A stretch of 64,000 bases of DNA from NCBI GenBank assembly GCA_040755755.1, contig JBFLZW010000016.1, positions 1 through 64,000 of the forward strand. The letters are read 5' to 3'. Made by a program: the position numbers and the translations under genes. This document shows positions 1-64,000 of the stretch, in pieces (positions within the stretch are counted from its first letter, which is position 1; each line of letters begins with the position of its first letter). The notes under the pieces were generated by a model. It was not told where the DNA came from, ran no database searches, and worked only from the letters and a program-made list of their open reading frames with translations. The DNA comes from a bacterium. Its GTDB lineage: Bacteria; SZUA-182; DTGQ01.

Positions 1-2
1 GT

Positions 3-107
3 GATCTGAGCCTTTTTCAGCTCGGCTTACGCTTCTATAATTATCTATTGAACCAGGAATTACCTATCCCTGTATTATTTTATCATGCCTTTGAGGCAAG
101 ATTATGA
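3..107 (+). CDS. 3' end of an unidentified protein, cut by the window edge
   Basis: An open frame enters from the left edge and ends at a TGA at 105-107. It gives 34 residues rich in Leu, Phe and Tyr that look like a real protein C-terminus rather than random translation. I do not recognise the family. The end overlaps the ATG of the next gene, as in a tightly packed operon. The whole 0.8 kb region is A+T-rich compared with the rest of the window, which suggests an accessory or transferred segment. The fragment is short, so the coding call is only moderately supported. Confidence 0.4.
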   Translation, partial: DLSLFQLGLRFYNYLLNQELPIPVLFYHAFEARL

Positions 108-378
108 AAATGTGTCCGGTAGTGAGTCTATAATTATTGCTTTAATGTTCAAGCCAAAGAGTGAGGTGAATGACTTTTTCAGAGATATTGATAGCTTACA
201 AATAAAATGGGGTAACTATTTGAAAGAGATTTACTTTTCTAAATCACTTTCTGAAACGACTGTCTCAGTGGATATGAAATATCGGATGCCTCAATTTATT
301 GAAGATAAAAATACTATAAGTAGTAATAAGTTACTAGAAGTTAAATGCAAAGCAAAAAGTAAATTGATTTCGGGGTAG
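85..378 (+). CDS. hypothetical protein, 97 aa
   Basis: A short A+T-rich open frame with no family I recognise. The product is polar and lysine-rich, with no signal peptide or membrane segment. The ATG at 85 overlaps the preceding frame by 23 bases and has no clear Shine-Dalgarno sequence. A GTG at 112, just after the upstream stop, is a reasonable alternative start. The next gene begins 4 bases after its stop, so the two are probably co-transcribed and perhaps functionally linked. Nothing visible indicates a function. Confidence 0.5.
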   Translation: MPLRQDYENVSGSESIIIALMFKPKSEVNDFFRDIDSLQIKWGNYLKEIYFSKSLSETTVSVDMKYRMPQFIEDKNTISSNKLLEVKCKAKSKLISG

Positions 379-382
379 ACCT

Positions 383-790
383 ATGAAATGTATCATATCT
401 TTTTGTGCAGAGGCTGTCATTATAGATAGTCGGACTAATAATGTTTCTGCATTTAATCTCCTAGAAGAGTTACACAGCCCTAGTTTCCCAGTATTTATAC
501 CAAGAATACTCTTTTTTGCCTTATTAGAAAGGGATGATTCTGATTTAAATAGATATGACCTTACGCTCAAGGTCAATAATAATGAACAGTTACTCCTCGA
601 AGTACCAACATCAGCAGATTTTCAAGACCCAAATAAAACAAGAAATAGACTGATAATAGAGATCGGCGGTCTCGCCATACCATCTGCCGGTGAATTAGGA
701 TTTACACTTATTCATGCGGAACAAACAGTATGTTCATATTCAGTTAAAGTAATGCAAATAGGTAAGCCACAAGTCAAAAAAATTGAATAG
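383..790 (+). CDS. hypothetical protein, resembles the DUF6941 type
   Basis: A 135-residue protein beginning near residue 5 with a hydrophobic strand followed by a short acidic and polar loop. The overall pattern of beta-strands (CAEAVIID, then a loop, then PRILFFALLE) recalls small DUF6941-like proteins, which form a single beta-rich domain of unknown role. That likeness is from memory and is tentative. A GGGG stretch at 372-375 can serve as ribosome site for the ATG at 383. It follows the 97-residue gene by 4 bases, so the two probably form an operon. Base composition is A+T-rich like its neighbour and unlike the genes from 1.1 kb onward, consistent with horizontal transfer. Confidence 0.6.
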   Translation: MKCIISFCAEAVIIDSRTNNVSAFNLLEELHSPSFPVFIPRILFFALLERDDSDLNRYDLTLKVNNNEQLLLEVPTSADFQDPNKTRNRLIIEIGGLAIPSAGELGFTLIHAEQTVCSYSVKVMQIGKPQVKKIE

Positions 791-1079
791 AAAAATGTGA
801 ATATTGCGGGAAAGTTCTCTCTCTCTCAACCTGCTGGAGGATGAGAGTTATTCTTCCCGGACAAAAGCTTATACCAAGAAATCCTATGCCTATTGCATCA
901 AGTCATAGCTTACAAGCTGGTAACCCTTGAGCCAGAAGACCGCTTTAGATCATTGATGCCAAGTCTCAGTTCAAACCTTTGGTATCAAATCCAGTCCAAG
1001 TCTTAAGTCCCCTGTTCCAAACATAACCAGAGAACATAGATACTGTAAGTTCTTCGAAGGAGACAGCAAAATCCCCCCC
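791..1079. other. intergenic, no gene seen
   Basis: This stretch separates the A+T-rich accessory genes from the minus-strand oxidoreductase. No reading frame in it looks coding. It holds an imperfect dyad, with CGGGAA near 808 pairing TTCCCG near 855 and CTCTC pairing GAGAG inside, but no T-run follows, so I do not call a terminator. Confidence 0.5.
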
Positions 1080-2117
1080 TCACTCCCTCATCTCCCCCCC
1101 TTCCGCCTGTTCGTGAATCAGCTCCCGCTCTTCCTGGCCGATATCGTCGGCCTGGTCAAGCAGGGTGAGGATATTCTGATGCTGTTCAAAGGTATAGGGG
1201 AAGGGTGAGATTCCGTGGACGGCTTCCAGGAAGCAGCGCAGCTCATCGATATAGGGCTCTTCCGGGTTGATGTACATGTTTTCCACGCAGCCGCGAATCA
1301 GCGGCTCTGTGTGTTTCAGGGTATTGTCGGTGGAGTAGATTTTAATGAGCTGCTCGCTGTTATTCCAGTCGATGATGCCTTCCCTTCCGACGAAGTGCAT
1401 ATGCTGGATCGGGGCCTTGGAGGTCGGGTTCAGCAGCAGGTGGCCGCAGACTCCATTCCTGAACCTGAGCAGCAGATGATAGGAGGAGGCTGCCGCATCG
1501 GCCCCGGACCGTGTACGACTGACGCATCTGCGGGAAGTGCATATTGCTTCGATGCCGCCAAGCAGGCTGCTGAGCCAGGCCAGCTCGAAGGAGATGATTT
1601 CGCGGTAGGCTGTAGAGCCTGGCCGGGAATCGGAGAAGGGCCAGTAATCTTCCGCAGGGTGCCAGCCCGGCAGGTATTGCCCGCAATGGTAGGTGAAGGT
1701 CAGCGGCTGGCCGATGATTCCCTGGTGCAGGAGCTTTCGGATTTTTTTCGGGCCGGGGTAAAAACAGAGGGTACAGGAGGGTGCGGCCACAATTTTTCTC
1801 TCACTGATCCAGGTAATTAATTCGGTCATTTGCCCATCCTTCGGGCAAACCTCGACAAAAAAATGCTTGTTGGCCGCGGCTGCCTCAAGTGCATAGAAAA
1901 GCCGCATACTCGCAGGCACGGAAATGATGAGGGCTTCAGGGTCATGGGACATGGCCTCGGTGAAGTCTTCAAAGGTTTGAATTCGGTACCGCTGGGAAGT
2001 TTCATCTCTTCTGTCCAGACGGGGATCGCACCCGATAATGGTTCCCGATTGCAGGTATTTCAGATTCCGGATCCGGCGTTTACCCAGGGAGCCCAGTCCT
2101 ATGACTAAGAATCTCAT
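1080..2117 (-). CDS. Gfo/Idh/MocA family oxidoreductase
   Basis: Residues 1-30 form a Rossmann strand with the dinucleotide motif GxGxxG (residues 7-12, GLGSLG) and an Asp at the end of the second strand (D31), as in NAD(P)-dependent sugar oxidoreductases. Length (345 aa) is typical. In most family members an EKP motif carries a catalytic lysine. Here the matching place reads EVCPKD (residues 89-94), so the usual Lys is not in its normal position and the reaction may differ. An AAGGAGG lies 10 bases before the ATG at 2117, fixing the start. It lies downstream of the flagellin-modification gene on the same strand, so a role in making or altering an activated sugar for flagellin is possible, but this is inference. 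Confidence 0.8.
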   Translation of the reverse strand: MRFLVIGLGSLGKRRIRNLKYLQSGTIIGCDPRLDRRDETSQRYRIQTFEDFTEAMSHDPEALIISVPASMRLFYALEAAAANKHFFVEVCPKDGQMTELITWISERKIVAAPSCTLCFYPGPKKIRKLLHQGIIGQPLTFTYHCGQYLPGWHPAEDYWPFSDSRPGSTAYREIISFELAWLSSLLGGIEAICTSRRCVSRTRSGADAAASSYHLLLRFRNGVCGHLLLNPTSKAPIQHMHFVGREGIIDWNNSEQLIKIYSTDNTLKHTEPLIRGCVENMYINPEEPYIDELRCFLEAVHGISPFPYTFEQHQNILTLLDQADDIGQEERELIHEQAEGGEMRE

Positions 2118-2201
2118 TGGTTTCGTGCCTCCTTCGAACTTTCCGCTCGTTGTTGAATTTCCGCTTGGTCGATGATTTTCCGTTTCGTAGTAGAGATCGA
2201 G

Positions 2202-5189
2202 TTACAAAGACAGTCGATTGATTCTTTCCATAGCCGGTGAGTAGTTCGGTTGAATGCGAAGAGCCGCCTGGTAACCTACTTTCGCTGCTTCTCTGGCCCC
2301 CAGCAAGAGATAGCAGTCTCCCAGTCTGACCAGGGAGCGGTAATCTCCCGGGATCAGGTTGAGGTAGTTTTCGTAGTGGGTAATTGCCTCTTCGAGCTTT
2401 CCCTGGCGAGTGCAGATGTTGGCCATCTTCAGGTAGAGGTGGGCAAAATTTTTATCCGCCTCGATCGCCTTCCGGTATGCCTGGAACGATTCGGGATAGT
2501 TGGCCTCCGAGAGGAAAACGTCTCCCAGATCCGCATGTATCTGGGCCTTGTTGGGATATCGCTCGGCAAGCCATTGGAGCTCTTTTCGGGCCGCATCCCA
2601 TGCCTTCTGTCCCCGAAAGGCGCGGGACAGCCCGAAGTGAATTTCCGGATGATCTGGGTGAGTGGCCAGGATTTCCTGATAGACCCTGACAGCCTCATCG
2701 AAAGCATTCGCCAGAATCAGCCTTTTGCCTTCACTCAGGCGATCGGCAAGATACTGCCTGCGTTCACTCTCCTCCTTGAATTGCCGGACCTCTTCCTGAG
2801 TGGAGTCGATTTTCCGCCTTCGCTGCTCCAGGGATTTTTCCAGGATTTCTCTGGCCGGGATTGATTCAGGGTCAATGGCCAGGACTTTCCGGGAATAGAT
2901 AATGGCGTTAACGAAATCCCCTTCCGAAGATCGCTCCCGGGCTTTAATCAGATATTTCTCCAGGCACTTTTCTTTCCTGGCCCTGATCTTGTTGTGGATT
3001 TTTTCCTCTCCCTGGAGATCGGACGGGTCGGAATGGATTCCCTTAAGGCACTCCTGCGCCTTGTCAAACTGCTCAAGGGTCAGATGAATTTCGGCAAGCT
3101 GGCGGAGTGCTTCCTCACTTTTCTGTCCACTCATTCTGGCCTGCTCAAATTCCAGGATAGCCCGTCTCAGGTACCCCATTTTTTTCAGGCACATCCCCAG
3201 CCGGAAATGAAAATCGGGCTCCTGCTTCCTGCCGCCTCCTTCCCGCCCGGCCTTCATGAGAATGGAGTATTCCCTGAGAGGAGGAAGGATTTCGTCCATG
3301 ACTCCCTTAAGCAGCCGGATCGTGGTTTCGAATCCCTTATAGGCCAGGCCGTAGCGTCGGGCGGTGATTTTTGCTTTTTCATACAGGGACTTGCCGGTCT
3401 GATATTTATTTTCCCTCTGCATCAGAACATGCCTGACCCTGCCCAGAGCGCTTCGGATAATCCGGTGAGAATTGATGGCTCTGGCGATTTGCTCAAAGCC
3501 GCAACTGATCCTCTGGCTGAGTTCCTCGAATCGTTTTTTCCGGCTGTCCGAGAACGACTCCTCTTCGTCAGCAGGTACCAGTTTTTTCAGAATGCCGACA
3601 GGTTTTTCAAGTTTTTTATTGATCCGGAGTATCTTGTTAACCAGAAGGTTCACCGATTCAAGATCAGCGGTTAGTTTTTCAAGATCAGGATTCAAGGGGG
3701 TCAGGGCTTTTTTCAGACGATGCGAAAGGTCAAGGTCCTGCTGACAGTATTGATCGAGGGCTTCCCGCAGGGTCATGATCCTGGTGCCCCGAATCAGCGC
3801 GCCTCCCTCGGTGGCATCGATAAAGCAGCGGTCGGGGAAGTTTTTGACCGTGTTCTCGAAATCCTCCAGATATCCCATCAGCACTTTGGTGGTCAGCACT
3901 TTCCCTCCATAGATGCCATCCACCCAGTAGGCCTCGTTGACCATTTTCCCCCGGCTGTTCCACTCGAAGATCTGATTGCCCCGGAGCTCCACCTTGGTAT
4001 CGGCATTGGCTCCGCAGATATGGCTGGTGGTACCCAGGGCCAGGTCCTGACCGGTGAAGATGATCGGGTCTGCGCCCATAGCCAGGGCCAGATTGAGACC
4101 GAGCTGGGCTACGGTTTTACCCCGGCCAACCTTTTCCTGTCGGTCGGTTTCAGTCAAAGCCAGAATATCCTCACTGCAGACGGGAGTGACGAGATCGGCC
4201 TGATATTCAAAGGCAATTTTAGGATAAACCCGGCTGTCGATCACAAGGGGCATGGCTGCATCCTGAATGACATCCTCAAGGTCAAGAAAGTTGGACTCCC
4301 CGAAATCGATGGAGCAGATAATGTCCGGTGTGATATCATAGGCCAGAAGGACCCGAAGGGCCTGGCCTACGGCAATGATGATGGCTTTCCCCTGAGCCTC
4401 CTTCAACAAGTGAATGTTTTTTTGCAGCGAGGGCCCGGTAGCCACCAGAATGGCTGGAACATGGCTGAAGTCTCCCCGGCAAAAACCCTCCGTAGAGCAG
4501 CCTGGAACGATCTTGGGCAGGTTTTTCAATTCGTTGATGACAAAGGTATCACTGAGAGCGACAAAGGTATTGTAGGACAGAAACAGCGTATTGCACAGCC
4601 GCTGACAGCTCTTGTACAGGGCAGGATAGGAGGACGATATCTTCGGGGCAAAATTCTCCATCTCCAGGCCGATCTTCCCATCCAGCAGCTTTGGGCTCTG
4701 CTGACTGATCAGCCGACGGATATGATCTTCTTCCGGAATGCAGAAGACCATTTTCTCCTGCCTGATGGCCTCTGAGAAATCATGGAGGCTGAAGGCAAAA
4801 TGGAGTATCCGGGGATTTTCCTCGATAACGAACAGAATGTGGCCGGGTTCCATCTTTTCAATGATCCGGGCTGCCTTGTATCCAAGTCCCAGGCCGAAGA
4901 GAAAGGTGACCCCTTCCTGAAAGAATTCGCGGCTGTCAATATCCTTGTCGATAAGCTCACAAGGGTTATCCCGATTGTACAGGGCGATTTTTTTGCCTTC
5001 ATCCGATTCGACCTGAAGGTCCGCTAATCCGGAAAGCGTGTAGATGAGCTCTACTTCTCTTTGATGTGGCAGGTTTTCCCACCAGGAGAGAAATTCCGGG
5101 GATTTCTCCTGCAGCGCGGCCCGGTTTTCCCGCCAGATTTCGGATGGATTCGCCATTTTGAGCTTATTGAGCTTACTGGGGTCTGGCAT
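2202..5189 (-). CDS. MptE-like (DUF115) flagellin glycosylation factor with C-terminal TPR repeats
   Basis: A 995-residue protein. Residues about 50-450 look like the MptE-like/Maf (motility accessory factor) family, with the nucleotide-sugar motif GPSLQ at residues 252-256 followed by an SIDFGE segment. Maf proteins transfer nonulosonic acids such as pseudaminic or legionaminic acid to flagellin in the cytoplasm. From about residue 680 to the end there are repeated tetratricopeptide helices with the pattern W-LG-Y-A-F-A-P, separated by a charged coiled-coil stretch. The ATG at 5189 overlaps the fliS stop by 17 bases, so translation is probably coupled. FliS and flagellin immediately upstream support a role in flagellin glycosylation. 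The sugar itself cannot be told from the sequence, and no nonulosonate synthesis genes are in the window. Confidence 0.82.
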   Translation of the reverse strand: MPDPSKLNKLKMANPSEIWRENRAALQEKSPEFLSWWENLPHQREVELIYTLSGLADLQVESDEGKKIALYNRDNPCELIDKDIDSREFFQEGVTFLFGLGLGYKAARIIEKMEPGHILFVIEENPRILHFAFSLHDFSEAIRQEKMVFCIPEEDHIRRLISQQSPKLLDGKIGLEMENFAPKISSSYPALYKSCQRLCNTLFLSYNTFVALSDTFVINELKNLPKIVPGCSTEGFCRGDFSHVPAILVATGPSLQKNIHLLKEAQGKAIIIAVGQALRVLLAYDITPDIICSIDFGESNFLDLEDVIQDAAMPLVIDSRVYPKIAFEYQADLVTPVCSEDILALTETDRQEKVGRGKTVAQLGLNLALAMGADPIIFTGQDLALGTTSHICGANADTKVELRGNQIFEWNSRGKMVNEAYWVDGIYGGKVLTTKVLMGYLEDFENTVKNFPDRCFIDATEGGALIRGTRIMTLREALDQYCQQDLDLSHRLKKALTPLNPDLEKLTADLESVNLLVNKILRINKKLEKPVGILKKLVPADEEESFSDSRKKRFEELSQRISCGFEQIARAINSHRIIRSALGRVRHVLMQRENKYQTGKSLYEKAKITARRYGLAYKGFETTIRLLKGVMDEILPPLREYSILMKAGREGGGRKQEPDFHFRLGMCLKKMGYLRRAILEFEQARMSGQKSEEALRQLAEIHLTLEQFDKAQECLKGIHSDPSDLQGEEKIHNKIRARKEKCLEKYLIKARERSSEGDFVNAIIYSRKVLAIDPESIPAREILEKSLEQRRRKIDSTQEEVRQFKEESERRQYLADRLSEGKRLILANAFDEAVRVYQEILATHPDHPEIHFGLSRAFRGQKAWDAARKELQWLAERYPNKAQIHADLGDVFLSEANYPESFQAYRKAIEADKNFAHLYLKMANICTRQGKLEEAITHYENYLNLIPGDYRSLVRLGDCYLLLGAREAAKVGYQAALRIQPNYSPAMERINRLSL

Positions 5190-5547
5190 CTGCCCTTCCC
5201 CAGGCTTCCCGCAGCTCTTCCAGCATTCTGCGGACTTCGGCCAGGATGGAGGTATCCCCCCCTTCCAGATTGATCCTGGATAATTTTACCATCATATGTT
5301 GATACAGGGAAAAGAGACGGGTACTGATTTCCTGCAATTTGCCTTCATAGGAGAGCCCGTTGGCCAGGCCGGTGATGATTTCCTGGGCTTTGACTAGATG
5401 CTTGTAGGCACCCCGGCCCTGATTGCTGACTACAATGTGTTCGCACTGGGCAAGATTACTGATTGCATGATCGTAAAGGAGCAGGAGTGCCTGCTTGGGA
5501 CTGGCGGTGGTCCGGTTTGTCTGTTCGTACGCCTTCAGCATATTCAT
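5173..5547 (-). CDS. fliS: flagellar export chaperone FliS
   Basis: The 124-residue product has the size and all-helical pattern of FliS, with the N-terminal signature MLKAYEQT (residues 3-10) and KQALLLLYD (residues 18-26). FliS binds the C-terminal D0 region of newly made flagellin in the cytoplasm and stops it polymerising before export by the FlhA-gated type III apparatus. It lies just downstream of the flagellin gene on the same strand and overlaps the MptE-like gene, the usual flagellin-fliS-modification arrangement. An AAAGG sits about 9 bases before the ATG at 5547. A hairpin in the gap to flagellin (5574-5599) could lower read-through from the strong flagellin transcript. Confidence 0.93.
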   Translation of the reverse strand: MNMLKAYEQTNRTTASPKQALLLLYDHAISNLAQCEHIVVSNQGRGAYKHLVKAQEIITGLANGLSYEGKLQEISTRLFSLYQHMMVKLSRINLEGGDTSILAEVRRMLEELREAWGRADARPQ

Positions 5548-5573
5548 GGAGTCAACCTTTGAGAAGTGAAAGA

Positions 5574-5599
5574 GGGGAGATCGGTTTGTTGATCTCCCC
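5574..5599 (-). terminator. hairpin between flagellin and fliS, possible attenuating terminator
   Basis: A perfect 9-bp stem (GGGGAGATC pairing GATCTCCCC) with an 8-base loop lies 87 bases after the flagellin stop. On the minus strand the following bases are TCTTTCACTT, a weak T-run, so termination would be partial. This would fit strong flagellin expression with lower fliS expression. Confidence 0.45.
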
Positions 5600-5685
5600 T
5601 TTGAATTGGTCCAATGTATGATTCGATAATAAAGTATAATAAATTACTGGAGACTCTCTATCAGATTTCACGATTGGCTGAAAGA

Positions 5686-7302
5686 TCACCCTCCCAGCCC
5701 AAGGATGCCGAGGACCATTCTCGGTGCCTGCTGGGCCTGAGCCAGAAGCGACATATTGGCCTGCTGCAGGATCGTCAGCTTGGAGATCTCCATCTGCTCG
5801 TTGATCAGGTCGGCATCTTCGATTCGCGAAATAGCCGCGGTTGACTGAGTTTTCCTTCCTTCGAGGAGACTTGATTTCATATCCAGCCGCTTGGTCATGG
5901 CCCCGATGTTGCCCAGTTCGGCATCCACCCTCTCCAGGGCCTTATCGAGCTTGCGTAAAGATGCTTTGGCACCATTGACCGTGCTCAGGTTTATTCCTCC
6001 GGCGCCGGTCAGACCATCTACGCTGACGCTGCCGCTGGTCACGTGCCCGACCTGGGAGGTCTGGATTTTCCCTCTGAAAATATCGCCTTCGGTCAGGACA
6101 TCGTTGCCGCTGAAGGATAGCTGGAGACCGGTAGCATGATGTGTGGTGCCGTCAAAGGTAACGGATCCGCTGGCATTGATGGTTTTTTCATCTTCCCAGT
6201 CGGTCCAGTCCCCCCATCCTTTGCCATCTCCTTTGTCAACGCGGGTACGAATCTGAAGGGCAGCAGAGGTAGCACCGCTGTTTAAGGTGGCCCCGTCATC
6301 GACTCTGATTTCATATTCGATCAGGTCTCCGGCTTCAGCCAGTCCGGCGATACCAGTATCGCCGCTGGCCGTGACCATGCTGGCAAGTGACATTCCATAG
6401 TTATCACTATCCGATACGGACCAGCCAAGACCATAGACATCACCGGTTACCGTTTTTTTGGTACTGAAGGTAATGATATCTCCCTCGGCAAACTTCTTAT
6501 CCGTTACGCTGCTGGCCAGTCTGAGGCCGCTCAGGCTGATACCCCGGCCGCTGAACTGCTGGCCGTCAGTCAGGTAAAAAGTGCTTTCATAATCATACGA
6601 AACACCGTCAGTAGTGGTATAACTGACCTTGTAGGAGTTATCTCCGGTAAACTCAATGGTCCAGTCCGCATCGATGACATTGTCAGCGTTGGTGACTGTC
6701 GGCTTTCCATCATCAGCCACGGCTGTAGTGTTGCTGAAGATGACATCACCGTTGTTCAATCCATTGGCCAGGGTAGCCTGCTTTAATCCGAGGCGGAAGT
6801 TCAGGTCAATAGCCAGGTCGGTAGTGTCATTGACATTTGGTCCGGTCTGAAAGGTGAAAGCGGCATTCCCATCCAGAAGGAGTTCGCCATTCCAGGTGGT
6901 CTGAGTTACCGTATCCTGAATTTCATTGATGTACTGAGCGATCTGGTCCTGAATGGCCGCACGCTGCGCGGAATTTTTGGAACCGTCACTGGCCTCCAGG
7001 GCTTTTTGCCGCATTTCCATGAGCAGGCTCTTGATGGATGTTGCGCCATCATTGGCGGTGTTGATCATGTTCTGGGCATTACCGATATTGTTGCCAGCCA
7101 TTTCCATACCATTCAGATCAATTTTCATCCCGGTAGCATGAATATAGCCAGCCGGGTCATCCGCTGAAGTGTTGACCCTTTTCAAGGTAGCGATCCGGCT
7201 CTGGTGTACGTTCAGCAGGCTATTGGTTGATTCCAGCCCCCGGTAGGCCGAGTTTGCCATCAGGTTCGTGTTGATTACGCCAAGTTTTCCGTAAATCGAC
7301 AT
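5686..7302 (-). CDS. fliC: flagellin
   Basis: A 538-residue protein with the conserved flagellin ends. Residues 1-150 carry the D0/D1 helices (INTNL near 10-14, NTSADDPAG, and an NAQNMINTANDG type stretch). About the last 100 residues carry the partner D1/D0 helices, with KSSLLEGR and ISRIEDAD followed by QQANMSLLAQAQQAP. The central 290 residues are Thr/Ser/Gly/Asp-rich beta regions, the variable surface domain and probable glycosylation zone. The N-terminus has about seven more residues before INTN than enterobacterial flagellin. A run of six G at 7311-7316 is the ribosome site for the ATG at 7302. Two sigma-28 type promoters lie upstream. FliS and the MptE-like modifier follow in the same direction. 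Confidence 0.96.
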   Translation of the reverse strand: MSIYGKLGVINTNLMANSAYRGLESTNSLLNVHQSRIATLKRVNTSADDPAGYIHATGMKIDLNGMEMAGNNIGNAQNMINTANDGATSIKSLLMEMRQKALEASDGSKNSAQRAAIQDQIAQYINEIQDTVTQTTWNGELLLDGNAAFTFQTGPNVNDTTDLAIDLNFRLGLKQATLANGLNNGDVIFSNTTAVADDGKPTVTNADNVIDADWTIEFTGDNSYKVSYTTTDGVSYDYESTFYLTDGQQFSGRGISLSGLRLASSVTDKKFAEGDIITFSTKKTVTGDVYGLGWSVSDSDNYGMSLASMVTASGDTGIAGLAEAGDLIEYEIRVDDGATLNSGATSAALQIRTRVDKGDGKGWGDWTDWEDEKTINASGSVTFDGTTHHATGLQLSFSGNDVLTEGDIFRGKIQTSQVGHVTSGSVSVDGLTGAGGINLSTVNGAKASLRKLDKALERVDAELGNIGAMTKRLDMKSSLLEGRKTQSTAAISRIEDADLINEQMEISKLTILQQANMSLLAQAQQAPRMVLGILGLGG

Positions 7303-7372
7303 GGTATATGCCCCCCAACTAAGATTTCAGAAGATAGCGCTCCACAAGGAAATAGCGGTCGTTAAAAAAGAG

Positions 7373-7399
7373 TTATCGGCCCCGTGCCTAAAAAGTCAT
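7373..7399 (-). promoter_or_regulatory. sigma-28 (FliA) type promoter of flagellin
   Basis: On the minus strand a perfect GCCGATAA -10 element (7373-7380) is preceded by an 11-base spacer and ATGACTTT, which keeps the T-rich end of the TAAAGTTT -35 consensus. The expected transcript start is near 7366, giving a leader of about 64 bases. FliA recognition of late flagellar genes through GCCGATAA is established; use of this site is inferred. Confidence 0.75.
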
Positions 7400-7568
7400 A
7401 TTCGTCAGCAGGCTCAGTTCTGGCAACGATCAGTATCTTTTATGCTGCATATCACCTCTTTTATGGAAAACCAAAATGTCAGACGAAACAGAGGCCCATA
7501 GTTAACTCCACGGTAAAATTTTAATAATTTTTTCCGCAGGTTATTGCTCATTCAGCATTCTACTCTTT

Positions 7569-7595
7569 TTATCGGCCAAGGGGAAAAACACTTCG
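7569..7595 (-). promoter_or_regulatory. second sigma-28 type promoter upstream of flagellin
   Basis: A second exact GCCGATAA on the minus strand (7569-7576) is preceded by an 11-base spacer and CGAAGTGT, matching the -35 consensus at 5 of 8 positions including the AAGT core. It points toward flagellin and would give a leader of about 260 bases, or else drive a short untranslated RNA. Confidence 0.5.
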
Positions 7596-7789
7596 GGATA
7601 TGTTTTTCGGAATCATTCTTTTTTGTTGATTCTATAACGCTTTTGGGCTTGCGGGGAGAAAGGGCGGCGAAGGAAGCAGCGGTTGGAACCGAAAAAACTG
7701 GTGTACCCTGTTTATGGAGAGGGGAGAGGGGCATTTCACCTTTCGCTTCTTTACTGTCCGGAATGCGGATCAGGCAATAAGGTTTGAAT

Positions 7790-8062
7790 ATGGAAAAGGA
7801 CAAAAAATATCCACTGTCGGCAGTTTCTCTCAGCGGCCCTGCGGCAGAGCAGGAATTATTCGATAAATCCACCGATTCTTCGGTTGATAGTGATAACTGC
7901 CTGACTCAGGAAAACCAGGAACAGACGGAGGCTCAAAAAATCGATACTCTTCACACCTGCGCACAGAGAAAAAGCGCTCATATTCTGGAAGAGGTCGTCT
8001 CCAGGCTCGTCAGCGATTTGAAAAACAAGCGATTCGAGAACAAGCAAACATCCGGGAAATAA
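7790..8062 (+). CDS. hypothetical protein, 90 aa
   Basis: I do not recognise this small protein. It is hydrophilic, Ser/Gln/Glu-rich in the first two thirds and probably disordered, with a C-terminal amphipathic helix around the ILEEVVSRLVSDL segment. There is no signal peptide or membrane segment. The ATG at 7790 has an AAGG 7 bases before it; a TTG at 7784 in the same frame is less likely. It is followed after 11 bases by the HD-GYP gene, so the two are probably co-transcribed. A role in the c-di-GMP or flagellar setting is guilt by association only. Confidence 0.6.
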   Translation: MEKDKKYPLSAVSLSGPAAEQELFDKSTDSSVDSDNCLTQENQEQTEAQKIDTLHTCAQRKSAHILEEVVSRLVSDLKNKRFENKQTSGK

Positions 8063-8073
8063 AGGGAACCTGT

Positions 8074-9090
8074 ATGATAAACAAGGAATCTACGAATACT
8101 GACCAAAGTCAGGCTGCTGCGGAAGCGCAGATCTTTCCTCTGCTCTACTCGATCATCAATACGAAACTTGATACTATGGCCAATATGGAGCATTTCCTGC
8201 AGCTCATTGTGGATACAGGAGCCAGGATCGTATCTGCCCGCAATTCCTCCCTGGTGATTTTCACGGAAAAGATGGATATTCCATCCTCGGATTCAAAAAA
8301 CAAGGATGACTCCTTTTCACTCCATAACTTTTGCCGGTCGGATTCCTATATTGTCATTCCTCTGATGCTTCGGGGATTGAAAGACCCCTTCGGCTATTTG
8401 CGGGTTGAGAACAAGCAGAATAACCAGAAGTTTGATTCCAAAGACCTGTTCTCGCTCCTTCTGCTGAGTCGGCAGGCTACCCTGAAAATCGAAAACGACC
8501 TGTTATACAAACGGGTGCATCAGGACCTGATTGATTCATTGCTGTCCATGGTCAATATGCTGGAGTCCAGGGACCGGTATACCTATTCCCATTCGCGGCG
8601 GGTTACCCGATTCGCTCTGGCCATCGCTGACGACCTTACCCTTGACCAGAAGGATAAAGATGTCCTGCGGCTGACCAGCCTGTTGCACGACATTGGAAAA
8701 ATCGGCATTCCAGATTCCATCCTGAATAAAAAAGATCACCTGACCAATGATGAATTTGAGGTGATTAAAACCCATCCCCTGGTTGCTGAAAATATCATGC
8801 GTCCCCTGGACTTTTTAGCCTCGGAACGGTCGATCATCCGGCATCATCATGAGCGGCTGGATGGAAGCGGCTATCCGGACGGTCTGAAGGAAGATGCAAT
8901 CTCCCTGTGTACCAGAATTATTGCTGTCGCAGATTCCTTCGATGCCATAACTTCCAATCGCCCTTACCGGAAAGCGAAATCTTATGCGGATGCTCTCGAA
9001 GAGCTGGAAGAACTGGCAAATGAGAAATATGACAGGCATGTGGTGAATAGTTTAAAAAAAGTTATTTTTCGTATCGAGGCTTTTTGCTGA
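8074..9090 (+). CDS. GAF-like / HD-GYP domain cyclic-di-GMP phosphodiesterase
   Basis: Residues 25-145 look like a GAF-type sensor fold with no membrane segment, so the protein is cytoplasmic. Residues 150-330 are an HD-GYP domain with HSRR (173-176), HDIGKIG (205-211), HHHE (257-260) and GSGYPDG (264-270). All metal ligands and the GYP signature are present, so hydrolysis of c-di-GMP to pGpG or GMP is likely. The domain ends close to the C-terminus at residue 338. It follows the small unknown gene by 11 bases and precedes the PilZ-like gene by 13, a probable three-gene operon next to flagellin. The signal sensed by the N-terminal domain is unknown. Confidence 0.9.
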   Translation: MINKESTNTDQSQAAAEAQIFPLLYSIINTKLDTMANMEHFLQLIVDTGARIVSARNSSLVIFTEKMDIPSSDSKNKDDSFSLHNFCRSDSYIVIPLMLRGLKDPFGYLRVENKQNNQKFDSKDLFSLLLLSRQATLKIENDLLYKRVHQDLIDSLLSMVNMLESRDRYTYSHSRRVTRFALAIADDLTLDQKDKDVLRLTSLLHDIGKIGIPDSILNKKDHLTNDEFEVIKTHPLVAENIMRPLDFLASERSIIRHHHERLDGSGYPDGLKEDAISLCTRIIAVADSFDAITSNRPYRKAKSYADALEELEELANEKYDRHVVNSLKKVIFRIEAFC

Positions 9091-9103
9091 AAATGCCGAT
9101 CTA

Positions 9104-9718
9104 ATGATAGAGGACAATTTTTTGGCATATCGAGAAAAGCGAAAAGATTATCGGATTCAGGATACCCTAGCCATTGAGTACCAGGTTCTTTCATCCGGGG
9201 AATATGAAGCGGAGAAGCTCCGTTTGAAAAATCAGCCAAGCGGAGTACGAACTCTGAAAGACAAGTATGCCCACCTTCTGCCCAACGGGCAGGAAGGAGA
9301 GAATTTGGGGAGCGGAGATTCTGAGCTCATTCGGGGATTGTTGAAAATTATCATTGGCCTGAATGAGAAGGTTGATTTGATCTTATCTCATCTGGAGGGA
9401 AAAGAAGGGGATGTGAGCATCTATCGCACGCCCCCGCAGGAGGTGAGCCTCGGTGCGGCAGGAATCGGCTTTTGCAGCTCCGAGCACATACCCATGGAAG
9501 CGTATATTAAGGTGAGAATGCTCCTGCCCCAGAATCCTCAGGTTTTAATTACCACCTTGGGCAAGGTGGTCTGGGTCACAGCCAAACAAACAGGGGAGGT
9601 GAAGAGATTTGAAGTAGGGATTTTGTTTTTGGATATCCACGAGGATGATCGGGAAGCGATCATCAAGCATATTTTCACCAGACAGCGGGATATCTTGCGA
9701 AGCAGGGCAAAAAGTTGA
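9104..9718 (+). CDS. PilZ-like c-di-GMP receptor, non-canonical type
   Basis: A 204-residue protein with an N-terminal RxxxR-like motif (R13-K-D-Y-R17) and a later ExS...G stretch (EVSLGAAG, 113-120) followed by beta-strands, as in PilZ domains. In classical PilZ the second motif is D/NxSxxG; here it starts with Glu and its spacing is unusual, so c-di-GMP binding may be weak or altered. Between the motifs lies a helix (residues about 72-100) with heptad-like Leu/Ile spacing. This recalls the tetrameric PilZ proteins described in Xanthomonas, which insert a long helix in the domain. It is 13 bases after the HD-GYP gene, so enzyme and receptor are probably co-expressed, and flagellar or pilus control is the likely output. 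Confidence 0.68.
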   Translation: MIEDNFLAYREKRKDYRIQDTLAIEYQVLSSGEYEAEKLRLKNQPSGVRTLKDKYAHLLPNGQEGENLGSGDSELIRGLLKIIIGLNEKVDLILSHLEGKEGDVSIYRTPPQEVSLGAAGIGFCSSEHIPMEAYIKVRMLLPQNPQVLITTLGKVVWVTAKQTGEVKRFEVGILFLDIHEDDREAIIKHIFTRQRDILRSRAKS

Positions 9719-10031
9719 AAAAACAGGTATCGATATCCTGTCAATTTTCTCGACCTCTTGCAAGACATCCGAGAAGATGGCGGGGAAAAGCGGATGGAGA
9801 AATGAAAAGTTGTAAGGAGCTTACATCCTTACTTCCTAAAACACAGGTTTGATCCCCCGAAGGATTTACTATCAGACTGATCATGAGATTAATAACGGGA
9901 AGGTAGAGAAAAACGGAAAATCCCGGAAGCAGTTTACTCCAGCCGGAGTATTAACCAGGGATAAGGAACATGCCGCTGCGGCCACTGTTCCCAGGGAATA
10001 ACTGATTTTTGTAGAGGAGGTTAACGTATTT
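9719..10031 (+). other. cspA leader and intergenic region with two hairpins
   Basis: No coding frame seen. Two strong dyads occur. GTAAGGA pairs TCCTTAC (9812-9832) with a 7-base loop. GGAACA pairs TGTTCC (9965-9991) around an inner GCCG/CGGC stem. The second lies about 40 bases before the cold-shock start. Cold-shock mRNAs often have long structured leaders that act as thermosensors, so this may be one. I found no convincing promoter. Confidence 0.4.
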
Positions 10032-10247
10032 ATGGGATGTTGTGAAGGAACGGTAAAATGGTTTAACGATGCTAAAGGTTACGGCTTTATCGAACATGAA
10101 GGTGGAAGAGATGTCTTTGTTCATTACAGTGCTATTCAGGCAGAAGGATATAAGACCCTGAAGGAAGGGCAATCGGTATCCTTTGAGCTGGTTGACGGGC
10201 CGAAAGGGCCCCAGGCACTGAATGTCGTGAAGAGCCAGAATTTTTGA
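10032..10247 (+). CDS. cold-shock domain protein
   Basis: The 71-residue product is a single cold-shock OB-fold with the RNA-binding motifs KGYGFIE (RNP1, 15-21) and DVFVHY (RNP2, 27-32), and it has the standard length of CspA-like RNA chaperones. The N-terminus has an unusual GCC at residues 2-4. A GGAGG at 10016-10020 gives the ribosome site for the ATG at 10032. The gene stands alone, with a structured leader before it and a clear rho-independent terminator after it. Confidence 0.96.
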
Positions 10248-10291
10248 TACGGTTTTTGAAAAATAATTCCTGACAGGAATATTTCAAGGGG

Positions 10292-10326
10292 GGAGATAAC
10301 GACCCAGCGTTATCTCCTCTTTTTTT
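10292..10326 (+). terminator. rho-independent terminator of the cold-shock gene
   Basis: A perfect 9-bp stem (GGAGATAAC pairing GTTATCTCC) with an 8-base loop is followed by TCTTTTTTTT. It begins 45 bases after the stop codon. Confidence 0.9.
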
Positions 10327-10383
10327 ACTGCCACGGATAAAATTTTTCGCGGGAGCTACCCCGGCTCGGGGAAAATTGCCCCC

Positions 10384-10412
10384 TTGACATTCAATCCTTT
10401 TTGTTGTATCCT
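10384..10412 (+). promoter_or_regulatory. sigma-70 promoter of the initiator tRNA gene
   Basis: TTGACA (10384-10389), a 17-base spacer and TATCCT (10407-10412). The -35 is exact and the spacing optimal. The expected transcript start is near 10419, about 16 bases before the mature tRNA 5' end. The strength suits a stable RNA. Confidence 0.85.
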
Positions 10413-10434
10413 ACTTGCGATAATAAGGAAAAGA

Positions 10435-10511
<77 letters not shown>

Positions 10512-10520
10512 ATTTATGCC

Positions 10521-10557
10521 TGCTGTATAACTGAAGTTGTTATACAGCATTTTTTTT
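10521..10557 (+). terminator. rho-independent terminator after tRNA-Met
   Basis: A perfect 11-bp stem (TGCTGTATAAC pairing GTTATACAGCA) with a 7-base loop is followed by eight T. It starts 10 bases after the tRNA 3' end. Confidence 0.95.
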
Positions 10558-10643
10558 ATTCCAGCCACTAGAGAAATAAAACTATGAAAAGCTCGCTTTG
10601 GATTTTAATCTTTTAACCCCTGACGAAAGGAAGTACTCGACAT

Positions 10644-11900
10644 ATGCCCATGACCATAGCCGAAAAAATTTTGAGTGAAAAGAGCGGCTGTGAGGCCAGG
10701 AGCGGACGGATTGTCGTCTGCGCCATCTCCTGGGCCATTGCTCAGGACGGGACCGGACCGCTCGCCATCCGGCGGCTGCAGGATGCGGGACTCACCAGGG
10801 TTTTCGATCCGAAAAGGGTCATCTTCTTCATTGACCACGCGGCACCAAGCCCCCGGAAGGAACTATCCAATGCACACCTCCAGATCCGCTCCTTTGCCCG
10901 GGAAACCGGGGCCATTGTTTCCGACATTCAGGAAGGGGTCTGCCACCAGCGGATGGTTGAAGACTTCATCAGTCCGGGAGACCTTCTGATCGGTGCCGAT
11001 TCCCATACCTGCACCTCCGGTGCTCTGGGAGCCTTCTCCACCGGCATGGGCTCTACGGATGTGGCTATTGGCATGGCTCTTGGCAAGGTCTGGCTCAAGG
11101 TTCCCCCAACCATCAGAATTGAAGTCAGTGGAGCATTCCGGCCCGGCGTATATGCCAAGGATTTGATTCTCTCCGTAATCGGCCAACTCACCGCAGATGG
11201 CGCTACCTACAAGGCCCTGGAATTTGGCGGACCGGCCATCTCGGGCATGAGCATGTCAGAGCGGTTCACCCTCTGTAATATGGCGGTTGAGGCTGGAGCC
11301 AAAACCGGCCTGATCGCCACTGATGAAATCACCCGCGATTATCTGATGAAGCAGGGCAGAGGAGATCGGTTCCGCGAAATTGCCCCGGATCCCGGGGCTG
11401 AATACGAACAGGTTCTCACCATTCAGGCCGGGGACCTGGAACCCATGATCGCCCTTCCTCATACGGTGGACAATGTCAAGCCTGTCCGGCAGGTTGCCGG
11501 AACCAAAATCCACCAGGTCTTTATCGGGACCTGCACCAATGGACGACTGGACGACCTTGAAATCGCCGCCAAAATCCTCGACGGGCGGAAGGTCGCTCCG
11601 GGAGTGCGGCTCATCGTGACTCCGGCATCAAAAGCTATTTACCTCCAAGCCCTGCAGAGCGGCCTTATCGAAAAGCTCATCAGGGCTGGAGCTGCCGTAA
11701 CCAGCACCGGCTGCGGCCCGTGCGTGGGGATACATCAGGGGATTCTCGGCGACGGCGAGGCCTGCCTCAGCACTCAGAACCGGAATTTTCTGGGGAGAAT
11801 GGGCAATCCGGACGGATTTATCTACCTGTCTTCACCCGCTACGGCTGCCTGCTCAGCCTTAAAGGGTGAAATCGCCGATCCCAGAGAGATAGTGAAATAA
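10644..11900 (+). CDS. leuC: 3-isopropylmalate dehydratase / homoaconitase-type large subunit
   Basis: A 418-residue aconitase-family large subunit of the short, archaeal-like LeuC/HacA type. It begins TIAEKIL and carries the three [4Fe-4S] cysteines at C297 (GTCTNGR) and C357/C360 (GCGPC), plus GADSHTCTSG near residues 117-126. With the small subunit it would move a hydroxyl group between neighbouring carbons of 2-isopropylmalate in leucine synthesis. The small subunit gene follows after 18 bases. This subfamily also includes homoaconitase and other acid isomerases, so the substrate is not certain. No leuA or leuB is in the window to confirm a leucine role. An AAGGAAG precedes the ATG at 10644; the ATG two codons later is an alternative. 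Confidence 0.88.
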   Translation: MPMTIAEKILSEKSGCEARSGRIVVCAISWAIAQDGTGPLAIRRLQDAGLTRVFDPKRVIFFIDHAAPSPRKELSNAHLQIRSFARETGAIVSDIQEGVCHQRMVEDFISPGDLLIGADSHTCTSGALGAFSTGMGSTDVAIGMALGKVWLKVPPTIRIEVSGAFRPGVYAKDLILSVIGQLTADGATYKALEFGGPAISGMSMSERFTLCNMAVEAGAKTGLIATDEITRDYLMKQGRGDRFREIAPDPGAEYEQVLTIQAGDLEPMIALPHTVDNVKPVRQVAGTKIHQVFIGTCTNGRLDDLEIAAKILDGRKVAPGVRLIVTPASKAIYLQALQSGLIEKLIRAGAAVTSTGCGPCVGIHQGILGDGEACLSTQNRNFLGRMGNPDGFIYLSSPATAACSALKGEIADPREIVK

Positions 11901-11918
11901 CAGGAGAGAGGTAACTCA

Positions 11919-12419
11919 ATGATTCTAGAAGGACATGCTAAAAAATTCGGAGATAATATCAGTACAGACCTGATTGCTCCCGGAAGGCTCTTCCACCTTC
12001 GGAATAACCTGCCGGAGCTGGCCAAACATGTTTTAGAGGATGCTGAGCCCAATTTTTATGAAAAGATTCAAAAAGGGGACTTTATTGTCGCCGGACGGAA
12101 TTTCGGTCTGGGTTCAAGCCGCGAACATGCACCGGCAATCATTAAAATTGCCGGGATCGGAGCGGTTCTCGCCCAATCCGTGGCCCGGATTTTCTTTCGC
12201 AATGCCATTAATGTCGGCCTTCCCGTGTTTGAATGCGATACCAGCCGGATTGAGGCTGAAGACCATCTGCGGATCAATGTTTTGCAGGGGACCGTGGAAA
12301 ACCTCACCCAGGGGATATCCCTGCCATTTCATGCCCTCCCGCAGATCATGGTGGATATTTTAAACGACGGAGGCCTGGTGCCTCATATCCAAAAAAATGG
12401 CGGATTTAATCTGGTCTAG
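11919..12419 (+). CDS. leuD: 3-isopropylmalate dehydratase / homoaconitase-type small subunit
   Basis: The 166-residue product is the swivel domain of the aconitase family, with GDNISTDLIAPGR at residues 11-23 and NFGLGSSREHAP near 62-73, which contacts substrate carboxylates. The loop after DLIAPGR reads LFHLR (24-28). In this subfamily that loop helps set substrate choice between isopropylmalate, homoaconitate and related acids. I cannot assign the substrate from this version, so leuD is a provisional name. AGGAGAGAGG before the ATG is a strong ribosome site. It completes the dehydratase with the upstream large subunit. Confidence 0.88.
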   Translation: MILEGHAKKFGDNISTDLIAPGRLFHLRNNLPELAKHVLEDAEPNFYEKIQKGDFIVAGRNFGLGSSREHAPAIIKIAGIGAVLAQSVARIFFRNAINVGLPVFECDTSRIEAEDHLRINVLQGTVENLTQGISLPFHALPQIMVDILNDGGLVPHIQKNGGFNLV

Positions 12420-12451
12420 CCCATGCCAGGGGATTCAAGGAGGCCCTGCCG

Positions 12452-12928
12452 ATGACCGGAAAAGTTGAGTTGTGGATCGCCACCGGCCTTGGCCTTGGGT
12501 ATTCCCCCATTGTCTCCGGGACCGTCGGCAGTCTGGGTGGGGTCGCGCTGTTTGGGCTCCTTCACCTGCTTCCCTGGCATCTGTACCTCATAACCGTAGC
12601 CGGTCTCTTCTTCATGGGTATCTGGGCGGCTGATCGGGCCGAGGCCGTATTCAAAGAGAAGGACAGCGGCTTCATCGTGATCGATGAAATCGTCGGTTTT
12701 CTGATCACGGCATTTTTACTGCCCTGGAACTGGCTCTCGATGACGGCTGCCTTTGTCCTGTTTCGAATCTTCGATATTCTCAAACCCTTCCCCTGGCGAA
12801 GCGCGGAAAAACTGCCGGGAGGATTAGGCATCATGCTGGATGATGCAGGTGTTGGCATATATGCCAACCTGCTTCTCCAGGGAATGCGAGTATGGCTGTG
12901 TCCCAGAATTTGTTTCCCCAGGATTTGA
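12452..12928 (+). CDS. pgpA: phosphatidylglycerophosphatase A
   Basis: A 158-residue membrane protein with three to four hydrophobic segments and the PgpA signatures near the N-terminus (GLGYSPIVSGTVGSL, residues 14-28) and in the middle (VIDEIVGF and a DILKPFPW stretch). PgpA removes phosphate from phosphatidylglycerophosphate at the inner membrane to make phosphatidylglycerol. Length is typical. AGGAGG lies before the ATG. Its last 37 bases overlap the prepilin peptidase gene in another frame, implying coupled translation. Confidence 0.92.
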   Translation: MTGKVELWIATGLGLGYSPIVSGTVGSLGGVALFGLLHLLPWHLYLITVAGLFFMGIWAADRAEAVFKEKDSGFIVIDEIVGFLITAFLLPWNWLSMTAAFVLFRIFDILKPFPWRSAEKLPGGLGIMLDDAGVGIYANLLLQGMRVWLCPRICFPRI

Positions 12929-13725
12929 CCCTGCAATTTCTCAACCTGCCCGCCGGCTTTCTTCCGGTGGTTTTTTTTCTCTTCGGGGCGTGCATCGGAA
13001 GCTTTCTGAATGTCTGCATCTTTCGCCTTCCCCGGAATGAATCGATTGTTTTCCCGGCCTCCCACTGTCCAGCCTGCAATACCAAATTGAAGTCTGCAGA
13101 TAATGTCCCAATCTTCAGTTTCCTGTTTCTCCGGGGGAAGTGCCGCTATTGTCAGACCGCAATCTCCTGGCAGTATCCTATTGTGGAACTGACCACCGGA
13201 ATTCTGTTTGCCCTGGCTGTCATCCGCTTTGGCTTGCAGTGGAATACATTTATTGCTCTTGTCCTGATTCCGGTCAGTCTGGTGGTTTCGGTTATCGATC
13301 TCAAGGTTCAGATCATCCCCAACGTCATCTCCCTGCCGGGAATCGGTCTTGGCCTGGCAGCCAGTCTCCTGCCGGGCTCACCCCTGACCTTTTTCAATGC
13401 CCTGTCGGGCATGCTGATCGGGGGAGGGCTCTTTTACCTGGTGGCGGTGATTAGTAAAGGAGGGATGGGGGGAGGAGATATCAAACTCATTGCCATGTTC
13501 GGGGCTTTTTTGGGCTGGCAAAAATGCCTGCTGACCATTTTCCTGGGCGTTTTACTGGGATCAATAGTCGGTATCGCTCTCATGCTGCTCAAGCGCAAAG
13601 GCCGGAAAGATCCGATTCCCTTTGGCCCGTTCTTGTGCATCGGCGCTCTGATCAGCCTCTTCTACGGCCAGGCCATGATCAACTGGTACCTTCATCTTAC
13701 CATAGGGAAGGCGGGCTTTTGGTAA
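12892..13725 (+). CDS. pilD: prepilin leader peptidase / N-methyltransferase
   Basis: A 277-residue polytopic membrane protein of the PilD/GspO family. The cytosolic loop has two CxxC pairs (CPAC 59-62, CRYC 84-87), the zinc site of the bifunctional type. The catalytic aspartates are D136 (VIDLKVQIIPN) and D196 in GGGDIK. It cuts the short leader of type IV prepilins after Gly and methylates the new N-terminal residue. The likely substrates are the three prepilins at 37-38.5 kb and any further pseudopilins. It overlaps pgpA, so it is separated from the pilus operon, which is common for this gene. Confidence 0.95.
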   Translation: MAVSQNLFPQDLTLQFLNLPAGFLPVVFFLFGACIGSFLNVCIFRLPRNESIVFPASHCPACNTKLKSADNVPIFSFLFLRGKCRYCQTAISWQYPIVELTTGILFALAVIRFGLQWNTFIALVLIPVSLVVSVIDLKVQIIPNVISLPGIGLGLAASLLPGSPLTFFNALSGMLIGGGLFYLVAVISKGGMGGGDIKLIAMFGAFLGWQKCLLTIFLGVLLGSIVGIALMLLKRKGRKDPIPFGPFLCIGALISLFYGQAMINWYLHLTIGKAGFW

Positions 13726-13774
13726 GGCTATGGCAGCCCGATTTTCAGTGATGCAGTGACGGGAGTTTTTCTTC

Positions 13775-14107
13775 ATGATAAAAAGAAACCTCTATCTGCC
13801 TCCTCTGGTGCACGAGCAGCTCGTGCGCTTGTTATCGGCGCAGTCTGCTGTAGAGAGAGTCGTTCTGTTCGGCTCCCGCGCCCGTGGGGATGCAGAGGAG
13901 CGCTCGGACATTGATCTTTCGATTGAGGCACCGGGTGCTTTGCAGCGGCAGTGGCTGGAAATCCTCTTTCGTCTGGAGGAAATCGACACCCTGCTGCCCA
14001 TTCATGCAGTTCGATGGGAAGAGGCATCCGATGTATTGAAGCGACGGATACAGGTGGAGGGAAGGGTATTGTATGAACGATCCACAAGCAGTCCAAAGCG
14101 TTCGTAA
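13775..14107 (+). CDS. MntA-type nucleotidyltransferase antitoxin
   Basis: A 110-residue minimal nucleotidyltransferase with the complete GSx10DxD motif (G33-S34, then D45 and D47). In characterised MntA/HepT pairs this antitoxin adds AMP units to a tyrosine of the HEPN toxin and blocks its RNase activity. GGGAG lies about 9 bases before the ATG. Its end overlaps the HEPN gene by 35 bases, which fixes the pair as one unit and would keep the proteins in balance. The catalytic residues look intact. Confidence 0.9.
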   Translation: MIKRNLYLPPLVHEQLVRLLSAQSAVERVVLFGSRARGDAEERSDIDLSIEAPGALQRQWLEILFRLEEIDTLLPIHAVRWEEASDVLKRRIQVEGRVLYERSTSSPKRS

Positions 14108-14474
14108 CCTCGGAAACGCCCTGCAACGGCTCAGGGAAGCGCTTCAGGAGCCTGAAGGTAACAGCCTGGCTGTCGATGGCACTATTCAGCGCTTTGAGTT
14201 CGTAATCGAGCTGTATTGGAAGATGCTCAAGCGCCTTTTAGCTTCGGAAGGGATTGAAACCTATACTCCGAGAGAGTCTCTCCAGCGTGCATTTCAGGCT
14301 AACTGGCTTTCGGATGAAACAGCCTGGCTGCAAATGCTGAGAGACCGGAATGAAACCTCCCATATCTACGATGAGGCAACGGCAAGACGAATTTATGGCC
14401 ACATCAGAGATTACTTCCCGGAGATGGAACGAACATATCAATTCCTCTGCCACCGCTTCGGCGTCCAGCAATGA
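14073..14474 (+). CDS. HEPN-domain toxin, HI0074-like partner of the MNT protein
   Basis: A 133-residue all-helical protein of the HI0074/HEPN type, usually annotated as nucleotidyltransferase substrate-binding. The RNase motif Rx4HxY is complete: R92, H97 and Y99 in RNETSHIY. In the HepT family the Arg and His cleave RNA and the Tyr is the site adenylylated by the antitoxin. The 35-base overlap with the MNT gene supports a functional toxin-antitoxin pair. The next gene, queA, is convergent. Confidence 0.88.
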   Translation: MNDPQAVQSVRNLGNALQRLREALQEPEGNSLAVDGTIQRFEFVIELYWKMLKRLLASEGIETYTPRESLQRAFQANWLSDETAWLQMLRDRNETSHIYDEATARRIYGHIRDYFPEMERTYQFLCHRFGVQQ

Positions 14475-14552
14475 ACAAACCTTCCCTTTGTTTGCCATGA
14501 GGTTCTCAGCGCACTCCAGTGAACCTGAGTTGTTACGGCCAAGGAACCACCG

Positions 14553-15575
14553 CTACAGAATGAGCATGGCATCGCCGTAGCTGTAAAACCGATACTCTCT
14601 GGCCACAGCCTGCCGGTAGGCTTCCAGGACAAAGTCACGTCCTGCAAACGCAGCCACCAGCATCAGCAGGGTGGATTTTGGCAGGTGAAAGTTGGTTATC
14701 AGGCTATCCACCATCCGCACCGTGAAGCCGGGGTAGATAAACAGGTCGGTCCATCCCTGTCTGGGCAGGTCTGGGTTTTGCCCCAAAGATTCCAGGACCC
14801 TGGTGGAGGTTGTGCCGCAGGCAATGATCCTGCCTCCTTTCTCTTTGGTCTCGGTGATTTTGCGCAGCGTGTCCTCCGGGACCTCGTAATACTCAGCTTC
14901 CATCCGGTGCTCTTCAATGTTTTCTGCCTTGACCGGCTGAAAGGTTCCCAGACCCACATGCAGGGTCACGAAGGCAATCTGCACTCCCTGGTTCCGGATC
15001 GCATCGAGCAGCGAATCGGTAAAATGCAGTCCGGCTGTAGGGGCTGCCACCGCCCCCTTTTGCCGGGCAAAGACCGTCTGGTAGCGGTCCCGGTCCTCAG
15101 TAGTCGGCGACTGGAAGTGATTGATATAGGGGGGGAGCGGCACCTGACCATACTCTTCGAGGACCTGGTCAATGGTCATCTCCCCCGAAAAGGAGGCAAT
15201 GCAGCGGCCCTGGCCTTTTTTCTCGACAACCCGGCCGGTCAGCGCTCCCTGAGCAATCAGGAAGGAATCGTTGACTTTGAGGTTTCCCCGGATAAGGACT
15301 TCCCACCGGTTATCCGCGACGGCCTTGAGAAAAAAGATTTCCAGCCTGCCGCCGGTTTGCTTTTGCCCAAAGAGACGGCAGGGAATGACCCTGGTGTCAT
15401 TGAGGACCAGAAGGTCTTGAGGGTGCAGATATTCACAGACTGAAGGAAACAGGCGATGCTCGATTGTTTGCGTGCCGCGGTGGAGCACCATCAACCGGGA
15501 TGCGTCTCTGTGTGGCAGGGGATGCTGAGCGATCCTTTCAGGCGGAAGATCGTAGGAGAAGTCAGAAAGCTGCAC
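14553..15575 (-). CDS. queA: tRNA preQ1(34) S-adenosylmethionine ribosyltransferase-isomerase QueA
   Basis: A 340-residue protein of standard QueA length with the family start LSDFSYDLPPERIAQHP (residues 3-19) and later AAPTAGLHF and CGTTSTR motifs. QueA moves the ribose part of S-adenosylmethionine to preQ1 at position 34 of tRNAs with GUN anticodons, giving epoxyqueuosine. The next step is made by QueH, encoded 18 bases upstream on the same strand, so the two form a queuosine operon. MNT/HEPN pairs lie on both sides of this operon on the opposite strand. Confidence 0.96.
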   Translation of the reverse strand: MQLSDFSYDLPPERIAQHPLPHRDASRLMVLHRGTQTIEHRLFPSVCEYLHPQDLLVLNDTRVIPCRLFGQKQTGGRLEIFFLKAVADNRWEVLIRGNLKVNDSFLIAQGALTGRVVEKKGQGRCIASFSGEMTIDQVLEEYGQVPLPPYINHFQSPTTEDRDRYQTVFARQKGAVAAPTAGLHFTDSLLDAIRNQGVQIAFVTLHVGLGTFQPVKAENIEEHRMEAEYYEVPEDTLRKITETKEKGGRIIACGTTSTRVLESLGQNPDLPRQGWTDLFIYPGFTVRMVDSLITNFHLPKSTLLMLVAAFAGRDFVLEAYRQAVAREYRFYSYGDAMLIL

Positions 15576-15593
15576 GGGATGTGATTCCTTCCA

Positions 15594-16142
15594 TCAAGCG
15601 GTTTTCTTCCCCTGCGATCGATGATAGCGGTCTTTTTCACTGTATATGCATCCACAGTACTGCTGCCGATACAGCTCGAATTCTTTCGACAGGGAGATGC
15701 CCTCTTTCCATCCCTGCCGAAAGTCCCGGTAGAAAAAGGGTATTCCATATCGCTGCCCTGCCTCGGCTCCGATTCGGGCAATGGCCTCATGGTTTTGAAA
15801 CTTGCTGTACAGCAGAGAAGAGGTAAAGTAATCGAACTTCCCCTTGCCCGCAATTTGCGCCGCTGCCTCCAGCCGCATATGATAGCAGGTCAGGCACCGG
15901 GAGCTTTCCCGGTAGGCAATTTCCCGCAGGAAGTCTTCGAGCAGGTACTCATCCCGGTAGACCATGCGAACGCCCTGCGACTTGGCCCACTGCTGAACTG
16001 TTACCAGCCTGCGCTGGTATTCCTGGTAGGGGTGAATGTTGGGATTGAAGAAAAAGCCGATTATTTCATGCTCTTCCTCAAGCAGCACCTTCCAGAGATA
16101 GACAAAGCAGGGAGCACAGCAGACATGAACCAGGATTTTCAT
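15594..16142 (-). CDS. queH: epoxyqueuosine reductase QueH
   Basis: A 182-residue DUF208 protein. It has adjacent cysteines at the N-terminus (VCCAPC, residues 7-12), a central CLTCYH and a C-terminal YCGCIYSE, the cysteine set expected for the iron-sulfur cluster of QueH. QueH reduces epoxyqueuosine to queuosine in tRNA without cobalamin, unlike QueG. This is notable because the organism has a cobalamin operon. I start at 16142, where AAGGAGAGA precedes the ATG; a longer frame to 16235 has an unlikely N-terminus. It lies directly upstream of queA. Confidence 0.94.
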   Translation of the reverse strand: MKILVHVCCAPCFVYLWKVLLEEEHEIIGFFFNPNIHPYQEYQRRLVTVQQWAKSQGVRMVYRDEYLLEDFLREIAYRESSRCLTCYHMRLEAAAQIAGKGKFDYFTSSLLYSKFQNHEAIARIGAEAGQRYGIPFFYRDFRQGWKEGISLSKEFELYRQQYCGCIYSEKDRYHRSQGKKTA

Positions 16143-16378
16143 TTTTTGTGTGTCTCTCCTTGGGCTTACGGTAGATCCTCTTATTCCAGATGTGAACTCT
16201 AAATTACCAATTTGTCGTGCGGTTGTCAAGTACATTCAGTACATTCAGTTACTTCCGCAGAGCTATCTGTTTGTGCTTTTTAACCTGGCAGTTAAAATTC
16301 ATCGATACACTGAGGACTTTTAGCTTGACTTTGGAGGCTATGCCGGGTTTAAATGAAAATAACCACGGGAGAGATGAA

Positions 16379-16759
16379 ATGGCAGAGATAAATATCGGCG
16401 ATATACGAGACTACCTTTTAAAAAGAGAGCGGTCAAGGGCCTGTTCAAGGCAGGAAGAGCGGGATAAAATCGTTTCCGGGCTTCAGGCACTGACCATGAT
16501 CTGGAGAAAGTATCAGCTTGACAGGGTCTTCTTATACGGCTCGCTCGCCGATTTGACTTTTCATCGCGGATCGGATATTGATCTGGCGATTGAGCCGGAG
16601 GTTGGATTTGAAGAGCAGCTCAGGCTCTATTCTGAAATTAACCGGCATTTTAAACGGGAAGTCGATGTAAGATTATTAAAGGAATTACCTTTTTCCGAGA
16701 AGGTGATACGAGAAGGTATTGTCGTGTATGAAAGAGAGAATAGCCATACTGAAAAGTGA
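16379..16759 (+). CDS. MntA-type nucleotidyltransferase antitoxin (second copy)
   Basis: A 126-residue minimal nucleotidyltransferase with an intact GSx10DxD motif (G54-S55, D66, D68) after an N-terminal helical extension of about 45 residues. The frame is open further upstream, but GGGAGAG placed about 7 bases before the ATG at 16379 supports this start. It overlaps the following HEPN gene by 32 bases. It differs clearly in sequence from the pair at 13.8 kb, so the two modules are not a recent duplication. Role as antitoxin by adenylylating its HEPN partner is inferred from the family. Confidence 0.88.
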   Translation: MAEINIGDIRDYLLKRERSRACSRQEERDKIVSGLQALTMIWRKYQLDRVFLYGSLADLTFHRGSDIDLAIEPEVGFEEQLRLYSEINRHFKREVDVRLLKELPFSEKVIREGIVVYERENSHTEK

Positions 16760-17201
16760 GATGGAAAGGGATTATAAGCGGTTAAATATCCTTTTCGATA
16801 AATTTGAGAAATCCTACAGTGAATTTCTCGGCAGAGAGGAATATTCCAAACTGGTCGAGTCTGCGTTTTATGTGAATCAGATTTACAGCGGCTTTGAAAA
16901 CATTTTCAAAAACATAGCCGGAACCTTCGAAAACACCATAGAGAAGGATTACTGGCATAAGTCCCTGCTGGAAAGGATAAGTTTAGATATCCAGGGCATC
17001 AGACCGGCCTTGGTTTCAGAAGAAAGCTATCAATGTCTGAATGAATTACGAGCATTCCGGCACTTTTTCCACCATGCTTATGGCGCCGATATCGATAAGG
17101 AAAAATTTAAAATTGTTGCAGATAAGGTTTACAGGATTAAGGGGCTGTTCGGCAGGGAGATAGAGCGATTCTCCGCTTTCCTGGACAAGCTGATGGAATA
17201 A
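16728..17201 (+). CDS. HepT-like HEPN toxin (second copy)
   Basis: A 157-residue helical protein with a complete Rx4HxY motif (R111, H116, Y118 in RHFFHHAY), the active site of HepT-type HEPN ribonucleases. It is longer than the HEPN protein at 14.1 kb and belongs to a different branch. The ATG at 16728 is preferred over a TTG three codons upstream because the AAGG ribosome site fits it better. The overlap with the MNT gene indicates a coupled toxin-antitoxin pair. Confidence 0.85.
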   Translation: MKERIAILKSEMERDYKRLNILFDKFEKSYSEFLGREEYSKLVESAFYVNQIYSGFENIFKNIAGTFENTIEKDYWHKSLLERISLDIQGIRPALVSEESYQCLNELRAFRHFFHHAYGADIDKEKFKIVADKVYRIKGLFGREIERFSAFLDKLME

Positions 17202-17366
17202 CGGCCTAATGGATGAGCACTGAAAGGGCAGAAGACTTGTGTAAAATTCTGCTGGAAAAACAAGTTGAAATCTGGTATCATGATGGGTGCTTTTTCTGAT
17301 TAAATTGGCAGGAATGCAAGATAATTCAATACGAAACTTTACATTCATACGGAAGGATGAAAAATT

Positions 17367-17777
17367 ATGTATAGTGCCCTCATTGCTGTTCACTTGATTG
17401 TCAGCGTTATCATGATCCTGGTGGTTATTTTCCAGTCCGGCAAGGGAAGTGAGATGGGAGCTGTGTTCGGAGGAGGAGCAAGTCAAACGGCTTTTGGAAG
17501 CCAAGGCGCTGCAGGATTTCTGGAAAAAACAACGGTTGTTTGTGCCGTGATCTTTATGGTAACTTCGCTTTCTCTGGCTGTTTTGTCATCGAACAAGCAA
17601 AAATCCCTGGTTGAGGATGTCGCTCCGCCGCCGGTGGAGCAGAGTGTCCCTCAGTCTGCACCGGTTCAGGCTCCGGCTCCAGCGCAGAGTAAAACTGCAC
17701 CGGCTCAAGCTCCAGCTCAGGGTCAATCTGCACCAGTGCAGGCCCCGGCAGCACCTCCGGCCACTCCGGGGAATTAG
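17367..17777 (+). CDS. secG: protein translocase subunit SecG with Ala/Pro/Gln-rich tail
   Basis: Residues 1-75 are SecG: a first membrane helix (about 5-22), the conserved loop QSGKGSEMGAVFGGGASQ (23-40) and a second helix (about 54-71). SecG helps SecYEA move proteins through the inner membrane. The C-terminal 50 residues are made of Ala, Pro, Gln, Val and Ser in a repeating pattern and should be disordered. Such tails occur in some lineages. The strong ribosome site GGAAGGATG precedes the ATG. Here it sits alone, followed by a weak hairpin terminator and then the oligopeptide transporter. Confidence 0.94.
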   Translation: MYSALIAVHLIVSVIMILVVIFQSGKGSEMGAVFGGGASQTAFGSQGAAGFLEKTTVVCAVIFMVTSLSLAVLSSNKQKSLVEDVAPPPVEQSVPQSAPVQAPAPAQSKTAPAQAPAQGQSAPVQAPAAPPATPGN

Positions 17778-17837
17778 GCTCGGAGTGGTTATAATTGATG
17801 GAATTATTTTGACTTTTGGGAATAAGTTATCTACAAT

Positions 17838-17872
17838 AGAGCCGATATAACTAACAAAATTAGGCTCTTTTT
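17838..17872 (+). terminator. weak terminator-like hairpin after secG
   Basis: AGAGCC pairs GGCTCT across a 19-base A+T-rich loop and is followed by a run of T. The stem is short and the loop long, so this is a modest candidate. Confidence 0.35.
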
Positions 17873-17916
17873 GCTCTGATCAAAAACCGGGGAACCGGGG
17901 GAAATCCCGAAAGTCG

Positions 17917-20067
17917 ATGAGCGGCATCCTTACAAAACGGATTTTAATCATTTTGCCAATAGTGGTTCTGGCCATTTTGGTCCAGTCGTATTTCTGGGTT
18001 CCAAACTATGATAACCAGACGAAAGGCAATCCACAAAGACTCACCCAATATATTTCCGCTTCGATCGGTGATGTGGCTATCATCAATCCTGTCCTGAATG
18101 CGGACTCCGCCAGCAGCGAAATCTGCGACAAGATATTCGATGGATTAATCGATCGGGATGAGAACCTTAAATTGCGGGGACGGCTGGCTACGGACTGGAA
18201 AATCTCCGAAGAGGTTTACTTCTCCTTCAACGATGACCCTGTCTGGGCCGGGAAGGGGCTGGCAACGCCTGAAGCGGTAAAGGAGGCCATTGAAAGAGCG
18301 GCATCCTCCAATCAACCGGAATATTCTTTCCTGAGCGGCATGGAGAACCTTGAGATCGTACCCCCATCCACTGAAGAGCGAATCGTATCCGAGCAGGTAC
18401 CGGATACAAAAGGGGAGGTCACAGAGATCAAGGTCAAAGTCACCATTCATCACCCGCCCCGGATCAAGGCGACTTTGCGTGAAGTGAACCAGGATTTCTT
18501 TACGCAACTTGAGCCCCTCCTGGGCTCAGGCTATTTCAACCAGAAAGACCGCTTGTCATCGCGGTTAACAATCGCCTCGCCCCACGATATACCTGAGCGC
18601 CGGGCGGCCTACCTGGACCAGTATCTTCCGGCGGTTGAACATAATCCGGTCATTATCTTCAACCTTCGCCGGGGAGCGCGGTTTTCCGATGGGCATGAAT
18701 TTGACGCCAATGACGTGCGGTTCACCTACGAGTCGATTATGGATACTGCCAACCGCTCGCCGCGAATCCCTGATTTTGAGCCGGTCAAGACCCTGGAAGT
18801 GCTGGATAAATACCGGGTGAAGATTACCTACAAACGACTGTTTCAACCGGCCATTACCGCCTGGGGTATCGGCATGCTGCCGGAGCATCTGCTCAATAAA
18901 GAATGCCTGGCCAGGGAAGCGCGGCAAAAATCCCTCGATCCGGCGGATTTTACCCTGCGCCAGAGTGATTTCAATAAGTTGCGGCCCGTGGGAACAGGGC
19001 CGTTCACTTTTCAGGAGTGGCGCTCGGATCAGTACATCAAACTGGTGAGAAACGAGAATTACTGGGAAGGTCCGCCCCACTACCATGAATTCGTTTACCG
19101 GGTGATTCCGGACATGCTGACCCAGGAGCTTGAGTTTTATGCCGGAGCGACCGACCATTACGAGGCCCGGGCGCATCAGGTAGAACGGCTCAAGAAAGAT
19201 GACAAGTTTCAAAATTTTTCCGGCCTGTCCTTCAGTTATACCTACATCGGCTATAATCTGCGCCGGGAGCTTTTTCAGGATAAAAGGGTGCGAAAGGCCC
19301 TGACTATGGCCATCAATATCCCGGAGATTATCCAGTATGTGCTCTACGGAGAAGGTGAACCCACCACGGGGCCTTTTCTCCAGCAGACCGACTTTTTTAA
19401 TCCAGAGGTCAAACCGCTGCCCTACGATCCTGAAGGAGCCCTGCGGCTTTTGCGGGAAGCGGGATGGGAGCGTGACTCACAGGGGTTTTTGCGGAAGAAC
19501 GGAAAATATTTCGAGTTTTCCCTGATTACCAATAACGGGAACCCATACCGCGAGGCCATCCTGATTGTTGCTCAGAATGCCTGGAAAAAGCTGGGGATAA
19601 AGGTATCCGCTGACCGGGTGGAATGGTCGGTCTTTCTGGAAAAACACGTTGATGTGGGCAATTTCGATGCCGTGGTGCTGGGCTGGAGCATGGGCATAGA
19701 CCCTGATTTATATCAGGTCTGGCATTCCAGCCAGACAGGACAGTATCAGCTCAATTTTGTCGGCTACCAGAACCCGCAGGCTGATGAGCTGATTCTGAAA
19801 ATCCGCCAGGAGTATGACGAAAAAAAACAGATTGAGTATTGCCATAAATTACATGAGATTATCTACGATGACCAGCCATACACCTTCCTCTATGTCGGAC
19901 GGTGGACAGCCCTTTTGGATAAAAAGATCGCCATTCTGGAGAAGGATGGACAGGGACGGGATATCGTCAAGAGGATTACCCCGACGAAAACGGGCAGTTA
20001 TGGCTTTTATTTCAACAAGTGGATCAAGTTTCCGCAGGCCCCGGTTTTCAGCACCGGATTTGAATAA
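17917..20067 (+). CDS. oligopeptide ABC transporter, substrate-binding protein
   Basis: A 716-residue SBP_bac_5 family protein. Residues 9-28 form one hydrophobic N-terminal segment, either a signal peptide or an uncleaved anchor, because no lipobox Cys is present. The binding-protein fold starts near residue 43, is interrupted by an insert of about 130 residues (about 95-230), and resumes with FNLRRGARFSDGHEF near 247-261 and RVRKALTMAINI near 456-467. The extra segment makes it longer than typical OppA/DppA (about 540). The permeases and ATPase follow in order on the same strand, so it is the binding component of an Opp/Dpp importer. The peptide or other solute cannot be predicted. Confidence 0.9.
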   Translation: MSGILTKRILIILPIVVLAILVQSYFWVPNYDNQTKGNPQRLTQYISASIGDVAIINPVLNADSASSEICDKIFDGLIDRDENLKLRGRLATDWKISEEVYFSFNDDPVWAGKGLATPEAVKEAIERAASSNQPEYSFLSGMENLEIVPPSTEERIVSEQVPDTKGEVTEIKVKVTIHHPPRIKATLREVNQDFFTQLEPLLGSGYFNQKDRLSSRLTIASPHDIPERRAAYLDQYLPAVEHNPVIIFNLRRGARFSDGHEFDANDVRFTYESIMDTANRSPRIPDFEPVKTLEVLDKYRVKITYKRLFQPAITAWGIGMLPEHLLNKECLAREARQKSLDPADFTLRQSDFNKLRPVGTGPFTFQEWRSDQYIKLVRNENYWEGPPHYHEFVYRVIPDMLTQELEFYAGATDHYEARAHQVERLKKDDKFQNFSGLSFSYTYIGYNLRRELFQDKRVRKALTMAINIPEIIQYVLYGEGEPTTGPFLQQTDFFNPEVKPLPYDPEGALRLLREAGWERDSQGFLRKNGKYFEFSLITNNGNPYREAILIVAQNAWKKLGIKVSADRVEWSVFLEKHVDVGNFDAVVLGWSMGIDPDLYQVWHSSQTGQYQLNFVGYQNPQADELILKIRQEYDEKKQIEYCHKLHEIIYDDQPYTFLYVGRWTALLDKKIAILEKDGQGRDIVKRITPTKTGSYGFYFNKWIKFPQAPVFSTGFE

Positions 20068-20088
20068 TACAAGGAGTAATAGGCAGCC

Positions 20089-21066
20089 ATGCTTTCTTTT
20101 CTTTCGAGAAATCTGGTTGAAAAGTTAATCACCCTGTTCTTTATCTCCGTAATTTCGTTCAGTGTCGTGATGCTGGCACCCGGAGATCCCTCGGAAATCG
20201 ATCCGATGAACCCCAAGTTTACCAAAGAGGACATTCAGCGGATCCGCAAGGCGTTTGATCTTGACAGGCCCCTGCATGTTCAGTATTACCTCTTCTACAG
20301 GAAGCTGTTGACGAATAAGTTGCTATCGTATAAAGATAATCAGCCGGTATTGAAGAAAATCATGGAGCGGTTCTGGAACAGCCTGCCATTGTTTCTGGTA
20401 GGTACCCTGCTGACCTGGTGTCTGGCTTTCCCGCTGGGTATTCAGGCTGCCCTGCGCCGGCAGTCCTTTTTCGACCGCTCAACCACATTCTTCTCCTATC
20501 TGTTTATTTCCCTGCCATCCTTCTTCCTGGCTTATATGCTGATTATCTTCATTGTCAAGGTCTTTCATGTACCGGTCATCGGATTGCAGACCTTTGGCCG
20601 GGAATCCTCAACCTGGTGGTATCTTGCCAACGACCGCATCTGGCACCTGGTGCTTCCCTCGGTCTTGAGTGCCATCGGAGGAATAGCCATTCTGTCCCGC
20701 TATGTCCGGAGCCAGATGCTTGAAGTCATCGAGCAGGATTATGTCCGCACTGCCCTGGCAAAAGGTCTGCCCCCGGATACGGTCTACTATAAGCATGCCC
20801 TCCGGAATGCGCTGCTTCCCTTTGTCACCATGTTCGGGTTGACGCTTCCGGGTCTGATCGGCGGGTCAGTGATCATTGAATCGATTTTCTCCTGGCCGGG
20901 AATGGGAAGGCTTGGATACGATGCCATCTTAGCCAGAGATTACCCGGTAATTCTGAGCTTGAACTTTATCGCCGCCTGTCTGGTCCTGGCCGGGACTTTT
21001 CTTTCCGACATTCTCTACATGGTAGTGGATCCGAGGATCTCTCTCATGTCGGAACCAAAAAGCTGA
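20089..21066 (+). CDS. oligopeptide ABC transporter permease, OppB/DppB type
   Basis: A 325-residue inner-membrane protein with six predicted helices. The family loop EQDYVRTALAKGLP (about residues 213-226) is the EAA-type motif that docks to the ATPase. A large periplasmic segment follows the first helix, as in OppB. AGGAG lies before the ATG. It is 21 bases after the binding-protein gene and 14 bases before the second permease, so all belong to one operon. Confidence 0.93.
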   Translation: MLSFLSRNLVEKLITLFFISVISFSVVMLAPGDPSEIDPMNPKFTKEDIQRIRKAFDLDRPLHVQYYLFYRKLLTNKLLSYKDNQPVLKKIMERFWNSLPLFLVGTLLTWCLAFPLGIQAALRRQSFFDRSTTFFSYLFISLPSFFLAYMLIIFIVKVFHVPVIGLQTFGRESSTWWYLANDRIWHLVLPSVLSAIGGIAILSRYVRSQMLEVIEQDYVRTALAKGLPPDTVYYKHALRNALLPFVTMFGLTLPGLIGGSVIIESIFSWPGMGRLGYDAILARDYPVILSLNFIAACLVLAGTFLSDILYMVVDPRISLMSEPKS

Positions 21067-21080
21067 AGGAGAGATAATCC

Positions 21081-22052
21081 ATGGTAAGGAATGATCCAGC
21101 TCAAAACCTCCCGGCACGGGAAGAGCATGAGCTGCCGCTCCCCCAGGTGAGCGGCCTGAGCAGCCTTTGGAGGCAACTGAAGAGCAATCCTCTGGCCCTG
21201 TGGGGGCTTGTCCTTTTAACAGTGTTTTTCATCATTGCTGCGGCTGGCATTATCCTGACCATGGGACGCAATCCGATCATGGATCCGGAGAAGGTCAGGC
21301 TGGTCGATACCCTGAAGCCTCCTCTGGGCAGGGCCAACGAGGCTATTCTGGCACCGGAGGACCGTCCGGTGTTCGGCATCTATCTTTTAGGTACCGATAA
21401 GCTTGGCCGGGATGTTCTGGCCCGTATGCTCCAGGGAGCCCATGTCTCCCTGCTGGTAGGTTTTATCTCGGTGGGCATTGCCGTTGTATTAGGCATCATT
21501 CTGGGGGCCCTGGCCGGTTATTATGGAAATACTGTCGATTCGATCATCATGCGGGCGGTTGACATCATGCTCTGCTTCCCATCGTTCTTCCTGATTCTGA
21601 CCATAGTAGCCCTTTTGCCGCCCAGCATCTGGAACATTATGATTGTCATCGGACTGACCAGTTGGCCGGGGATCGCCCGGTTTGTCCGGGCCGAATTTCT
21701 GGCCCTCAAGAAACAGGACTTCGTGGTCGCTGCCGAGGCCCTTGGCCTTTCAAAGCCGAAGATCATGTTTGTCCATATGGTACCCAATGCCATAGCGCCG
21801 GTCCTGGTTACCGCAACCATTGACGTGGCCAGCGCCATTCTGACTGAATCAAGCTTAAGCTTCCTGGGTTTTGGCGTTCCCCCACCGGCAGCCTCCTGGG
21901 GCAATATCCTGTCCGATGGGAAGGAATTCATCTTTGATGCTCCCTGGCTGTTTCTTGCTTCCGGCACCGCCATTCTGGTTACGGTACTGGCGTTTAATCT
22001 GTTCGGGGAGGGATTGCGCGAGGCATTGAATCCCAGGCTGCGAGAGCGGTAA
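21081..22052 (+). CDS. oligopeptide ABC transporter permease, OppC/DppC type
   Basis: A 323-residue permease with an N-terminal cytosolic stretch and first helix typical of OppC (LKSNPLALWGLVLL, about residues 33-46), then GTDKLGRDVLARMLQGA and the ATPase-docking motif FVVAAEALGLS. It pairs with the OppB-type protein just upstream to form the channel. AGGAGAG precedes the ATG. It is followed by the fused ATPase. Confidence 0.94.
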   Translation: MVRNDPAQNLPAREEHELPLPQVSGLSSLWRQLKSNPLALWGLVLLTVFFIIAAAGIILTMGRNPIMDPEKVRLVDTLKPPLGRANEAILAPEDRPVFGIYLLGTDKLGRDVLARMLQGAHVSLLVGFISVGIAVVLGIILGALAGYYGNTVDSIIMRAVDIMLCFPSFFLILTIVALLPPSIWNIMIVIGLTSWPGIARFVRAEFLALKKQDFVVAAEALGLSKPKIMFVHMVPNAIAPVLVTATIDVASAILTESSLSFLGFGVPPPAASWGNILSDGKEFIFDAPWLFLASGTAILVTVLAFNLFGEGLREALNPRLRER

Positions 22053-22091
22053 TGAGAGCGAAATACTCAGCAACACGTAAAGCGATAGAAT

Positions 22092-24164
22092 ATGTCCCAA
22101 CATAAAGAAACTTTTCTGGAAATTAAAGACCTGAAAACCTATTTTCGCACCTCTCTGGGTGATGTCAAAGCCGTAGACGGGATCAGCCTGACCCTGTCCC
22201 GGGGAGAGACCCTGGGCATTATCGGAGAATCAGGCTGCGGAAAAACTGTAACTTCACTATCGATCATGCGCCTGATCAAGCCCCCGGGAGGAAGGATTGC
22301 CGGGGGACAGGTGATATTCCGGGGAGATGATCTTCTGGACCTGCCTGAGCAGGCAATGCAGAAAATCCGGGGTAATAATATCGGCATGATCTTTCAGGAG
22401 CCCATGACCTCTTTGAATCCGGTTTTCCGGATTGGAGATCAGATCATGGAGACTCTTATTACCCACAGAAATTATAGCCAGGCTGAGGCCAGAGAGCACG
22501 CCCTCGAGCTTCTGTCCAAGGTCGGTATTCCCTCACCGCACATTCGCATCGATGAATATCCCCACCAGATGTCAGGGGGAATGAAGCAGCGGGCCATGAT
22601 CGGCATGGCCATTGCCTGCAATCCGCAGGTATTGATCGCCGATGAACCCACGACAGCCCTCGATGTGACCATGCAGGCTCAGATCATCAATCTTCTTTAC
22701 CAGTTGCAGCAGGAAATGGGCATGTCGATCCTGCTGATCACTCATGACCTTGGCATCATCGCCGAGATGGCGCATCAGGTGGTGGTCATGTACGCCTCCA
22801 AGGTAGTGGAAAAGGCCGATGTTGAGGAATTGTTCCGCCAGCCCCTCCATCCTTATACCCTTGGCCTTTTCCATTCGCTGCCCCGCTTGGGGGGAAAGGG
22901 GCGGATTCTTGAGGCCATTCAGGGCCAGGTGCCAAACCCCTTGAATTTCCCATCAGGATGCAAATTCTGGCCCCGGTGCTCCTTCGCCGATCAAAGATGC
23001 CGGGAAGAGGAGCCGGCTCTGGAGCAGGCCGACACCCAGCGATGGGTGGCCTGCTGGCGAGTAAACGGCTCTGGCAGCGGCCAGCCAAAAGGCAAATCCC
23101 CGCTGCCGAACGGCAAGGGGAAAACCCCTGTCTCCTCCCCGGTCCAGGTTCAGGACAGGCAAAAGCCGGTACCGGAGAGAGGACATGCGGATGCTCCCTC
23201 TTCCGAGAGCATACTGAAAGTTAAAGACCTGCGAAAGTACTTCCCCGTACGCCAGGGACTCTGGAGCAAAACCAGGGCATTTGTCAAGGCTGTCGATGGC
23301 CTGTCCTTCACCATTAACCACGGCGAGACCCTGGGGCTTGTCGGTGAATCAGGCTGCGGAAAAACCACGGCTGGCCGGGTAATCCTAAGGCTTATGGAAC
23401 CGACTTCGGGAGAGGTCGTATTCAAAGGGACCCCTCTGTACTCGATCAAGGGGGAACCTCTCCGGAAATTGCGGCAGAAAATGCAGATCATTTTCCAGGA
23501 TCCCTACTCCTCGCTCAATCCACGGTTGACAGTGGGCAACATTGTCGGCGAAGCACTGACCGCTCATGGCCTTGCCAGCGGCACCGAACGAAAGGCAATA
23601 GTTGAAAACCTGTTTTCCCGAGTTGGCTTATCGCCTTCCTACCTCAACCGCTACCCCCACGAATTTTCCGGAGGACAGCGCCAGAGGGTCGGTATCGCCC
23701 GTGCTCTGGCTTTGAATCCTGAATTTATCGTCTGCGATGAGGCAGTATCTGCTCTGGACGTTTCCATACAGGCTCAAATCATTAACCTGCTCCAGCAGTT
23801 GCAGGAGGAATTACATCTTTCGTATCTTTTTATTGCTCATAATCTGGCTGTAGTCGAGCATATTTCCCATAAAATCGCCATTATGTATCTGGGGCAAATT
23901 GTGGAGCAGCTTCCTGCTCACGAGCTGGTGAAAAACGCTGCTCACCCGTATACCCATGCCCTCCTTTCTTCCAATCCGGTAACCGACCCCTCCCAGCGGG
24001 GCAGACAGGCTCCCTTAACCGGGGATGTCCCCTCGCCGATCAACCTCCCGCCGGGATGCCGGTTTTACCCGCGCTGCCCCCGAGCGCAGAAACAATGCCA
24101 GGAGGGAAACCCTGAATTACTTGAGAAGGAAAAGGACCACTGGGTAAGATGCTGGTTGTGTTAA
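22092..24164 (+). CDS. oligopeptide ABC transporter, fused OppD-OppF ATPase
   Basis: A 690-residue protein with two complete ABC cassettes in one chain. Each has a Walker A (GESGCGKT), an LSGGQ-like signature (MSGGMKQR in the first, FSGGQRQR in the second) and a Walker B followed by Asp (ADEPT, CDEAV). Each half ends with the oligopeptide-family C-terminal region carrying a Cys cluster (GCKFWPRC and GCRFYPRC), which binds an iron-sulfur cluster in studied homologues. A linker of about 45 charged and Pro-rich residues joins the halves. Most bacteria make OppD and OppF separately; fused forms are known. It powers the importer encoded upstream. Confidence 0.94.
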   Translation: MSQHKETFLEIKDLKTYFRTSLGDVKAVDGISLTLSRGETLGIIGESGCGKTVTSLSIMRLIKPPGGRIAGGQVIFRGDDLLDLPEQAMQKIRGNNIGMIFQEPMTSLNPVFRIGDQIMETLITHRNYSQAEAREHALELLSKVGIPSPHIRIDEYPHQMSGGMKQRAMIGMAIACNPQVLIADEPTTALDVTMQAQIINLLYQLQQEMGMSILLITHDLGIIAEMAHQVVVMYASKVVEKADVEELFRQPLHPYTLGLFHSLPRLGGKGRILEAIQGQVPNPLNFPSGCKFWPRCSFADQRCREEEPALEQADTQRWVACWRVNGSGSGQPKGKSPLPNGKGKTPVSSPVQVQDRQKPVPERGHADAPSSESILKVKDLRKYFPVRQGLWSKTRAFVKAVDGLSFTINHGETLGLVGESGCGKTTAGRVILRLMEPTSGEVVFKGTPLYSIKGEPLRKLRQKMQIIFQDPYSSLNPRLTVGNIVGEALTAHGLASGTERKAIVENLFSRVGLSPSYLNRYPHEFSGGQRQRVGIARALALNPEFIVCDEAVSALDVSIQAQIINLLQQLQEELHLSYLFIAHNLAVVEHISHKIAIMYLGQIVEQLPAHELVKNAAHPYTHALLSSNPVTDPSQRGRQAPLTGDVPSPINLPPGCRFYPRCPRAQKQCQEGNPELLEKEKDHWVRCWLC

Positions 24165-24166
24165 AG

Positions 24167-24276
24167 CAGTGGTCAGTGGCCAGTGGTCAGTGATCAGTAG
24201 AGAGCAGATAAAAACCGAGAGTCAGGAGAAAAGAGTATTTATTCTGAATTCTGAATTCTGACTCCTGACTCCTGAT
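24167..24276 (+). repeat. short repeat element, copy 1 (CAGTGGTCAGTG / TGACTCC type)
   Basis: The left part is a tandem of CAGTGGTCAGTG-like units (24167-24198). The right part has GAGTCAGGAG (24219-24228) facing CTCCTGACTC (24262-24271), with tandem ATTCTGA and TGACTCC units between and after. It could fold into a stem-loop. A related, mostly inverted copy lies on the far side of the next gene (26331-26382), and another at 43.4 kb. Confidence 0.7.
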
Positions 24277-24307
24277 TTCTCAACACAAATATGAGGTCTT
24301 TAACTGC

Positions 24308-26320
24308 ATGGTAAGGGTTTCACGGTTCCTAGCTGATTATCTCCTTCACCGCCCCCGCCAGCGGCTTCAATTCAAGATCATTCTTTCCACCATTCTGGTT
24401 GTCGCTGTCTGGATAGGCATATCCACCTATATCAGCCTGGTAACGCAAACAGGGTACTTTCTGGATGGAGCCCAAAAGCGTATCCTGCTGCTCGCTCAAA
24501 CCCTTGAGAACAGCATTGTCCATTCCATGCTGATCGGAAAGCATGAGGATGTCAGGGATTTACTGATCAATATCGCCAATGAGGTCGATATGCAGGCCAT
24601 CCGGATCCTCAATAACCAAAAACAGATTGTTGCCTCCGGTGATGTCACTGAAGTAAACAATTACCTGCCAAATGTGGATTTATCCTTCATCAGCCAGGGG
24701 AAAAATGAGCTGATCGAGATCGACCCGGACTATACCAGAATTTCCATGCTGAAGCCGATTACCGGGAAAAGCAGTTGCTATACCTGTCACAGCCGTGGAA
24801 ACGAAATTATGGGCATTCTCCATGTCCAGGTATCGATTGCCTGGATGAAGGTCCCTTTGATGGCCAGCCGGTTTTTCATTATCCTTTCAGCCGTGGTAAC
24901 CCTTTTCCTGATCGGCATCTCCGTATACTTCCTGCTTTCGAAACTGGTTGCCAGGCCGGTCCACTCGCTGATGGAGGTGATGAATATTGTCCGGCGGGGC
25001 AACTGGGATGCCCGCGTTCTTCTGGACACTACGGATGAGCTCGGGAAGCTGGGCCATACGTTCAATTATATGGTCTCGGAGATCAGCGAGCTGCATGAGC
25101 GGGACCTGCGACGTGAACAGGCCCTGGTCAGAGCGGAGGAGGAGCTCAAATACAAACGGCAGATCGAGGAGAAAAACATCCAGCTCGAAAGAACAATCGA
25201 TATTCTCACCACCTTGAATAATATCGCCAAGGAAATCGGATCCGTCATCGACATTAATCAATTGCTGAGCTCCGTTCTCAAGATGACCGGTAATATCCTG
25301 AATGGGGCTTCAGGCTACCTGTCGATCTTTGATCGTGACCTGAAGCAATTGAAAGCAACCCATACCCTGCGCCCTGACATCAATCACGGAGAGGATATAT
25401 TGAACCAGAAGATTGCCCAGCATGTTTTCAATACCGGAAAGGCTGTATTAATCCCCAATTTTTCGCAGGATACCAGGTTCCATATCGAAGAAATCCGGAA
25501 CCATATGCCGCGGTCTGTCCTCTATGTCCCTCTCTACACCAAGGACCAGATTATGGGAGTCATCGGCATGATCGATAAACAATCGAACACTCCCTTTACC
25601 CTTGACGATCTGGAACTGCTCACCACCATTGCCAACGAAGCTGCGGTGGCTGTTGAAAATTTCAACTTATACAACGACTTGAAGAAAAGCTATTTTGACA
25701 CCATCCGGGCTCTGGTAAATGCCATCGAAGCCAAGGATCCTTATACCTTCGGACATTCGGAGCGGGTCACGGAATTAAGCCTGCTGATTGCCAAAGAGCT
25801 CGGATTGCCGGAAAAAAGCCTGGAAGTCCTGCGGCATGCCAGCATCCTGCATGATGTAGGCAAGATCGGGGTCAGCTTGAATATTCTTCACAAAGATATG
25901 ACCCTGTCCCCTGATGAAGTGGCCCTGGTTCGGGAGCATTCGCGGATCGGCAGCAAGATCATCGATCACATCGGCTTTCTGAAAGAGGTCAGGGAGGGAA
26001 TCAAGCACCACCACGAACGGTATGATGGGCGAGGATATCCTGATGGCCTTGGTCCCAGTCAGGTTTCAATCGAAACCCGGATTCTCGCTGTGGCCGATGC
26101 TTTTGACGCCATGACTTCCGATCGACCCTACCGCCAGGCTCAGGGAGCTGAGGAGGCGCTCCAGGAGCTTCGAAAGTGTGCCGGTACCCAGTTTGATCCT
26201 GCAATTGTTAATGTATTCATCAGGGTCTGGAAAAAAATGAGCAAATTATCCGGCTCACTCAAAGAGGAGGAGATAAAGAGCAGCGAAAAAACCGGGATCA
26301 GAAGCCAATATCCTGAATAA
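24308..26320 (+). CDS. membrane HD-GYP phosphodiesterase with haem-type CxxCH sensor, HAMP and GAF
   Basis: A 670-residue protein. Order: membrane helix (about 24-44); periplasmic sensor (about 45-185) containing CYTCH at 157-161, a c-type haem attachment motif; second helix (about 188-210); HAMP (211-263); coiled coil (264-300); GAF (about 310-455); HD-GYP (about 462-650) with HDVGK at 515-519 and HHHERYDGRGYPDG at 567-580. All HD-GYP catalytic residues are present, so it should degrade c-di-GMP. The CxxCH lies just before the second helix, as in known haem-based redox or gas sensors of anaerobes, so a redox, NO or CO signal could pass through HAMP to the enzyme. Haem binding is inferred from the motif alone. 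The gene stands alone between short repeats. Confidence 0.9.
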   Translation: MVRVSRFLADYLLHRPRQRLQFKIILSTILVVAVWIGISTYISLVTQTGYFLDGAQKRILLLAQTLENSIVHSMLIGKHEDVRDLLINIANEVDMQAIRILNNQKQIVASGDVTEVNNYLPNVDLSFISQGKNELIEIDPDYTRISMLKPITGKSSCYTCHSRGNEIMGILHVQVSIAWMKVPLMASRFFIILSAVVTLFLIGISVYFLLSKLVARPVHSLMEVMNIVRRGNWDARVLLDTTDELGKLGHTFNYMVSEISELHERDLRREQALVRAEEELKYKRQIEEKNIQLERTIDILTTLNNIAKEIGSVIDINQLLSSVLKMTGNILNGASGYLSIFDRDLKQLKATHTLRPDINHGEDILNQKIAQHVFNTGKAVLIPNFSQDTRFHIEEIRNHMPRSVLYVPLYTKDQIMGVIGMIDKQSNTPFTLDDLELLTTIANEAAVAVENFNLYNDLKKSYFDTIRALVNAIEAKDPYTFGHSERVTELSLLIAKELGLPEKSLEVLRHASILHDVGKIGVSLNILHKDMTLSPDEVALVREHSRIGSKIIDHIGFLKEVREGIKHHHERYDGRGYPDGLGPSQVSIETRILAVADAFDAMTSDRPYRQAQGAEEALQELRKCAGTQFDPAIVNVFIRVWKKMSKLSGSLKEEEIKSSEKTGIRSQYPE

Positions 26321-26330
26321 GCAAACCTTC

Positions 26331-26382
26331 CGGCTCCTGATCCCTGACTGCATTGTCTTTTACTGACCACTGATCACACTGG
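26331..26382 (-). repeat. short repeat element, copy 2, inverted relative to copy 1
   Basis: Read on the minus strand, this stretch has GTGATCAGTGGTCAGT followed after about 15 bases by AGTCAGGGATCAGGAG. That is the same order of motifs as copy 1 on the plus strand, with substitutions. The two copies therefore flank the HD-GYP gene in opposite orientation. Confidence 0.55.
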
Positions 26383-26388
26383 CCTCAA

Positions 26389-27480
26389 TCAAGGCAAGGT
26401 TGAAAACCGGGTGCCAACCGTAATTGCGTCCTTACTTTTCGTGATCAAGGCTGTGCTGGTATCATCTTCTGCCTTGAGAACCATTAATTCGCCAACTATA
26501 TCATTGACGGTTTCAGACCGCTGTTCACTGCTCTGAAAATTCTCATCGATGATCGAATCCCTGCGGTAAATGGAAAAGCAATCCCCGGCCTGGATATGCT
26601 GCTTTTTGCCCTGGTCGAGGAAGACGATATTATACGTGGCCAGGTTGATACGTCCATCCTCACCGGCAATGACGATTCCCTGGATTTTCTCCTTGGGTTC
26701 GTTCCGGGCGGGCAGGGGAATTCGCTGATAGGTTCTGATTCTGTCATTCAGATGTATTTCGGAAAAAGAGCGGATAATCTGAGCCAGAGCAGTCCGCTCA
26801 AAGACCTCCTTCACCTCAATGACTCCAAGAATCTGAATCTGATAGCCTATCTCAAGGCCGGTCTCCGGATGGAGAATCATATCCTGATCATGAGGCCGGA
26901 ACACGGTAAACTGTGCTCCTGGTGAAACCTGGCTTTTCCCCCTGTTAATGTAGATAAGGTCCGGGTAGCTGTAGCTGATTTTGGTTTCCTTGGCATCAAT
27001 AATCGATCCCCACTGCTCCTGCTTTTCCTTGGCCGCAAGCTCTGCCCTGGAAAGAATGTAGCCACAGGAATCTATCTGATCACGATTGATCAGGTATTCG
27101 GGAGCCGGTGCTGCGGCTTGTAATCCGGCTGCCGGTGGTAATTCGGCAGGCTGCGGTGAAGAAATCTTGACTGCCCGGGCCGGATGCCCGGAGCGGGCCG
27201 GATTGTCAGGGACCGGGCTCTTTTCTTTGAGCAGCAGGGGCTGCCCGGGATAGATCCATTGCGGATCTTTGATATGTTTATTCTTTCCCCAAAGGGCAGG
27301 CCAGGTGGAAGGATCAGCAAAATAGCGGTTCGAAATATCCCAGAGAGTGTCGCCCTCTTTAACGATGTACACTGACGGAGCCTGTTCTGCCGCTGTCAGA
27401 GGTGAGTAGACCGCTATGGCAGAAAAAACAGAAAGAAAGCTAATGAACAACCATGATAAACTTTTCCTTTGCCCGGCCAT
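26389..27480 (-). CDS. secreted LysM-domain protein
   Basis: A 363-residue protein. The signal peptide is about residues 1-31, with cleavage likely after TAA. A LysM domain follows (about 38-86; YIVKEGDTLWDISNRYF and IYPGQPLLL), which binds peptidoglycan. A Pro/Ala-rich linker leads to a C-terminal region of about 230 residues with beta-rich segments that I do not recognise. The start at 27480 is fixed by AAGGAGG 8 bases upstream; the frame is open to 27540 but lacks a site there. It lies at the downstream end of the type IV pilus operon on the same strand, so anchoring the pilus machine or secretin to the wall is plausible but unproven. Confidence 0.87.
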   Translation of the reverse strand: MAGQRKSLSWLFISFLSVFSAIAVYSPLTAAEQAPSVYIVKEGDTLWDISNRYFADPSTWPALWGKNKHIKDPQWIYPGQPLLLKEKSPVPDNPARSGHPARAVKISSPQPAELPPAAGLQAAAPAPEYLINRDQIDSCGYILSRAELAAKEKQEQWGSIIDAKETKISYSYPDLIYINRGKSQVSPGAQFTVFRPHDQDMILHPETGLEIGYQIQILGVIEVKEVFERTALAQIIRSFSEIHLNDRIRTYQRIPLPARNEPKEKIQGIVIAGEDGRINLATYNIVFLDQGKKQHIQAGDCFSIYRRDSIIDENFQSSEQRSETVNDIVGELMVLKAEDDTSTALITKSKDAITVGTRFSTLP

Positions 27481-27608
27481 AGGTGCAACCTCCTTTTCAT
27501 GGGTGAGATTGATGTGAGTAGAAGTAATTCTGTCCACCATTTTTCGAGCCAGCAGCGCCTCCTCAGTTTAAAAATGTTATGTCTATGGGGCAATAGAATA
27601 GCTTTTGC

Positions 27609-27905
27609 CTATTCCATCGCCACTTCGGAGTCATCATCCAGGGGGAAAATAAAGGTAATCTGCTCCCGGTTGATGCTTAAAAACTTTGCGAAATACAGCA
27701 TGTTGTCCGAATCCTTCGGGTAGATCGAAGCATCGGTTATCGGAATAAACAGCTCACTTTCTGCATTTCCCTTGCTGTTGAGAAAATCAGTCAGTCTTCC
27801 TCCTGGAATATGAATAATCCCGATAATTTTCGTATCGGAAGTGAAGATAACTACCTTTAAGCTTAATTTCTTGGATTTGATTGGATACTTACGAATTTCC
27901 ACCAT
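27609..27905 (-). CDS. small conserved-looking protein, unknown function
   Basis: A 98-residue protein with predicted beta-strands (VVIFTSDTKIIGIIHIPG), a GGRLTDFLNS motif near residues 35-44, and a PITDASIYP segment. I have a weak memory of small proteins with the GGRLxDxLN motif near pilus or motility genes, sometimes called DUF6812-like, but I cannot confirm it. There is no signal peptide or membrane segment. No good ribosome site precedes the ATG at 27905; a GTG one codon later is possible. It lies between pilC and the LysM gene, in the same direction. Confidence 0.65.
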   Translation of the reverse strand: MVEIRKYPIKSKKLSLKVVIFTSDTKIIGIIHIPGGRLTDFLNSKGNAESELFIPITDASIYPKDSDNMLYFAKFLSINREQITFIFPLDDDSEVAME

Positions 27906-27979
27906 AAGCTGATAAACCGGCGTCCTTCCATTCTGGTCAGAAGGGGGTATGACCCTTCCGGGTTAGGGGTAATTTCCCC

Positions 27980-29227
27980 TTAGTGGAACGCTCCTCCCAT
28001 TTTGAAGATCGGCAGAAAGACGGATATGGCAATTGAGCCGATAATCAGGCCCATGACGATGATGAGCACCGGTTCGATAATGGAGGTAAGCGTTGCCACG
28101 GTGGTATTTACCTGTTGCTGATAGAAGTCGGCCACCTTGGAAAGCATGGCGAACAGGGTTCCTGATTCCTCCCCCGATGAAATCATTTGCAGCATAAGCT
28201 CAGGAAAAACTTTCCCTTCGCTGAAGGCCTCGGAGATAGTGGCCCCTTTCTGGATTTTGACCGAGCATTCCTCGACTTTTTTCTTGATATAGGAATTGGG
28301 GGTTGACTCACTGATAATCCGGAGTGACTGAATAATGGGCAAACCGCTTTTCAAGAGAATGGAAAGGGTTCTGGAAAACTGGGTAAAAATGCCTTTGACC
28401 TGAATAGGCCCGATAATGGGAATTCGCAGCTTCATTCTGTCCCAGGTATTTCTTCCCCATGATGTCTGGAGGATAAGCCCCCATACTGCCCACAGGCTGA
28501 AGAAACCGATCAGATACCAGTGATATCCATACTTGATGGTCGTACTGATATTCATTAAAATTTTTGTCGGCAGCGGCAAGGGGGTATTCAGCCGGGTATA
28601 AATCTGGTTGAACTGGGGAATGATGAATAACAGCAGGGTGAGGACGACTACCAGGGTGAAAGAGATCAAGGCAACGGGATAGGCCAGGGCAGCCTTGAGC
28701 TTGCCCCGCACCTCCATGGCCGTTTCCTGGTAAAAGGAGAGCTGGCTGAGAATGGTTGACAATGTTCCGCTCGATTCACCGGCATGAATCATATTTATGT
28801 AGAGCTTGCTGAAAACATGAGGATGCTTGGCCATAGCCTCGGATAGATCATCCCCGCTTTCGATATCCCGGTGGATTTCGGAAATGATATCCCGGAATTT
28901 TTTGTTTTTTAAATCCTTGCCTAAGGATTCAAGGCAGCGGGAGAGGGGGACTCCAGCCCCGAACATGGCGGCCATCTGGTGAGTAAAGAGTAAAATCTCA
29001 TTGGAGGAGATAGAGTTGAAGGTCTTTTTCAATTTGGTCTGGAGCTTATCTCTCAATCCGGGCTGAGGAATTTTGGCCTGCCTGCCCTCCTCCACCTGGG
29101 TGGCTGACAGCAAAACAGCGTTCTTGCGGTGAAGCCGGTCGATGAGCGTCATTTCACTGTCCAGCTCGATCACACCGGCTATGGTTTTCCCATCAAACCG
29201 CCTGGCTTTATATTGAAAAACAGGCAT
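27980..29227 (-). CDS. pilC: type IV pilus assembly platform protein PilC
   Basis: A 415-residue GspF-family inner-membrane protein with two repeated T2SSF domains (about residues 75-195 and 280-400) and three membrane helices. Motifs such as LTHQMAAMFGAGVPL and its counterpart in the second half (FSRTLSILLKSGLPI) mark the two repeats. PilC is the membrane platform turned by PilB during pilin polymerisation. It follows pilB by 6 bases. No pilT retraction ATPase is found between them or elsewhere in the window. Confidence 0.95.
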   Translation of the reverse strand: MPVFQYKARRFDGKTIAGVIELDSEMTLIDRLHRKNAVLLSATQVEEGRQAKIPQPGLRDKLQTKLKKTFNSISSNEILLFTHQMAAMFGAGVPLSRCLESLGKDLKNKKFRDIISEIHRDIESGDDLSEAMAKHPHVFSKLYINMIHAGESSGTLSTILSQLSFYQETAMEVRGKLKAALAYPVALISFTLVVVLTLLLFIIPQFNQIYTRLNTPLPLPTKILMNISTTIKYGYHWYLIGFFSLWAVWGLILQTSWGRNTWDRMKLRIPIIGPIQVKGIFTQFSRTLSILLKSGLPIIQSLRIISESTPNSYIKKKVEECSVKIQKGATISEAFSEGKVFPELMLQMISSGEESGTLFAMLSKVADFYQQQVNTTVATLTSIIEPVLIIVMGLIIGSIAISVFLPIFKMGGAFH

Positions 29228-29233
29228 AGATTA

Positions 29234-30964
29234 TTAATCTTCCTCCATGCAGGTCTTGAGGATTTCCTCAATCGAGGTAATTCCCTGAATGACTTTATGG
29301 AGACCGCTTTCGAGCAGGGTTGTCATTCCGTTTTCGATAGCCTTTCGTTTAATGATATCGGGCAGGGCGTTCTGTAAGACCATATTCCGGATCGATTGAT
29401 TGACGACCAGAAGCTCAAATATGCCAATCCGGCCAAAGTATCCCGTATTATTGCATTTCTCACAACCCCGGCCACGGTAGAAGACAACACTTTCATTGCG
29501 GTCCGGCTGCAAGCCGAGGCTTTCGATCAGAGTTTCGCTGGGAGTATAGGCTTCCTTGCAATGACTGCAGATACGGCGTACCAGTCTCTGAGCCACAGCC
29601 AGGGACAGGGAATTACAGACCAGAAAAGGTTCAATGCCCATATTAATCAACCTGATAAGGGTTCCGACCGCATCATTGGTGTGGAGCGTGCTGAAGACCA
29701 GATGCCCGGTCAGGGCAGAGCGGATCGAGATCTCCGCGGTCTCCTGATCGCGAATCTCTCCGACCATAATCACATCGGGATCCTGGCGCAGAATCGACCG
29801 TAACCCTTGCGCGAAAGAAAGGCCGATCTTGAAATTTGCCTGGATCTGATTGATGCCCTCGATCTGGTATTCCACCGGATCTTCGATCGTAATAATATTT
29901 TTCTCCGGAGACCGGATCCGGGAGAGAATAGAATAGAGCGTGGTCGATTTTCCACTTCCCGTAGGGCCGGTCAGAAGAATCATCCCATAGGGTAAGTACA
30001 TGTGGTGCCGGAAGATTTTCAGTTGATGATTATCCATGCCCAGCTCTTCCAGACGAAAGTTGAAGGAACTTTTTTCCAGCAGTCGCAAGACGATCTTCTC
30101 ACCAAAAATCGTCGGAATGCTCGATACCCGAAGGTCAATCTCCCGGCTGCCGAATTTGACCGTGAACCTTCCATCCTGGGGGAGTCGTCGCTCGGCTATG
30201 TCCAGATTGGATAAGATCTTAATGCGGCAGACAATGGCTGATTGCAGTTGCTTGGATGGCGAGAGTATCTTATGCAAAACCCCATCTATCCGGTAGCGGA
30301 TGAGCAGTTCTTTTTCTGTCGGTTCGACGTGGATATCACTGGCTCTTTTGGAAATGGCATTGCTGATGACATAATCGACCAGCTTGACAACCGGAGCATC
30401 CTCGACCTGCTGCCGCAAAGATTCAAGGTCGATCTTTTCTTCTTCCTTGCGTTCCTGAACTTCGAGGTGCTGAGCATGAAGGTCTTCCAGAACCTCCAGC
30501 AGTTGGGCCTCTTCCCGCTTTTTGTAGAGAAGATTGATCGAATCCTCGATATCCCGTTTGGAGGCGATTACCGGCTTGATTTCCCGCTGAGTGACTTTTT
30601 GGATATTATCAATGGCCAGAAGATCGAAGGGGTCTGACATGGCCACCGTAAGACCGTCTTCGTCAATGGAAAGAGGGAAGGCAAGATACTTCCGGGCCAT
30701 TGATTCCGGGATCAGTTGGGCATGTGCCTGGCTTATGTGGCTGAGTCCCTCCCGATCGATATAATCGATATGCAGTTGTTTAGCCAGGGTTTTCAGAAGG
30801 TCCTCTTCGGAAATCAATCCCATGTTCAGCAGGATGTCACCCAGCCGCTCGCCGGTGTGTTTATGCTTCCGATAGGCCTCTTCCAGTTGCCCTTTGGTGA
30901 TCAGATTTCCCTTGGTCAGGAGGTTTCCAAGGAGGTCATATTCTTGACGATATCCTTTCGGCAT
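29234..30964 (-). CDS. pilB: type IV pilus extension ATPase PilB
   Basis: A 576-residue GspE/PilB ATPase. The N-terminal MshEN domain (about residues 10-130) may bind c-di-GMP in this family. The motor domain has Walker A GPTGSGKST (333-341), Walker B ending DVIMVGE (397-403), His-box residues (STLHTND, 425-431), and a four-cysteine zinc site (C466, C469, C501, C504). It drives pilus extension through PilC. If the MshEN domain binds c-di-GMP, the HD-GYP proteins in this window would act on it. It lies between the secretin and pilC genes. Confidence 0.95.
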   Translation of the reverse strand: MPKGYRQEYDLLGNLLTKGNLITKGQLEEAYRKHKHTGERLGDILLNMGLISEEDLLKTLAKQLHIDYIDREGLSHISQAHAQLIPESMARKYLAFPLSIDEDGLTVAMSDPFDLLAIDNIQKVTQREIKPVIASKRDIEDSINLLYKKREEAQLLEVLEDLHAQHLEVQERKEEEKIDLESLRQQVEDAPVVKLVDYVISNAISKRASDIHVEPTEKELLIRYRIDGVLHKILSPSKQLQSAIVCRIKILSNLDIAERRLPQDGRFTVKFGSREIDLRVSSIPTIFGEKIVLRLLEKSSFNFRLEELGMDNHQLKIFRHHMYLPYGMILLTGPTGSGKSTTLYSILSRIRSPEKNIITIEDPVEYQIEGINQIQANFKIGLSFAQGLRSILRQDPDVIMVGEIRDQETAEISIRSALTGHLVFSTLHTNDAVGTLIRLINMGIEPFLVCNSLSLAVAQRLVRRICSHCKEAYTPSETLIESLGLQPDRNESVVFYRGRGCEKCNNTGYFGRIGIFELLVVNQSIRNMVLQNALPDIIKRKAIENGMTTLLESGLHKVIQGITSIEEILKTCMEED

Positions 30965-31029
30965 ATGAATTTCCTAGCTTTCTCAAGATCCCTTTTATAT
31001 CTCCCTGACCGCTGTTAGGGTTTCGGGCT

Positions 31030-32643
31030 TTAATTTTTGGCCTGTTGGGCCTGGACAATATGAGGAGTAATAAAAACCAGCAGCTCTCCATATTGGGACC
31101 GGTTTGTTTTTCCCTTGAATAACCACCCGATAAGAGGAATCTTACTGAGCCAGGGGATGGCCGACTGCTGCTGGGATGTATCGGTAATCGCCAGCCCGCC
31201 GATGACAGCGGTTTCGCCATTACTGAGAATAAGCTCCGTTTCCGCCTCGCGGGTATAAATAACCGGCACATTGTTGATTGTGCGGCTGAAATCCGGTGTA
31301 TCACGACTGATGTTTATGGTAAGCTGGACCTGATTATCCGAAATAATATGCGGGGTGACAACCAGTTTGGTTTTTGCCTCCTTTTCGGTGGCGGTACTAT
31401 TTTCCTGATTTGCACCGCCAGTCACGATCGTTGTGCCGGTATACAGTATAGGGGGCAGTTGAATGATCTCACCGCTGCTGATCGTGGCCTGGGTATTATC
31501 CAGGGCCATAATCCGCGGCTGAGAAATGATCCGCCCGTTTCCGCTGTCTTCCATGGCCGATAGCCGGAGGTTCAGGGCCATCTTGTCCTTGATGTGGCCC
31601 AGCATGAGATCGACCCCGCCGTAGGCGTTCGTTGTTGTGGGCACATTTACCGCATAGTTGGAAGAGCTGCCGTCGAAATTGCTCCCTCCCATAGCGCCCC
31701 CGATAGATATGGTCGGCATCGTTTTTCCCGATGGAGGACTGAAATGCGAACGGCCTCCCCACTGTATGCCGAAGCTGTTGCTGTAGCTTTTGGTTGTCTC
31801 GACGATCTTGGCATCGATCATGATCTGGCAGACCGGTTTATCCAGGTCTTCAATAATTGAAGTCAACCGGCCAATGTTTTCCGGCAGATCGGTGATGATA
31901 ACCGAATTGGTTGGTTCATGAGCACTGACTTTTCCCTCGAGGGCCTTGATTTGGGCCACATCCAGACACTTGATGTAGCGAAGCTTGACGATTTTGGTAG
32001 ATTGCGTCACTTCCTTGATATCTTTTAGCGGTTCAGCGATATCCAGTTTACTGATAAGAGCTTTGACCTCTTCGATTTTCTCGGCCGTATCTTTGATAAC
32101 TACTGAATTGGTCCACTTATCTGCCTCAACAACGGTTTCAGGCAGGTTGGTCTTGAACTTGGATAAATTGGGTATCAGCCGTTCTGCATTAGCGTATTTC
32201 AGGGGGATGATCTCGGTCCGAAGCTCCTCAACTTTCTGATTCGAGGTCTCCTGGGCGAGCAGCTTTTCGAGCGGCCTGATCCGGTAAATGTCCCCTTCTT
32301 TAATGAACCCCAGGTCGGCATAGTTCAGGATGCTTTTAAAAGCCTCTTTGACCGGGATATCATTAACGATGATGCTGATCTTTCCCTGAACATCTTCACT
32401 CATGATGATGCTCAGCCGGTACCTGTCGGCAAAGGCCCGCAATACGTTTCTGACATCAGCATCGACAGCTCTCAGGGAGCAGTTCTCATACGGGAAATCA
32501 TGGTCGGAAATATCGGAATCATAAGGTTTTCTTCTTTCCGCCTGGCAACTGGGGCTGAAGGCAAAGACAGATACAAGACCGCTGCACACTAAGACCAAGA
32601 GGAACGGCATCCATAGCCAATATTCTCTCCTCTGAAATTTCAT
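31030..32643 (-). CDS. pilQ: type IV pilus secretin PilQ
   Basis: A 537-residue outer-membrane secretin. A signal peptide (about 1-35) is followed by an STN/N0 domain (about 55-125), two N1-type domains (about 140-270) and the beta-barrel secretin domain (about 275-535) ending PWLSKIPLIGWLFKGK...ELLVFITPHIV. It forms the outer-membrane gate for the pilus. It is shorter than PilQ of Neisseria or Pseudomonas because it has no AMIN domains, so it may contact peptidoglycan through another protein such as the LysM protein downstream. It is encoded 9 bases after the PilO-PilP fusion gene. Confidence 0.93.
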   Translation of the reverse strand: MKFQRREYWLWMPFLLVLVCSGLVSVFAFSPSCQAERRKPYDSDISDHDFPYENCSLRAVDADVRNVLRAFADRYRLSIIMSEDVQGKISIIVNDIPVKEAFKSILNYADLGFIKEGDIYRIRPLEKLLAQETSNQKVEELRTEIIPLKYANAERLIPNLSKFKTNLPETVVEADKWTNSVVIKDTAEKIEEVKALISKLDIAEPLKDIKEVTQSTKIVKLRYIKCLDVAQIKALEGKVSAHEPTNSVIITDLPENIGRLTSIIEDLDKPVCQIMIDAKIVETTKSYSNSFGIQWGGRSHFSPPSGKTMPTISIGGAMGGSNFDGSSSNYAVNVPTTTNAYGGVDLMLGHIKDKMALNLRLSAMEDSGNGRIISQPRIMALDNTQATISSGEIIQLPPILYTGTTIVTGGANQENSTATEKEAKTKLVVTPHIISDNQVQLTINISRDTPDFSRTINNVPVIYTREAETELILSNGETAVIGGLAITDTSQQQSAIPWLSKIPLIGWLFKGKTNRSQYGELLVFITPHIVQAQQAKN

Positions 32644-32652
32644 ACACTTCTC

Positions 32653-33687
32653 CTATTTAAATTGGACCGGATTGGGAGAGAGCTTCAGGGTATATCTTTC
32701 CTGCCCGTCTCCCAGGGTTACGGTATTCTCTCCAATGCTGAGAACCTTCATACTTACATTCCGGTCGCCTACTTGTGCATTTTCCAGAGTATCTCCACTC
32801 CTGACTACGTCCTGACCAAGGATGGCGCGCCGTTCTTTTTGGAAATCAATGATGGCGTTGACAACCAGTTCCTTGTCATCTTTTTTAACAACCAGGACAG
32901 GCCGGTCATAGTCTACCCGCCGCCTGCCTCCCAATGAAGCCATAAGGTATTCCGAACGAAATGGATCATTCTCTGCGGCCTGGGCAATAAGGGTTTCCTG
33001 CTCAGTCTCTTCCAATTGCGGGGAGGGAGCAGCCGGCGCAGTACCCTTTGAGTTCGGATCAAGATAAAAATCCCGCACCTGAGCCAGGTTTTCGAAATCC
33101 TTCAACTGCTCATCTTCCATTTCCAGGGTATTAATATGAATTTTGGCTGTCACCTGGTCAGAAGGGCGGGTCTGGCTGGCCAGATCACTCTGGGCAGTCA
33201 CTATTGGCTCGGTTTGGCTGAGGTCGAACCTGTCGATATTGAGCTTCAGTTTATTCTCAATGCAGTTTAAAAAGCGAAGCATCTGCGAATAGGTTGCCCG
33301 TGCCTCGACTTTGAAGATACGTTTCTGGTAAAATTTTTTGTTCTCAGGCTGCAAGGGGTCAATGGAGAGGAATTTGATACCCAGGGCATTGGCCTCTTGA
33401 GTCAGACTTTTCAGGAGATAGGGAACCTGCTCCGATTTTTGAATGTGCAGCCGGTTAAAATAATTTACCTGGGTATTATGGGTATTGAAGGAGGCGATTT
33501 CCCGCTGGAGCTTTTTGGCGGCGATAGATTGAACCTGAATTTTCTGCTCCATCTCTCCCATTTGGCCCAGGTTCTGGTCAAAAACCCTTCGGTTGGGCAT
33601 GTAGAGAAAGTAAAAAAACAGGCTGGCAATCAGCAGACATCCTCCGAGTGTAATAACCATCGATGTTTTCGGTATGGAATAGGCCAT
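32653..33687 (-). CDS. pilus alignment protein: PilO fused to a PilP-like domain
   Basis: A 344-residue protein with one N-terminal membrane helix (about 10-29), a coiled coil and a ferredoxin-like PilO region (to about residue 200), then a Pro/Ala/Glu-rich linker. The C-terminal part (about 240-340) starts NDPFRSEYL and ends in beta-strands (VRSGDTLENAQVGDRNVSM, KVLSIGENTVTL), which match the beta domain of PilP/GspC. In well-studied systems PilO and PilP are separate, PilP being a lipoprotein that links PilNO to PilQ. Here the link appears built into one chain. No separate pilP is in the operon, which supports this. The gene sits exactly between pilN and pilQ. Confidence 0.85.
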   Translation of the reverse strand: MAYSIPKTSMVITLGGCLLIASLFFYFLYMPNRRVFDQNLGQMGEMEQKIQVQSIAAKKLQREIASFNTHNTQVNYFNRLHIQKSEQVPYLLKSLTQEANALGIKFLSIDPLQPENKKFYQKRIFKVEARATYSQMLRFLNCIENKLKLNIDRFDLSQTEPIVTAQSDLASQTRPSDQVTAKIHINTLEMEDEQLKDFENLAQVRDFYLDPNSKGTAPAAPSPQLEETEQETLIAQAAENDPFRSEYLMASLGGRRRVDYDRPVLVVKKDDKELVVNAIIDFQKERRAILGQDVVRSGDTLENAQVGDRNVSMKVLSIGENTVTLGDGQERYTLKLSPNPVQFK

Positions 33688-33688
33688 A

Positions 33689-34297
33689 TTACTGCTTATC
33701 TCCTCCCTGCACTTGAGCTGTCCTGGCTAACGAGGAGAGCTTGAAATCCACAATGTTCTTCTGCTCGTTCTGCAATTGCGAGTAAACGAATTCCAGCGGA
33801 GAAAAATCCTGACGGAAAGAATCGTCTTTATTCATTTCCTCGATAAAGATGGCTATTTTATCCAAAGACTCGCGATTTGACCGGGAAACCGTTTGCCCGT
33901 AAATCTCAAGCGCAGGAAGCTTATCGGCAGATTTTTCCTCTTCGGCAAAAAGGACCCTGGTAATCCAGATGTCTTCGGGAATCAGAAGGCTGAAGGATAC
34001 CAATTTTGCGCTCCAGTCGATCCGCTCCCCGGACGCGGCCAGGCAGAGATCCTGCTGGCTTTTAAGTTTACTCTGCTGGGAATTCAACCGGGTCAATTCA
34101 AGGTTGAGCTCGCCAAGGGTTGTCTGCTGCTCCCGGATCTGCTGACAGATGGGTAAATAAATGCCTGCATAGAGGCCATAAGCCAGCACAGCCCAGATGA
34201 CAACCGGCAGAAGGAAAAAGAGCACCTTGTTGGCCTCTGCATATCGGACCTTTCTCTGTCCCGGGGTCAAAACATTTATCGTGAATGTACTGTTCAT
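33689..34297 (-). CDS. pilN: type IV pilus alignment protein PilN
   Basis: A 202-residue protein with a short cytosolic N-terminus (TINVLTPGQRK, near residues 5-15, the place where PilN binds PilM), one membrane helix (about 27-48), a coiled coil and a periplasmic domain. PilN connects cytosolic PilM with the periplasmic PilO. Position and size agree with this. It lies 3 bases after pilM and 1 base before the PilO-PilP fusion gene, so the complex is made as a unit. Confidence 0.93.
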   Translation of the reverse strand: MNSTFTINVLTPGQRKVRYAEANKVLFFLLPVVIWAVLAYGLYAGIYLPICQQIREQQTTLGELNLELTRLNSQQSKLKSQQDLCLAASGERIDWSAKLVSFSLLIPEDIWITRVLFAEEEKSADKLPALEIYGQTVSRSNRESLDKIAIFIEEMNKDDSFRQDFSPLEFVYSQLQNEQKNIVDFKLSSLARTAQVQGGDKQ

Positions 34298-34300
34298 AAT

Positions 34301-35794
34301 TTAGGCCACCCTGCTTGCCAGCCCGAGAGCGAGCGCCATCTGCGGAGAAAAAAATTGCAGCTCATCCTGCTGCGTAAACTTCCTGGGATCGATCTGAACC
34401 GCCTGAAAGGGATTGGCTATTTCCACAGCCAGTCCAAGCTCCTCCGAAAGGTAGCCAAGCAGGCCGGACAGCCGGGAGCTGCCACCGGTCAGAACGATGC
34501 GGCCAAACCCCCGGCGTGAAGTCTGATTATCGTAATAAATAAGAGACCGTCTGATTTCCCTGGTCAGGTTGTCCAAAACAGGCCGGATGATATTCAGGTC
34601 AAATTTTTTGTCATGTTTTGCCGTTTCCGCCTCTTCGAAGCTGAGTCGTTTTTCCTTTTGGATGGCATGGGTAAAGGCATCCCCGGCAATCGGGATGTCT
34701 CTCGTCAGGTAGAGATCATCCTTTTTGTAAATATTCAGGATCGTGGTTGAAGAACCGATGTCCAAAAGGACCACTGCCCGTTCATCCCGGCCCGGATTAT
34801 TGGCCGAAAACGCATTGACCAGGGCCAGAGAGTTGATATCGATAACGCTTGGCTTGATCTGAATACTTTGCAGCATATCCAGATGGTCCTGCAGAAGTTT
34901 TTTGGTCACTGCCACCAGCAGCACATCGGTTTGCTTGTTTTTAGTTGACCTGCCGAGGATCTGATAATCGATATTGACATCCCGCAGGGGGAAGGGTACA
35001 TAACTTTTCGCCTCCCACCGGATCGACTCCTCGATCTCTTTATTCGAGAGAGGAGGAAATTTGATATGCCGGACAATGACCGACGATCCGCCAACAGCAC
35101 TGATGATCCTGGAATGAGCAAGTGAATTCCCGCCGAAAAGACCCCTCAGTGTACCGGCCACCGAAGACCAGTCACCGGGAGTATGGTGGGAATTTTTAAT
35201 GATTCCCCAGGCAATAAGATGACATTTATTCATCCTGCGCTGTATCTGGACGTATTTAATGTATCGGGAACCGATGTCCAGACCGAGACTGAATTTATTG
35301 TTCCCCTTGATTTCCCCCTGCTTGCGGTAAATCTCCTCCCCAGGCTGAGCCGCAGCCGACAGAAACTGCTGGGACTGGGATGACGGAAATGAGGAAACGC
35401 TGTCGGAAGCGTCTTCTTCTGTGCGTTCCGATCGGGGCTTGCGCTTTCTCTGGGTATCCTGAAGAGTATAAACATCAGGAGGTTCCTGCCGATCGGGAAT
35501 GCCTTCTCCCCGGTTCGGATCAGCCGGGAAATCCGGGTGAGTACTGTCCGCGAGTCCGTCAGCGAAACGAGACTCTTCCTCCTCTTCCAGAGCCGAAGGC
35601 CCGGAAAGTTCAGGGGAATCATCATACTCGTTACTTTTCAGGATCGGGGATCTTTCCGGTAACTCTTCATCAGAGCCACCATCCTTCCCGGCATTCGGAA
35701 TATCCCGGGGGGGCGTGCTCTCCGACGGATCCTTTTCTCCTCTGATCAACCGTAAGAGCTTATTAGTAGCCGCGATTTCGTCTTCTTTTTTCAC
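34301..35794 (-). CDS. pilM: type IV pilus assembly ATPase-fold protein PilM with long acidic N-terminus
   Basis: The PilM core, an actin-like fold, starts with LDIGSRYIKYVQIQ (172-185) and has the second phosphate loop VVLLDIGSSTTILNIY. PilM forms the cytosolic ring that binds PilN. Residues about 1-165 are an unusual extension, rich in Glu, Asp, Ser and Pro and probably disordered, that ordinary PilM (about 350 aa) lacks. The extension is in frame and starts with MKKEDEIAA just after the ExeA-like gene, so it appears real. A regulatory or binding role is possible. Confidence 0.92.
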   Translation of the reverse strand: MKKEDEIAATNKLLRLIRGEKDPSESTPPRDIPNAGKDGGSDEELPERSPILKSNEYDDSPELSGPSALEEEEESRFADGLADSTHPDFPADPNRGEGIPDRQEPPDVYTLQDTQRKRKPRSERTEEDASDSVSSFPSSQSQQFLSAAAQPGEEIYRKQGEIKGNNKFSLGLDIGSRYIKYVQIQRRMNKCHLIAWGIIKNSHHTPGDWSSVAGTLRGLFGGNSLAHSRIISAVGGSSVIVRHIKFPPLSNKEIEESIRWEAKSYVPFPLRDVNIDYQILGRSTKNKQTDVLLVAVTKKLLQDHLDMLQSIQIKPSVIDINSLALVNAFSANNPGRDERAVVLLDIGSSTTILNIYKKDDLYLTRDIPIAGDAFTHAIQKEKRLSFEEAETAKHDKKFDLNIIRPVLDNLTREIRRSLIYYDNQTSRRGFGRIVLTGGSSRLSGLLGYLSEELGLAVEIANPFQAVQIDPRKFTQQDELQFFSPQMALALGLASRVA

Positions 35795-35800
35795 CCCTAC

Positions 35801-36715
35801 TTAATCCTTATTGATGGAATGCAGATGCGATTGCAGTTGGGCATAGCTCCGGGAAAGCCCCTGAAGATTTTTTTTAAAGCGGATAAGTTCATCATCCGAA
35901 AAAATACTCTTTTCCTGGACAGCCTGCACAATGTCCAGATCAACTATCCGTTTTTCATGAATTAACGTCATGACCAGAGCATGATGACAGAACTGGATAA
36001 TCTTGCGGGGATACCCTTGAGTCTGGAGATGGATATATTGAATAGCTTCATCATCGAACAGGGTATTTTCTGGAGGCAGTCCCGCTCTCTGAAGACGGTA
36101 CCGAATGAGATCTCTGGTTTCCGCAAGGGACAACGGATTAATGGTATAGCTGATATTTACCCGGTCCATGAAATTCTTATGCTCGGCCACAATGTCCAGA
36201 AACTCCATCTGGGCAAGAATGATAAGCTGAAGCAGCTTATATTCGTTTGTCTCAAAATTCAAGAGATTTCGCAGTATCTCAATATAAGGGGAGGTCAATT
36301 TTTGCCCCTCGTCAATGAGCAGAACGATGATCTTCTCTTCGTGAACGCCCTTTTGAAAGAGATAATCCTGCAAGGCTTCCTTATATCCAACCGTTGACCG
36401 GACACGGGCCGCGATACCGAAGGTGTCGTTCAGACAGGACAAAAACTGGAATTCCGAGCGGAAAGAAGGGTCGAGGATCAGGTGAAACAAAAACCTGTCT
36501 TTCTCCTTCTTGAACATGTTCACCAGAATCCTGCTGATAGTTGTCTTTCCCGTGCCAATGTTTCCAAGGATAATGTTCAGCCCCCGGCGGAGCCGAATGG
36601 AAATTTCAAGCCGCTGCAAGCACTCCTGATATTCAGGCGAATAATAAAAAAATCCCGGGTCTGGAGAATTGGAAAAAGGCTCTTTCTGAAGGCCAAGCAA
36701 TGAATAATATTCCAT
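35801..36715 (-). CDS. ExeA/GspA-like AAA ATPase
   Basis: A 304-residue AAA ATPase with the family start YYSLLGLQKEPFSNSPDP (3-20), Walker A GNIGTGKT (51-58), Walker B VLLIDEGQ (about 130-137) and a C-terminal winged-helix region. ExeA/GspA proteins use ATP to help insert the secretin into the peptidoglycan layer or outer membrane; ExeA also has a peptidoglycan-binding domain that this protein lacks. As the first gene of the pilMN(OP)QBC operon it probably supports secretin assembly. The ATG at 36715 has AGGAA a few bases upstream. Confidence 0.88.
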   Translation of the reverse strand: MEYYSLLGLQKEPFSNSPDPGFFYYSPEYQECLQRLEISIRLRRGLNIILGNIGTGKTTISRILVNMFKKEKDRFLFHLILDPSFRSEFQFLSCLNDTFGIAARVRSTVGYKEALQDYLFQKGVHEEKIIVLLIDEGQKLTSPYIEILRNLLNFETNEYKLLQLIILAQMEFLDIVAEHKNFMDRVNISYTINPLSLAETRDLIRYRLQRAGLPPENTLFDDEAIQYIHLQTQGYPRKIIQFCHHALVMTLIHEKRIVDLDIVQAVQEKSIFSDDELIRFKKNLQGLSRSYAQLQSHLHSINKD

Positions 36716-36960
36716 AAGTTCCTGCGCAGATTATAACACACTTGCTAAAAATATTACCATGAAAGGTTCAATAAATCAATGGAAAAATTACAATAAAATT
36801 TTTAAATATATACTTTGTTAAACAAAAGTGTTAATTTATGCTTCATTTCGCTGACAAGAAATAAAAACCTGGTATAAATACCTGAATCAAAAACCGCATA
36901 CTCTTATCCACCTTGCTCTCTATTATAGCCTATCTACCCAGGCAATAGCCAAAAAATTAT
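36716..36960 (-). promoter_or_regulatory. A+T-rich gap with an extended -10 candidate for the pilus assembly operon
   Basis: This gap separates the prepilin genes from the assembly operon, both on the minus strand. On the minus strand TGTTATAAT (36730-36738) is an exact extended -10 element, but no -35 is clear and the predicted start would fall only about 8 bases before the ATG. No coding frame is seen. Confidence 0.35.
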
Positions 36961-37575
36961 TCACTCCCTTGCCCAGTTCCTCGGAGTTACCGTTGTACTC
37001 AACTCTGAGGATAGACGATCCTTGGTCACGGTCACTTTAATTGTCACGCTCTTATCCGGTCTAACATCGAAATTAACAGCTACTTCATAAGGACTTTTCC
37101 GATATTCCTGATACCCGTCACGATAAGGGATAATGGTTATCCAATCCCGGGCAGGGGAAGAGGAAGAAGCCGGATGCCTGACGAGTTTCTTTTCCCGCTC
37201 TTCATACACAATCCATGAGGAGGAGGATGGATCCAAAAAAGAGAGCTTCGTGGCACTGTCACGTCTGCAATCCGAGGCCCAGATAATGCCTGCCTCTCGA
37301 TGCGCCTCCTCTGCGGAGGATCCAGCCGGATCGATAAAACCATAGACCATATGGTCCATGGCAAATTCAGCCTGCTCCTGCAACTCTATCGCCACCTTGA
37401 CCGCCTCGCGGTTTGCATAAAAATCTATCAGAAACTTCCCCCACATCGTCAGAAGGATGGCCACAACCACCAGAGAGACGACCAGCTCAACCAGGGTCAG
37501 CCCCTCCTCCGGCAGCAGCCTTCCGCTCTCAGCCCGGAATTGGAATCGTCGTCGGGCACAGAACCGCGCGCACAT
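36961..37575 (-). CDS. prepilin, minor pilin PilW-like
   Basis: A 204-residue prepilin with the leader cut site EEG|LTLVEL (after G25) and a hydrophobic helix (26-46). The leader is longer than usual (25 residues, with two Arg-rich stretches). Glu at position 5 of the mature protein is present, as needed for pilus assembly. The rest has the Ser-rich loops and strands of minor pilins. The ATG at 37575 with AAGGG before it is chosen; an upstream ATG would overlap the previous gene. It lies 8 bases after the PilV-like gene. A role in priming pilus assembly is likely. Confidence 0.8.
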   Translation of the reverse strand: MCARFCARRRFQFRAESGRLLPEEGLTLVELVVSLVVVAILLTMWGKFLIDFYANREAVKVAIELQEQAEFAMDHMVYGFIDPAGSSAEEAHREAGIIWASDCRRDSATKLSFLDPSSSSWIVYEEREKKLVRHPASSSSPARDWITIIPYRDGYQEYRKSPYEVAVNFDVRPDKSVTIKVTVTKDRLSSELSTTVTPRNWARE

Positions 37576-37583
37576 ATGCACCC

Positions 37584-37946
37584 TTACTCTCCTGCAATCG
37601 TCGTGAGCGAGATTGAAATGTCCTGCCTCTCGTTCCAGGTAATCCTCCACTCAAGGGTTTGATCAGCAGGGTTTTCTTTCACGGTTACCGTACTCCTGAT
37701 CTTGTAAAGAGGGGTAATGGATACATCTATCTCCTCATTCGCTCTATAACCATTCTGCGGGTTGGCCATGAATTCTTCAACTTTCTGTTGAACTATCCGC
37801 AGGGCGCTTCGCTTCCACCGCATTTTATCGGCCCGTGAGCTCATGTAGTTATAGCTCGCCAGCAGCCCCGAAATGGTAATCAGGAGAAAAACAACAGAAA
37901 CGATAACCTCGATCAGGCTGAATCCCCGACTGTCTGATAAGCTCAT
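37584..37946 (-). CDS. prepilin, minor pilin PilV-like
   Basis: A 120-residue prepilin with cut site SRG|FSLIEVIVS (after G8), Glu5 of the mature form and a hydrophobic helix of about 20 residues. The pattern GFSLIEVIVSVVFLLITISGLLA is typical of PilV-type minor pilins. It lies between the major pilin and the PilW-like gene, so the three would be processed by the peptidase encoded at 12.9 kb. Confidence 0.85.
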   Translation of the reverse strand: MSLSDSRGFSLIEVIVSVVFLLITISGLLASYNYMSSRADKMRWKRSALRIVQQKVEEFMANPQNGYRANEEIDVSITPLYKIRSTVTVKENPADQTLEWRITWNERQDISISLTTIAGE

Positions 37947-38031
37947 AGTACCTGCAATCCGTCAGTAGAGAAAAAAATCCCCTTGCACCGAGAATTCAAG
38001 TGTCAATAGTGCAAAATCATCCAACCGCTTC

Positions 38032-38517
38032 TTACGATGCAGTATTCAAAAGATATGGGGCATATTTGGTCAGCAATCCGTTATTAGCTGGATTTTGTTT
38101 CCATGTCCCCCTGTATTCCGGTGATATCTCATAGATGATGAGGCCATTGCCAGAGAGACCGGAGGTGGTTTTTGGAGTAATATTCATAATCAAAGTAGCA
38201 GTCGGTGCCGGCACACTCCAGGTAATATCGAAATAGGTCTCATTAATATCAACCACCTTGACGGTGCCTCCTGTGGTATCATCTTTCGTGAGAGTATCTT
38301 TAGTCGGCCACCTTCCATTTTCCATTTTGTAGATCCGGATAGCATTGGCCAGTGCATCGACATTGGAAATGGCCTCGTTGATTTTAGCTCTGTTGACGTA
38401 ATTTGAATAAACCGGAACGGAAATAATGGCCAGGGCACCCAGGATAACCAGAACAACCATAATTTCGATAAGCGTAAAACCACTTTGTGTATTTTTTCTT
38501 TCGAGAGTTCTCGACAT
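38032..38517 (-). CDS. pilA: type IV major pilin-like prepilin
   Basis: A 161-residue prepilin. The leader ends QSG|FTLIEIM (after G13), mature Glu5 is present, and a long hydrophobic helix continues to about residue 45 (ILGALAIISVPVYSNYV). The C-terminal domain is Thr/Ser/Pro-rich without a Cys pair. AAGGAG is placed 9 bases before the ATG at 38517; the open frame reaches 38586 but with no site. As the first and most typical prepilin of the group it is probably the main fibre subunit. Pilin-like proteins of type II secretion cannot be excluded, although the PilMN neighbours favour type IV pili. Confidence 0.9.
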   Translation of the reverse strand: MSRTLERKNTQSGFTLIEIMVVLVILGALAIISVPVYSNYVNRAKINEAISNVDALANAIRIYKMENGRWPTKDTLTKDDTTGGTVKVVDINETYFDITWSVPAPTATLIMNITPKTTSGLSGNGLIIYEISPEYRGTWKQNPANNGLLTKYAPYLLNTAS

Positions 38518-38912
38518 TGGAATTCTCCTTTTCTTGGAATTTTTATACTTTAAAGAAGAATGATTAAAACTGGAAACAACAACCAATAATATGATTTATC
38601 GAAGATTATAACTGCTGTCTGCACCTGAAAAATTCAATTATCCCTGCCTCTCCCCCCTCCTTATCAATATTTAACATATTGTATATCTAAAATATATATC
38701 ATTCTTCCATGTTCTTGTCAAGAAATGGAAAGGAATATTACCATTCCTTCCAATCTAGGCGGAATATCCTGACCCGGCCTTATCCAGGGGAGGTAAAAAA
38801 GCTGGACAATTTCATCTGGTACGGTTAAATAACTTGACTTCAGCAATCCGGGTCGGATAAAATCCGGACACATTTTCCTTGTCGTTCCAATTCAATAGAG
38901 GAGGTAGCTCGT
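38518..38912. other. A+T-rich divergent intergenic region between pilA and the serine hydrolase
   Basis: No coding frame is seen. The middle is strongly A+T-rich and holds the pilA promoter candidate listed separately. The right part leads to the plus-strand serine hydrolase, which has AGAGGAGG at about 38896-38903 as ribosome site. Confidence 0.5.
38693..38721 (-). promoter_or_regulatory. sigma-70 type promoter candidate for pilA
   Basis: On the minus strand TTGACA (38716-38721, exact), a 17-base spacer and TATATA (38693-38698). The transcript start would be near 38686, giving a leader of about 170 bases. No sigma-54 site was seen, although pilA is often sigma-54 dependent elsewhere. Confidence 0.55.
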
Positions 38913-40172
38913 ATGTCGGAAGGAATGGGTGGAATGGGTAAGTGGGTAATTGGAACTCTGCTCCTGTTTTTCGTATTCATCAGTGTGCCGGGATTGACCT
39001 GGGGAAGTGAAAAGGATGGAAACACCGGCCTTGCGGATGCGGCCAGGCTTCAGGAGTCTGCCCCGCCTCAGGCCGCAGCGGAATCAGCCGATGCCCTGCG
39101 TGAAGAGACTGACCTTGATTATTACATCAGGAGAAGGCTGGACAGGGCGCATATCCCGGGGCTTTCGGCAGTAATTGTCAAGGGCGGCAAGATTGTCTGG
39201 ACCGGGACCTATGGCTGGTCACGGATTGTCAGACAGGCGGTTACCAGTGACACACTCTTTCAGGTTGCCAGCGTCTCAAAGACCGTCGTGGCCGTAGCGG
39301 CAATGAAAGCCTGGGAGGAGGGGGCATTTGACCTTGACGAAGATATTAATACTTACCTCCCCTTTAAAGTAAAAAATCCCTTTGCCTCCGAAAAGCCGAT
39401 TACTCCCCGTATGCTGCTGACTCATACCGGAACTGTTCGTGATCAGGGAAATACCATGGATTCAGTTTATGTCTGGAACAGGGATTCTCCGATCAGCCTC
39501 GGTGAGTTCCTGAAAGGCTACCTCACTCCGGGGGGACGTAATTACCATCCCGCGTTGAATTTCTATGCCGAAAATCCCGGCACAGTCTTTCATTACTCAA
39601 ATATCGGCGCTGCCCTGGCCGCATATCTCGTCGAGGTAACAACCGGCATGCCATTTGATACTTACTGCAACCGGAAAATTTTTCAGCCTCTGGGAATGAG
39701 AGAGACTTCCTGGCGGCTCGCCGACCTGGATAACGATCACATTGCCATGCCTTACGGCTATGACCGATTACGCCGACGATACTACCCCTACGGCTTTTAT
39801 GCCTATCCTGACTACCCTGATGGTTTATTGAAAACCAGCGCACCCCAGCTTGCCCGTTTCCTGACCATGTTTATCAACTATGGCGAGCTTGAAGGAGTCA
39901 GGATTCTCAACAGAGAAACCGTTGAGGAGATGCGAAGGGTGCAGAATCCTGCGGTCGATCCCCGGCAGGGAATACTCTGGTTTTACAAAGAGCTGGCCGG
40001 CTGGAAACTGCTTGGTCACAACGGCGCGGATATCGGAGTAACCTCAGAAATGTTCTTCCGGCCCGAAGATGGCGTAGGTGTCATTCTCCTCATGAATGGA
40101 GATTGTACGCTCTTCGATGAGAAGGTCATCAAAGAGCTCGAAACCCGCCTGTTCAAAGAGGCCGGAGCATAA
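38913..40172 (+). CDS. secreted serine hydrolase, beta-lactamase class C / esterase family
   Basis: A 419-residue protein with a signal peptide (about 1-31) and a disordered spacer, then the class C fold. The active-site motifs are SVSK (S120, K123), YSN (228-230) and HNG (369-371), in the right order and spacing. Such proteins act in the periplasm as esterases, D-amino-acid peptidases or penicillin-binding-like enzymes; sequence alone does not show which. The ribosome site AGAGGAGG supports the ATG at 38913. The gene is divergent from pilA and upstream of the lipoprotein gene. Confidence 0.9.
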   Translation: MSEGMGGMGKWVIGTLLLFFVFISVPGLTWGSEKDGNTGLADAARLQESAPPQAAAESADALREETDLDYYIRRRLDRAHIPGLSAVIVKGGKIVWTGTYGWSRIVRQAVTSDTLFQVASVSKTVVAVAAMKAWEEGAFDLDEDINTYLPFKVKNPFASEKPITPRMLLTHTGTVRDQGNTMDSVYVWNRDSPISLGEFLKGYLTPGGRNYHPALNFYAENPGTVFHYSNIGAALAAYLVEVTTGMPFDTYCNRKIFQPLGMRETSWRLADLDNDHIAMPYGYDRLRRRYYPYGFYAYPDYPDGLLKTSAPQLARFLTMFINYGELEGVRILNRETVEEMRRVQNPAVDPRQGILWFYKELAGWKLLGHNGADIGVTSEMFFRPEDGVGVILLMNGDCTLFDEKVIKELETRLFKEAGA

Positions 40173-40335
40173 ATAACCGCAGGAGAGTGCGGCTTCAAGG
40201 TCGCGGCGGGGGGGGGAGCCCTCTCTCTCCTGGTTGGGGTGAGGACTGTTCGGGGAATTTGACAACTTTTCTCTTTTGCTCTATTATAACTGCATACTCC
40301 AAGTCCCTATCGCTCATGGAAAGAGGCTAAATCCA

Positions 40336-42501
40336 GTGTTTGATAAAATCATGACCTATCTGCCATCCTCCCGCATCCTGCGGACAGTTTTCTGTGTCTT
40401 CGGGCTGTATTTCCTCCTGCTGGGCTGCGGGCCGAAGAATTTATCTACCCAGGGCTCTTATACGATGGCCAACCAGCTCTACAGCCAGGAAAAATATGAC
40501 CGGGCTGCCAAACTCTATACCGACTTTCTCATGCAGTCCCCGCAGAACCCTCTGGCCGATGAGGTCCTTTTTCGTCTTGGGAAGATTTATCAGCAGCAAA
40601 AGCAGTATCAAAAAGCCCTGCTTCGCTTTGGAGAGCTTATTCAGCAGCATCCGCAGAGCAGGTACATCCCGGAAGCACAGCTTGAGGCCGCGATCTCTTC
40701 CTTCCATCTTCACCGCTATTCCGAAGCTGTTCCCCTGTTCCAGAAATATTTGAGCTCCAGCCATCCCGCCAGGGATGCCGAGGCGATCATGCTGCTGGCT
40801 GACTCCTATTTTGCCCTGAAGGAATATCATAAGGCCTTCGGTGAATACAATCTCCTCCAGGTGCTTGATCCTCAGAAAAAACACGACCCAAGGATCCTCT
40901 ATCAGACCAGCCTCTGCCAGATACATTCAGGGCACCCCGACCAGGCTCTTGCCCAGCTCAACAGTCTGCTCGGCACCGAGTTCGGAGCCGCTCACCAGGC
41001 CGAAATTCAGCAGGCATTGGCCCAGGCCAATCTGATGCTCCGGCATCCTGTACAGGCTCTGGACAACCTGCTGAAGGCCCGTCAATACGCACACAATGCT
41101 CAGGAAGCAGCACAATACGAGCAGAAGATTGCCGCCATCATTCAAGATCAGCTCACCCGGCAGGATCTTGAAACCCTGGCCGAAAAATGGGGGCGGAATT
41201 TTCCTGCCGATCTTGTTCTGATCCAATTGGGATATGCCTGGCAGGAAGAGCGGCAGTTGTCCAAAGCCAAACAGGTCTGGCAGCAGTTTCTGATCAGCTT
41301 TCCGGACCATCCCCGGAAGGGGGCGATCAGCAATGGTCTGGAGGAACTTGATCAAAAACTTGCGGCCGGCAGCACAAAAATAGGCTGCATTGTTCCCACA
41401 ACCGGCGATTTCGCTGTCTATGGTGATAAGGTCCTCAAAGGAGTCAAACTGGCAATCGAGGAGTACAATCTCCACAACCATACCGATATTCAATTGGTTC
41501 CGGTGGACTCCAAGGGAAATCCCGAATACGGAAAAAACGGGGCCAGACTCCTGGTGGAAAAGGAGCATGTGGCAGCCATTATCGGCCCTTTGCTCAGCTC
41601 CGAAGCCTATGCGCTGGCTCCGGTTATCGATAAGCTGAGGGTCTGTACAATTACTCCTACCGCTGCCGGAAAGGGGATCCCGGAAAGCAGTCCCTATTTT
41701 TTCCGCAATTGCCTGACCAACCAGCAGCAGGGCAGGGCCATAGCGCAATATGCAGTCAATACTCTCCAGTTGAGGCGGTTTGGCATTTTCCACCCCAACA
41801 ATCCGTACGGAATCGAATTGATGCAGATCTTTTCCCGTGAGGTCAAGTCCCTGGGCGGAACTGTCGAGATCGTCGAACCTTACCAGGAGGGAGAGACAGA
41901 CTTTCGCCCTCAGTTGGAGCGAATCAACCGGATTCACCCCGACGGGCTCTTTATCCCGGGCTACCCTGAAGAGATAATTCTCATCGCTCCGCAGGTTCCA
42001 TTCTACAACTTTGAGGAAGAAGCACCGCACGAGCAGGCAGATCGGACAGCAGAGGCTCAAGGCGCCCCGGCAGCCGCTCAGACCGAAGCCGCCCCCGATC
42101 AGGCCGGGAAAAAGCAGGCCATGCAATTACTCGGATGCGATGGCTGGTATTCGGAGAAAGTTATCTCCCAGGGAGGCGAATATGTCGAGGGGGCCGTATT
42201 TACTACAGGGTTCTTCAAAGAGAGCCAGGATCCCCCCATTCAGGAATTTATCAACAAATACCAGAAAAAATACGGCCACCCTCCGGATATTCTCTCCGCT
42301 CAAGCTTATGATACCACCAATATCCTCCTTCTGGCCCTCCTGTCCGAGAGACTGACTCACGAAGGCCTTCGCGAAGCTCTTTTCCATACGCGCGATTTCT
42401 CCGGAGTTACCGGAGTGACAAGTTTTTCCCCCTCAGGAGAGGCTGCCAAAAAGACATTTATCTTAACGATCAAAGATCATCGCTTTATGTGCCCGCCTTA
42501 A
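40336..42501 (+). CDS. TPR / periplasmic-binding-fold lipoprotein, LpoA-like
   Basis: A 721-residue lipoprotein. The lipobox is LLGC with the lipidated C31. Residues about 40-330 are TPR-like repeats of the outer-membrane tetratricopeptide type. From about 350 on is a type I periplasmic-binding (leucine-binding) fold starting IGCIVPTTGDFAVYGDKVLKG. This pairing is that of LpoA, the outer-membrane activator of penicillin-binding protein 1a. The binding fold carries an Ala/Pro/Gln-rich insert near residues 575-600. Ligand binding of branched-chain amino acids is unlikely. The GTG at 40336 is preferred because AAGAGG sits 9 bases before it. Function by homology; no partner penicillin-binding protein is nearby. 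Confidence 0.85.
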   Translation: MFDKIMTYLPSSRILRTVFCVFGLYFLLLGCGPKNLSTQGSYTMANQLYSQEKYDRAAKLYTDFLMQSPQNPLADEVLFRLGKIYQQQKQYQKALLRFGELIQQHPQSRYIPEAQLEAAISSFHLHRYSEAVPLFQKYLSSSHPARDAEAIMLLADSYFALKEYHKAFGEYNLLQVLDPQKKHDPRILYQTSLCQIHSGHPDQALAQLNSLLGTEFGAAHQAEIQQALAQANLMLRHPVQALDNLLKARQYAHNAQEAAQYEQKIAAIIQDQLTRQDLETLAEKWGRNFPADLVLIQLGYAWQEERQLSKAKQVWQQFLISFPDHPRKGAISNGLEELDQKLAAGSTKIGCIVPTTGDFAVYGDKVLKGVKLAIEEYNLHNHTDIQLVPVDSKGNPEYGKNGARLLVEKEHVAAIIGPLLSSEAYALAPVIDKLRVCTITPTAAGKGIPESSPYFFRNCLTNQQQGRAIAQYAVNTLQLRRFGIFHPNNPYGIELMQIFSREVKSLGGTVEIVEPYQEGETDFRPQLERINRIHPDGLFIPGYPEEIILIAPQVPFYNFEEEAPHEQADRTAEAQGAPAAAQTEAAPDQAGKKQAMQLLGCDGWYSEKVISQGGEYVEGAVFTTGFFKESQDPPIQEFINKYQKKYGHPPDILSAQAYDTTNILLLALLSERLTHEGLREALFHTRDFSGVTGVTSFSPSGEAAKKTFILTIKDHRFMCPP

Positions 42502-43078
42502 AAGTCCGAAGATTAAGGTCAGGAATACCATAACTGAGAGCTGAAGAAGGACTCTGCACCAGGCTCGCCTTCCTTGAATGTCCGGCGCCGGTCGGCAGGA
42601 AGGCGAGAAGCTCACGCCTGTGCCGCGTTTCATCCTCCAGAAGGGAAGACACCAGACGGTTGGTATGCGCATCCTTCCCTTCAGTCAGGTGGTAGATATT
42701 CAGGTAAGCCTGCAAAGCACCCTTTTCAGCTTCACTGAGCGCCCGGAGAATCGCCCGCTCATCCGACTGCTCCAGGGGGGAAGAAAGGGGTGGCTGCGGA
42801 TTGACGAAAAGCCTGGGAAATTCCCTGAAATCAAGCGGAACTTCACCTCCCATCTCGGAAATGAATGACACCAACTGCTCAAAATGACTGCAATCCTCCA
42901 TCCGGGCCCTCTCGATAGTGTTCTGTAATGCCACTCCCCCTATATCTCCCAAACGGGGTCCAGATACCGTGTAATAGTAAAATATTTCCCACTCTCTGAC
43001 TGCACATCGAGCAAGCAAGTCCAATAACTCATCAATATTTATCCTTACGCGCTGGGCCATTTTTCTGGCTGTACCCAT
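42485..43078 (-). CDS. ferritin-like protein
   Basis: A 197-residue, mostly helical protein with a four-helix pattern of the ferritin/Dps-like superfamily. Helix 1 has AVREWEIFYYY; helix 2 has EDCSHFEQL (E and H as in ExxH); helix 3 has EKGALQAYLNIY; and helix 4 has EDETRHRRELLAFL (ExxH). These are the acidic and His residues needed for a di-iron centre. The start at 43078 has AAGGGAG upstream and is preferred to the longer frame. It converges with and overlaps the lipoprotein gene by 17 bases. Iron storage, oxidant removal or an archaeal-type Dps role are all possible. Confidence 0.78.
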   Translation of the reverse strand: MGTARKMAQRVRINIDELLDLLARCAVREWEIFYYYTVSGPRLGDIGGVALQNTIERARMEDCSHFEQLVSFISEMGGEVPLDFREFPRLFVNPQPPLSSPLEQSDERAILRALSEAEKGALQAYLNIYHLTEGKDAHTNRLVSSLLEDETRHRRELLAFLPTGAGHSRKASLVQSPSSALSYGIPDLNLRTFKAGT

Positions 43079-43534
43079 AGTGATCACTCCCTTTCTTATC
43101 CCTCTTGTGCTGACTGCTTGAAAGTTCTTTTGTGCTGAATTTTTTACTGTCAATTTGTACTAAAGAATAGCAATTTAACCTGTACATCGGTTTTTTTCTC
43201 TGTTTTTACGGATCAGGGAAATTTTCAACAAGGGCAGCAATCTTGTTAAGCTAATGGCGATAATTTGGCTAAATTTAAATTTTATGTCAACAATCAGGAT
43301 AGTTTATCCGATATACAAAAATAATACTTTTTTGATCATTTGAAGCTGGAAAGTCAGGGAATCCACAGGGCGAAGCTATGCTTTTTTGAGAAGTCAGGAG
43401 ACAGGAGTCAGGAGTCAGAATAAAGGCTGTCTTTTCTCCTGACTCCTGGATTCTGACTCCTTTTCGTACTATCAGCAACCAGATGCAGACCGCTCCGGCT
43501 TTCCCGGATAAAACCCCACAAAAAGGCCCTATCA
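43079..43534. other. divergent intergenic region with a repeat element
   Basis: No coding frame is seen. The left half is A+T-rich and should hold the ferritin-like gene's promoter, though no clear -10/-35 pair stands out. The right half contains the repeat at 43388-43463. Confidence 0.45.
43388..43463 (+). repeat. short repeat element, copy 3 (TGACTCC type)
   Basis: Tandem GGAGTCA units are followed by GGAGTCAGAAT (43411-43421), which faces ATTCTGACTCC (43450-43460) in an 11-bp inverted repeat with a 28-base loop. The TGACTCC and ATTCTGA units are the same as in copy 1 at 24.2 kb. Confidence 0.7.
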
Positions 43535-44884
43535 ATGATATCGAAGCTTGTATCTTCCCGCGTCAAGTCCCTGCGCGCTCATCTGGAAAACCATCCGGGC
43601 TTTCAGAAGGCTGTGGCCAATATGGGCTGGCTGCTGGCCAACGAATTCCTGCGTATGGGGATAGGGCTTTGTGTCGGTGTGTGGCTGGCCCGGTATCTGG
43701 GACCCGCGCAATTTGGAATGTTAAGTTATGCCCTGGCTTTCGTTGGGCTTTTTTCTGTACTGGTCGGTCTGGGATTGGACGGGATCGTGGTCCGGGATCT
43801 GGTCAACCATCCGGACGGAGGAAACGAGATTCTGGGCAGCGCCTTTATGCTCCAACTTTTCGGCGGCAGCCTGGCCTTTATGGCAGTTATTGCCATCTCC
43901 AGAGTTATGCACCCGAAGGAAAGCCATCTTCGCTGGGTAATAGGGATCATCGCTTTCGGGCTGATCTTTCAGTCATCCAAGTCCATTGATTTATGGTTCC
44001 AGTCTCAGGTGAAGTCCAAGTATACGGTCATCTCGGAGATCACTTCGTTCATTGTTCTGTCGCTCACCAAGGTGATACTCATTCTCAGAGGAGCATCGCT
44101 CGTTTTTTTTGCTCTGGCCTATCTGTTTCAGGTGATTGAAATCATGATCAGCCAGATTTTCTTTTACCACCGCAGCGGCAAGAGCGTTTTTCTCTGGGAG
44201 CCGAGCGTTCAATGTGCAAAACGGCTGCTTGCCGAGGCCTGGCCGCTGATCATTTCGGGGTTTGCCATCATGATCTACATGAAGATAGATCAGATCATGC
44301 TGCTGGAGATGAGCGGGGAAAATGCTGCCGGTATTTACGCGGCAGCAGTGCGTCTTTCAGAAGTCTGGTATTTTATCCCCACCGTGATCGCCTCATCGGT
44401 TTTTCCCTCCCTGGTGAAAAGTAAAAAGGCCGGAGGTAAAACGTACCTAACCAGGCTGCAATCCTATTTCGATCTCAGCGCCCTTCTGGCCTACGGACTG
44501 GCTATCCCTTTCTCACTGTTTGCTCCTTTCATTCTGAATACGCTGTATGGGAGTGCTTACCAGGGAGCGGACAGAATTTTCGCCATCCATATCTGGGCAG
44601 GATTATTTGTATTCCTTGGTATCAGCCGCGGGCAGTACCTGGTAAATGAAGGGCTGCTGAAGTTCTCCTTTTTTTCCACCGCTATCGGAGCAGTTATCAA
44701 TATGGTGCTGAATTTTATCCTGATACCGAAGTATGCCGGTGTTGGCGCTGCTATAGCTACGGTAGCAGCACATGGGGTCTCAGCCTATTTGAGCTCCTTT
44801 TTTTTCAGGCCTGCGCTGCAGTGCGCCTACATGCAGACCTTGGCTCTCTTTTCCCCGATCCGGTATGTATTGAGGGTAATTTGA
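43535..44884 (+). CDS. polysaccharide flippase, Wzx/MATE type
   Basis: A 449-residue polytopic membrane protein with about 12 predicted helices and the flippase pattern ARYLGPAQFGMLSYALAFVGL (about residues 51-71), as in RfbX/Wzx. Such proteins move lipid-linked sugar units across the inner membrane. It starts the polysaccharide cluster and is followed by a second flippase whose TTG overlaps its stop. The two flippases differ in sequence and may act on different units or be partly redundant. Confidence 0.88.
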   Translation: MISKLVSSRVKSLRAHLENHPGFQKAVANMGWLLANEFLRMGIGLCVGVWLARYLGPAQFGMLSYALAFVGLFSVLVGLGLDGIVVRDLVNHPDGGNEILGSAFMLQLFGGSLAFMAVIAISRVMHPKESHLRWVIGIIAFGLIFQSSKSIDLWFQSQVKSKYTVISEITSFIVLSLTKVILILRGASLVFFALAYLFQVIEIMISQIFFYHRSGKSVFLWEPSVQCAKRLLAEAWPLIISGFAIMIYMKIDQIMLLEMSGENAAGIYAAAVRLSEVWYFIPTVIASSVFPSLVKSKKAGGKTYLTRLQSYFDLSALLAYGLAIPFSLFAPFILNTLYGSAYQGADRIFAIHIWAGLFVFLGISRGQYLVNEGLLKFSFFSTAIGAVINMVLNFILIPKYAGVGAAIATVAAHGVSAYLSSFFFRPALQCAYMQTLALFSPIRYVLRVI

Positions 44885-46386
44885 CCTGCATTCCGGTTGA
44901 AACTTCCCTGAAAAAACGCTCGGTACAGGGAGTATTATGGAATGCGTTCGGCAGTTACAGCCACAAGGGACTGCAAATTGTGGTGTCAGCTATTCTCTCC
45001 CGGTTACTGAGTCCGCAGGACTACGGCATCATGGCCATGGTCCTGGTACTGAGCGGATTTATGTCAATATTTCCTGAGGCCGCCCTGATCCCCGCTATTG
45101 TGCAGCACCAGGATCTCGATAATAAGGATTTATCCAGTATTTGCTGGTTTGGCTTATGCTTAGGTTTTTTGATGTTCCTGATCATGGCGGGATGTTCCCC
45201 CTACATCGCTCTTTTTTATAAGACGCCGATCTTGCGGCCAGTGGCCACAGTCATGGGTTTGACGTTTCTGTTTCAGGCACCGGGAGAGATTCCCCTGGCT
45301 CTCCTGCAGCGGCAGTTAAACTTTAAATCCATCAGCTTCATACGGCTCATCTCTGCATTGTGTGCGGCAATTGTGGCTGTCTATCTGGCTTTGACCGGTG
45401 CCGGTTATTGGGCCCTGGTTATTCAACATATCGTATATGCTGCCTGTTGTGGTTTATTATTTTTTTATGCTGCCAAATGGCTGCCGGCTTTTTCATTCCA
45501 ACTGAAATCAATACAAAAGGTTTTCCGGTATTCAACGGATATTACCTCCTTTTCGGCAATCAACTATTGGGCGAGGAATGCGGATAATATTTTAATCGGT
45601 AAATTCTGGGGGTCGTCAATGCTGGGGTATTACAGCCATGCCTATAACCTTATGCTGGCTCCCTTATGCCTGATAAACCAGGTTATTAATCCTGTCCTGC
45701 ATTCAGCCCTGGCCCGGATTCAGGAAAACCGGGTGCAGGTGCGAGTGGCATTTTTGCAGGTTGTGAAATATATCTCCATGGTTTGTTTCCCTCTGGTGAT
45801 AGTACAGGCTTTCCTGGCACCGGAGATTGTCCAGACGTTATGGGGGAAGCAGTGGAGTCCCTGCATCCGGGTTTTCCGGATATTATCTAGCGTCGGCCTG
45901 GTACAGCCAGTGGTTTCATCGACGGATATCGTGTTTCAGGCATGCAACCGGACGGACATGCTCCTGAAGATCGGGACGATCAATGCCATTGCCATCTGTG
46001 CCGGCATAGTATCCGGCCTCTCCTGGGGAATGTCTGGAGTGGCGATCGGGTATAGTATCGGTTATGGCATGATTGTTGTGCCCACCCTGTATGCAGCAAT
46101 CAGTGTTGTTCTGGGTGGCTCTTTGCAGGAGCTGTTTGCAGTTGTGGCCTGGCCAGCGCTCATGGCTGCCTGTGCCGGTTTGAGTCTGGCAGTCTGGAAC
46201 CGGCTTTTCAGAGGAATGCTGCCTGCCTTCTTCCATGCAGCAGGTGGTGGAGCTTGTGCAGGTGCAGTCTCTCTGATGGTTCTGGGCATCTTTGATCGCC
46301 CTTCCTTGAGTGAACTCTCCAGTTCGATCATGCCCTCTAAGAGCGAGGAGAGAAATGATACAGGCACTGAGAGGATATATTCCTGA
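44881..46386 (+). CDS. second polysaccharide flippase, PST/Wzx type
   Basis: A polytopic membrane protein of about 500 residues whose N-terminal half carries the family pattern SRLLSPQDYGIMAMVLV (about residues 38-54) and 12 or more hydrophobic segments. The start is set at the TTG at 44881, which overlaps the preceding stop in a TTGA. A GTG at 44821 would lie in the upstream gene and lacks a good site. Members of this PST branch, such as WzxC, export repeat units for exopolysaccharide. Presence of two adjacent flippases is unusual. The last 32 bases overlap the glycosyltransferase gene. Confidence 0.82.
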   Translation: MTCIPVETSLKKRSVQGVLWNAFGSYSHKGLQIVVSAILSRLLSPQDYGIMAMVLVLSGFMSIFPEAALIPAIVQHQDLDNKDLSSICWFGLCLGFLMFLIMAGCSPYIALFYKTPILRPVATVMGLTFLFQAPGEIPLALLQRQLNFKSISFIRLISALCAAIVAVYLALTGAGYWALVIQHIVYAACCGLLFFYAAKWLPAFSFQLKSIQKVFRYSTDITSFSAINYWARNADNILIGKFWGSSMLGYYSHAYNLMLAPLCLINQVINPVLHSALARIQENRVQVRVAFLQVVKYISMVCFPLVIVQAFLAPEIVQTLWGKQWSPCIRVFRILSSVGLVQPVVSSTDIVFQACNRTDMLLKIGTINAIAICAGIVSGLSWGMSGVAIGYSIGYGMIVVPTLYAAISVVLGGSLQELFAVVAWPALMAACAGLSLAVWNRLFRGMLPAFFHAAGGGACAGAVSLMVLGIFDRPSLSELSSSIMPSKSEERNDTGTERIYS

Positions 46387-47557
46387 AAGCATCGAAGAGA
46401 TCGTAAGAGATATCAGGGTATCGTTTCTGGATATGCCGGTACGGAATTTCTTCCGGACAAATTATCCTCGCCATGTTCTGATATCATACATTACCTCTCC
46501 GTTCAGGAAAGGCATCAGCCTGTCGCATACCAATACCAGAGAATCCGTTGAAATCGCCAGGGTCTTTCATAATCTCGGATTTACGGTCGATATCGTAAAT
46601 TACCAGTACCGGGGAGGATTGGATTACTCACCCTATGACTTTATCTTTGGCTTTGGTGAGCCATTGATAAAAAGTTTTTACCGGAGGAACAGGCATCAGC
46701 TCACGGTTTTTTACGGAACGGGCATGCATGTCTGCCATCAGAACCATGCCACGTTGCAGCGGATAGCGGAGGTATACCGAAAGAAGGGAGAATGGCTGCT
46801 GGAGTCGGGGAGAATCGTTGACAAGTCCTGGACCGTTCAGACAACCCTGGTAGATGCCATTATCACTCTGGGAAACGAAACGGTAGCGGATTCATACCGG
46901 CCCTATTTTCATAAAAAGATCTATTGTCTTCCCGTGACCTATTACCAGGTTCTGGACTTTGAAGACGTCCTGGCAGGCAAGGACTTCCGGCAGGCCCAAA
47001 AGCACGTTCTCTGGTTTGGAAGCTCCGGTCTTGTTCATAAGGGCCTGGATGTATTACTGGAAGTATTTAAGGAATTGACTGATAGGCATTTGCATATCTG
47101 CGGACCGATCGACCGTGAGCCCGGATTCAAAAAGTGTTACTATCAGGAGCTTTACTGCACGGAAAATATCCATACCTATGGATTCGTCAATTTACAGTCC
47201 GAATTGTTCAAACACCTGGTCAGCCGGTGCGGCTTTGTGATTTTCCCCTCCTGCTCGGAAGGTGAGCCGAGCGCAGTGATCAATGTCATGGCCAATGCCG
47301 GGCTTATTCCGATCGTGACTCGGGAATCGGGCATTACGGTGGACAGTTTTGGAATAAGGATCCATGATATCAGCGGGGAGAGCATAAAACGCTCCCTTGC
47401 TGAAGCGATGGCTCTTGGCCCCTCTGAATTACAGGACAGAAGCTTCGCCTGTGCCAGAAAAACCGTGATGGATCACTCTGTGGAGCGCTTTCGCAGCACG
47501 CTGACCGATGCTCTCAAGAGCGTCATCGAGGAAGACGGCCTCACTCTCCCGGTATGA
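46355..47557 (+). CDS. glycosyltransferase, GT4-like (GT-B fold)
   Basis: A 400-residue protein with a Rossmann-like C-terminal half (HVLWFGSSGLVHKGLDVLLEVF near residues 229-250 and the donor-site region PSCSEGEPSAVINVMANAG). The E-rich nucleotide-sugar site is like that of GT4 but atypical (CSEGEPS instead of YEGFG). It probably transfers a sugar to the growing lipid-linked unit. The ATG at 46355 has GAGGAGAG upstream. It overlaps the flippase gene by 32 bases and precedes a second glycosyltransferase by 9. The sugar is unknown. Confidence 0.82.
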   Translation: MIQALRGYIPESIEEIVRDIRVSFLDMPVRNFFRTNYPRHVLISYITSPFRKGISLSHTNTRESVEIARVFHNLGFTVDIVNYQYRGGLDYSPYDFIFGFGEPLIKSFYRRNRHQLTVFYGTGMHVCHQNHATLQRIAEVYRKKGEWLLESGRIVDKSWTVQTTLVDAIITLGNETVADSYRPYFHKKIYCLPVTYYQVLDFEDVLAGKDFRQAQKHVLWFGSSGLVHKGLDVLLEVFKELTDRHLHICGPIDREPGFKKCYYQELYCTENIHTYGFVNLQSELFKHLVSRCGFVIFPSCSEGEPSAVINVMANAGLIPIVTRESGITVDSFGIRIHDISGESIKRSLAEAMALGPSELQDRSFACARKTVMDHSVERFRSTLTDALKSVIEEDGLTLPV

Positions 47558-47566
47558 AAATTTTCT

Positions 47567-48730
47567 ATGAAGATTTTCTACGATTATCAGATATTCTCTC
47601 TGCAATCTCATGGCGGCATCTCCCGCTATTTCTCTGAGCTTGCCACAAGGATGGCTCTTTTCCCGGGGACGAATGTCCTGGTGTGCGCCCTTGTACACCG
47701 AAACTCGCATGTACGACAGTCACATCGGCCAGGAGGCGGAGGGTGCAGCCCGGTGATCGGCTTGTATATTCCGCATATTCCGAAGACCGGCAAAATCAGG
47801 CAATTTTGCAACAGCATCCTTTCAAGCGGCTGCCTGAAAAGCTGGCAGCCGGATATTTCCCATGAGACCTACTATGCACCAGGGTCCATGAACAGCCGGA
47901 ACGTGAAAACGGTGATCACCGTTCATGACATGATTCACGAACGGTTTCCCGGCTCTGCTCCCCGCCGGGACAGGACCGCCTCGCTGAAAAAAGCCGCCAT
48001 CAGCCGTGCAGACCATATCATCTGCGTTTCGCACAATACCAGGAATGATCTACTGGAGTGCTATCCGGTCGATCCCGGAAGAGTCTCAGTCGTGCACCTT
48101 GGCTGCTCACTGACCCCGCTGGATAATCCGGTACGAGAACAACCCGGAATCACCCGGCCTTATCTGCTGTATGTAGGCCAGCGCACCGGGCATAAGAATT
48201 TCCGGAATTTTCTGAAGGCATATGCCAGTTCACGGCGGCTAAAGGATACTTTCGGCCTGCTCTGCTTTGGCGGAGGGGCTTTTACCCCTCAGGAGGTCAG
48301 GTTTATCGGCGATCTGCACCTTGATCCCGCACGGATCCTTCAGATATCCGGTGAAGATCAGGTGCTTGCCGGTTTGTACGCCCATGCGGCGGCCTTTGTC
48401 TACCCATCGATATATGAGGGGTTTGGCATTCCTCCCCTCGAGGCAATGTCCTTCCGGTGCCCGGTAGTGTGCAGCAACACAGGATCTCTGCCTGAAGTTG
48501 TCGGGGAAGCTGCGGAATTGTTCAACCCGGATGACGTTGAACACATCATGAACGCCGTGGAGCGTGTCGCTTTTTCGCCAGCCAGGTCCGATGAGCTTAT
48601 CAGCCTGGGCTTGCGGCAGGTCGCAAAGTTTAGCTGGGATCGCTGTGCTCTGGAGACATATCATGTTTACCAGAAATTATCGACCATGCTGCCGGGAAAA
48701 ATCCTGGCCTGCTCTCCACTCTCCATCTGA
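47567..48730 (+). CDS. glycosyltransferase family 4
   Basis: A 387-residue GT-B enzyme with GGISRYFSEL near the N-terminus (17-26), the VHDMIHERFP region and the donor-binding motif YEGFGIPPLEAM near residue 283. It resembles mannosyltransferases of O-antigen clusters. A near-copy of the first 13 bases of the gene (ATGAAxATTTTCT) is found just before it (47554-47566), and that first ATG is in another frame. There is no clear ribosome site, so translation may be coupled to the gene upstream. Sugar specificity is inferred only weakly. Confidence 0.9.
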   Translation: MKIFYDYQIFSLQSHGGISRYFSELATRMALFPGTNVLVCALVHRNSHVRQSHRPGGGGCSPVIGLYIPHIPKTGKIRQFCNSILSSGCLKSWQPDISHETYYAPGSMNSRNVKTVITVHDMIHERFPGSAPRRDRTASLKKAAISRADHIICVSHNTRNDLLECYPVDPGRVSVVHLGCSLTPLDNPVREQPGITRPYLLYVGQRTGHKNFRNFLKAYASSRRLKDTFGLLCFGGGAFTPQEVRFIGDLHLDPARILQISGEDQVLAGLYAHAAAFVYPSIYEGFGIPPLEAMSFRCPVVCSNTGSLPEVVGEAAELFNPDDVEHIMNAVERVAFSPARSDELISLGLRQVAKFSWDRCALETYHVYQKLSTMLPGKILACSPLSI

Positions 48731-48732
48731 TA

Positions 48733-49590
48733 ATGCCAGGTTTTCCCAGTCTCTCTGAAAGAGCATCAACAAACAGGCGGTGGAGTTTCTCTTCCTGCCC
48801 CAGGATTTCTATTATCACTCCCACCCGCAATCAGGCCAGGTTTCTGGAGTCTGCCATTCTCAGCGTCCTGAATCAGGGGTATCCCGATCTTGAATATATC
48901 ATTATCGATGGCGGCTCAACGGACGGGACCGGGGAAGTTATCAAAAAATATCAGCGTCATATTTCCTCGTGGCTCAGTGAACCGGACAACGGGATGTATC
49001 AGGCCATTAACAAGGGGTTGCGAATCGCCACCGGCGAAATTATAGCTTACCTGAATTCGGATGACCTGTATCTGCCGAATGCCTTCCGGGTCGTGGTGGA
49101 GCACTTTCACCGGCAGCCCAAAGCCGCTCTCCTGTATGGCGATTGCCTGTTTATCGACGAGCAGGGATATCCTCTCTATACGTACCGCTACCTGCCATTC
49201 AATCTGCACCGGTATGCGGCCATGAACTGGAGCAGTATTGCCCAGCCTGCCACCTTCTGGAAAAGCGAGATTCACCGGGCCGGGATTTATTTTGACGAAA
49301 GTTTTCGGATGATTGGGGATTTCGATTTTTTTCTGCGGGTTGGACAGCGGTTTCGGATCGATTACCTCAGAGAACAAATCGCTGCCTTTCGACTGCACCG
49401 CAATTCCCAAAGCGCACGCCATTGTGCCGTGCGGCGGGAGGAATTAGCGAGAATGCGAAAGAAACACCATCTCCTGTGCTGCACCCGAGGTCGTATACTC
49501 AGACGGTATCTCGGAGAGTGCCGGATAAAACTGGCTAACTTTCCCCTTATGCTCAGGAAATTTCTCAGAAAGGGGCAGGGATGGTGGTAA
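48733..49590 (+). CDS. glycosyltransferase family 2
   Basis: A 285-residue GT-A enzyme. Near residues 25-33 it has ISIITPTRN. The signature region IIIDGGSTDGTGEVIKKY (56-73) follows, and LNSDDLY (about 106-112), the DxD-like metal site, comes next. It transfers a sugar from a nucleotide donor in the cytoplasm. It ends inside the polymerase gene, overlapping by 10 bases. The acceptor is unknown. Confidence 0.9.
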   Translation: MPGFPSLSERASTNRRWSFSSCPRISIITPTRNQARFLESAILSVLNQGYPDLEYIIIDGGSTDGTGEVIKKYQRHISSWLSEPDNGMYQAINKGLRIATGEIIAYLNSDDLYLPNAFRVVVEHFHRQPKAALLYGDCLFIDEQGYPLYTYRYLPFNLHRYAAMNWSSIAQPATFWKSEIHRAGIYFDESFRMIGDFDFFLRVGQRFRIDYLREQIAAFRLHRNSQSARHCAVRREELARMRKKHHLLCCTRGRILRRYLGECRIKLANFPLMLRKFLRKGQGWW

Positions 49591-51032
49591 AGGGTAAGAA
49601 AGTTACTCTCCTTTTCCTCAAACTGGTGGCCTTTTCAATTCCCTTCCAGGTCTTTGCTCTTCCCGTGTCAGGGAAAGGTATCGAGACAGGCCATCTGTTT
49701 TTTACCCTCGCTTTAGTTTTCCTGCTGAGGGATTTTGTTCTGAAAGACGGGCGTGCCGCCGGTCTTGATGCGCCGGAGAGGTATTTACTCCTGTTCTTGG
49801 GCGGGGCTGTTATTTCGTTTGCCATAGGGTTTCATCTTTTCCAATTCATGGGACATGAGATCAAGGGAATCAAGCAGTTAGCCGGGCTATTCGAGGCAGC
49901 TTCAGTATTTTTCGTCATTCATCGCTCTGTCAGCACCCCGGATGAATTCTCCGGCATGGTCCGGTTTCTTGTCGCCGGTATGGGATGTCTTGCTTTTTCT
50001 GGCCTTTGGCAGTTTCTGGCCATGAATTTTACCGGTATCCGCCTCCTGGCGGACTGGTCGTGGGCTCAGGGGTTGAATCCTTCCCTTGGCGCCGGATGGC
50101 GCAGGTGCGGCGAGATGGGAGGATTGTACCGCGCTCACTCCTTTGCACCGGAACCGGCCCAGTACGCCATGATGTTGACCTCGATAATCGGCCTTACGAT
50201 TATCAGGATATTTCCTCACAAGGGTTTTCAACGGAGCGGGTGGAAAGACCTCCTGCCTTCTCTTGCGCTCTGCATGGGCACTGTCCTTGCCTATATCCTG
50301 AGCTTCTCCCTTTTGGCTATCGTGAGCCTGATGGTGATTATCGCTGCCTATGGAGGGTTATTCTTCGAGAAAAAACACTCTGTGATTACAGGAGCTTTGT
50401 TTATTCTCGTGCTCTTTGGGATATGGACGGCGATGAACACCGCTACCGAGGGGAAAATAGCCCAGAAGATGATCACCATAAAAATGATCATGCCCACGGG
50501 AGATAAAGATATTACTTCTGATGCGTTATCAGCTCTGGCTCTGGCCTCGAACCTGGAGGTTGGATTGAAGGCCCTGAAGGCCAATCCGTTCACCGGCTGG
50601 GGCATTGGCGGCCATCCGTTTGCTTTTGCACAATATGCACCCGTATGGACAGCCAGGTATCCCATCCTGTTGAAATTGTGTAAGGAAGATGCCGGCAGTC
50701 TGGGAATCCGCCTTATTTCCGAAACCGGCCTGATCGGGCTTTCATTGTTTCTGCTCTTTATCTGGGGGATAATCCGCCGTGCGCTCCATGCAATCAAGGA
50801 AGCGGAGAAAAAAGCCTCTGCATCTGCTGCCCCCCTGGTTCCCCTGTGCATTGGCCTCCTGATCTCGACCATAGGGGTGGTTATCAGGGTTCTGTTTCGG
50901 TATGGAAGCTACTACTCACTCGTTTTTTGGGTATCTCTCGGCCTGACCTCCACTATCCCCCAGGTCCTCAGCTCCTGCCCGGAGGCGGTGAATGTGCCAT
51001 TTATCAGGGGATGCGACGATGGAACAAACTGA
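49581..51032 (+). CDS. O-antigen polymerase / ligase (Wzy or WaaL-like)
   Basis: A 483-residue membrane protein with about 11-12 hydrophobic segments and one large periplasmic loop (about residues 300-360), as in Wzy/WaaL. A KANPFTGWGIGGHPFAF stretch near 335-351 resembles the GWG motif common in Wzy_C proteins. The position between glycosyltransferases and a Wzz protein fits the polymerase that joins repeat units in the periplasm. Ligase and polymerase cannot be told apart safely from sequence. Confidence 0.85.
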   Translation: MVVKGKKVTLLFLKLVAFSIPFQVFALPVSGKGIETGHLFFTLALVFLLRDFVLKDGRAAGLDAPERYLLLFLGGAVISFAIGFHLFQFMGHEIKGIKQLAGLFEAASVFFVIHRSVSTPDEFSGMVRFLVAGMGCLAFSGLWQFLAMNFTGIRLLADWSWAQGLNPSLGAGWRRCGEMGGLYRAHSFAPEPAQYAMMLTSIIGLTIIRIFPHKGFQRSGWKDLLPSLALCMGTVLAYILSFSLLAIVSLMVIIAAYGGLFFEKKHSVITGALFILVLFGIWTAMNTATEGKIAQKMITIKMIMPTGDKDITSDALSALALASNLEVGLKALKANPFTGWGIGGHPFAFAQYAPVWTARYPILLKLCKEDAGSLGIRLISETGLIGLSLFLLFIWGIIRRALHAIKEAEKKASASAAPLVPLCIGLLISTIGVVIRVLFRYGSYYSLVFWVSLGLTSTIPQVLSSCPEAVNVPFIRGCDDGTN

Positions 51033-52128
51033 AACCGGACTCAAAGACTACTTTCAGATTCTCCGAAAACGGTGGAAGATGATCCTCGGTATTCTGCTTT
51101 TTTGCACCCTCGGAGCAACGGTCGTGAATTTTTTCCTGCCCGATGTGTTTGAGGCCACGGTCACCCTCATGCCCCTGGAGACCCCTCCATCGGGTCTTGG
51201 TCCAATGATCAGTGAATCTTTCCGCTCCATGATCGATATTCCTTCCCTGACGGGACTGGGGGGAAAATCGACCACGGAAAAGATCATCAACCTTCTGGAA
51301 AGCCGCACCCTGTGTGAGGAGGTAGCGCGCCAGCTCAACCTGCAGGCCGTATTTTTTCAAGATCCGGCACTGCCTGACCCCTGGGCAGGCACGCTTCGCA
51401 AGCTGCGCAATCTGCGAACCATTGAAGATAATCACCAGGGGCTGATCCTCATCACTGCTCACTATACCGATCCCAATCTGGCTGCGGCTATAGCCAATAG
51501 CCACGCTTCCTGTCTGCAAAAAATTCTCCAGGAAAATGCCTTTTCGCTGACGAAGAAAAACCGTCTGTTTATCGAGGAACAACTGGCCCTTTACAGTGAA
51601 AAGCTCAGGAATGCAGAGGAGAGGTTTAAAGAATTCCAGATGCAGAAAAAAATCATCTCCATCGATGAACAATCGAAAGCGGCTGTTACGGCCATTTCAG
51701 AGCTCAAGGCCCAGATCATCAATAAAACCGTCCAGCTCGATGCCATGAAAAGCTTCGCTACCCCGAATAATCCGGAAGTTATCCGGCTCGGTACTGAAGT
51801 GAGTGAATTTAAAAAACAACTGCGCCTGATGGAAGAGCGGCAGGAGCCCGACTCATTGCCAGCCTTGCGCCATGCCCCTGAGCTGGAGGTGAGCTACTTC
51901 AGGCTGAAGCGGGACATCGCCACCTTTGAGCAGGTTTACGAAATGCTTACCCAGCAGCTTATCCTGGCCAGAATTCAGGAGTCCAAAGAAGAGCTCAGGT
52001 TCCAGATTATCGATCGCGCCATACCCCCGCATCAAAAAATCCGTCCCCGCCGGATGCTTTCGGTTCTCATCACTGCCGGAGCATCCCTGTTCGTTGGTGT
52101 TGTCCTTGCGCTCCTCCTGGAAAGGTAA
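51019..52128 (+). CDS. chain-length determinant protein, Wzz/PCP family
   Basis: A 369-residue protein with an N-terminal membrane helix (about 18-38), a PCP periplasmic domain with long coiled coils (about 160-290) and a C-terminal membrane helix (about 345-365, following the PPHQKIRPRRM motif). This topology is that of Wzz, which sets polysaccharide length with Wzy. There is no tyrosine-kinase domain. The ATG at 51019 has AGGGGATG upstream and overlaps the polymerase gene by 14 bases. It is the last gene of the cluster. Confidence 0.92.
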   Translation: MEQTETGLKDYFQILRKRWKMILGILLFCTLGATVVNFFLPDVFEATVTLMPLETPPSGLGPMISESFRSMIDIPSLTGLGGKSTTEKIINLLESRTLCEEVARQLNLQAVFFQDPALPDPWAGTLRKLRNLRTIEDNHQGLILITAHYTDPNLAAAIANSHASCLQKILQENAFSLTKKNRLFIEEQLALYSEKLRNAEERFKEFQMQKKIISIDEQSKAAVTAISELKAQIINKTVQLDAMKSFATPNNPEVIRLGTEVSEFKKQLRLMEERQEPDSLPALRHAPELEVSYFRLKRDIATFEQVYEMLTQQLILARIQESKEELRFQIIDRAIPPHQKIRPRRMLSVLITAGASLFVGVVLALLLER

Positions 52129-52415
52129 GGAGAAGGGGGGAAGGGGAACAGACTTTTGACATCCCCCGGCTGGTAGCAGAGAACCGCCCTAAGAGCGAAT
52201 GTACTGATAATTTGAGTCAGGTAAAACTCACACCACGCGAAGCCTCATGATATCCCGGATCTTTCCACCAACGGATGAGGGTCGGGGTGAGGGGGCGTCG
52301 TTGAACCAAACCGGACGGGTAATTCCCGCTTACGGAGGATGGTTGAAGGGTCATACAAGGCCGCCGTGAACCACGAAGAGGCACAATTGAAGATGGCTGA
52401 AGGGGGTGACTCAGT
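52129..52415. other. convergent gap between the polysaccharide cluster and the cobalamin operon
   Basis: No gene is seen. The region is G-rich, with the phrase GGGTCGGGGTGAGGG near 52280. Neither strand shows a clear terminator, though both operons end here. Confidence 0.45.
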
Positions 52416-53930
52416 TTACCGGGAATGTTCCTCCATGATTCGGATAATCTGGTTTATGTCCGTATAGCGGAGGAAATGGGCTGCCACGAGATCGTATTGT
52501 TTCTCCTTTGCTTCCCAGAAATTTCCCTGCCCTGTGGAAGGCTCAAAGGGTATGCATTTCCTGGCAGCGATCAGGTTCAGGAAGTGCCTTCGAAAGCCTG
52601 CTGCATCAAACAGACCGTGGAGGTAGGTTCCTATCACATTGCCCCGCTCACTCACCGCCCCATCAAAGCGGCGGTCCTCCATCGCTATCGTTAAGAAGGG
52701 CTGAGTGTGGCCGAAGATGCGGGTTTCTCCCATATGGATTTCATACCCGGCAACCTTTTCACCAAAAAAACAGTCTCTTCCCTCGGTTCGCCGTAAGACC
52801 TTGATGGGCTGAATTTCCGTGCTGACATCGAGCAAGCCAAGTCCTTCAACCTGCTTCAAATTTCCCTCCCGGCTGCCGGGATCGGTAATTTCTTTTCCCA
52901 GCATCTGAAAGCCTCCGCATAAGCCGATAATCCACTTGTCAGTCCCGGCAAACTGCCGTATCTTTTCCGCCCAGCCGGACGTTTGCAGCCAAACCAGGTC
53001 ATGCAGGCTGTTTTTGCTGCCGGGAAGGATCAGGAGATCATAGGAAGAAAGCTCGACTGGCGAAGATAGCCAGTTAAGAATGGTCTCCGGCTCCCGCTCC
53101 AGGACCTCCAGATCAGTGAAGTTAGAGATATGGGGCAGCCGTATGACCGCGATATTGATTTTATGATCTTCTGTTGGCCGTATCTGTACCTGTGCATCGA
53201 GGGCCATGCTGTCTTCCCGGTCGATAACCATTTCGGGCAGATAGGGAACCAGCCCCAGAACCGGCTTTCCGGTCCGCTGCTCCAGCCAGGCGATTCCATC
53301 CTTGAAAAGATCGGGGTCGCCGCGAAATTTATTGATGATAAAACCCTGGACAAGGTCCCTCTCCCTGGGCGAGATAACCTCAAGAGAGCCGATAATCTGA
53401 GCAAAGACCCCGCCCCGTTCAATATCCGCCACCAGGATGACCGGGGCACCGGCAGAAAGGGCCATTTCAAAATTCACGATATCGTGGGCTCTCAGGTTGA
53501 TTTCGCAGCACGAACCAGCGCCTTCAAGGACAATAACCTCATACTCTCGAGCAAGCTGCCGGTAGCTCCCCATAACCAGATTCTTCACTCCAGGCTTAAT
53601 GGCATAATACTCCCTGGCCGTCATGTTGCCATAGACCCTGCCCTGGAGTATTACCTGTGAACCTGTCTGGCCACTCGGTTTGAGGAGCACCGGGTTCATA
53701 TGGATAGAAGGAGCCAGCCCCGCTGCCTCTGCCTGGGCTGCCTGGGCCCGCCCGATCTCTCCTCCTTCAAGGGTAACAAAAGAATTGTTGGACATATTCT
53801 GTGCCTTGAAAGGCGCCACCCGAAAGCCCCGGTTTTTGAATATCCGGCAAAAGGCTGTTGCGGTAATGCTTTTGCCTACATCCGATCCTGTGCCAAGGAA
53901 CATGATTTGTAATGGTTTTTTCATTTTCAT
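52416..53930 (-). CDS. cbiP: adenosylcobyric acid synthase CbiP/CobQ
   Basis: A 504-residue enzyme of standard length. The N-terminal dethiobiotin-synthetase-like part has the modified P-loop FLGTGSDVGKS (10-20), and the C-terminal part has the type 1 glutamine amidotransferase with GLCGGFQM (about 341-348) and the His near the C-terminus (TYLHGLFD). It amidates four side chains of adenosylcobyrinate a,c-diamide using glutamine and ATP. It is the last gene of the operon, 12 bases after cbiA. No good ribosome site is seen for the ATG at 53930; the ATG two codons later is equally possible. Confidence 0.96.
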   Translation of the reverse strand: MKMKKPLQIMFLGTGSDVGKSITATAFCRIFKNRGFRVAPFKAQNMSNNSFVTLEGGEIGRAQAAQAEAAGLAPSIHMNPVLLKPSGQTGSQVILQGRVYGNMTAREYYAIKPGVKNLVMGSYRQLAREYEVIVLEGAGSCCEINLRAHDIVNFEMALSAGAPVILVADIERGGVFAQIIGSLEVISPRERDLVQGFIINKFRGDPDLFKDGIAWLEQRTGKPVLGLVPYLPEMVIDREDSMALDAQVQIRPTEDHKINIAVIRLPHISNFTDLEVLEREPETILNWLSSPVELSSYDLLILPGSKNSLHDLVWLQTSGWAEKIRQFAGTDKWIIGLCGGFQMLGKEITDPGSREGNLKQVEGLGLLDVSTEIQPIKVLRRTEGRDCFFGEKVAGYEIHMGETRIFGHTQPFLTIAMEDRRFDGAVSERGNVIGTYLHGLFDAAGFRRHFLNLIAARKCIPFEPSTGQGNFWEAKEKQYDLVAAHFLRYTDINQIIRIMEEHSR

Positions 53931-53942
53931 AAGAGGACGCCC

Positions 53943-55358
53943 TCAATATTTCTGGAGAAAATAGTGAACACTCTCAGGATAAGAGCCAAAATGAATATGG
54001 GGATAGCCGGCCAGACAATTTTTATAGCGAAACCCCTCGACTTTCTCCTTCGTGCCCCTCGAGTCAAGGCCGTAATAAACTCTTGGTATCGTATCGGGCA
54101 TTCTCTCCGTGGTTGAATAATGGAATTCATGGCCCCTGAGTCTATTCCCCGAAAGACCGAGCGGGCAATCCTCAGCAAGGTGAATCTCACGATAGCCAAG
54201 GTGAACCTTTTTTCCCATGCGCGGGCAGACCGGAAATATGCCAGCCAGGGGAAAAAACTGGTGATCAAAGGTTTGAATGCCCCTGCTCAGATAGACAAAT
54301 CCGCCGCACTCGGCCAGGACCTGTCCTCCATCCTCAATAAAACTTCGAATCGAGTCGAGCATGCTCAGGTTTTGGGAAAGCTGCAAGCCATACAGCTCAG
54401 GGTATCCCCCGCCAAGATAGAGAGCCTCGCAGGAGGCAGGTATCGAGCGGTCCCGCAGGGGGCTGAAAAAGACCAGTTCTGCCCCGGCCTGCCTGAGAAG
54501 ATCAAAATTATCCTGGTAATAGAAACAAAACGCCTCGTCTTTGGCTATGCCCACGGTTCTGATCTTCCTTTGAGGAGGGGAGAGTGCCGGAATCTGAGAT
54601 ATTTCTCCAGATAGCCCTATATCTTGAGCGCTCCGCGCAATGGCAAGCAGCCGCTCAATATTTACCTGCTCTTCCAGCAGAGAGGAAAGCCTGCTCAGGA
54701 AGGGCTGCGGGAGAGGGTCTTCCTCTGCTGTGACCAGCCCAAGATGCCGCTCAGGGATAATCAGCGACTCATCACGGGGGAGGCAGCCCAGTACCTCGGT
54801 GTGGCAATAGGTCTCAATAGCCTCTTTCAGGTAGGCAAAATGTCTGGGACTGCCCACCTGGTTAAGGATGACACCAGCCAGAGGAACTTCGGGGTCAAAG
54901 CGCTCATACCCTTGAATCAGCGCTGCTGCACTGCGGGCCATACTGCGGCAGTTAACGATCAGGATTACCGGGCAGTTGAGCCACCTGGCTATCTGAGCCG
55001 AGCTTCCATCCTCACTCAGGCCGCTGAGCCCGTCAAAAAGGCCCATAACCCCTTCAATGAGGGCCAGGTCCACTCCCTGGGCATGTTGAGCAAAGGTCTT
55101 GAGATTATATTCCCTGGAAAGCATCCAGCCATCGAGATTTCGTGAGGCCAGGCCGCTGATGCGGCTGTGATGGCCTGGATCGATAAAATCCGGGCCGACC
55201 TTAAACGGCGACACCGTAAGGCCCTGCTCTTTCAAAAGGTGGAGCAGACCAAGAGTCAGGGTGGTCTTGCCCGAACCGCTGTTAGTGCCTGCAATCAGGA
55301 TGCGGGGGATTTTGGGCGTATTATTCTGAGAGTTTTCCCTGCTCATAGACCCTTTCAT
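53943..55358 (-). CDS. cbiA: cobyrinate a,c-diamide synthase CbiA/CobB
   Basis: A 471-residue enzyme with a P-loop (AGTNSGSGKT, 24-33) and a C-terminal glutamine amidotransferase domain with the nucleophile in AECGGF (about 350). It amidates the a and c side chains of cobyrinic acid. The start is uncertain: ATG at 55358 or at 55346, both in the end of cbiH, which it overlaps by 26-38 bases. Together with CbiP it makes the amides needed before nucleotide loop assembly. Confidence 0.95.
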   Translation of the reverse strand: MKGSMSRENSQNNTPKIPRILIAGTNSGSGKTTLTLGLLHLLKEQGLTVSPFKVGPDFIDPGHHSRISGLASRNLDGWMLSREYNLKTFAQHAQGVDLALIEGVMGLFDGLSGLSEDGSSAQIARWLNCPVILIVNCRSMARSAAALIQGYERFDPEVPLAGVILNQVGSPRHFAYLKEAIETYCHTEVLGCLPRDESLIIPERHLGLVTAEEDPLPQPFLSRLSSLLEEQVNIERLLAIARSAQDIGLSGEISQIPALSPPQRKIRTVGIAKDEAFCFYYQDNFDLLRQAGAELVFFSPLRDRSIPASCEALYLGGGYPELYGLQLSQNLSMLDSIRSFIEDGGQVLAECGGFVYLSRGIQTFDHQFFPLAGIFPVCPRMGKKVHLGYREIHLAEDCPLGLSGNRLRGHEFHYSTTERMPDTIPRVYYGLDSRGTKEKVEGFRYKNCLAGYPHIHFGSYPESVHYFLQKY

Positions 55359-56178
55359 ATCCCCGGGGAGTGATGATTTTCCCCTTGAGGATATGGGTTT
55401 GCGAGTTACCGATGATCACCAGAGAGAGCATGGTGATCTCCTCTCTGGTAAAGTCTTCCAACGTGGTTATGATTTTTTTCTCTTCATCATCCCGCAGAGC
55501 ATTATGCACTATTCCCACCGGGGTACCGGGGGGCCGGAATTGCAGGAAAATAGCCTGAGTCTCTAAGATTTGAGAAGTGCGTTTTTTACTTTTGGGATTA
55601 TACAGGGCAGTGACAAAATCCGCCGAAGCCGCAGCCTGAAGACGCTTTTTAATCACTGACCAGGGTATCAGGAGATCACTGAGGCTGATTATGGCTATGT
55701 CGTTCATGAGTGGCGCTCCCAGGACCGAGGCTGCCGCACACATCGCCGAGAGGCCGGGAACGATCTCAACTTCGATCGCATCCAGTCCCTGTTCTTTCAG
55801 GAAAAGCTCCAGGGCAGGGCCAGCCAGGCCATAAATCCCCGAATCGCCGCCGGAGATCAGAGCCACCCGCTGCCCCTGCATGGCCAGTGATATTGCCTCC
55901 CGGCATCGTGCCAGCTCCTTTCTCATCCCCGAAGCCAGCACCCTCCTCCCTGGCCAAAAATCCTTGACCAGAGCGAGGTATCGTTCATAACCGATAATAA
56001 CCTCAGACTCTTCCAGCACCTGCAGTGCCCGAAGGGTAAAATACTCTCTTTTCCCCGGCCCAAGGCCGATAACCGCTAATCTTCCTTTTTTCGGGAGGCC
56101 AGGGCTACGGTTACATTGCCCCGTTTGACCTTGGTTATCACAAGATCCTGGTGGCCCGAAAGAAGCATGGCTGCACAT
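55321..56178 (-). CDS. cbiH: precorrin-3B / cobalt-factor III C17-methyltransferase CbiH/CobJ
   Basis: A SAM-dependent methyltransferase that contracts the corrin ring and methylates C17. The family motif LAVIGLGPG comes at residues 35-43 and GGDSGIYGLAG near 108-118. In relatives the motif is 3-8 residues from the start. Here the nearest ATG (56178) is 34 residues away and lies inside cbiG, so the leader is a shadow of the cbiG C-terminus. It does have AAAAGGAG 7 bases upstream, so it could work. Alternatively, an A AAA AAG slippery heptamer at 56085-56091 at the cbiG end would join this frame by a -1 shift at KKGRLAVIG. Translation start is thus unresolved. Confidence 0.92.
   Translation of the reverse strand: MCSHASFGPPGSCDNQGQTGQCNRSPGLPKKGRLAVIGLGPGKREYFTLRALQVLEESEVIIGYERYLALVKDFWPGRRVLASGMRKELARCREAISLAMQGQRVALISGGDSGIYGLAGPALELFLKEQGLDAIEVEIVPGLSAMCAAASVLGAPLMNDIAIISLSDLLIPWSVIKKRLQAAASADFVTALYNPKSKKRTSQILETQAIFLQFRPPGTPVGIVHNALRDDEEKKIITTLEDFTREEITMLSLVIIGNSQTHILKGKIITPRGYERVYEQGKLSE
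56056..56091 (-). promoter_or_regulatory. possible -1 frameshift site at the cbiG-cbiH junction
   Basis: In the cbiG frame the bases at 56091-56085 read A AAA AAG, the same heptamer that causes frameshifting in E. coli dnaX. A -1 shift continues as GGA AGA TTA GCG, the CbiH frame. A 5-bp G/C hairpin (CGGCC/GGCCG, 56056-56068) lies 16 bases downstream, farther than the usual 5-9, and no upstream Shine-Dalgarno-like stimulator is seen. Sequence is observed; frameshifting is inferred. Confidence 0.4.
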
Positions 56179-57149
56179 TCTGCAACTCCTTTTACTCCGA
56201 GTATATTCTTTACATAGTCCGATGGTGAGCTGGGAGGATCAAGACGATTTAGTTCTTCGCGGCTAAAAAGGTGAACTTCCAGCCCAAACCTGCTGGCAAA
56301 GCCCTGCAACCCCGGCTCATCAGCCTTAAGGTCGATCGTGCCCACCCCGGCCAGAGAGAGCATCGAGTATCCATGTTCCTCCAGTATCTCCTTAACACTG
56401 ACATAAATCTCCTCCTCTGAAGTACCTCGGTTGCAGCCAAGGCCAAGGTAGAGAACCGGGGGCCGCAGGAGTAAAAAGTGCTGAGCTGGCCACCGGGGCA
56501 GATCCGTGCGGGGAGAGACGACTGCCAGAAAATCCACAGGATGAGATGCTTCGCCATTCCATGCGCTCATGCCCTCCGGGAGCCTGCTGAGGTAGTGTGG
56601 GTATTCGCTCCAGCAAAACAGCGGGATATTCTTCACCAGAGCAGCGTTAAAGGCCGTGACCTGAGAAACATTCTCAAGGCGAAGCCCCTCCCTTTTGGCC
56701 CATACCTCTATGGCCGTCTTGTTGCCGACATCGGTAGCCGTCGTGATAACAGGCAGTGCTCCGATCTTATGGGCAACCTCCCTGGCAAGATCGTGGGCAC
56801 CTCCCCAATGCCCGGATAGAAGACTGATGGCCCAGGTCCCCCGTTCATCCAAAACCACCACCGCCGGATCATGCCACTTATCCGTAAGAAGAGAAGCTAT
56901 GCTTCTTACCACTATCCCGGTAGCCATGATAAAAACGTGAGCCCGGAAAAGGTGAAAATTGCGGGCTACTACCTTCCCGATCCCTTCGGAAAAGAGATGT
57001 ATTCGGCATTTGCCACTCCAGGTGGCTGCGATTTTTTCGTCAAGAAAAACCTCGGCCTGGGGGAATGCCCCGGCCAGGCGCAGAGCCAGATCCCTGCCTC
57101 CGGGAGTGAGCGCATAGAGAGCAAGCTCCTTTCTACCTTCCACCTTCAT
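56076..57149 (-). CDS. cbiG: cobalt-precorrin-5A hydrolase CbiG
   Basis: A 357-residue protein, usual CbiG length. The N-terminal and middle parts have LLSGHWGGAHDLA near residue 110 and the C-terminal domain has the family motif GVKGVAECAA near 320. It opens the delta-lactone of cobalt-precorrin-5A and releases acetaldehyde. The start at 57149 (MKVEGRKE) is chosen because it gives the normal N-terminus; the open frame extends to 57236 inside cbiF. Its 3' end carries the A AAA AAG heptamer described above. It overlaps cbiF by 17 bases. Confidence 0.93.
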   Translation of the reverse strand: MKVEGRKELALYALTPGGRDLALRLAGAFPQAEVFLDEKIAATWSGKCRIHLFSEGIGKVVARNFHLFRAHVFIMATGIVVRSIASLLTDKWHDPAVVVLDERGTWAISLLSGHWGGAHDLAREVAHKIGALPVITTATDVGNKTAIEVWAKREGLRLENVSQVTAFNAALVKNIPLFCWSEYPHYLSRLPEGMSAWNGEASHPVDFLAVVSPRTDLPRWPAQHFLLLRPPVLYLGLGCNRGTSEEEIYVSVKEILEEHGYSMLSLAGVGTIDLKADEPGLQGFASRFGLEVHLFSREELNRLDPPSSPSDYVKNILGVKGVAECAAMLLSGHQDLVITKVKRGNVTVALASRKKED

Positions 57150-57954
57150 CTTCACCTTCTTCGGGTTCCGTGCGAATCCCCTTCCTGTATTCATGGCTGA
57201 ACGCAGGATTATAGAGCTGAGAGGGAGTCGTCTCATCTTGCAGACTGATTGTGGCTTTTAATACATCTCCCACCAGGATCAGGGCTGTACTTTGAATACC
57301 GGCAGCCTGGACCAGGTCGGCGATATTCTCCAGCCTGCCGCGCACTATTTTTTCATCGGGAAAGGTAGCTCTTTGAACTACGGCTGCCGGTGTTTCTTTC
57401 CGGTATCCTCCGGCCAGGAGCTCATCCACCACCTCCCGGATAGCTGAAATGCTTAAAAAAACAGCCATTGTCGCTCCCGCCCTGGCCAGGTTTGACAGGG
57501 ATTCCGAGGCAGGCACTTTCGTGCGGCCACCTCTGCGGGTCAGGATGAGGGTTTGGGAGACTTCAGGCAAGGTCAGCTCCTGCCGCAGGGAAGCGGCACT
57601 GCCAAAAACCGAGCTTACCCCCGGTACGACCTCAAAAGGAATCCCTGCCCTGACCAAAGGCGCCATCTGCTCCTGAATGGCCCCGTAGAGAGAGGGATCG
57701 CCCGAATGGAGCCTGACCGCCGTCTTCCCCTGCCGGGCTGCCGTAATGAGAATAGTGGTGATTTCATCAAGGGTCATGGATGCGCTGTCGTATGTTTCAG
57801 TTCCCGTGCTGGCGAAGGAGAGCAAAGCCGGATTGACCAGCGAGCCTGCATAGACCACGAGGTCAGCCTCTGATAAGAGCCGCTTTCCCTTGACCGTAAT
57901 CAGCTCAGGATCACCCGGACCTGCACCGATGAAGTAAACCTTGCCTTTTTTCAT
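57133..57954 (-). CDS. cbiF: precorrin-4 / cobalt-precorrin-4 C11-methyltransferase CbiF/CobM
   Basis: A 273-residue tetrapyrrole methylase with the N-terminal SAM motif VYFIGAGPGDPELIT (6-20), AGSLVNP (36-42) and HSGDPSLYGAIQEQ (about 83-96), which together identify CbiF/CobM. It moves a methyl group from SAM to C11 of the corrin precursor. The C-terminal 30 residues are charged and probably disordered. It lies between cobO and cbiG in the operon. Confidence 0.95.
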   Translation of the reverse strand: MKKGKVYFIGAGPGDPELITVKGKRLLSEADLVVYAGSLVNPALLSFASTGTETYDSASMTLDEITTILITAARQGKTAVRLHSGDPSLYGAIQEQMAPLVRAGIPFEVVPGVSSVFGSAASLRQELTLPEVSQTLILTRRGGRTKVPASESLSNLARAGATMAVFLSISAIREVVDELLAGGYRKETPAAVVQRATFPDEKIVRGRLENIADLVQAAGIQSTALILVGDVLKATISLQDETTPSQLYNPAFSHEYRKGIRTEPEEGEDEGGR

Positions 57955-57988
57955 AGTTTAGTCAGCCTCGCTCATAATATTCTGGTTA

Positions 57989-58555
57989 TCAGTAATCGAT
58001 CCCCTTTTGCGGCTCTATGCTCTGATGGAGAGAATGCTTTATCTCTCTCATTTCGGTAACTATATGGGCTCTTTCGATCACATCGGGATGGGCATCCCGG
58101 CCAGTCAGTACAAGATGAAGGTGCGGGGGCCTGGTGTCAATGAGCTCAAGCACCTGGTTCAACTCGACCAGTTTCAATCTGACGGCGTTATTGATTTCAT
58201 CGAGCACGATCAGGTGAAAAGAGTCTGAAGCCATTTTCTCAAAGGCCAGGTTCATGGCCTCCTGGGCCCTGACTCTATGCTCCTCCTTTGAATAAGGATT
58301 GTCTCCCAGACCGCAATATCCTTTGCCGGTGAAATATGCCTCCGCCTCCGGGGCCAGTCTTTTGAGCCCGTCCATTTCTCCGGCGTACAGATAGCCCTTG
58401 ATAAAGTGAATAAGGCAGACCTTCATTCCATGCCCAACCGTGCGCAGGGCCATCCCCAGGGCGGAAGTGGTCTTGCCTTTTCCATTGCCGGTAAGGACAA
58501 CGACAAGCCCGACTTGTTCCTTTGGCTCAAGAACCCGTGTTCCGGTTTCATTCAT
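57989..58555 (-). CDS. cobO: cob(I)yrinic acid a,c-diamide adenosyltransferase CobO/BtuR
   Basis: A 188-residue CobA/CobO/BtuR-type enzyme with P-loop GNGKGKT (residues 23-29), LDEINNAV and LTGRDAHPDVIERA (about 149-162). It adds the 5'-deoxyadenosyl group of ATP to cobalt of the corrinoid. GAGGGAG lies about 9 bases before the ATG at 58555. Being inside the corrin ring operon, it probably acts on cobyrinate diamide during synthesis and may also salvage corrinoids. Confidence 0.95.
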   Translation of the reverse strand: MNETGTRVLEPKEQVGLVVVLTGNGKGKTTSALGMALRTVGHGMKVCLIHFIKGYLYAGEMDGLKRLAPEAEAYFTGKGYCGLGDNPYSKEEHRVRAQEAMNLAFEKMASDSFHLIVLDEINNAVRLKLVELNQVLELIDTRPPHLHLVLTGRDAHPDVIERAHIVTEMREIKHSLHQSIEPQKGIDY

Positions 58556-58570
58556 TTACTTATCTCCCTC

Positions 58571-59278
58571 TTATCTCCTCACGATAAGGAGTGACATATA
58601 GTCCACTTTGCTCCCCACCAGGGGAGAAAGATCATGGATAATCCTTTCCTGATCCGTGCTGATCCGCTGAAACAGGGTAGCCCTGGTGAGCAGATCCATT
58701 TCTTTGAGCATATCATACACCTGATCGAAAACCCGGCTTACTTTGAGCAGCACCACGGCATCAAAATCCTCCAGGGCCGTTCGCACCCTTTCACGGTCTG
58801 CAGTAGCCGGAAGGACCGCAACCCGCTCATCTGCTTTGCCGAGGGGAAGAGATGCCGCCGCAGCACAGGCACTGAGAGAGGATATTCCCGGCACAAACCG
58901 CACCTCGATGTGCGGATATTTCTCCTGCATGATTTCAAATAAATAGATAAACGTGGAGTAGAGGGTCACGTCACCAATGGAGATAAAGGCAACATCCTTT
59001 CCCTGGTCAAGATGAGCAACGATCCTGTTTATGGCTTCCTGCCAGGATACGCCAGGCGTTCGAGGTTCGTAGCTCATGGGGAAGAGAAGCTCGATTTTTT
59101 CCTTCCCGGCAAGACTCATGGCCTGCTCCAGGGTGGAAAGAGCTATGCTCCGCTCTCCCTTACGGGATACCGGATAAGCGATAATCCCGGTACGATGGAG
59201 AATCCGCAAGCCCCTGAGGGTGATAAGTTCCGGGTCTCCCGGCCCGATGCCGATACCATAAAGAATTCCTTTGGTCAT
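58571..59278 (-). CDS. cbiL: precorrin-2 / cobalt-factor II C20-methyltransferase CbiL/CobI
   Basis: A 235-residue methylase. The N-terminus (TKGILYGIGIGPGDPELITL) fits the CbiL/CobI branch, with ISIGDVTLYSTF near residue 92. It adds the C20 methyl early in the pathway. The start is set at 59278, with GGAGAAG 8 bases before; the open frame runs to 59338 but lacks a site. It follows the MNT remnant by 56 bases, and is normally directly adjacent to a corrin gene. Confidence 0.94.
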   Translation of the reverse strand: MTKGILYGIGIGPGDPELITLRGLRILHRTGIIAYPVSRKGERSIALSTLEQAMSLAGKEKIELLFPMSYEPRTPGVSWQEAINRIVAHLDQGKDVAFISIGDVTLYSTFIYLFEIMQEKYPHIEVRFVPGISSLSACAAAASLPLGKADERVAVLPATADRERVRTALEDFDAVVLLKVSRVFDQVYDMLKEMDLLTRATLFQRISTDQERIIHDLSPLVGSKVDYMSLLIVRR

Positions 59279-59334
59279 TTTGCTTCTTCTCCGGGTAACT
59301 TGTATGTTTAACCGTGGCCAGGCAGCCCATTGGC

Positions 59335-59463
59335 TCAATGATCGTTCACTCTTTTACCACGAGCCTGAGAACCAAAAAGCACTACCTGTACCGGTTGGTC
59401 GCCGTAAAGTGCTTCAAGGTGTCGGTGGAACTCAGTAACAATAGTTTCGATTTTAGGATTCAC
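59335..59463 (-). pseudogene. truncated MNT nucleotidyltransferase remnant, 42 codons
   Basis: The GTG at 59463 overlaps the cbiET stop as GTGA and has AAGGAGG 8 bases before it, an excellent coupled start. The 42-residue product begins NPKIETIVTEFHRHLEALYG and reaches VVLFGSQARGKRVNDH, then stops. This is the N-terminal third of a minimal nucleotidyltransferase. In intact members GS is followed by ten residues and DxD; here exactly ten residues are present and the stop replaces the catalytic Asp. The rest of the gene is gone. It is probably a decayed gene or the last part of an old insertion, but it is likely still translated. Confidence 0.8.
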
Positions 59464-60704
59464 AACTTATCCTCCTTTTCCCCAACCAGAATATACACCG
59501 GAGGCGAGGGCTCCATGATGGTTAATCCGGCCAGGTCTTTCTTCCGGGAAATCTGGATAGCTGTCATATCAAAATACCCGGCCTGTGAGCGGAGAAACTC
59601 TTTGGCTATGGTCAGGCTCTCCAGGGTGACAGCGTTCACTGCTATCCGCCCGCCCTTTTTCAGTCTCTGCCAGCAGGTTTCCAAGTTAGGGCCAAGGGAC
59701 CGGCCGCTTCCGCCGAGGAAAATCCGGTCAGGATCAGGCAAATCGGTCAGGATGCCGGGGGCTTCACCCGGAATAACCTCAAGATTCAGAACCTGAAACC
59801 TGCTGCGGTTTTTGATGGTATTTTCCACCTCGGCAGGCTTTTTTTCAATAGCCAGGATGAGGCCGGATCGAATAAACCGTGCAGCCTCTATCGAGACCGA
59901 GCCGCTTCCAGCCCCGATATCCCAAAAGATTGAATCCTCCTGCGGTCTCAAGTGCGAAAGCACTGCCGCTCTGATTTCGCGCTTGGTAATCAGGCCGGCC
60001 GTATGGAAGAACTCCTCTTCCGGCAGACCGGGAGCAGGATGCAGGCTCAAAGGGCTCTCAGGGGCCGCTTTCACCAACAGGAGGATATTGAGCGGCTCAC
60101 TCTCCCTTGCTGCAAGGTCCTGGAGTGTACCTTGAGTCATTTTCTCATGCTCACAGCCAAGATTTTCGAACAGAAAATAATGCCCGTCCCGGGCTGCTCC
60201 CCGGTCCAGCAGGAAGGAAGCAATCCGGGCCGGGGTATTGGAGTTGTCAGTAAAAATGCCGATTTTTTTCTCCGGCCAGACTTTGGCCAGATGATGAATC
60301 GGCCTTCCATGCAGGCTGATCAGGGCAGCATCATGCCAGGGAATCCTGGCTTTGGCGAAAGCCCACTGCATTGAGCTTACAGCCGGGTGAATCGTAACCT
60401 CCTGCGGATCAACGTGCTGCAGCAGGGTGGAAGCAATGCCAAAAAAATTCGGGTCACCCGAAGCCAGGACGACCACTCTTTGCCCCCGGTATGATTTTAC
60501 CTGATTAATCAGGAAATCAAGGTCCCCTTTCAGGAACAGCCTTTGCCCTCCAAAGCCTGGAAAAAGCTCCTGAAGCCGTGGTGCCCCAGCCAAAAGCATA
60601 GTATCATCAGGTAAATGAGGAAGAAAGGCAGGGTGGTTAAAGACATCCTGTGCCGGGCAGGGGCTGATACCCACAATGTGCAGCCACTCATGCAGTGCCT
60701 TCAT
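59460..60704 (-). CDS. cbiET: fused precorrin-6B C5,15-methyltransferase / C12-decarboxylase CbiET (CobL)
   Basis: A 414-residue fusion. The N-terminal CbiE methylase (about 1-210) has LHIVGISPCP (7-16) and LASGDPNFFG (about 75-84). The C-terminal CbiT domain (about 220-405) has the SAM motif DIGAGSGSVSIEAA (about 255-268). It methylates C5 and C15 and decarboxylates the C12 acetate. It overlaps cbiD as ATGA and the MNT remnant as GTGA. Confidence 0.95.
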   Translation of the reverse strand: MKALHEWLHIVGISPCPAQDVFNHPAFLPHLPDDTMLLAGAPRLQELFPGFGGQRLFLKGDLDFLINQVKSYRGQRVVVLASGDPNFFGIASTLLQHVDPQEVTIHPAVSSMQWAFAKARIPWHDAALISLHGRPIHHLAKVWPEKKIGIFTDNSNTPARIASFLLDRGAARDGHYFLFENLGCEHEKMTQGTLQDLAARESEPLNILLLVKAAPESPLSLHPAPGLPEEEFFHTAGLITKREIRAAVLSHLRPQEDSIFWDIGAGSGSVSIEAARFIRSGLILAIEKKPAEVENTIKNRSRFQVLNLEVIPGEAPGILTDLPDPDRIFLGGSGRSLGPNLETCWQRLKKGGRIAVNAVTLESLTIAKEFLRSQAGYFDMTAIQISRKKDLAGLTIMEPSPPVYILVGEKEDKL

Positions 60705-61831
60705 CCTGCCCGCCCTCCCCTGCCCTCTTCCTGACTATCAGCGATTTTTTCCCCTTCGTAGGAGAAAAGAATGCATCTTACTCCCAAGTCTCTCGATATC
60801 CGGTCAACCAGAGTGGAAAAAAAGAGACCGTCTGACCGCTGCCTAAAATACTGATAGACCTGGCGGGCAGTATGTGCCCGACTTATAAAGGCCAAAGTCT
60901 CCTGCCCATATCCGGCCTGCTGAGCAGATGCAGATAACCAGGCCATATCCAGTGTGGAATGGTGAACATGGGTGTGTATGCACCCCTGGGCTATTTTCAC
61001 CAGTTTGGCAAACTGGGCAGATATAATAATCTGCCGGAAACCGAATTTTCTGGCCGCATCAAGGGAGAAGCCCGCATAATCGCCCATGAGGATGAAAGCC
61101 TCGTGCGGCCAATGGGGAAATACCTTTATTGCTGCTGCCTCGCTCGATCTTCCGGGAGAAAGGACCACCCTTTCGCAACCGGAGGCTTTGGCTACTTTGA
61201 GGCAGGCGACAATAGTATCCTGCCAGGCCAGGGCAGAAACCGGCTCCACCAGGCCGGTTGTCCCAAGAATGGATATGCCGCCGACAATGCCCAGACGGGC
61301 GTTAATGGTTTTTACCGCTGTCAGCTCACCCTGGGGAACTGAAATCTCGACTATGACACTGCCAGCATAGTTGGCCTCCTTGAGTATTTCCCGGACATTA
61401 TCCCGGATCATCCTGCGGGGGACCGGATTGATGGCTGGCTCTCCCGGTGGAAGCTCCAGCCCCTCTTTGGTTATCCGGCCTACTCCATCCCCCCCCGCAA
61501 TCCTGATATCGTTTCCAGGCTGCGAATTGAGCGTTATCCTGGCCCGGATTTCAATCCCATCGGTGACATCAGGATCGTCTCCCGCATCCTTGATGATGCC
61601 ACAGCCAGCCCAGCCTTCACCCATGCGCGGATTGACCGGCTGGAGCACAAGCCGCTCACCTGATGGCAAAAGCAGGCTGGTGGGTGCAAAACCTTTGTGC
61701 AGCAGCAACTGCTCCACACAGGCGCGGGCTGCCGCAGCGGCGCATGAGCCTGTCGTATATCCAGGCCGCAGGTGCAGCCTGCGCGGGTGAGGCTGGTGCG
61801 ACTTTCCGGTTTCCCTGGAATCAGACGGCAT
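60701..61831 (-). CDS. cbiD: cobalt-precorrin-5B C1-methyltransferase CbiD
   Basis: A 376-residue CbiD, with RPGYTTGSCAAAAARA (22-37) near the N-terminus and an internal ISILGTTGLVEP (about 192-203), both typical. CbiD is found only in the anaerobic route and methylates C1. GAGGAAATG precedes the ATG at 61831. It lies 4 bases after cbiO and overlaps cbiET by 4. Confidence 0.96.
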   Translation of the reverse strand: MPSDSRETGKSHQPHPRRLHLRPGYTTGSCAAAAARACVEQLLLHKGFAPTSLLLPSGERLVLQPVNPRMGEGWAGCGIIKDAGDDPDVTDGIEIRARITLNSQPGNDIRIAGGDGVGRITKEGLELPPGEPAINPVPRRMIRDNVREILKEANYAGSVIVEISVPQGELTAVKTINARLGIVGGISILGTTGLVEPVSALAWQDTIVACLKVAKASGCERVVLSPGRSSEAAAIKVFPHWPHEAFILMGDYAGFSLDAARKFGFRQIIISAQFAKLVKIAQGCIHTHVHHSTLDMAWLSASAQQAGYGQETLAFISRAHTARQVYQYFRQRSDGLFFSTLVDRISRDLGVRCILFSYEGEKIADSQEEGRGGRAG

Positions 61832-61835
61832 CTTA

Positions 61836-62681
61836 TCATTTCCTCGACATCAGGTTCACGATTGCTCTTCTTGCCTCCCCAATAGTCAAAGGGATTTTCT
61901 CGAGCCCAAGGTGATCCTCTTTCTTTAATATTTCCAGCAAATGAGCTACCCTGGGCAGGCGCAGTTTTGCATCTCTGATCATAGGCGTATCATGGAAAAT
62001 ATCTTCCGGCGTCCCCACCCGCACGATGCGCCCCCGACGGAGGATAGCCAGGCGGTTGATAAACAAAGGGACCAGATCCACCATGTGAGTGGCCATAATC
62101 ATGGTGATCCCTTCTTCCTGATTCAGTTTTTTAAGCAGCTTCATAATAGCGCTGACGCCCATGGGATCGAGGCCGGAGGTAGGCTCATCGAGAATTATGA
62201 CTTGCGGCTGCATGGCCAGAACACCAGCCAGGCAGATGCGTTTTTTCTGGCCATAGCTCAGGGCATGTATTGACTTGTGGGCCAATGGTGCCATATCGAC
62301 CAGCTCAAGGGCTTTTTTCACCCGCTGACGGACCTCAGCTTCAGACAGGCCCTGATTACAGGGGCCAAATGAAATGTCCTGCTCTACCGTCGGGGCAAAA
62401 AGCTGATCGTTGGGGTCTTGAAAAACCGTACATATCCGGGAAAAAAGGAGATTCCGATCGATAGAAGACAATGCCTCTCCCTCGAATACCACCGTGCCGG
62501 TCGAAGGTTTCAGGAGGCCATCGAGAATCTTCAAAAGGGTGGTTTTTCCTGAGCCGTTTGCCCCAAGGACGGAAAAAAACTCACCTCTCTGGATGGTCAA
62601 CGAGACCTCTTCCAGGGCGCGGGTGTGGTCAGCGTAACTATAGGTGATGTTTTCCGCAGTTAAAAATGGCTGGTCCTGCAT
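61836..62681 (-). CDS. cbiO: cobalt ECF transporter ATPase CbiO
   Basis: A 281-residue ABC ATPase with Walker A GANGSGKTT (about 39-47), signature LSYGQKKR (about 144-151) and Walker B VIILDEPT (about 163-170). It is the energising subunit of the CbiMNQO cobalt importer. It follows cbiQ by 16 bases and precedes cbiD by 4, so uptake and corrin genes form one transcript. Confidence 0.95.
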   Translation of the reverse strand: MQDQPFLTAENITYSYADHTRALEEVSLTIQRGEFFSVLGANGSGKTTLLKILDGLLKPSTGTVVFEGEALSSIDRNLLFSRICTVFQDPNDQLFAPTVEQDISFGPCNQGLSEAEVRQRVKKALELVDMAPLAHKSIHALSYGQKKRICLAGVLAMQPQVIILDEPTSGLDPMGVSAIMKLLKKLNQEEGITMIMATHMVDLVPLFINRLAILRRGRIVRVGTPEDIFHDTPMIRDAKLRLPRVAHLLEILKKEDHLGLEKIPLTIGEARRAIVNLMSRK

Positions 62682-62697
62682 ACTTGTTGCCTTACCT

Positions 62698-63465
62698 TCA
62701 GATGATAAACCCTGCTAAATTCAAAGACAGGAGCATGAACAAAAACAGATAATCCCTGCCGGTCAGAGGATTTACCATAACCGCAATCTTCTGGCCGCTG
62801 TATCCGCGAGTCTGCATCGACTGATACACATTCTCCGCCCGGTCAAAAGCCCTTAAAAAGATCATCCCCCCAAGAGTTTGAAGGGAGCTCAGGCTCCGCC
62901 GCCAGCCGCTATAGCCCAGGCGGACCCTTTGGGCCTCATAGATCCGGTTGGCTTCTTCGGCCAGGAGGAAGAGATAGCGGAAGACGAACAGGAAAATATC
63001 GATAAAAAGAGCAGGCACCCGAAACCAGGCCAGTGAAGATATCATCTGGTGCATCGGAGTGGTCAGGACAAGGATCAGAATCAACAGTGCTCCGCTGAGG
63101 ATCAGGGAAGCCCTCAGTGCCCCCTGAATGAGCCCTTCCCGGGAGATGGTCAGCACAGGTCCATAAGGGAAGGAGAGGGAGTACATGGCGGTTCCTCGTA
63201 CCACAACTCCCTGGATGAGGGCTACCATGGCTGCTATTCCTGCCGGAGGAATCATCCGGACTGCCAGATTCCTGCAAGACCCCCTGGCTGAGAGGAAGAA
63301 AACGATGGCCAGCAGGGAAAAGAATCCACAGGTCAGGAAGGAATTCCGGTAGAGGTTAATCATAAGGGCTAAAAGGGCAAAGATAATCTTGAGGCGCGCA
63401 TCAAGTTGCCCAAACCAGGTGTCTGCTCCGAAGCAGCCCCTATCTGCCAGGTGATGGATCAGCAT
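62698..63465 (-). CDS. cbiQ: cobalt ECF transporter transmembrane protein CbiQ
   Basis: A 255-residue membrane protein with about six hydrophobic segments and the EcfT motifs near the cytosolic coupling helix (ANRIYEAQRVRLG, about 167-179) and RAFDRAENVYQSMQTRGY. The ATG at 63465 gives the normal start (HHLADRG... WFGQLDARLKI); the frame is open upstream but lies within cbiN. It overlaps cbiN by 26 bases. Confidence 0.93.
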   Translation of the reverse strand: MLIHHLADRGCFGADTWFGQLDARLKIIFALLALMINLYRNSFLTCGFFSLLAIVFFLSARGSCRNLAVRMIPPAGIAAMVALIQGVVVRGTAMYSLSFPYGPVLTISREGLIQGALRASLILSGALLILILVLTTPMHQMISSLAWFRVPALFIDIFLFVFRYLFLLAEEANRIYEAQRVRLGYSGWRRSLSSLQTLGGMIFLRAFDRAENVYQSMQTRGYSGQKIAVMVNPLTGRDYLFLFMLLSLNLAGFII

Positions 63466-63754
63466 TTGGGACAGCCTTTTCCGACTCGTGGAAAAATTTA
63501 TGGAATGAATAGCCCATGACAAATCCGCCAATGGTGCCCGCCAGGCAAAAGACAAACAGCAGCAGGTCTCCCTGGTCAGTATTAATGAAAGGCTCACGGG
63601 CTGAGCGGCCATACTTTTCAGCATACTTTTCGACTACCGTCTCATCGACACCAGACCATTCAGCACAAGAGGCAATCATCGACCGGGAAGTGATAAAAAT
63701 ACAAGAGAATAACATTATTGCCAGAAACAGGAATAGTGCCTTTTCCTTTCTCAT
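63440..63754 (-). CDS. cbiN: cobalt transport protein CbiN-like
   Basis: A 104-residue protein with two membrane segments (about residues 7-24 and 65-82) separated by a periplasmic loop with WSGVDETVVEKY. CbiN works with CbiM to load cobalt; it is small and variable, so the assignment relies on topology and on its place between cbiM and cbiQ. The ribosome site GGAGG precedes the ATG at 63754. Confidence 0.8.
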   Translation of the reverse strand: MRKEKALFLFLAIMLFSCIFITSRSMIASCAEWSGVDETVVEKYAEKYGRSAREPFINTDQGDLLLFVFCLAGTIGGFVMGYSFHKFFHESEKAVPNADPSPGR

Positions 63755-63789
63755 AACCTCATTCCTCCATTATAGATCATATCTCTCAC

Positions 63790-64000
63790 CTAAACCACCT
63801 GCAATTTCTGCAGAACTACGGGCCGGTGTTTATAAATATAAACCACGGCACCCGCAGTGAGTACCCCTTCCAGAATACATAAGGGTATCTGGGTCGGCAA
63901 GAATGAAACAAAGATCGTGGTAATGACTTTGGCCGCAGCCTCGTCACCGTGCAGGGCAAGGCCGAGTTCAACCGAAGTGGCCAGGTAGGTAAAAATATCT
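63790..64000 (-). CDS. cbiM: C-terminal part of cobalt transporter substrate-specificity component CbiM
   Basis: A frame enters from the right edge and ends with TAG at 63790-63792. It gives 69 residues with two hydrophobic stretches and the phrase LPTQIPLCILEGVLTAG, which matches the conserved TQIPLAxxEGLL near the end of CbiM. The N-terminal His-rich metal site is outside the window. CbiM is the metal-binding S component of the importer. It lies 35 bases before cbiN. Confidence 0.85.
   Translation of the reverse strand, partial: DIFTYLATSVELGLALHGDEAAAKVITTIFVSFLPTQIPLCILEGVLTAGAVVYIYKHRPVVLQKLQVV

Follow-up and report, generated by a model that had tools for sequence, protein, structure and literature searches.

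A truncated MNT antitoxin gene between cbiET and cbiL is very likely a relic of insertion and deletion in a bacterial cobalamin operon

A short open frame between cbiET and cbiL in a bacterial cobalamin gene cluster is very likely what remains of an MNT antitoxin gene that was inserted after cbiET and later largely deleted, and would thus be an ordinary gene relic. We infer the order of these two events, the former presence of a HEPN partner and the lack of function. The frame lies on the minus strand of the window (the whole stretch of 64,000 nucleotides analysed here), starts with GTG at 59463, ends with TGA at 59335 and has a product of 42 amino acids, MNPKIETIVTEFHRHLEALYGDQPVQVVLFGSQARGKRVNDH, as read from the list of open reading frames and the sequence. 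The features of the region are as follows.

59335..59463, minus strand: 42-codon frame (GTG to TGA) with an MNT N-terminal remnant (list of open reading frames, sequence)
59356..59463, minus strand: segment of demonstrable MNT homology, codons 1-36, to GSQARG (68% amino-acid and 73% DNA identity to G000:C1:237426-237548)
59338..59355, minus strand: KRVNDH, six codons in which the closest MNT shows no detectable homology (sequence, identity comparison)
59471..59477, minus strand: AAGGAGG ribosome-binding site within the last cbiET codons (sequence)
59460..59463, minus strand: GTGA, the 4 nt in which the cbiET stop and the start of the fragment overlap (sequence)
59279..59334, minus strand: 56-nt spacer from the fragment stop to the cbiL ATG (frame search, RNA fold)
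59287..59292, minus strand: GGAGAA, the ribosome-binding site of cbiL itself (sequence; the same-genus genome G001 likewise has GGAGAA a short distance ahead of cbiL)
59460..60704, minus strand: cbiET, upstream gene (CbiE TIGR02467 and CbiT TIGR02469, both above cut-off)
58571..59278, minus strand: cbiL, downstream gene (TIGR01467, 237.6 bits against a cut-off of 163)

The cobalamin cluster is colinear on the minus strand, in the order cbiN-cbiQ-cbiO-cbiD-cbiET-[fragment]-cbiL-cobO-cbiF-cbiG-cbiH-cbiA-cobQ; the names of cbiET and cbiL were checked against NCBIfam, and those of the other genes were assigned from sequence. The AAGGAGG site is located 7 nt upstream of the GTG of the fragment, the stop codon of cbiET occupies 59462-59460, and a TTG in the reading frame of cbiL overlaps the TGA of the fragment. 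The first-pass annotation had described a 42-codon frame with a GTGA overlap and AAGGAGG, ending at the Asp position of the motif GSx10DxD. Both descriptions were confirmed: codons 31-32 encode GS, and ten further residues separate it from the TGA.

Sequence comparison shows that codons 1 to 36 or 37 encode a genuine MNT N-terminus, with homology beyond chance. A search of the genome revealed that residues 1-37 were 68% identical to a full-length MNT protein of 106 amino acids at C1:237438 (E = 4.9e-13), and the DNA match to this paralogue (73% over 120 bases, E = 8.7e-14) ended at 59356. The Pfam PF01909 score of the fragment was 14.1 bits, below the cut-off of 21, whereas the full paralogue scored 40.3. 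Differences between the two were mostly at third positions, with identities of 28/37, 34/37 and 19/37 at codon positions 1, 2 and 3, and the NG86 estimates were 1.13 for dS and 0.19 for dN. Thus, the two copies parted long ago and were both under protein selection for most of the time since, and the fragment cannot have been copied recently from the C1:237438 paralogue.

The point at which homology ends is important for the interpretation of the stop. Per 21 bases, 11-18 were identical to the paralogue as far as the GSQARG codons, and 3-7 beyond them. In all six related proteins read across the x10 loop, the residue preceding the Asp is Ser, whereas the fragment has His at this site. KRVNDH, the last six codons, is on this comparison not demonstrably MNT, although the x10 loop varies within the family. 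It had been suggested that such a clean end argues against random decay, an argument that is not upheld here, because detectable homology breaks about six codons before the stop, at no special place. Since detectable homology ends earlier, the position of the stop is most simply accidental: its coincidence with the Asp is probably due to chance, the TGA being the first stop that the joined sequence happens to contain.

The 56 nt before cbiL were searched in all frames and hold neither MNT nor HEPN remains, HEPN scores there being at background level. Because no MNT remains are present in any frame, the rest of the gene is missing and not frame-shifted. A frameshift or single-base error was rejected as an explanation for the short frame, as the other frames hold no MNT motif. 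The origin of the joined DNA was also considered. The 74-nt tail was not recognisable as a repeat, with no significant match elsewhere in the genome, nor did it significantly match the cbiL leader of G001 as a possible ancestral leader (shuffle share 0.11), with only GGAGAA alike by eye. The borders showed no short direct repeats of the kind that a deletion or insertion may leave as a scar; no Rfam element was detected at the junction, and the spacer contained no stable RNA fold beyond those of shuffled sequences.

Comparison with relatives covered a phylum with only nine genomes in the collection, of which G001 alone belongs to the same genus; the contig scan for CbiL returned only four relatives. 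In G005 and G006, the two members of the same class with a readable junction, cbiE and cbiL are almost adjacent, which indicates that the 182-nt insert in the window is derived. G001 keeps the same cobalamin gene order on two contigs interrupted at the cbiET-cbiL junction, and other DNA stands there in place of the fragment, at variance with a conserved coupling spacer. A search of G001 for the fragment gave no hit at E <= 1; elsewhere in the phylum there was no orthologue, and the matches were weak, the best having E 0.006 and 38% identity. The first-pass annotation had proposed a search for a full MNT gene at the same place in the operon of relatives; none was found, and the lack of such an intermediate speaks against a relic. 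Viral contigs contained no relative of the full-length paralogue, and nothing relevant linking HEPN/MNT with cobalamin operons was found in the literature by title or abstract.

Both contig ends at the junction in G001 have features of their own. One of the two contigs (G001:C87, L073) carries a CRISPR-like array at 11156-13034, with 14 copies of a repeat of approximately 37 nt, GTCGCAATCCCTTAATCATCAGGTCATGGATTTCTAC, plus two outlying repeats. The cbiET stop codon is where the first repeat starts, and about 1.3 kb of contig remain beyond cbiET. This repeat (25-nt core, up to 2 mismatches) was absent from the genome of the window. Upstream of cbiL, the contig end (L018 2210-2600; G001:C10 33795-34185) is a multicopy sequence, whose outermost 75-90 bases recur at at least 40 places, many of them contig ends.

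Broken MNT/HEPN modules are ordinary in the genome of the window. PF01909 matches it at 39 places, in one case across an internal stop, and of its 22 HEPN matches several are split or contain internal stops. Two more MNT-type frames, at 13820-14032 and 16508-16705 of the window, are among the 39 PF01909 matches and have no internal stops. The locus of the closest MNT (L010 1501-1985; G000:C1 about 237438-237922) has a full MNT gene and then a HEPN frame of only 56 codons. Upstream lies a gene that matches the XcyI restriction endonuclease (PF09571), which places a module in partial decay next to a restriction gene. The homologue of this HEPN gene on a Synechocystis plasmid has about 126 codons.

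On the basis of these results, the most likely history of the fragment is as follows. An MNT gene, probably with a HEPN toxin partner, would have come to sit directly after cbiET. A deletion would then have removed the DNA from approximately codon 37 of MNT to just before cbiL, with its right end before the GGAGAA of cbiL. A good Shine-Dalgarno sequence still precedes the stub, and a 42-amino-acid peptide may be made from it. At least part of this ribosome site belongs to the end of cbiET, and the start-codon overlap might have arisen if the joint fell at a TGA that both the cbiET stop and the MNT start, (A)TGA, contain. The sequence GGGGAAAAGGA at the end of cbiET is common to G001, and the C-terminus of CbiET reads GEKEDKL here and GEKDL in G001. 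That the fragment is a relic of an inserted toxin-antitoxin gene, an option already raised by the first-pass annotation, is well supported by the close paralogue, the sharp loss of homology, the absence of the remainder, the lack of a copy in relatives, the near-adjacent cbiE and cbiL of G005 and G006, the many such genes and broken copies in the genome, and the change L24P at a site that is otherwise Leu. On the other hand, the frame joins the cbiET stop and the ribosome site with a precision that is neat for an accident, and this counts against a relic.

Neither an internal stop nor a frameshift interrupts the fragment, and its pN/pS relative to the paralogue was 0.29 (bootstrap 0.15-0.55). 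Its pN to outgroup MNTs (0.25, 0.26, 0.36 and 0.36) was only slightly higher than that of the intact paralogue (0.19, 0.20, 0.34 and 0.33). Such little decay would fit a truncation that is recent relative to the age of the paralogue, and would fit retained function as well. It seems improbable that the 42 codons have been retained, whether for coupling or as a small peptide of MNT origin adopted by the cobalamin operon. Taken separately, an unlikely explanation is that the fragment is a spacer kept because its translation carries ribosomes from cbiET to cbiL and lessens polarity. The GTGA overlap and AAGGAGG would provide a coupled start, and the in-frame stop lies 56 nt before cbiL, with the overlapping TTG in the cbiL frame; however, a GGAG site belongs to cbiL itself, the spacer is missing from G005 and G006, and no RNA structure stronger than in shuffled sequences would have to be opened. 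Coupling to cbiL is therefore possible in principle but not needed, given the ribosome site of cbiL itself and the two spacer-free relatives. Very unlikely, judging from the sequence, is a functional small protein in which the MNT N-terminus has been kept for binding, for example to a HEPN toxin. A low pN/pS and a good translation start would suit such a protein, but no orthologue was found anywhere searched, the operon contains no HEPN gene, nothing is left beyond the N-terminal third, which reaches as far as the GS loop, and the fragment has L24P at a site occupied by Leu in 8/8 homologues compared. Both options had been raised in the first-pass annotation, and no positive sign of either was found: the separate cbiL site, the spacer-free relatives and the missing orthologue speak against them. 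That an intact MNT gene was misassembled or misread is scarcely credible even for a draft genome of 88 contigs, and the idea that a corrected read would restore the full gene was ruled against, since the missing two thirds occur in no frame, a base error could not hide about 200 bases, and a misjoin would also have to place cbiL directly behind the stub, cbiET-cbiL being the expected gene order.

Returning to an MNT gene relic, the 42-codon frame is best annotated as an MNT remnant and not as a gene, which matters little beyond annotation. It represents a small example of toxin-antitoxin turnover scarring a metabolic operon and would be of wider interest only if the peptide or its translation affects cbiL.

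Among known systems, the fragment is most similar to the MntA-like MNT antitoxins (HEPN-MNT, type VII toxin-antitoxin systems; PF01909; nearest G000:C1:237438), with which it shares sequence homology over the N-terminal 36-37 residues, including the active-site GS. The active-site motif of MntA is GSX10DXD, and in Shewanella oneidensis mutating either GS or both Asp residues of MntA abolished the modification of HepT (PMC7641770). In contrast to these antitoxins, the fragment retains GS but lacks DXD, with a stop at the first Asp position, lacks the C-terminal two thirds, scores below the PF01909 cut-off and is flanked by cbiET and cbiL of a cobalamin operon in place of an adjoining HEPN gene with RX4HXY. 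Having no catalytic Asp pair and missing most of the fold, it cannot act as an adenylyltransferase and is expected to be without function; adenylylation and toxin neutralisation would not be expected from such a sequence. The MNT protein of plasmid pSYLA of Synechocystis sp. PCC 6714 (D082_RS16335) belongs to the same subfamily by sequence, with 52% identity to the full-length paralogue, but differs from the fragment in being a complete gene with a complete HEPN partner, and adjoins the BREX gene pglZ. A frameshifted MNT gene in an unrelated genome (G029:C36, L088) resembles the fragment in that its open frame stops shortly after the GS loop; there, however, the SDIDL part follows in another frame, as in an ordinary frameshift pseudogene, whereas the rest of the gene from which the fragment derives appears to have been deleted.
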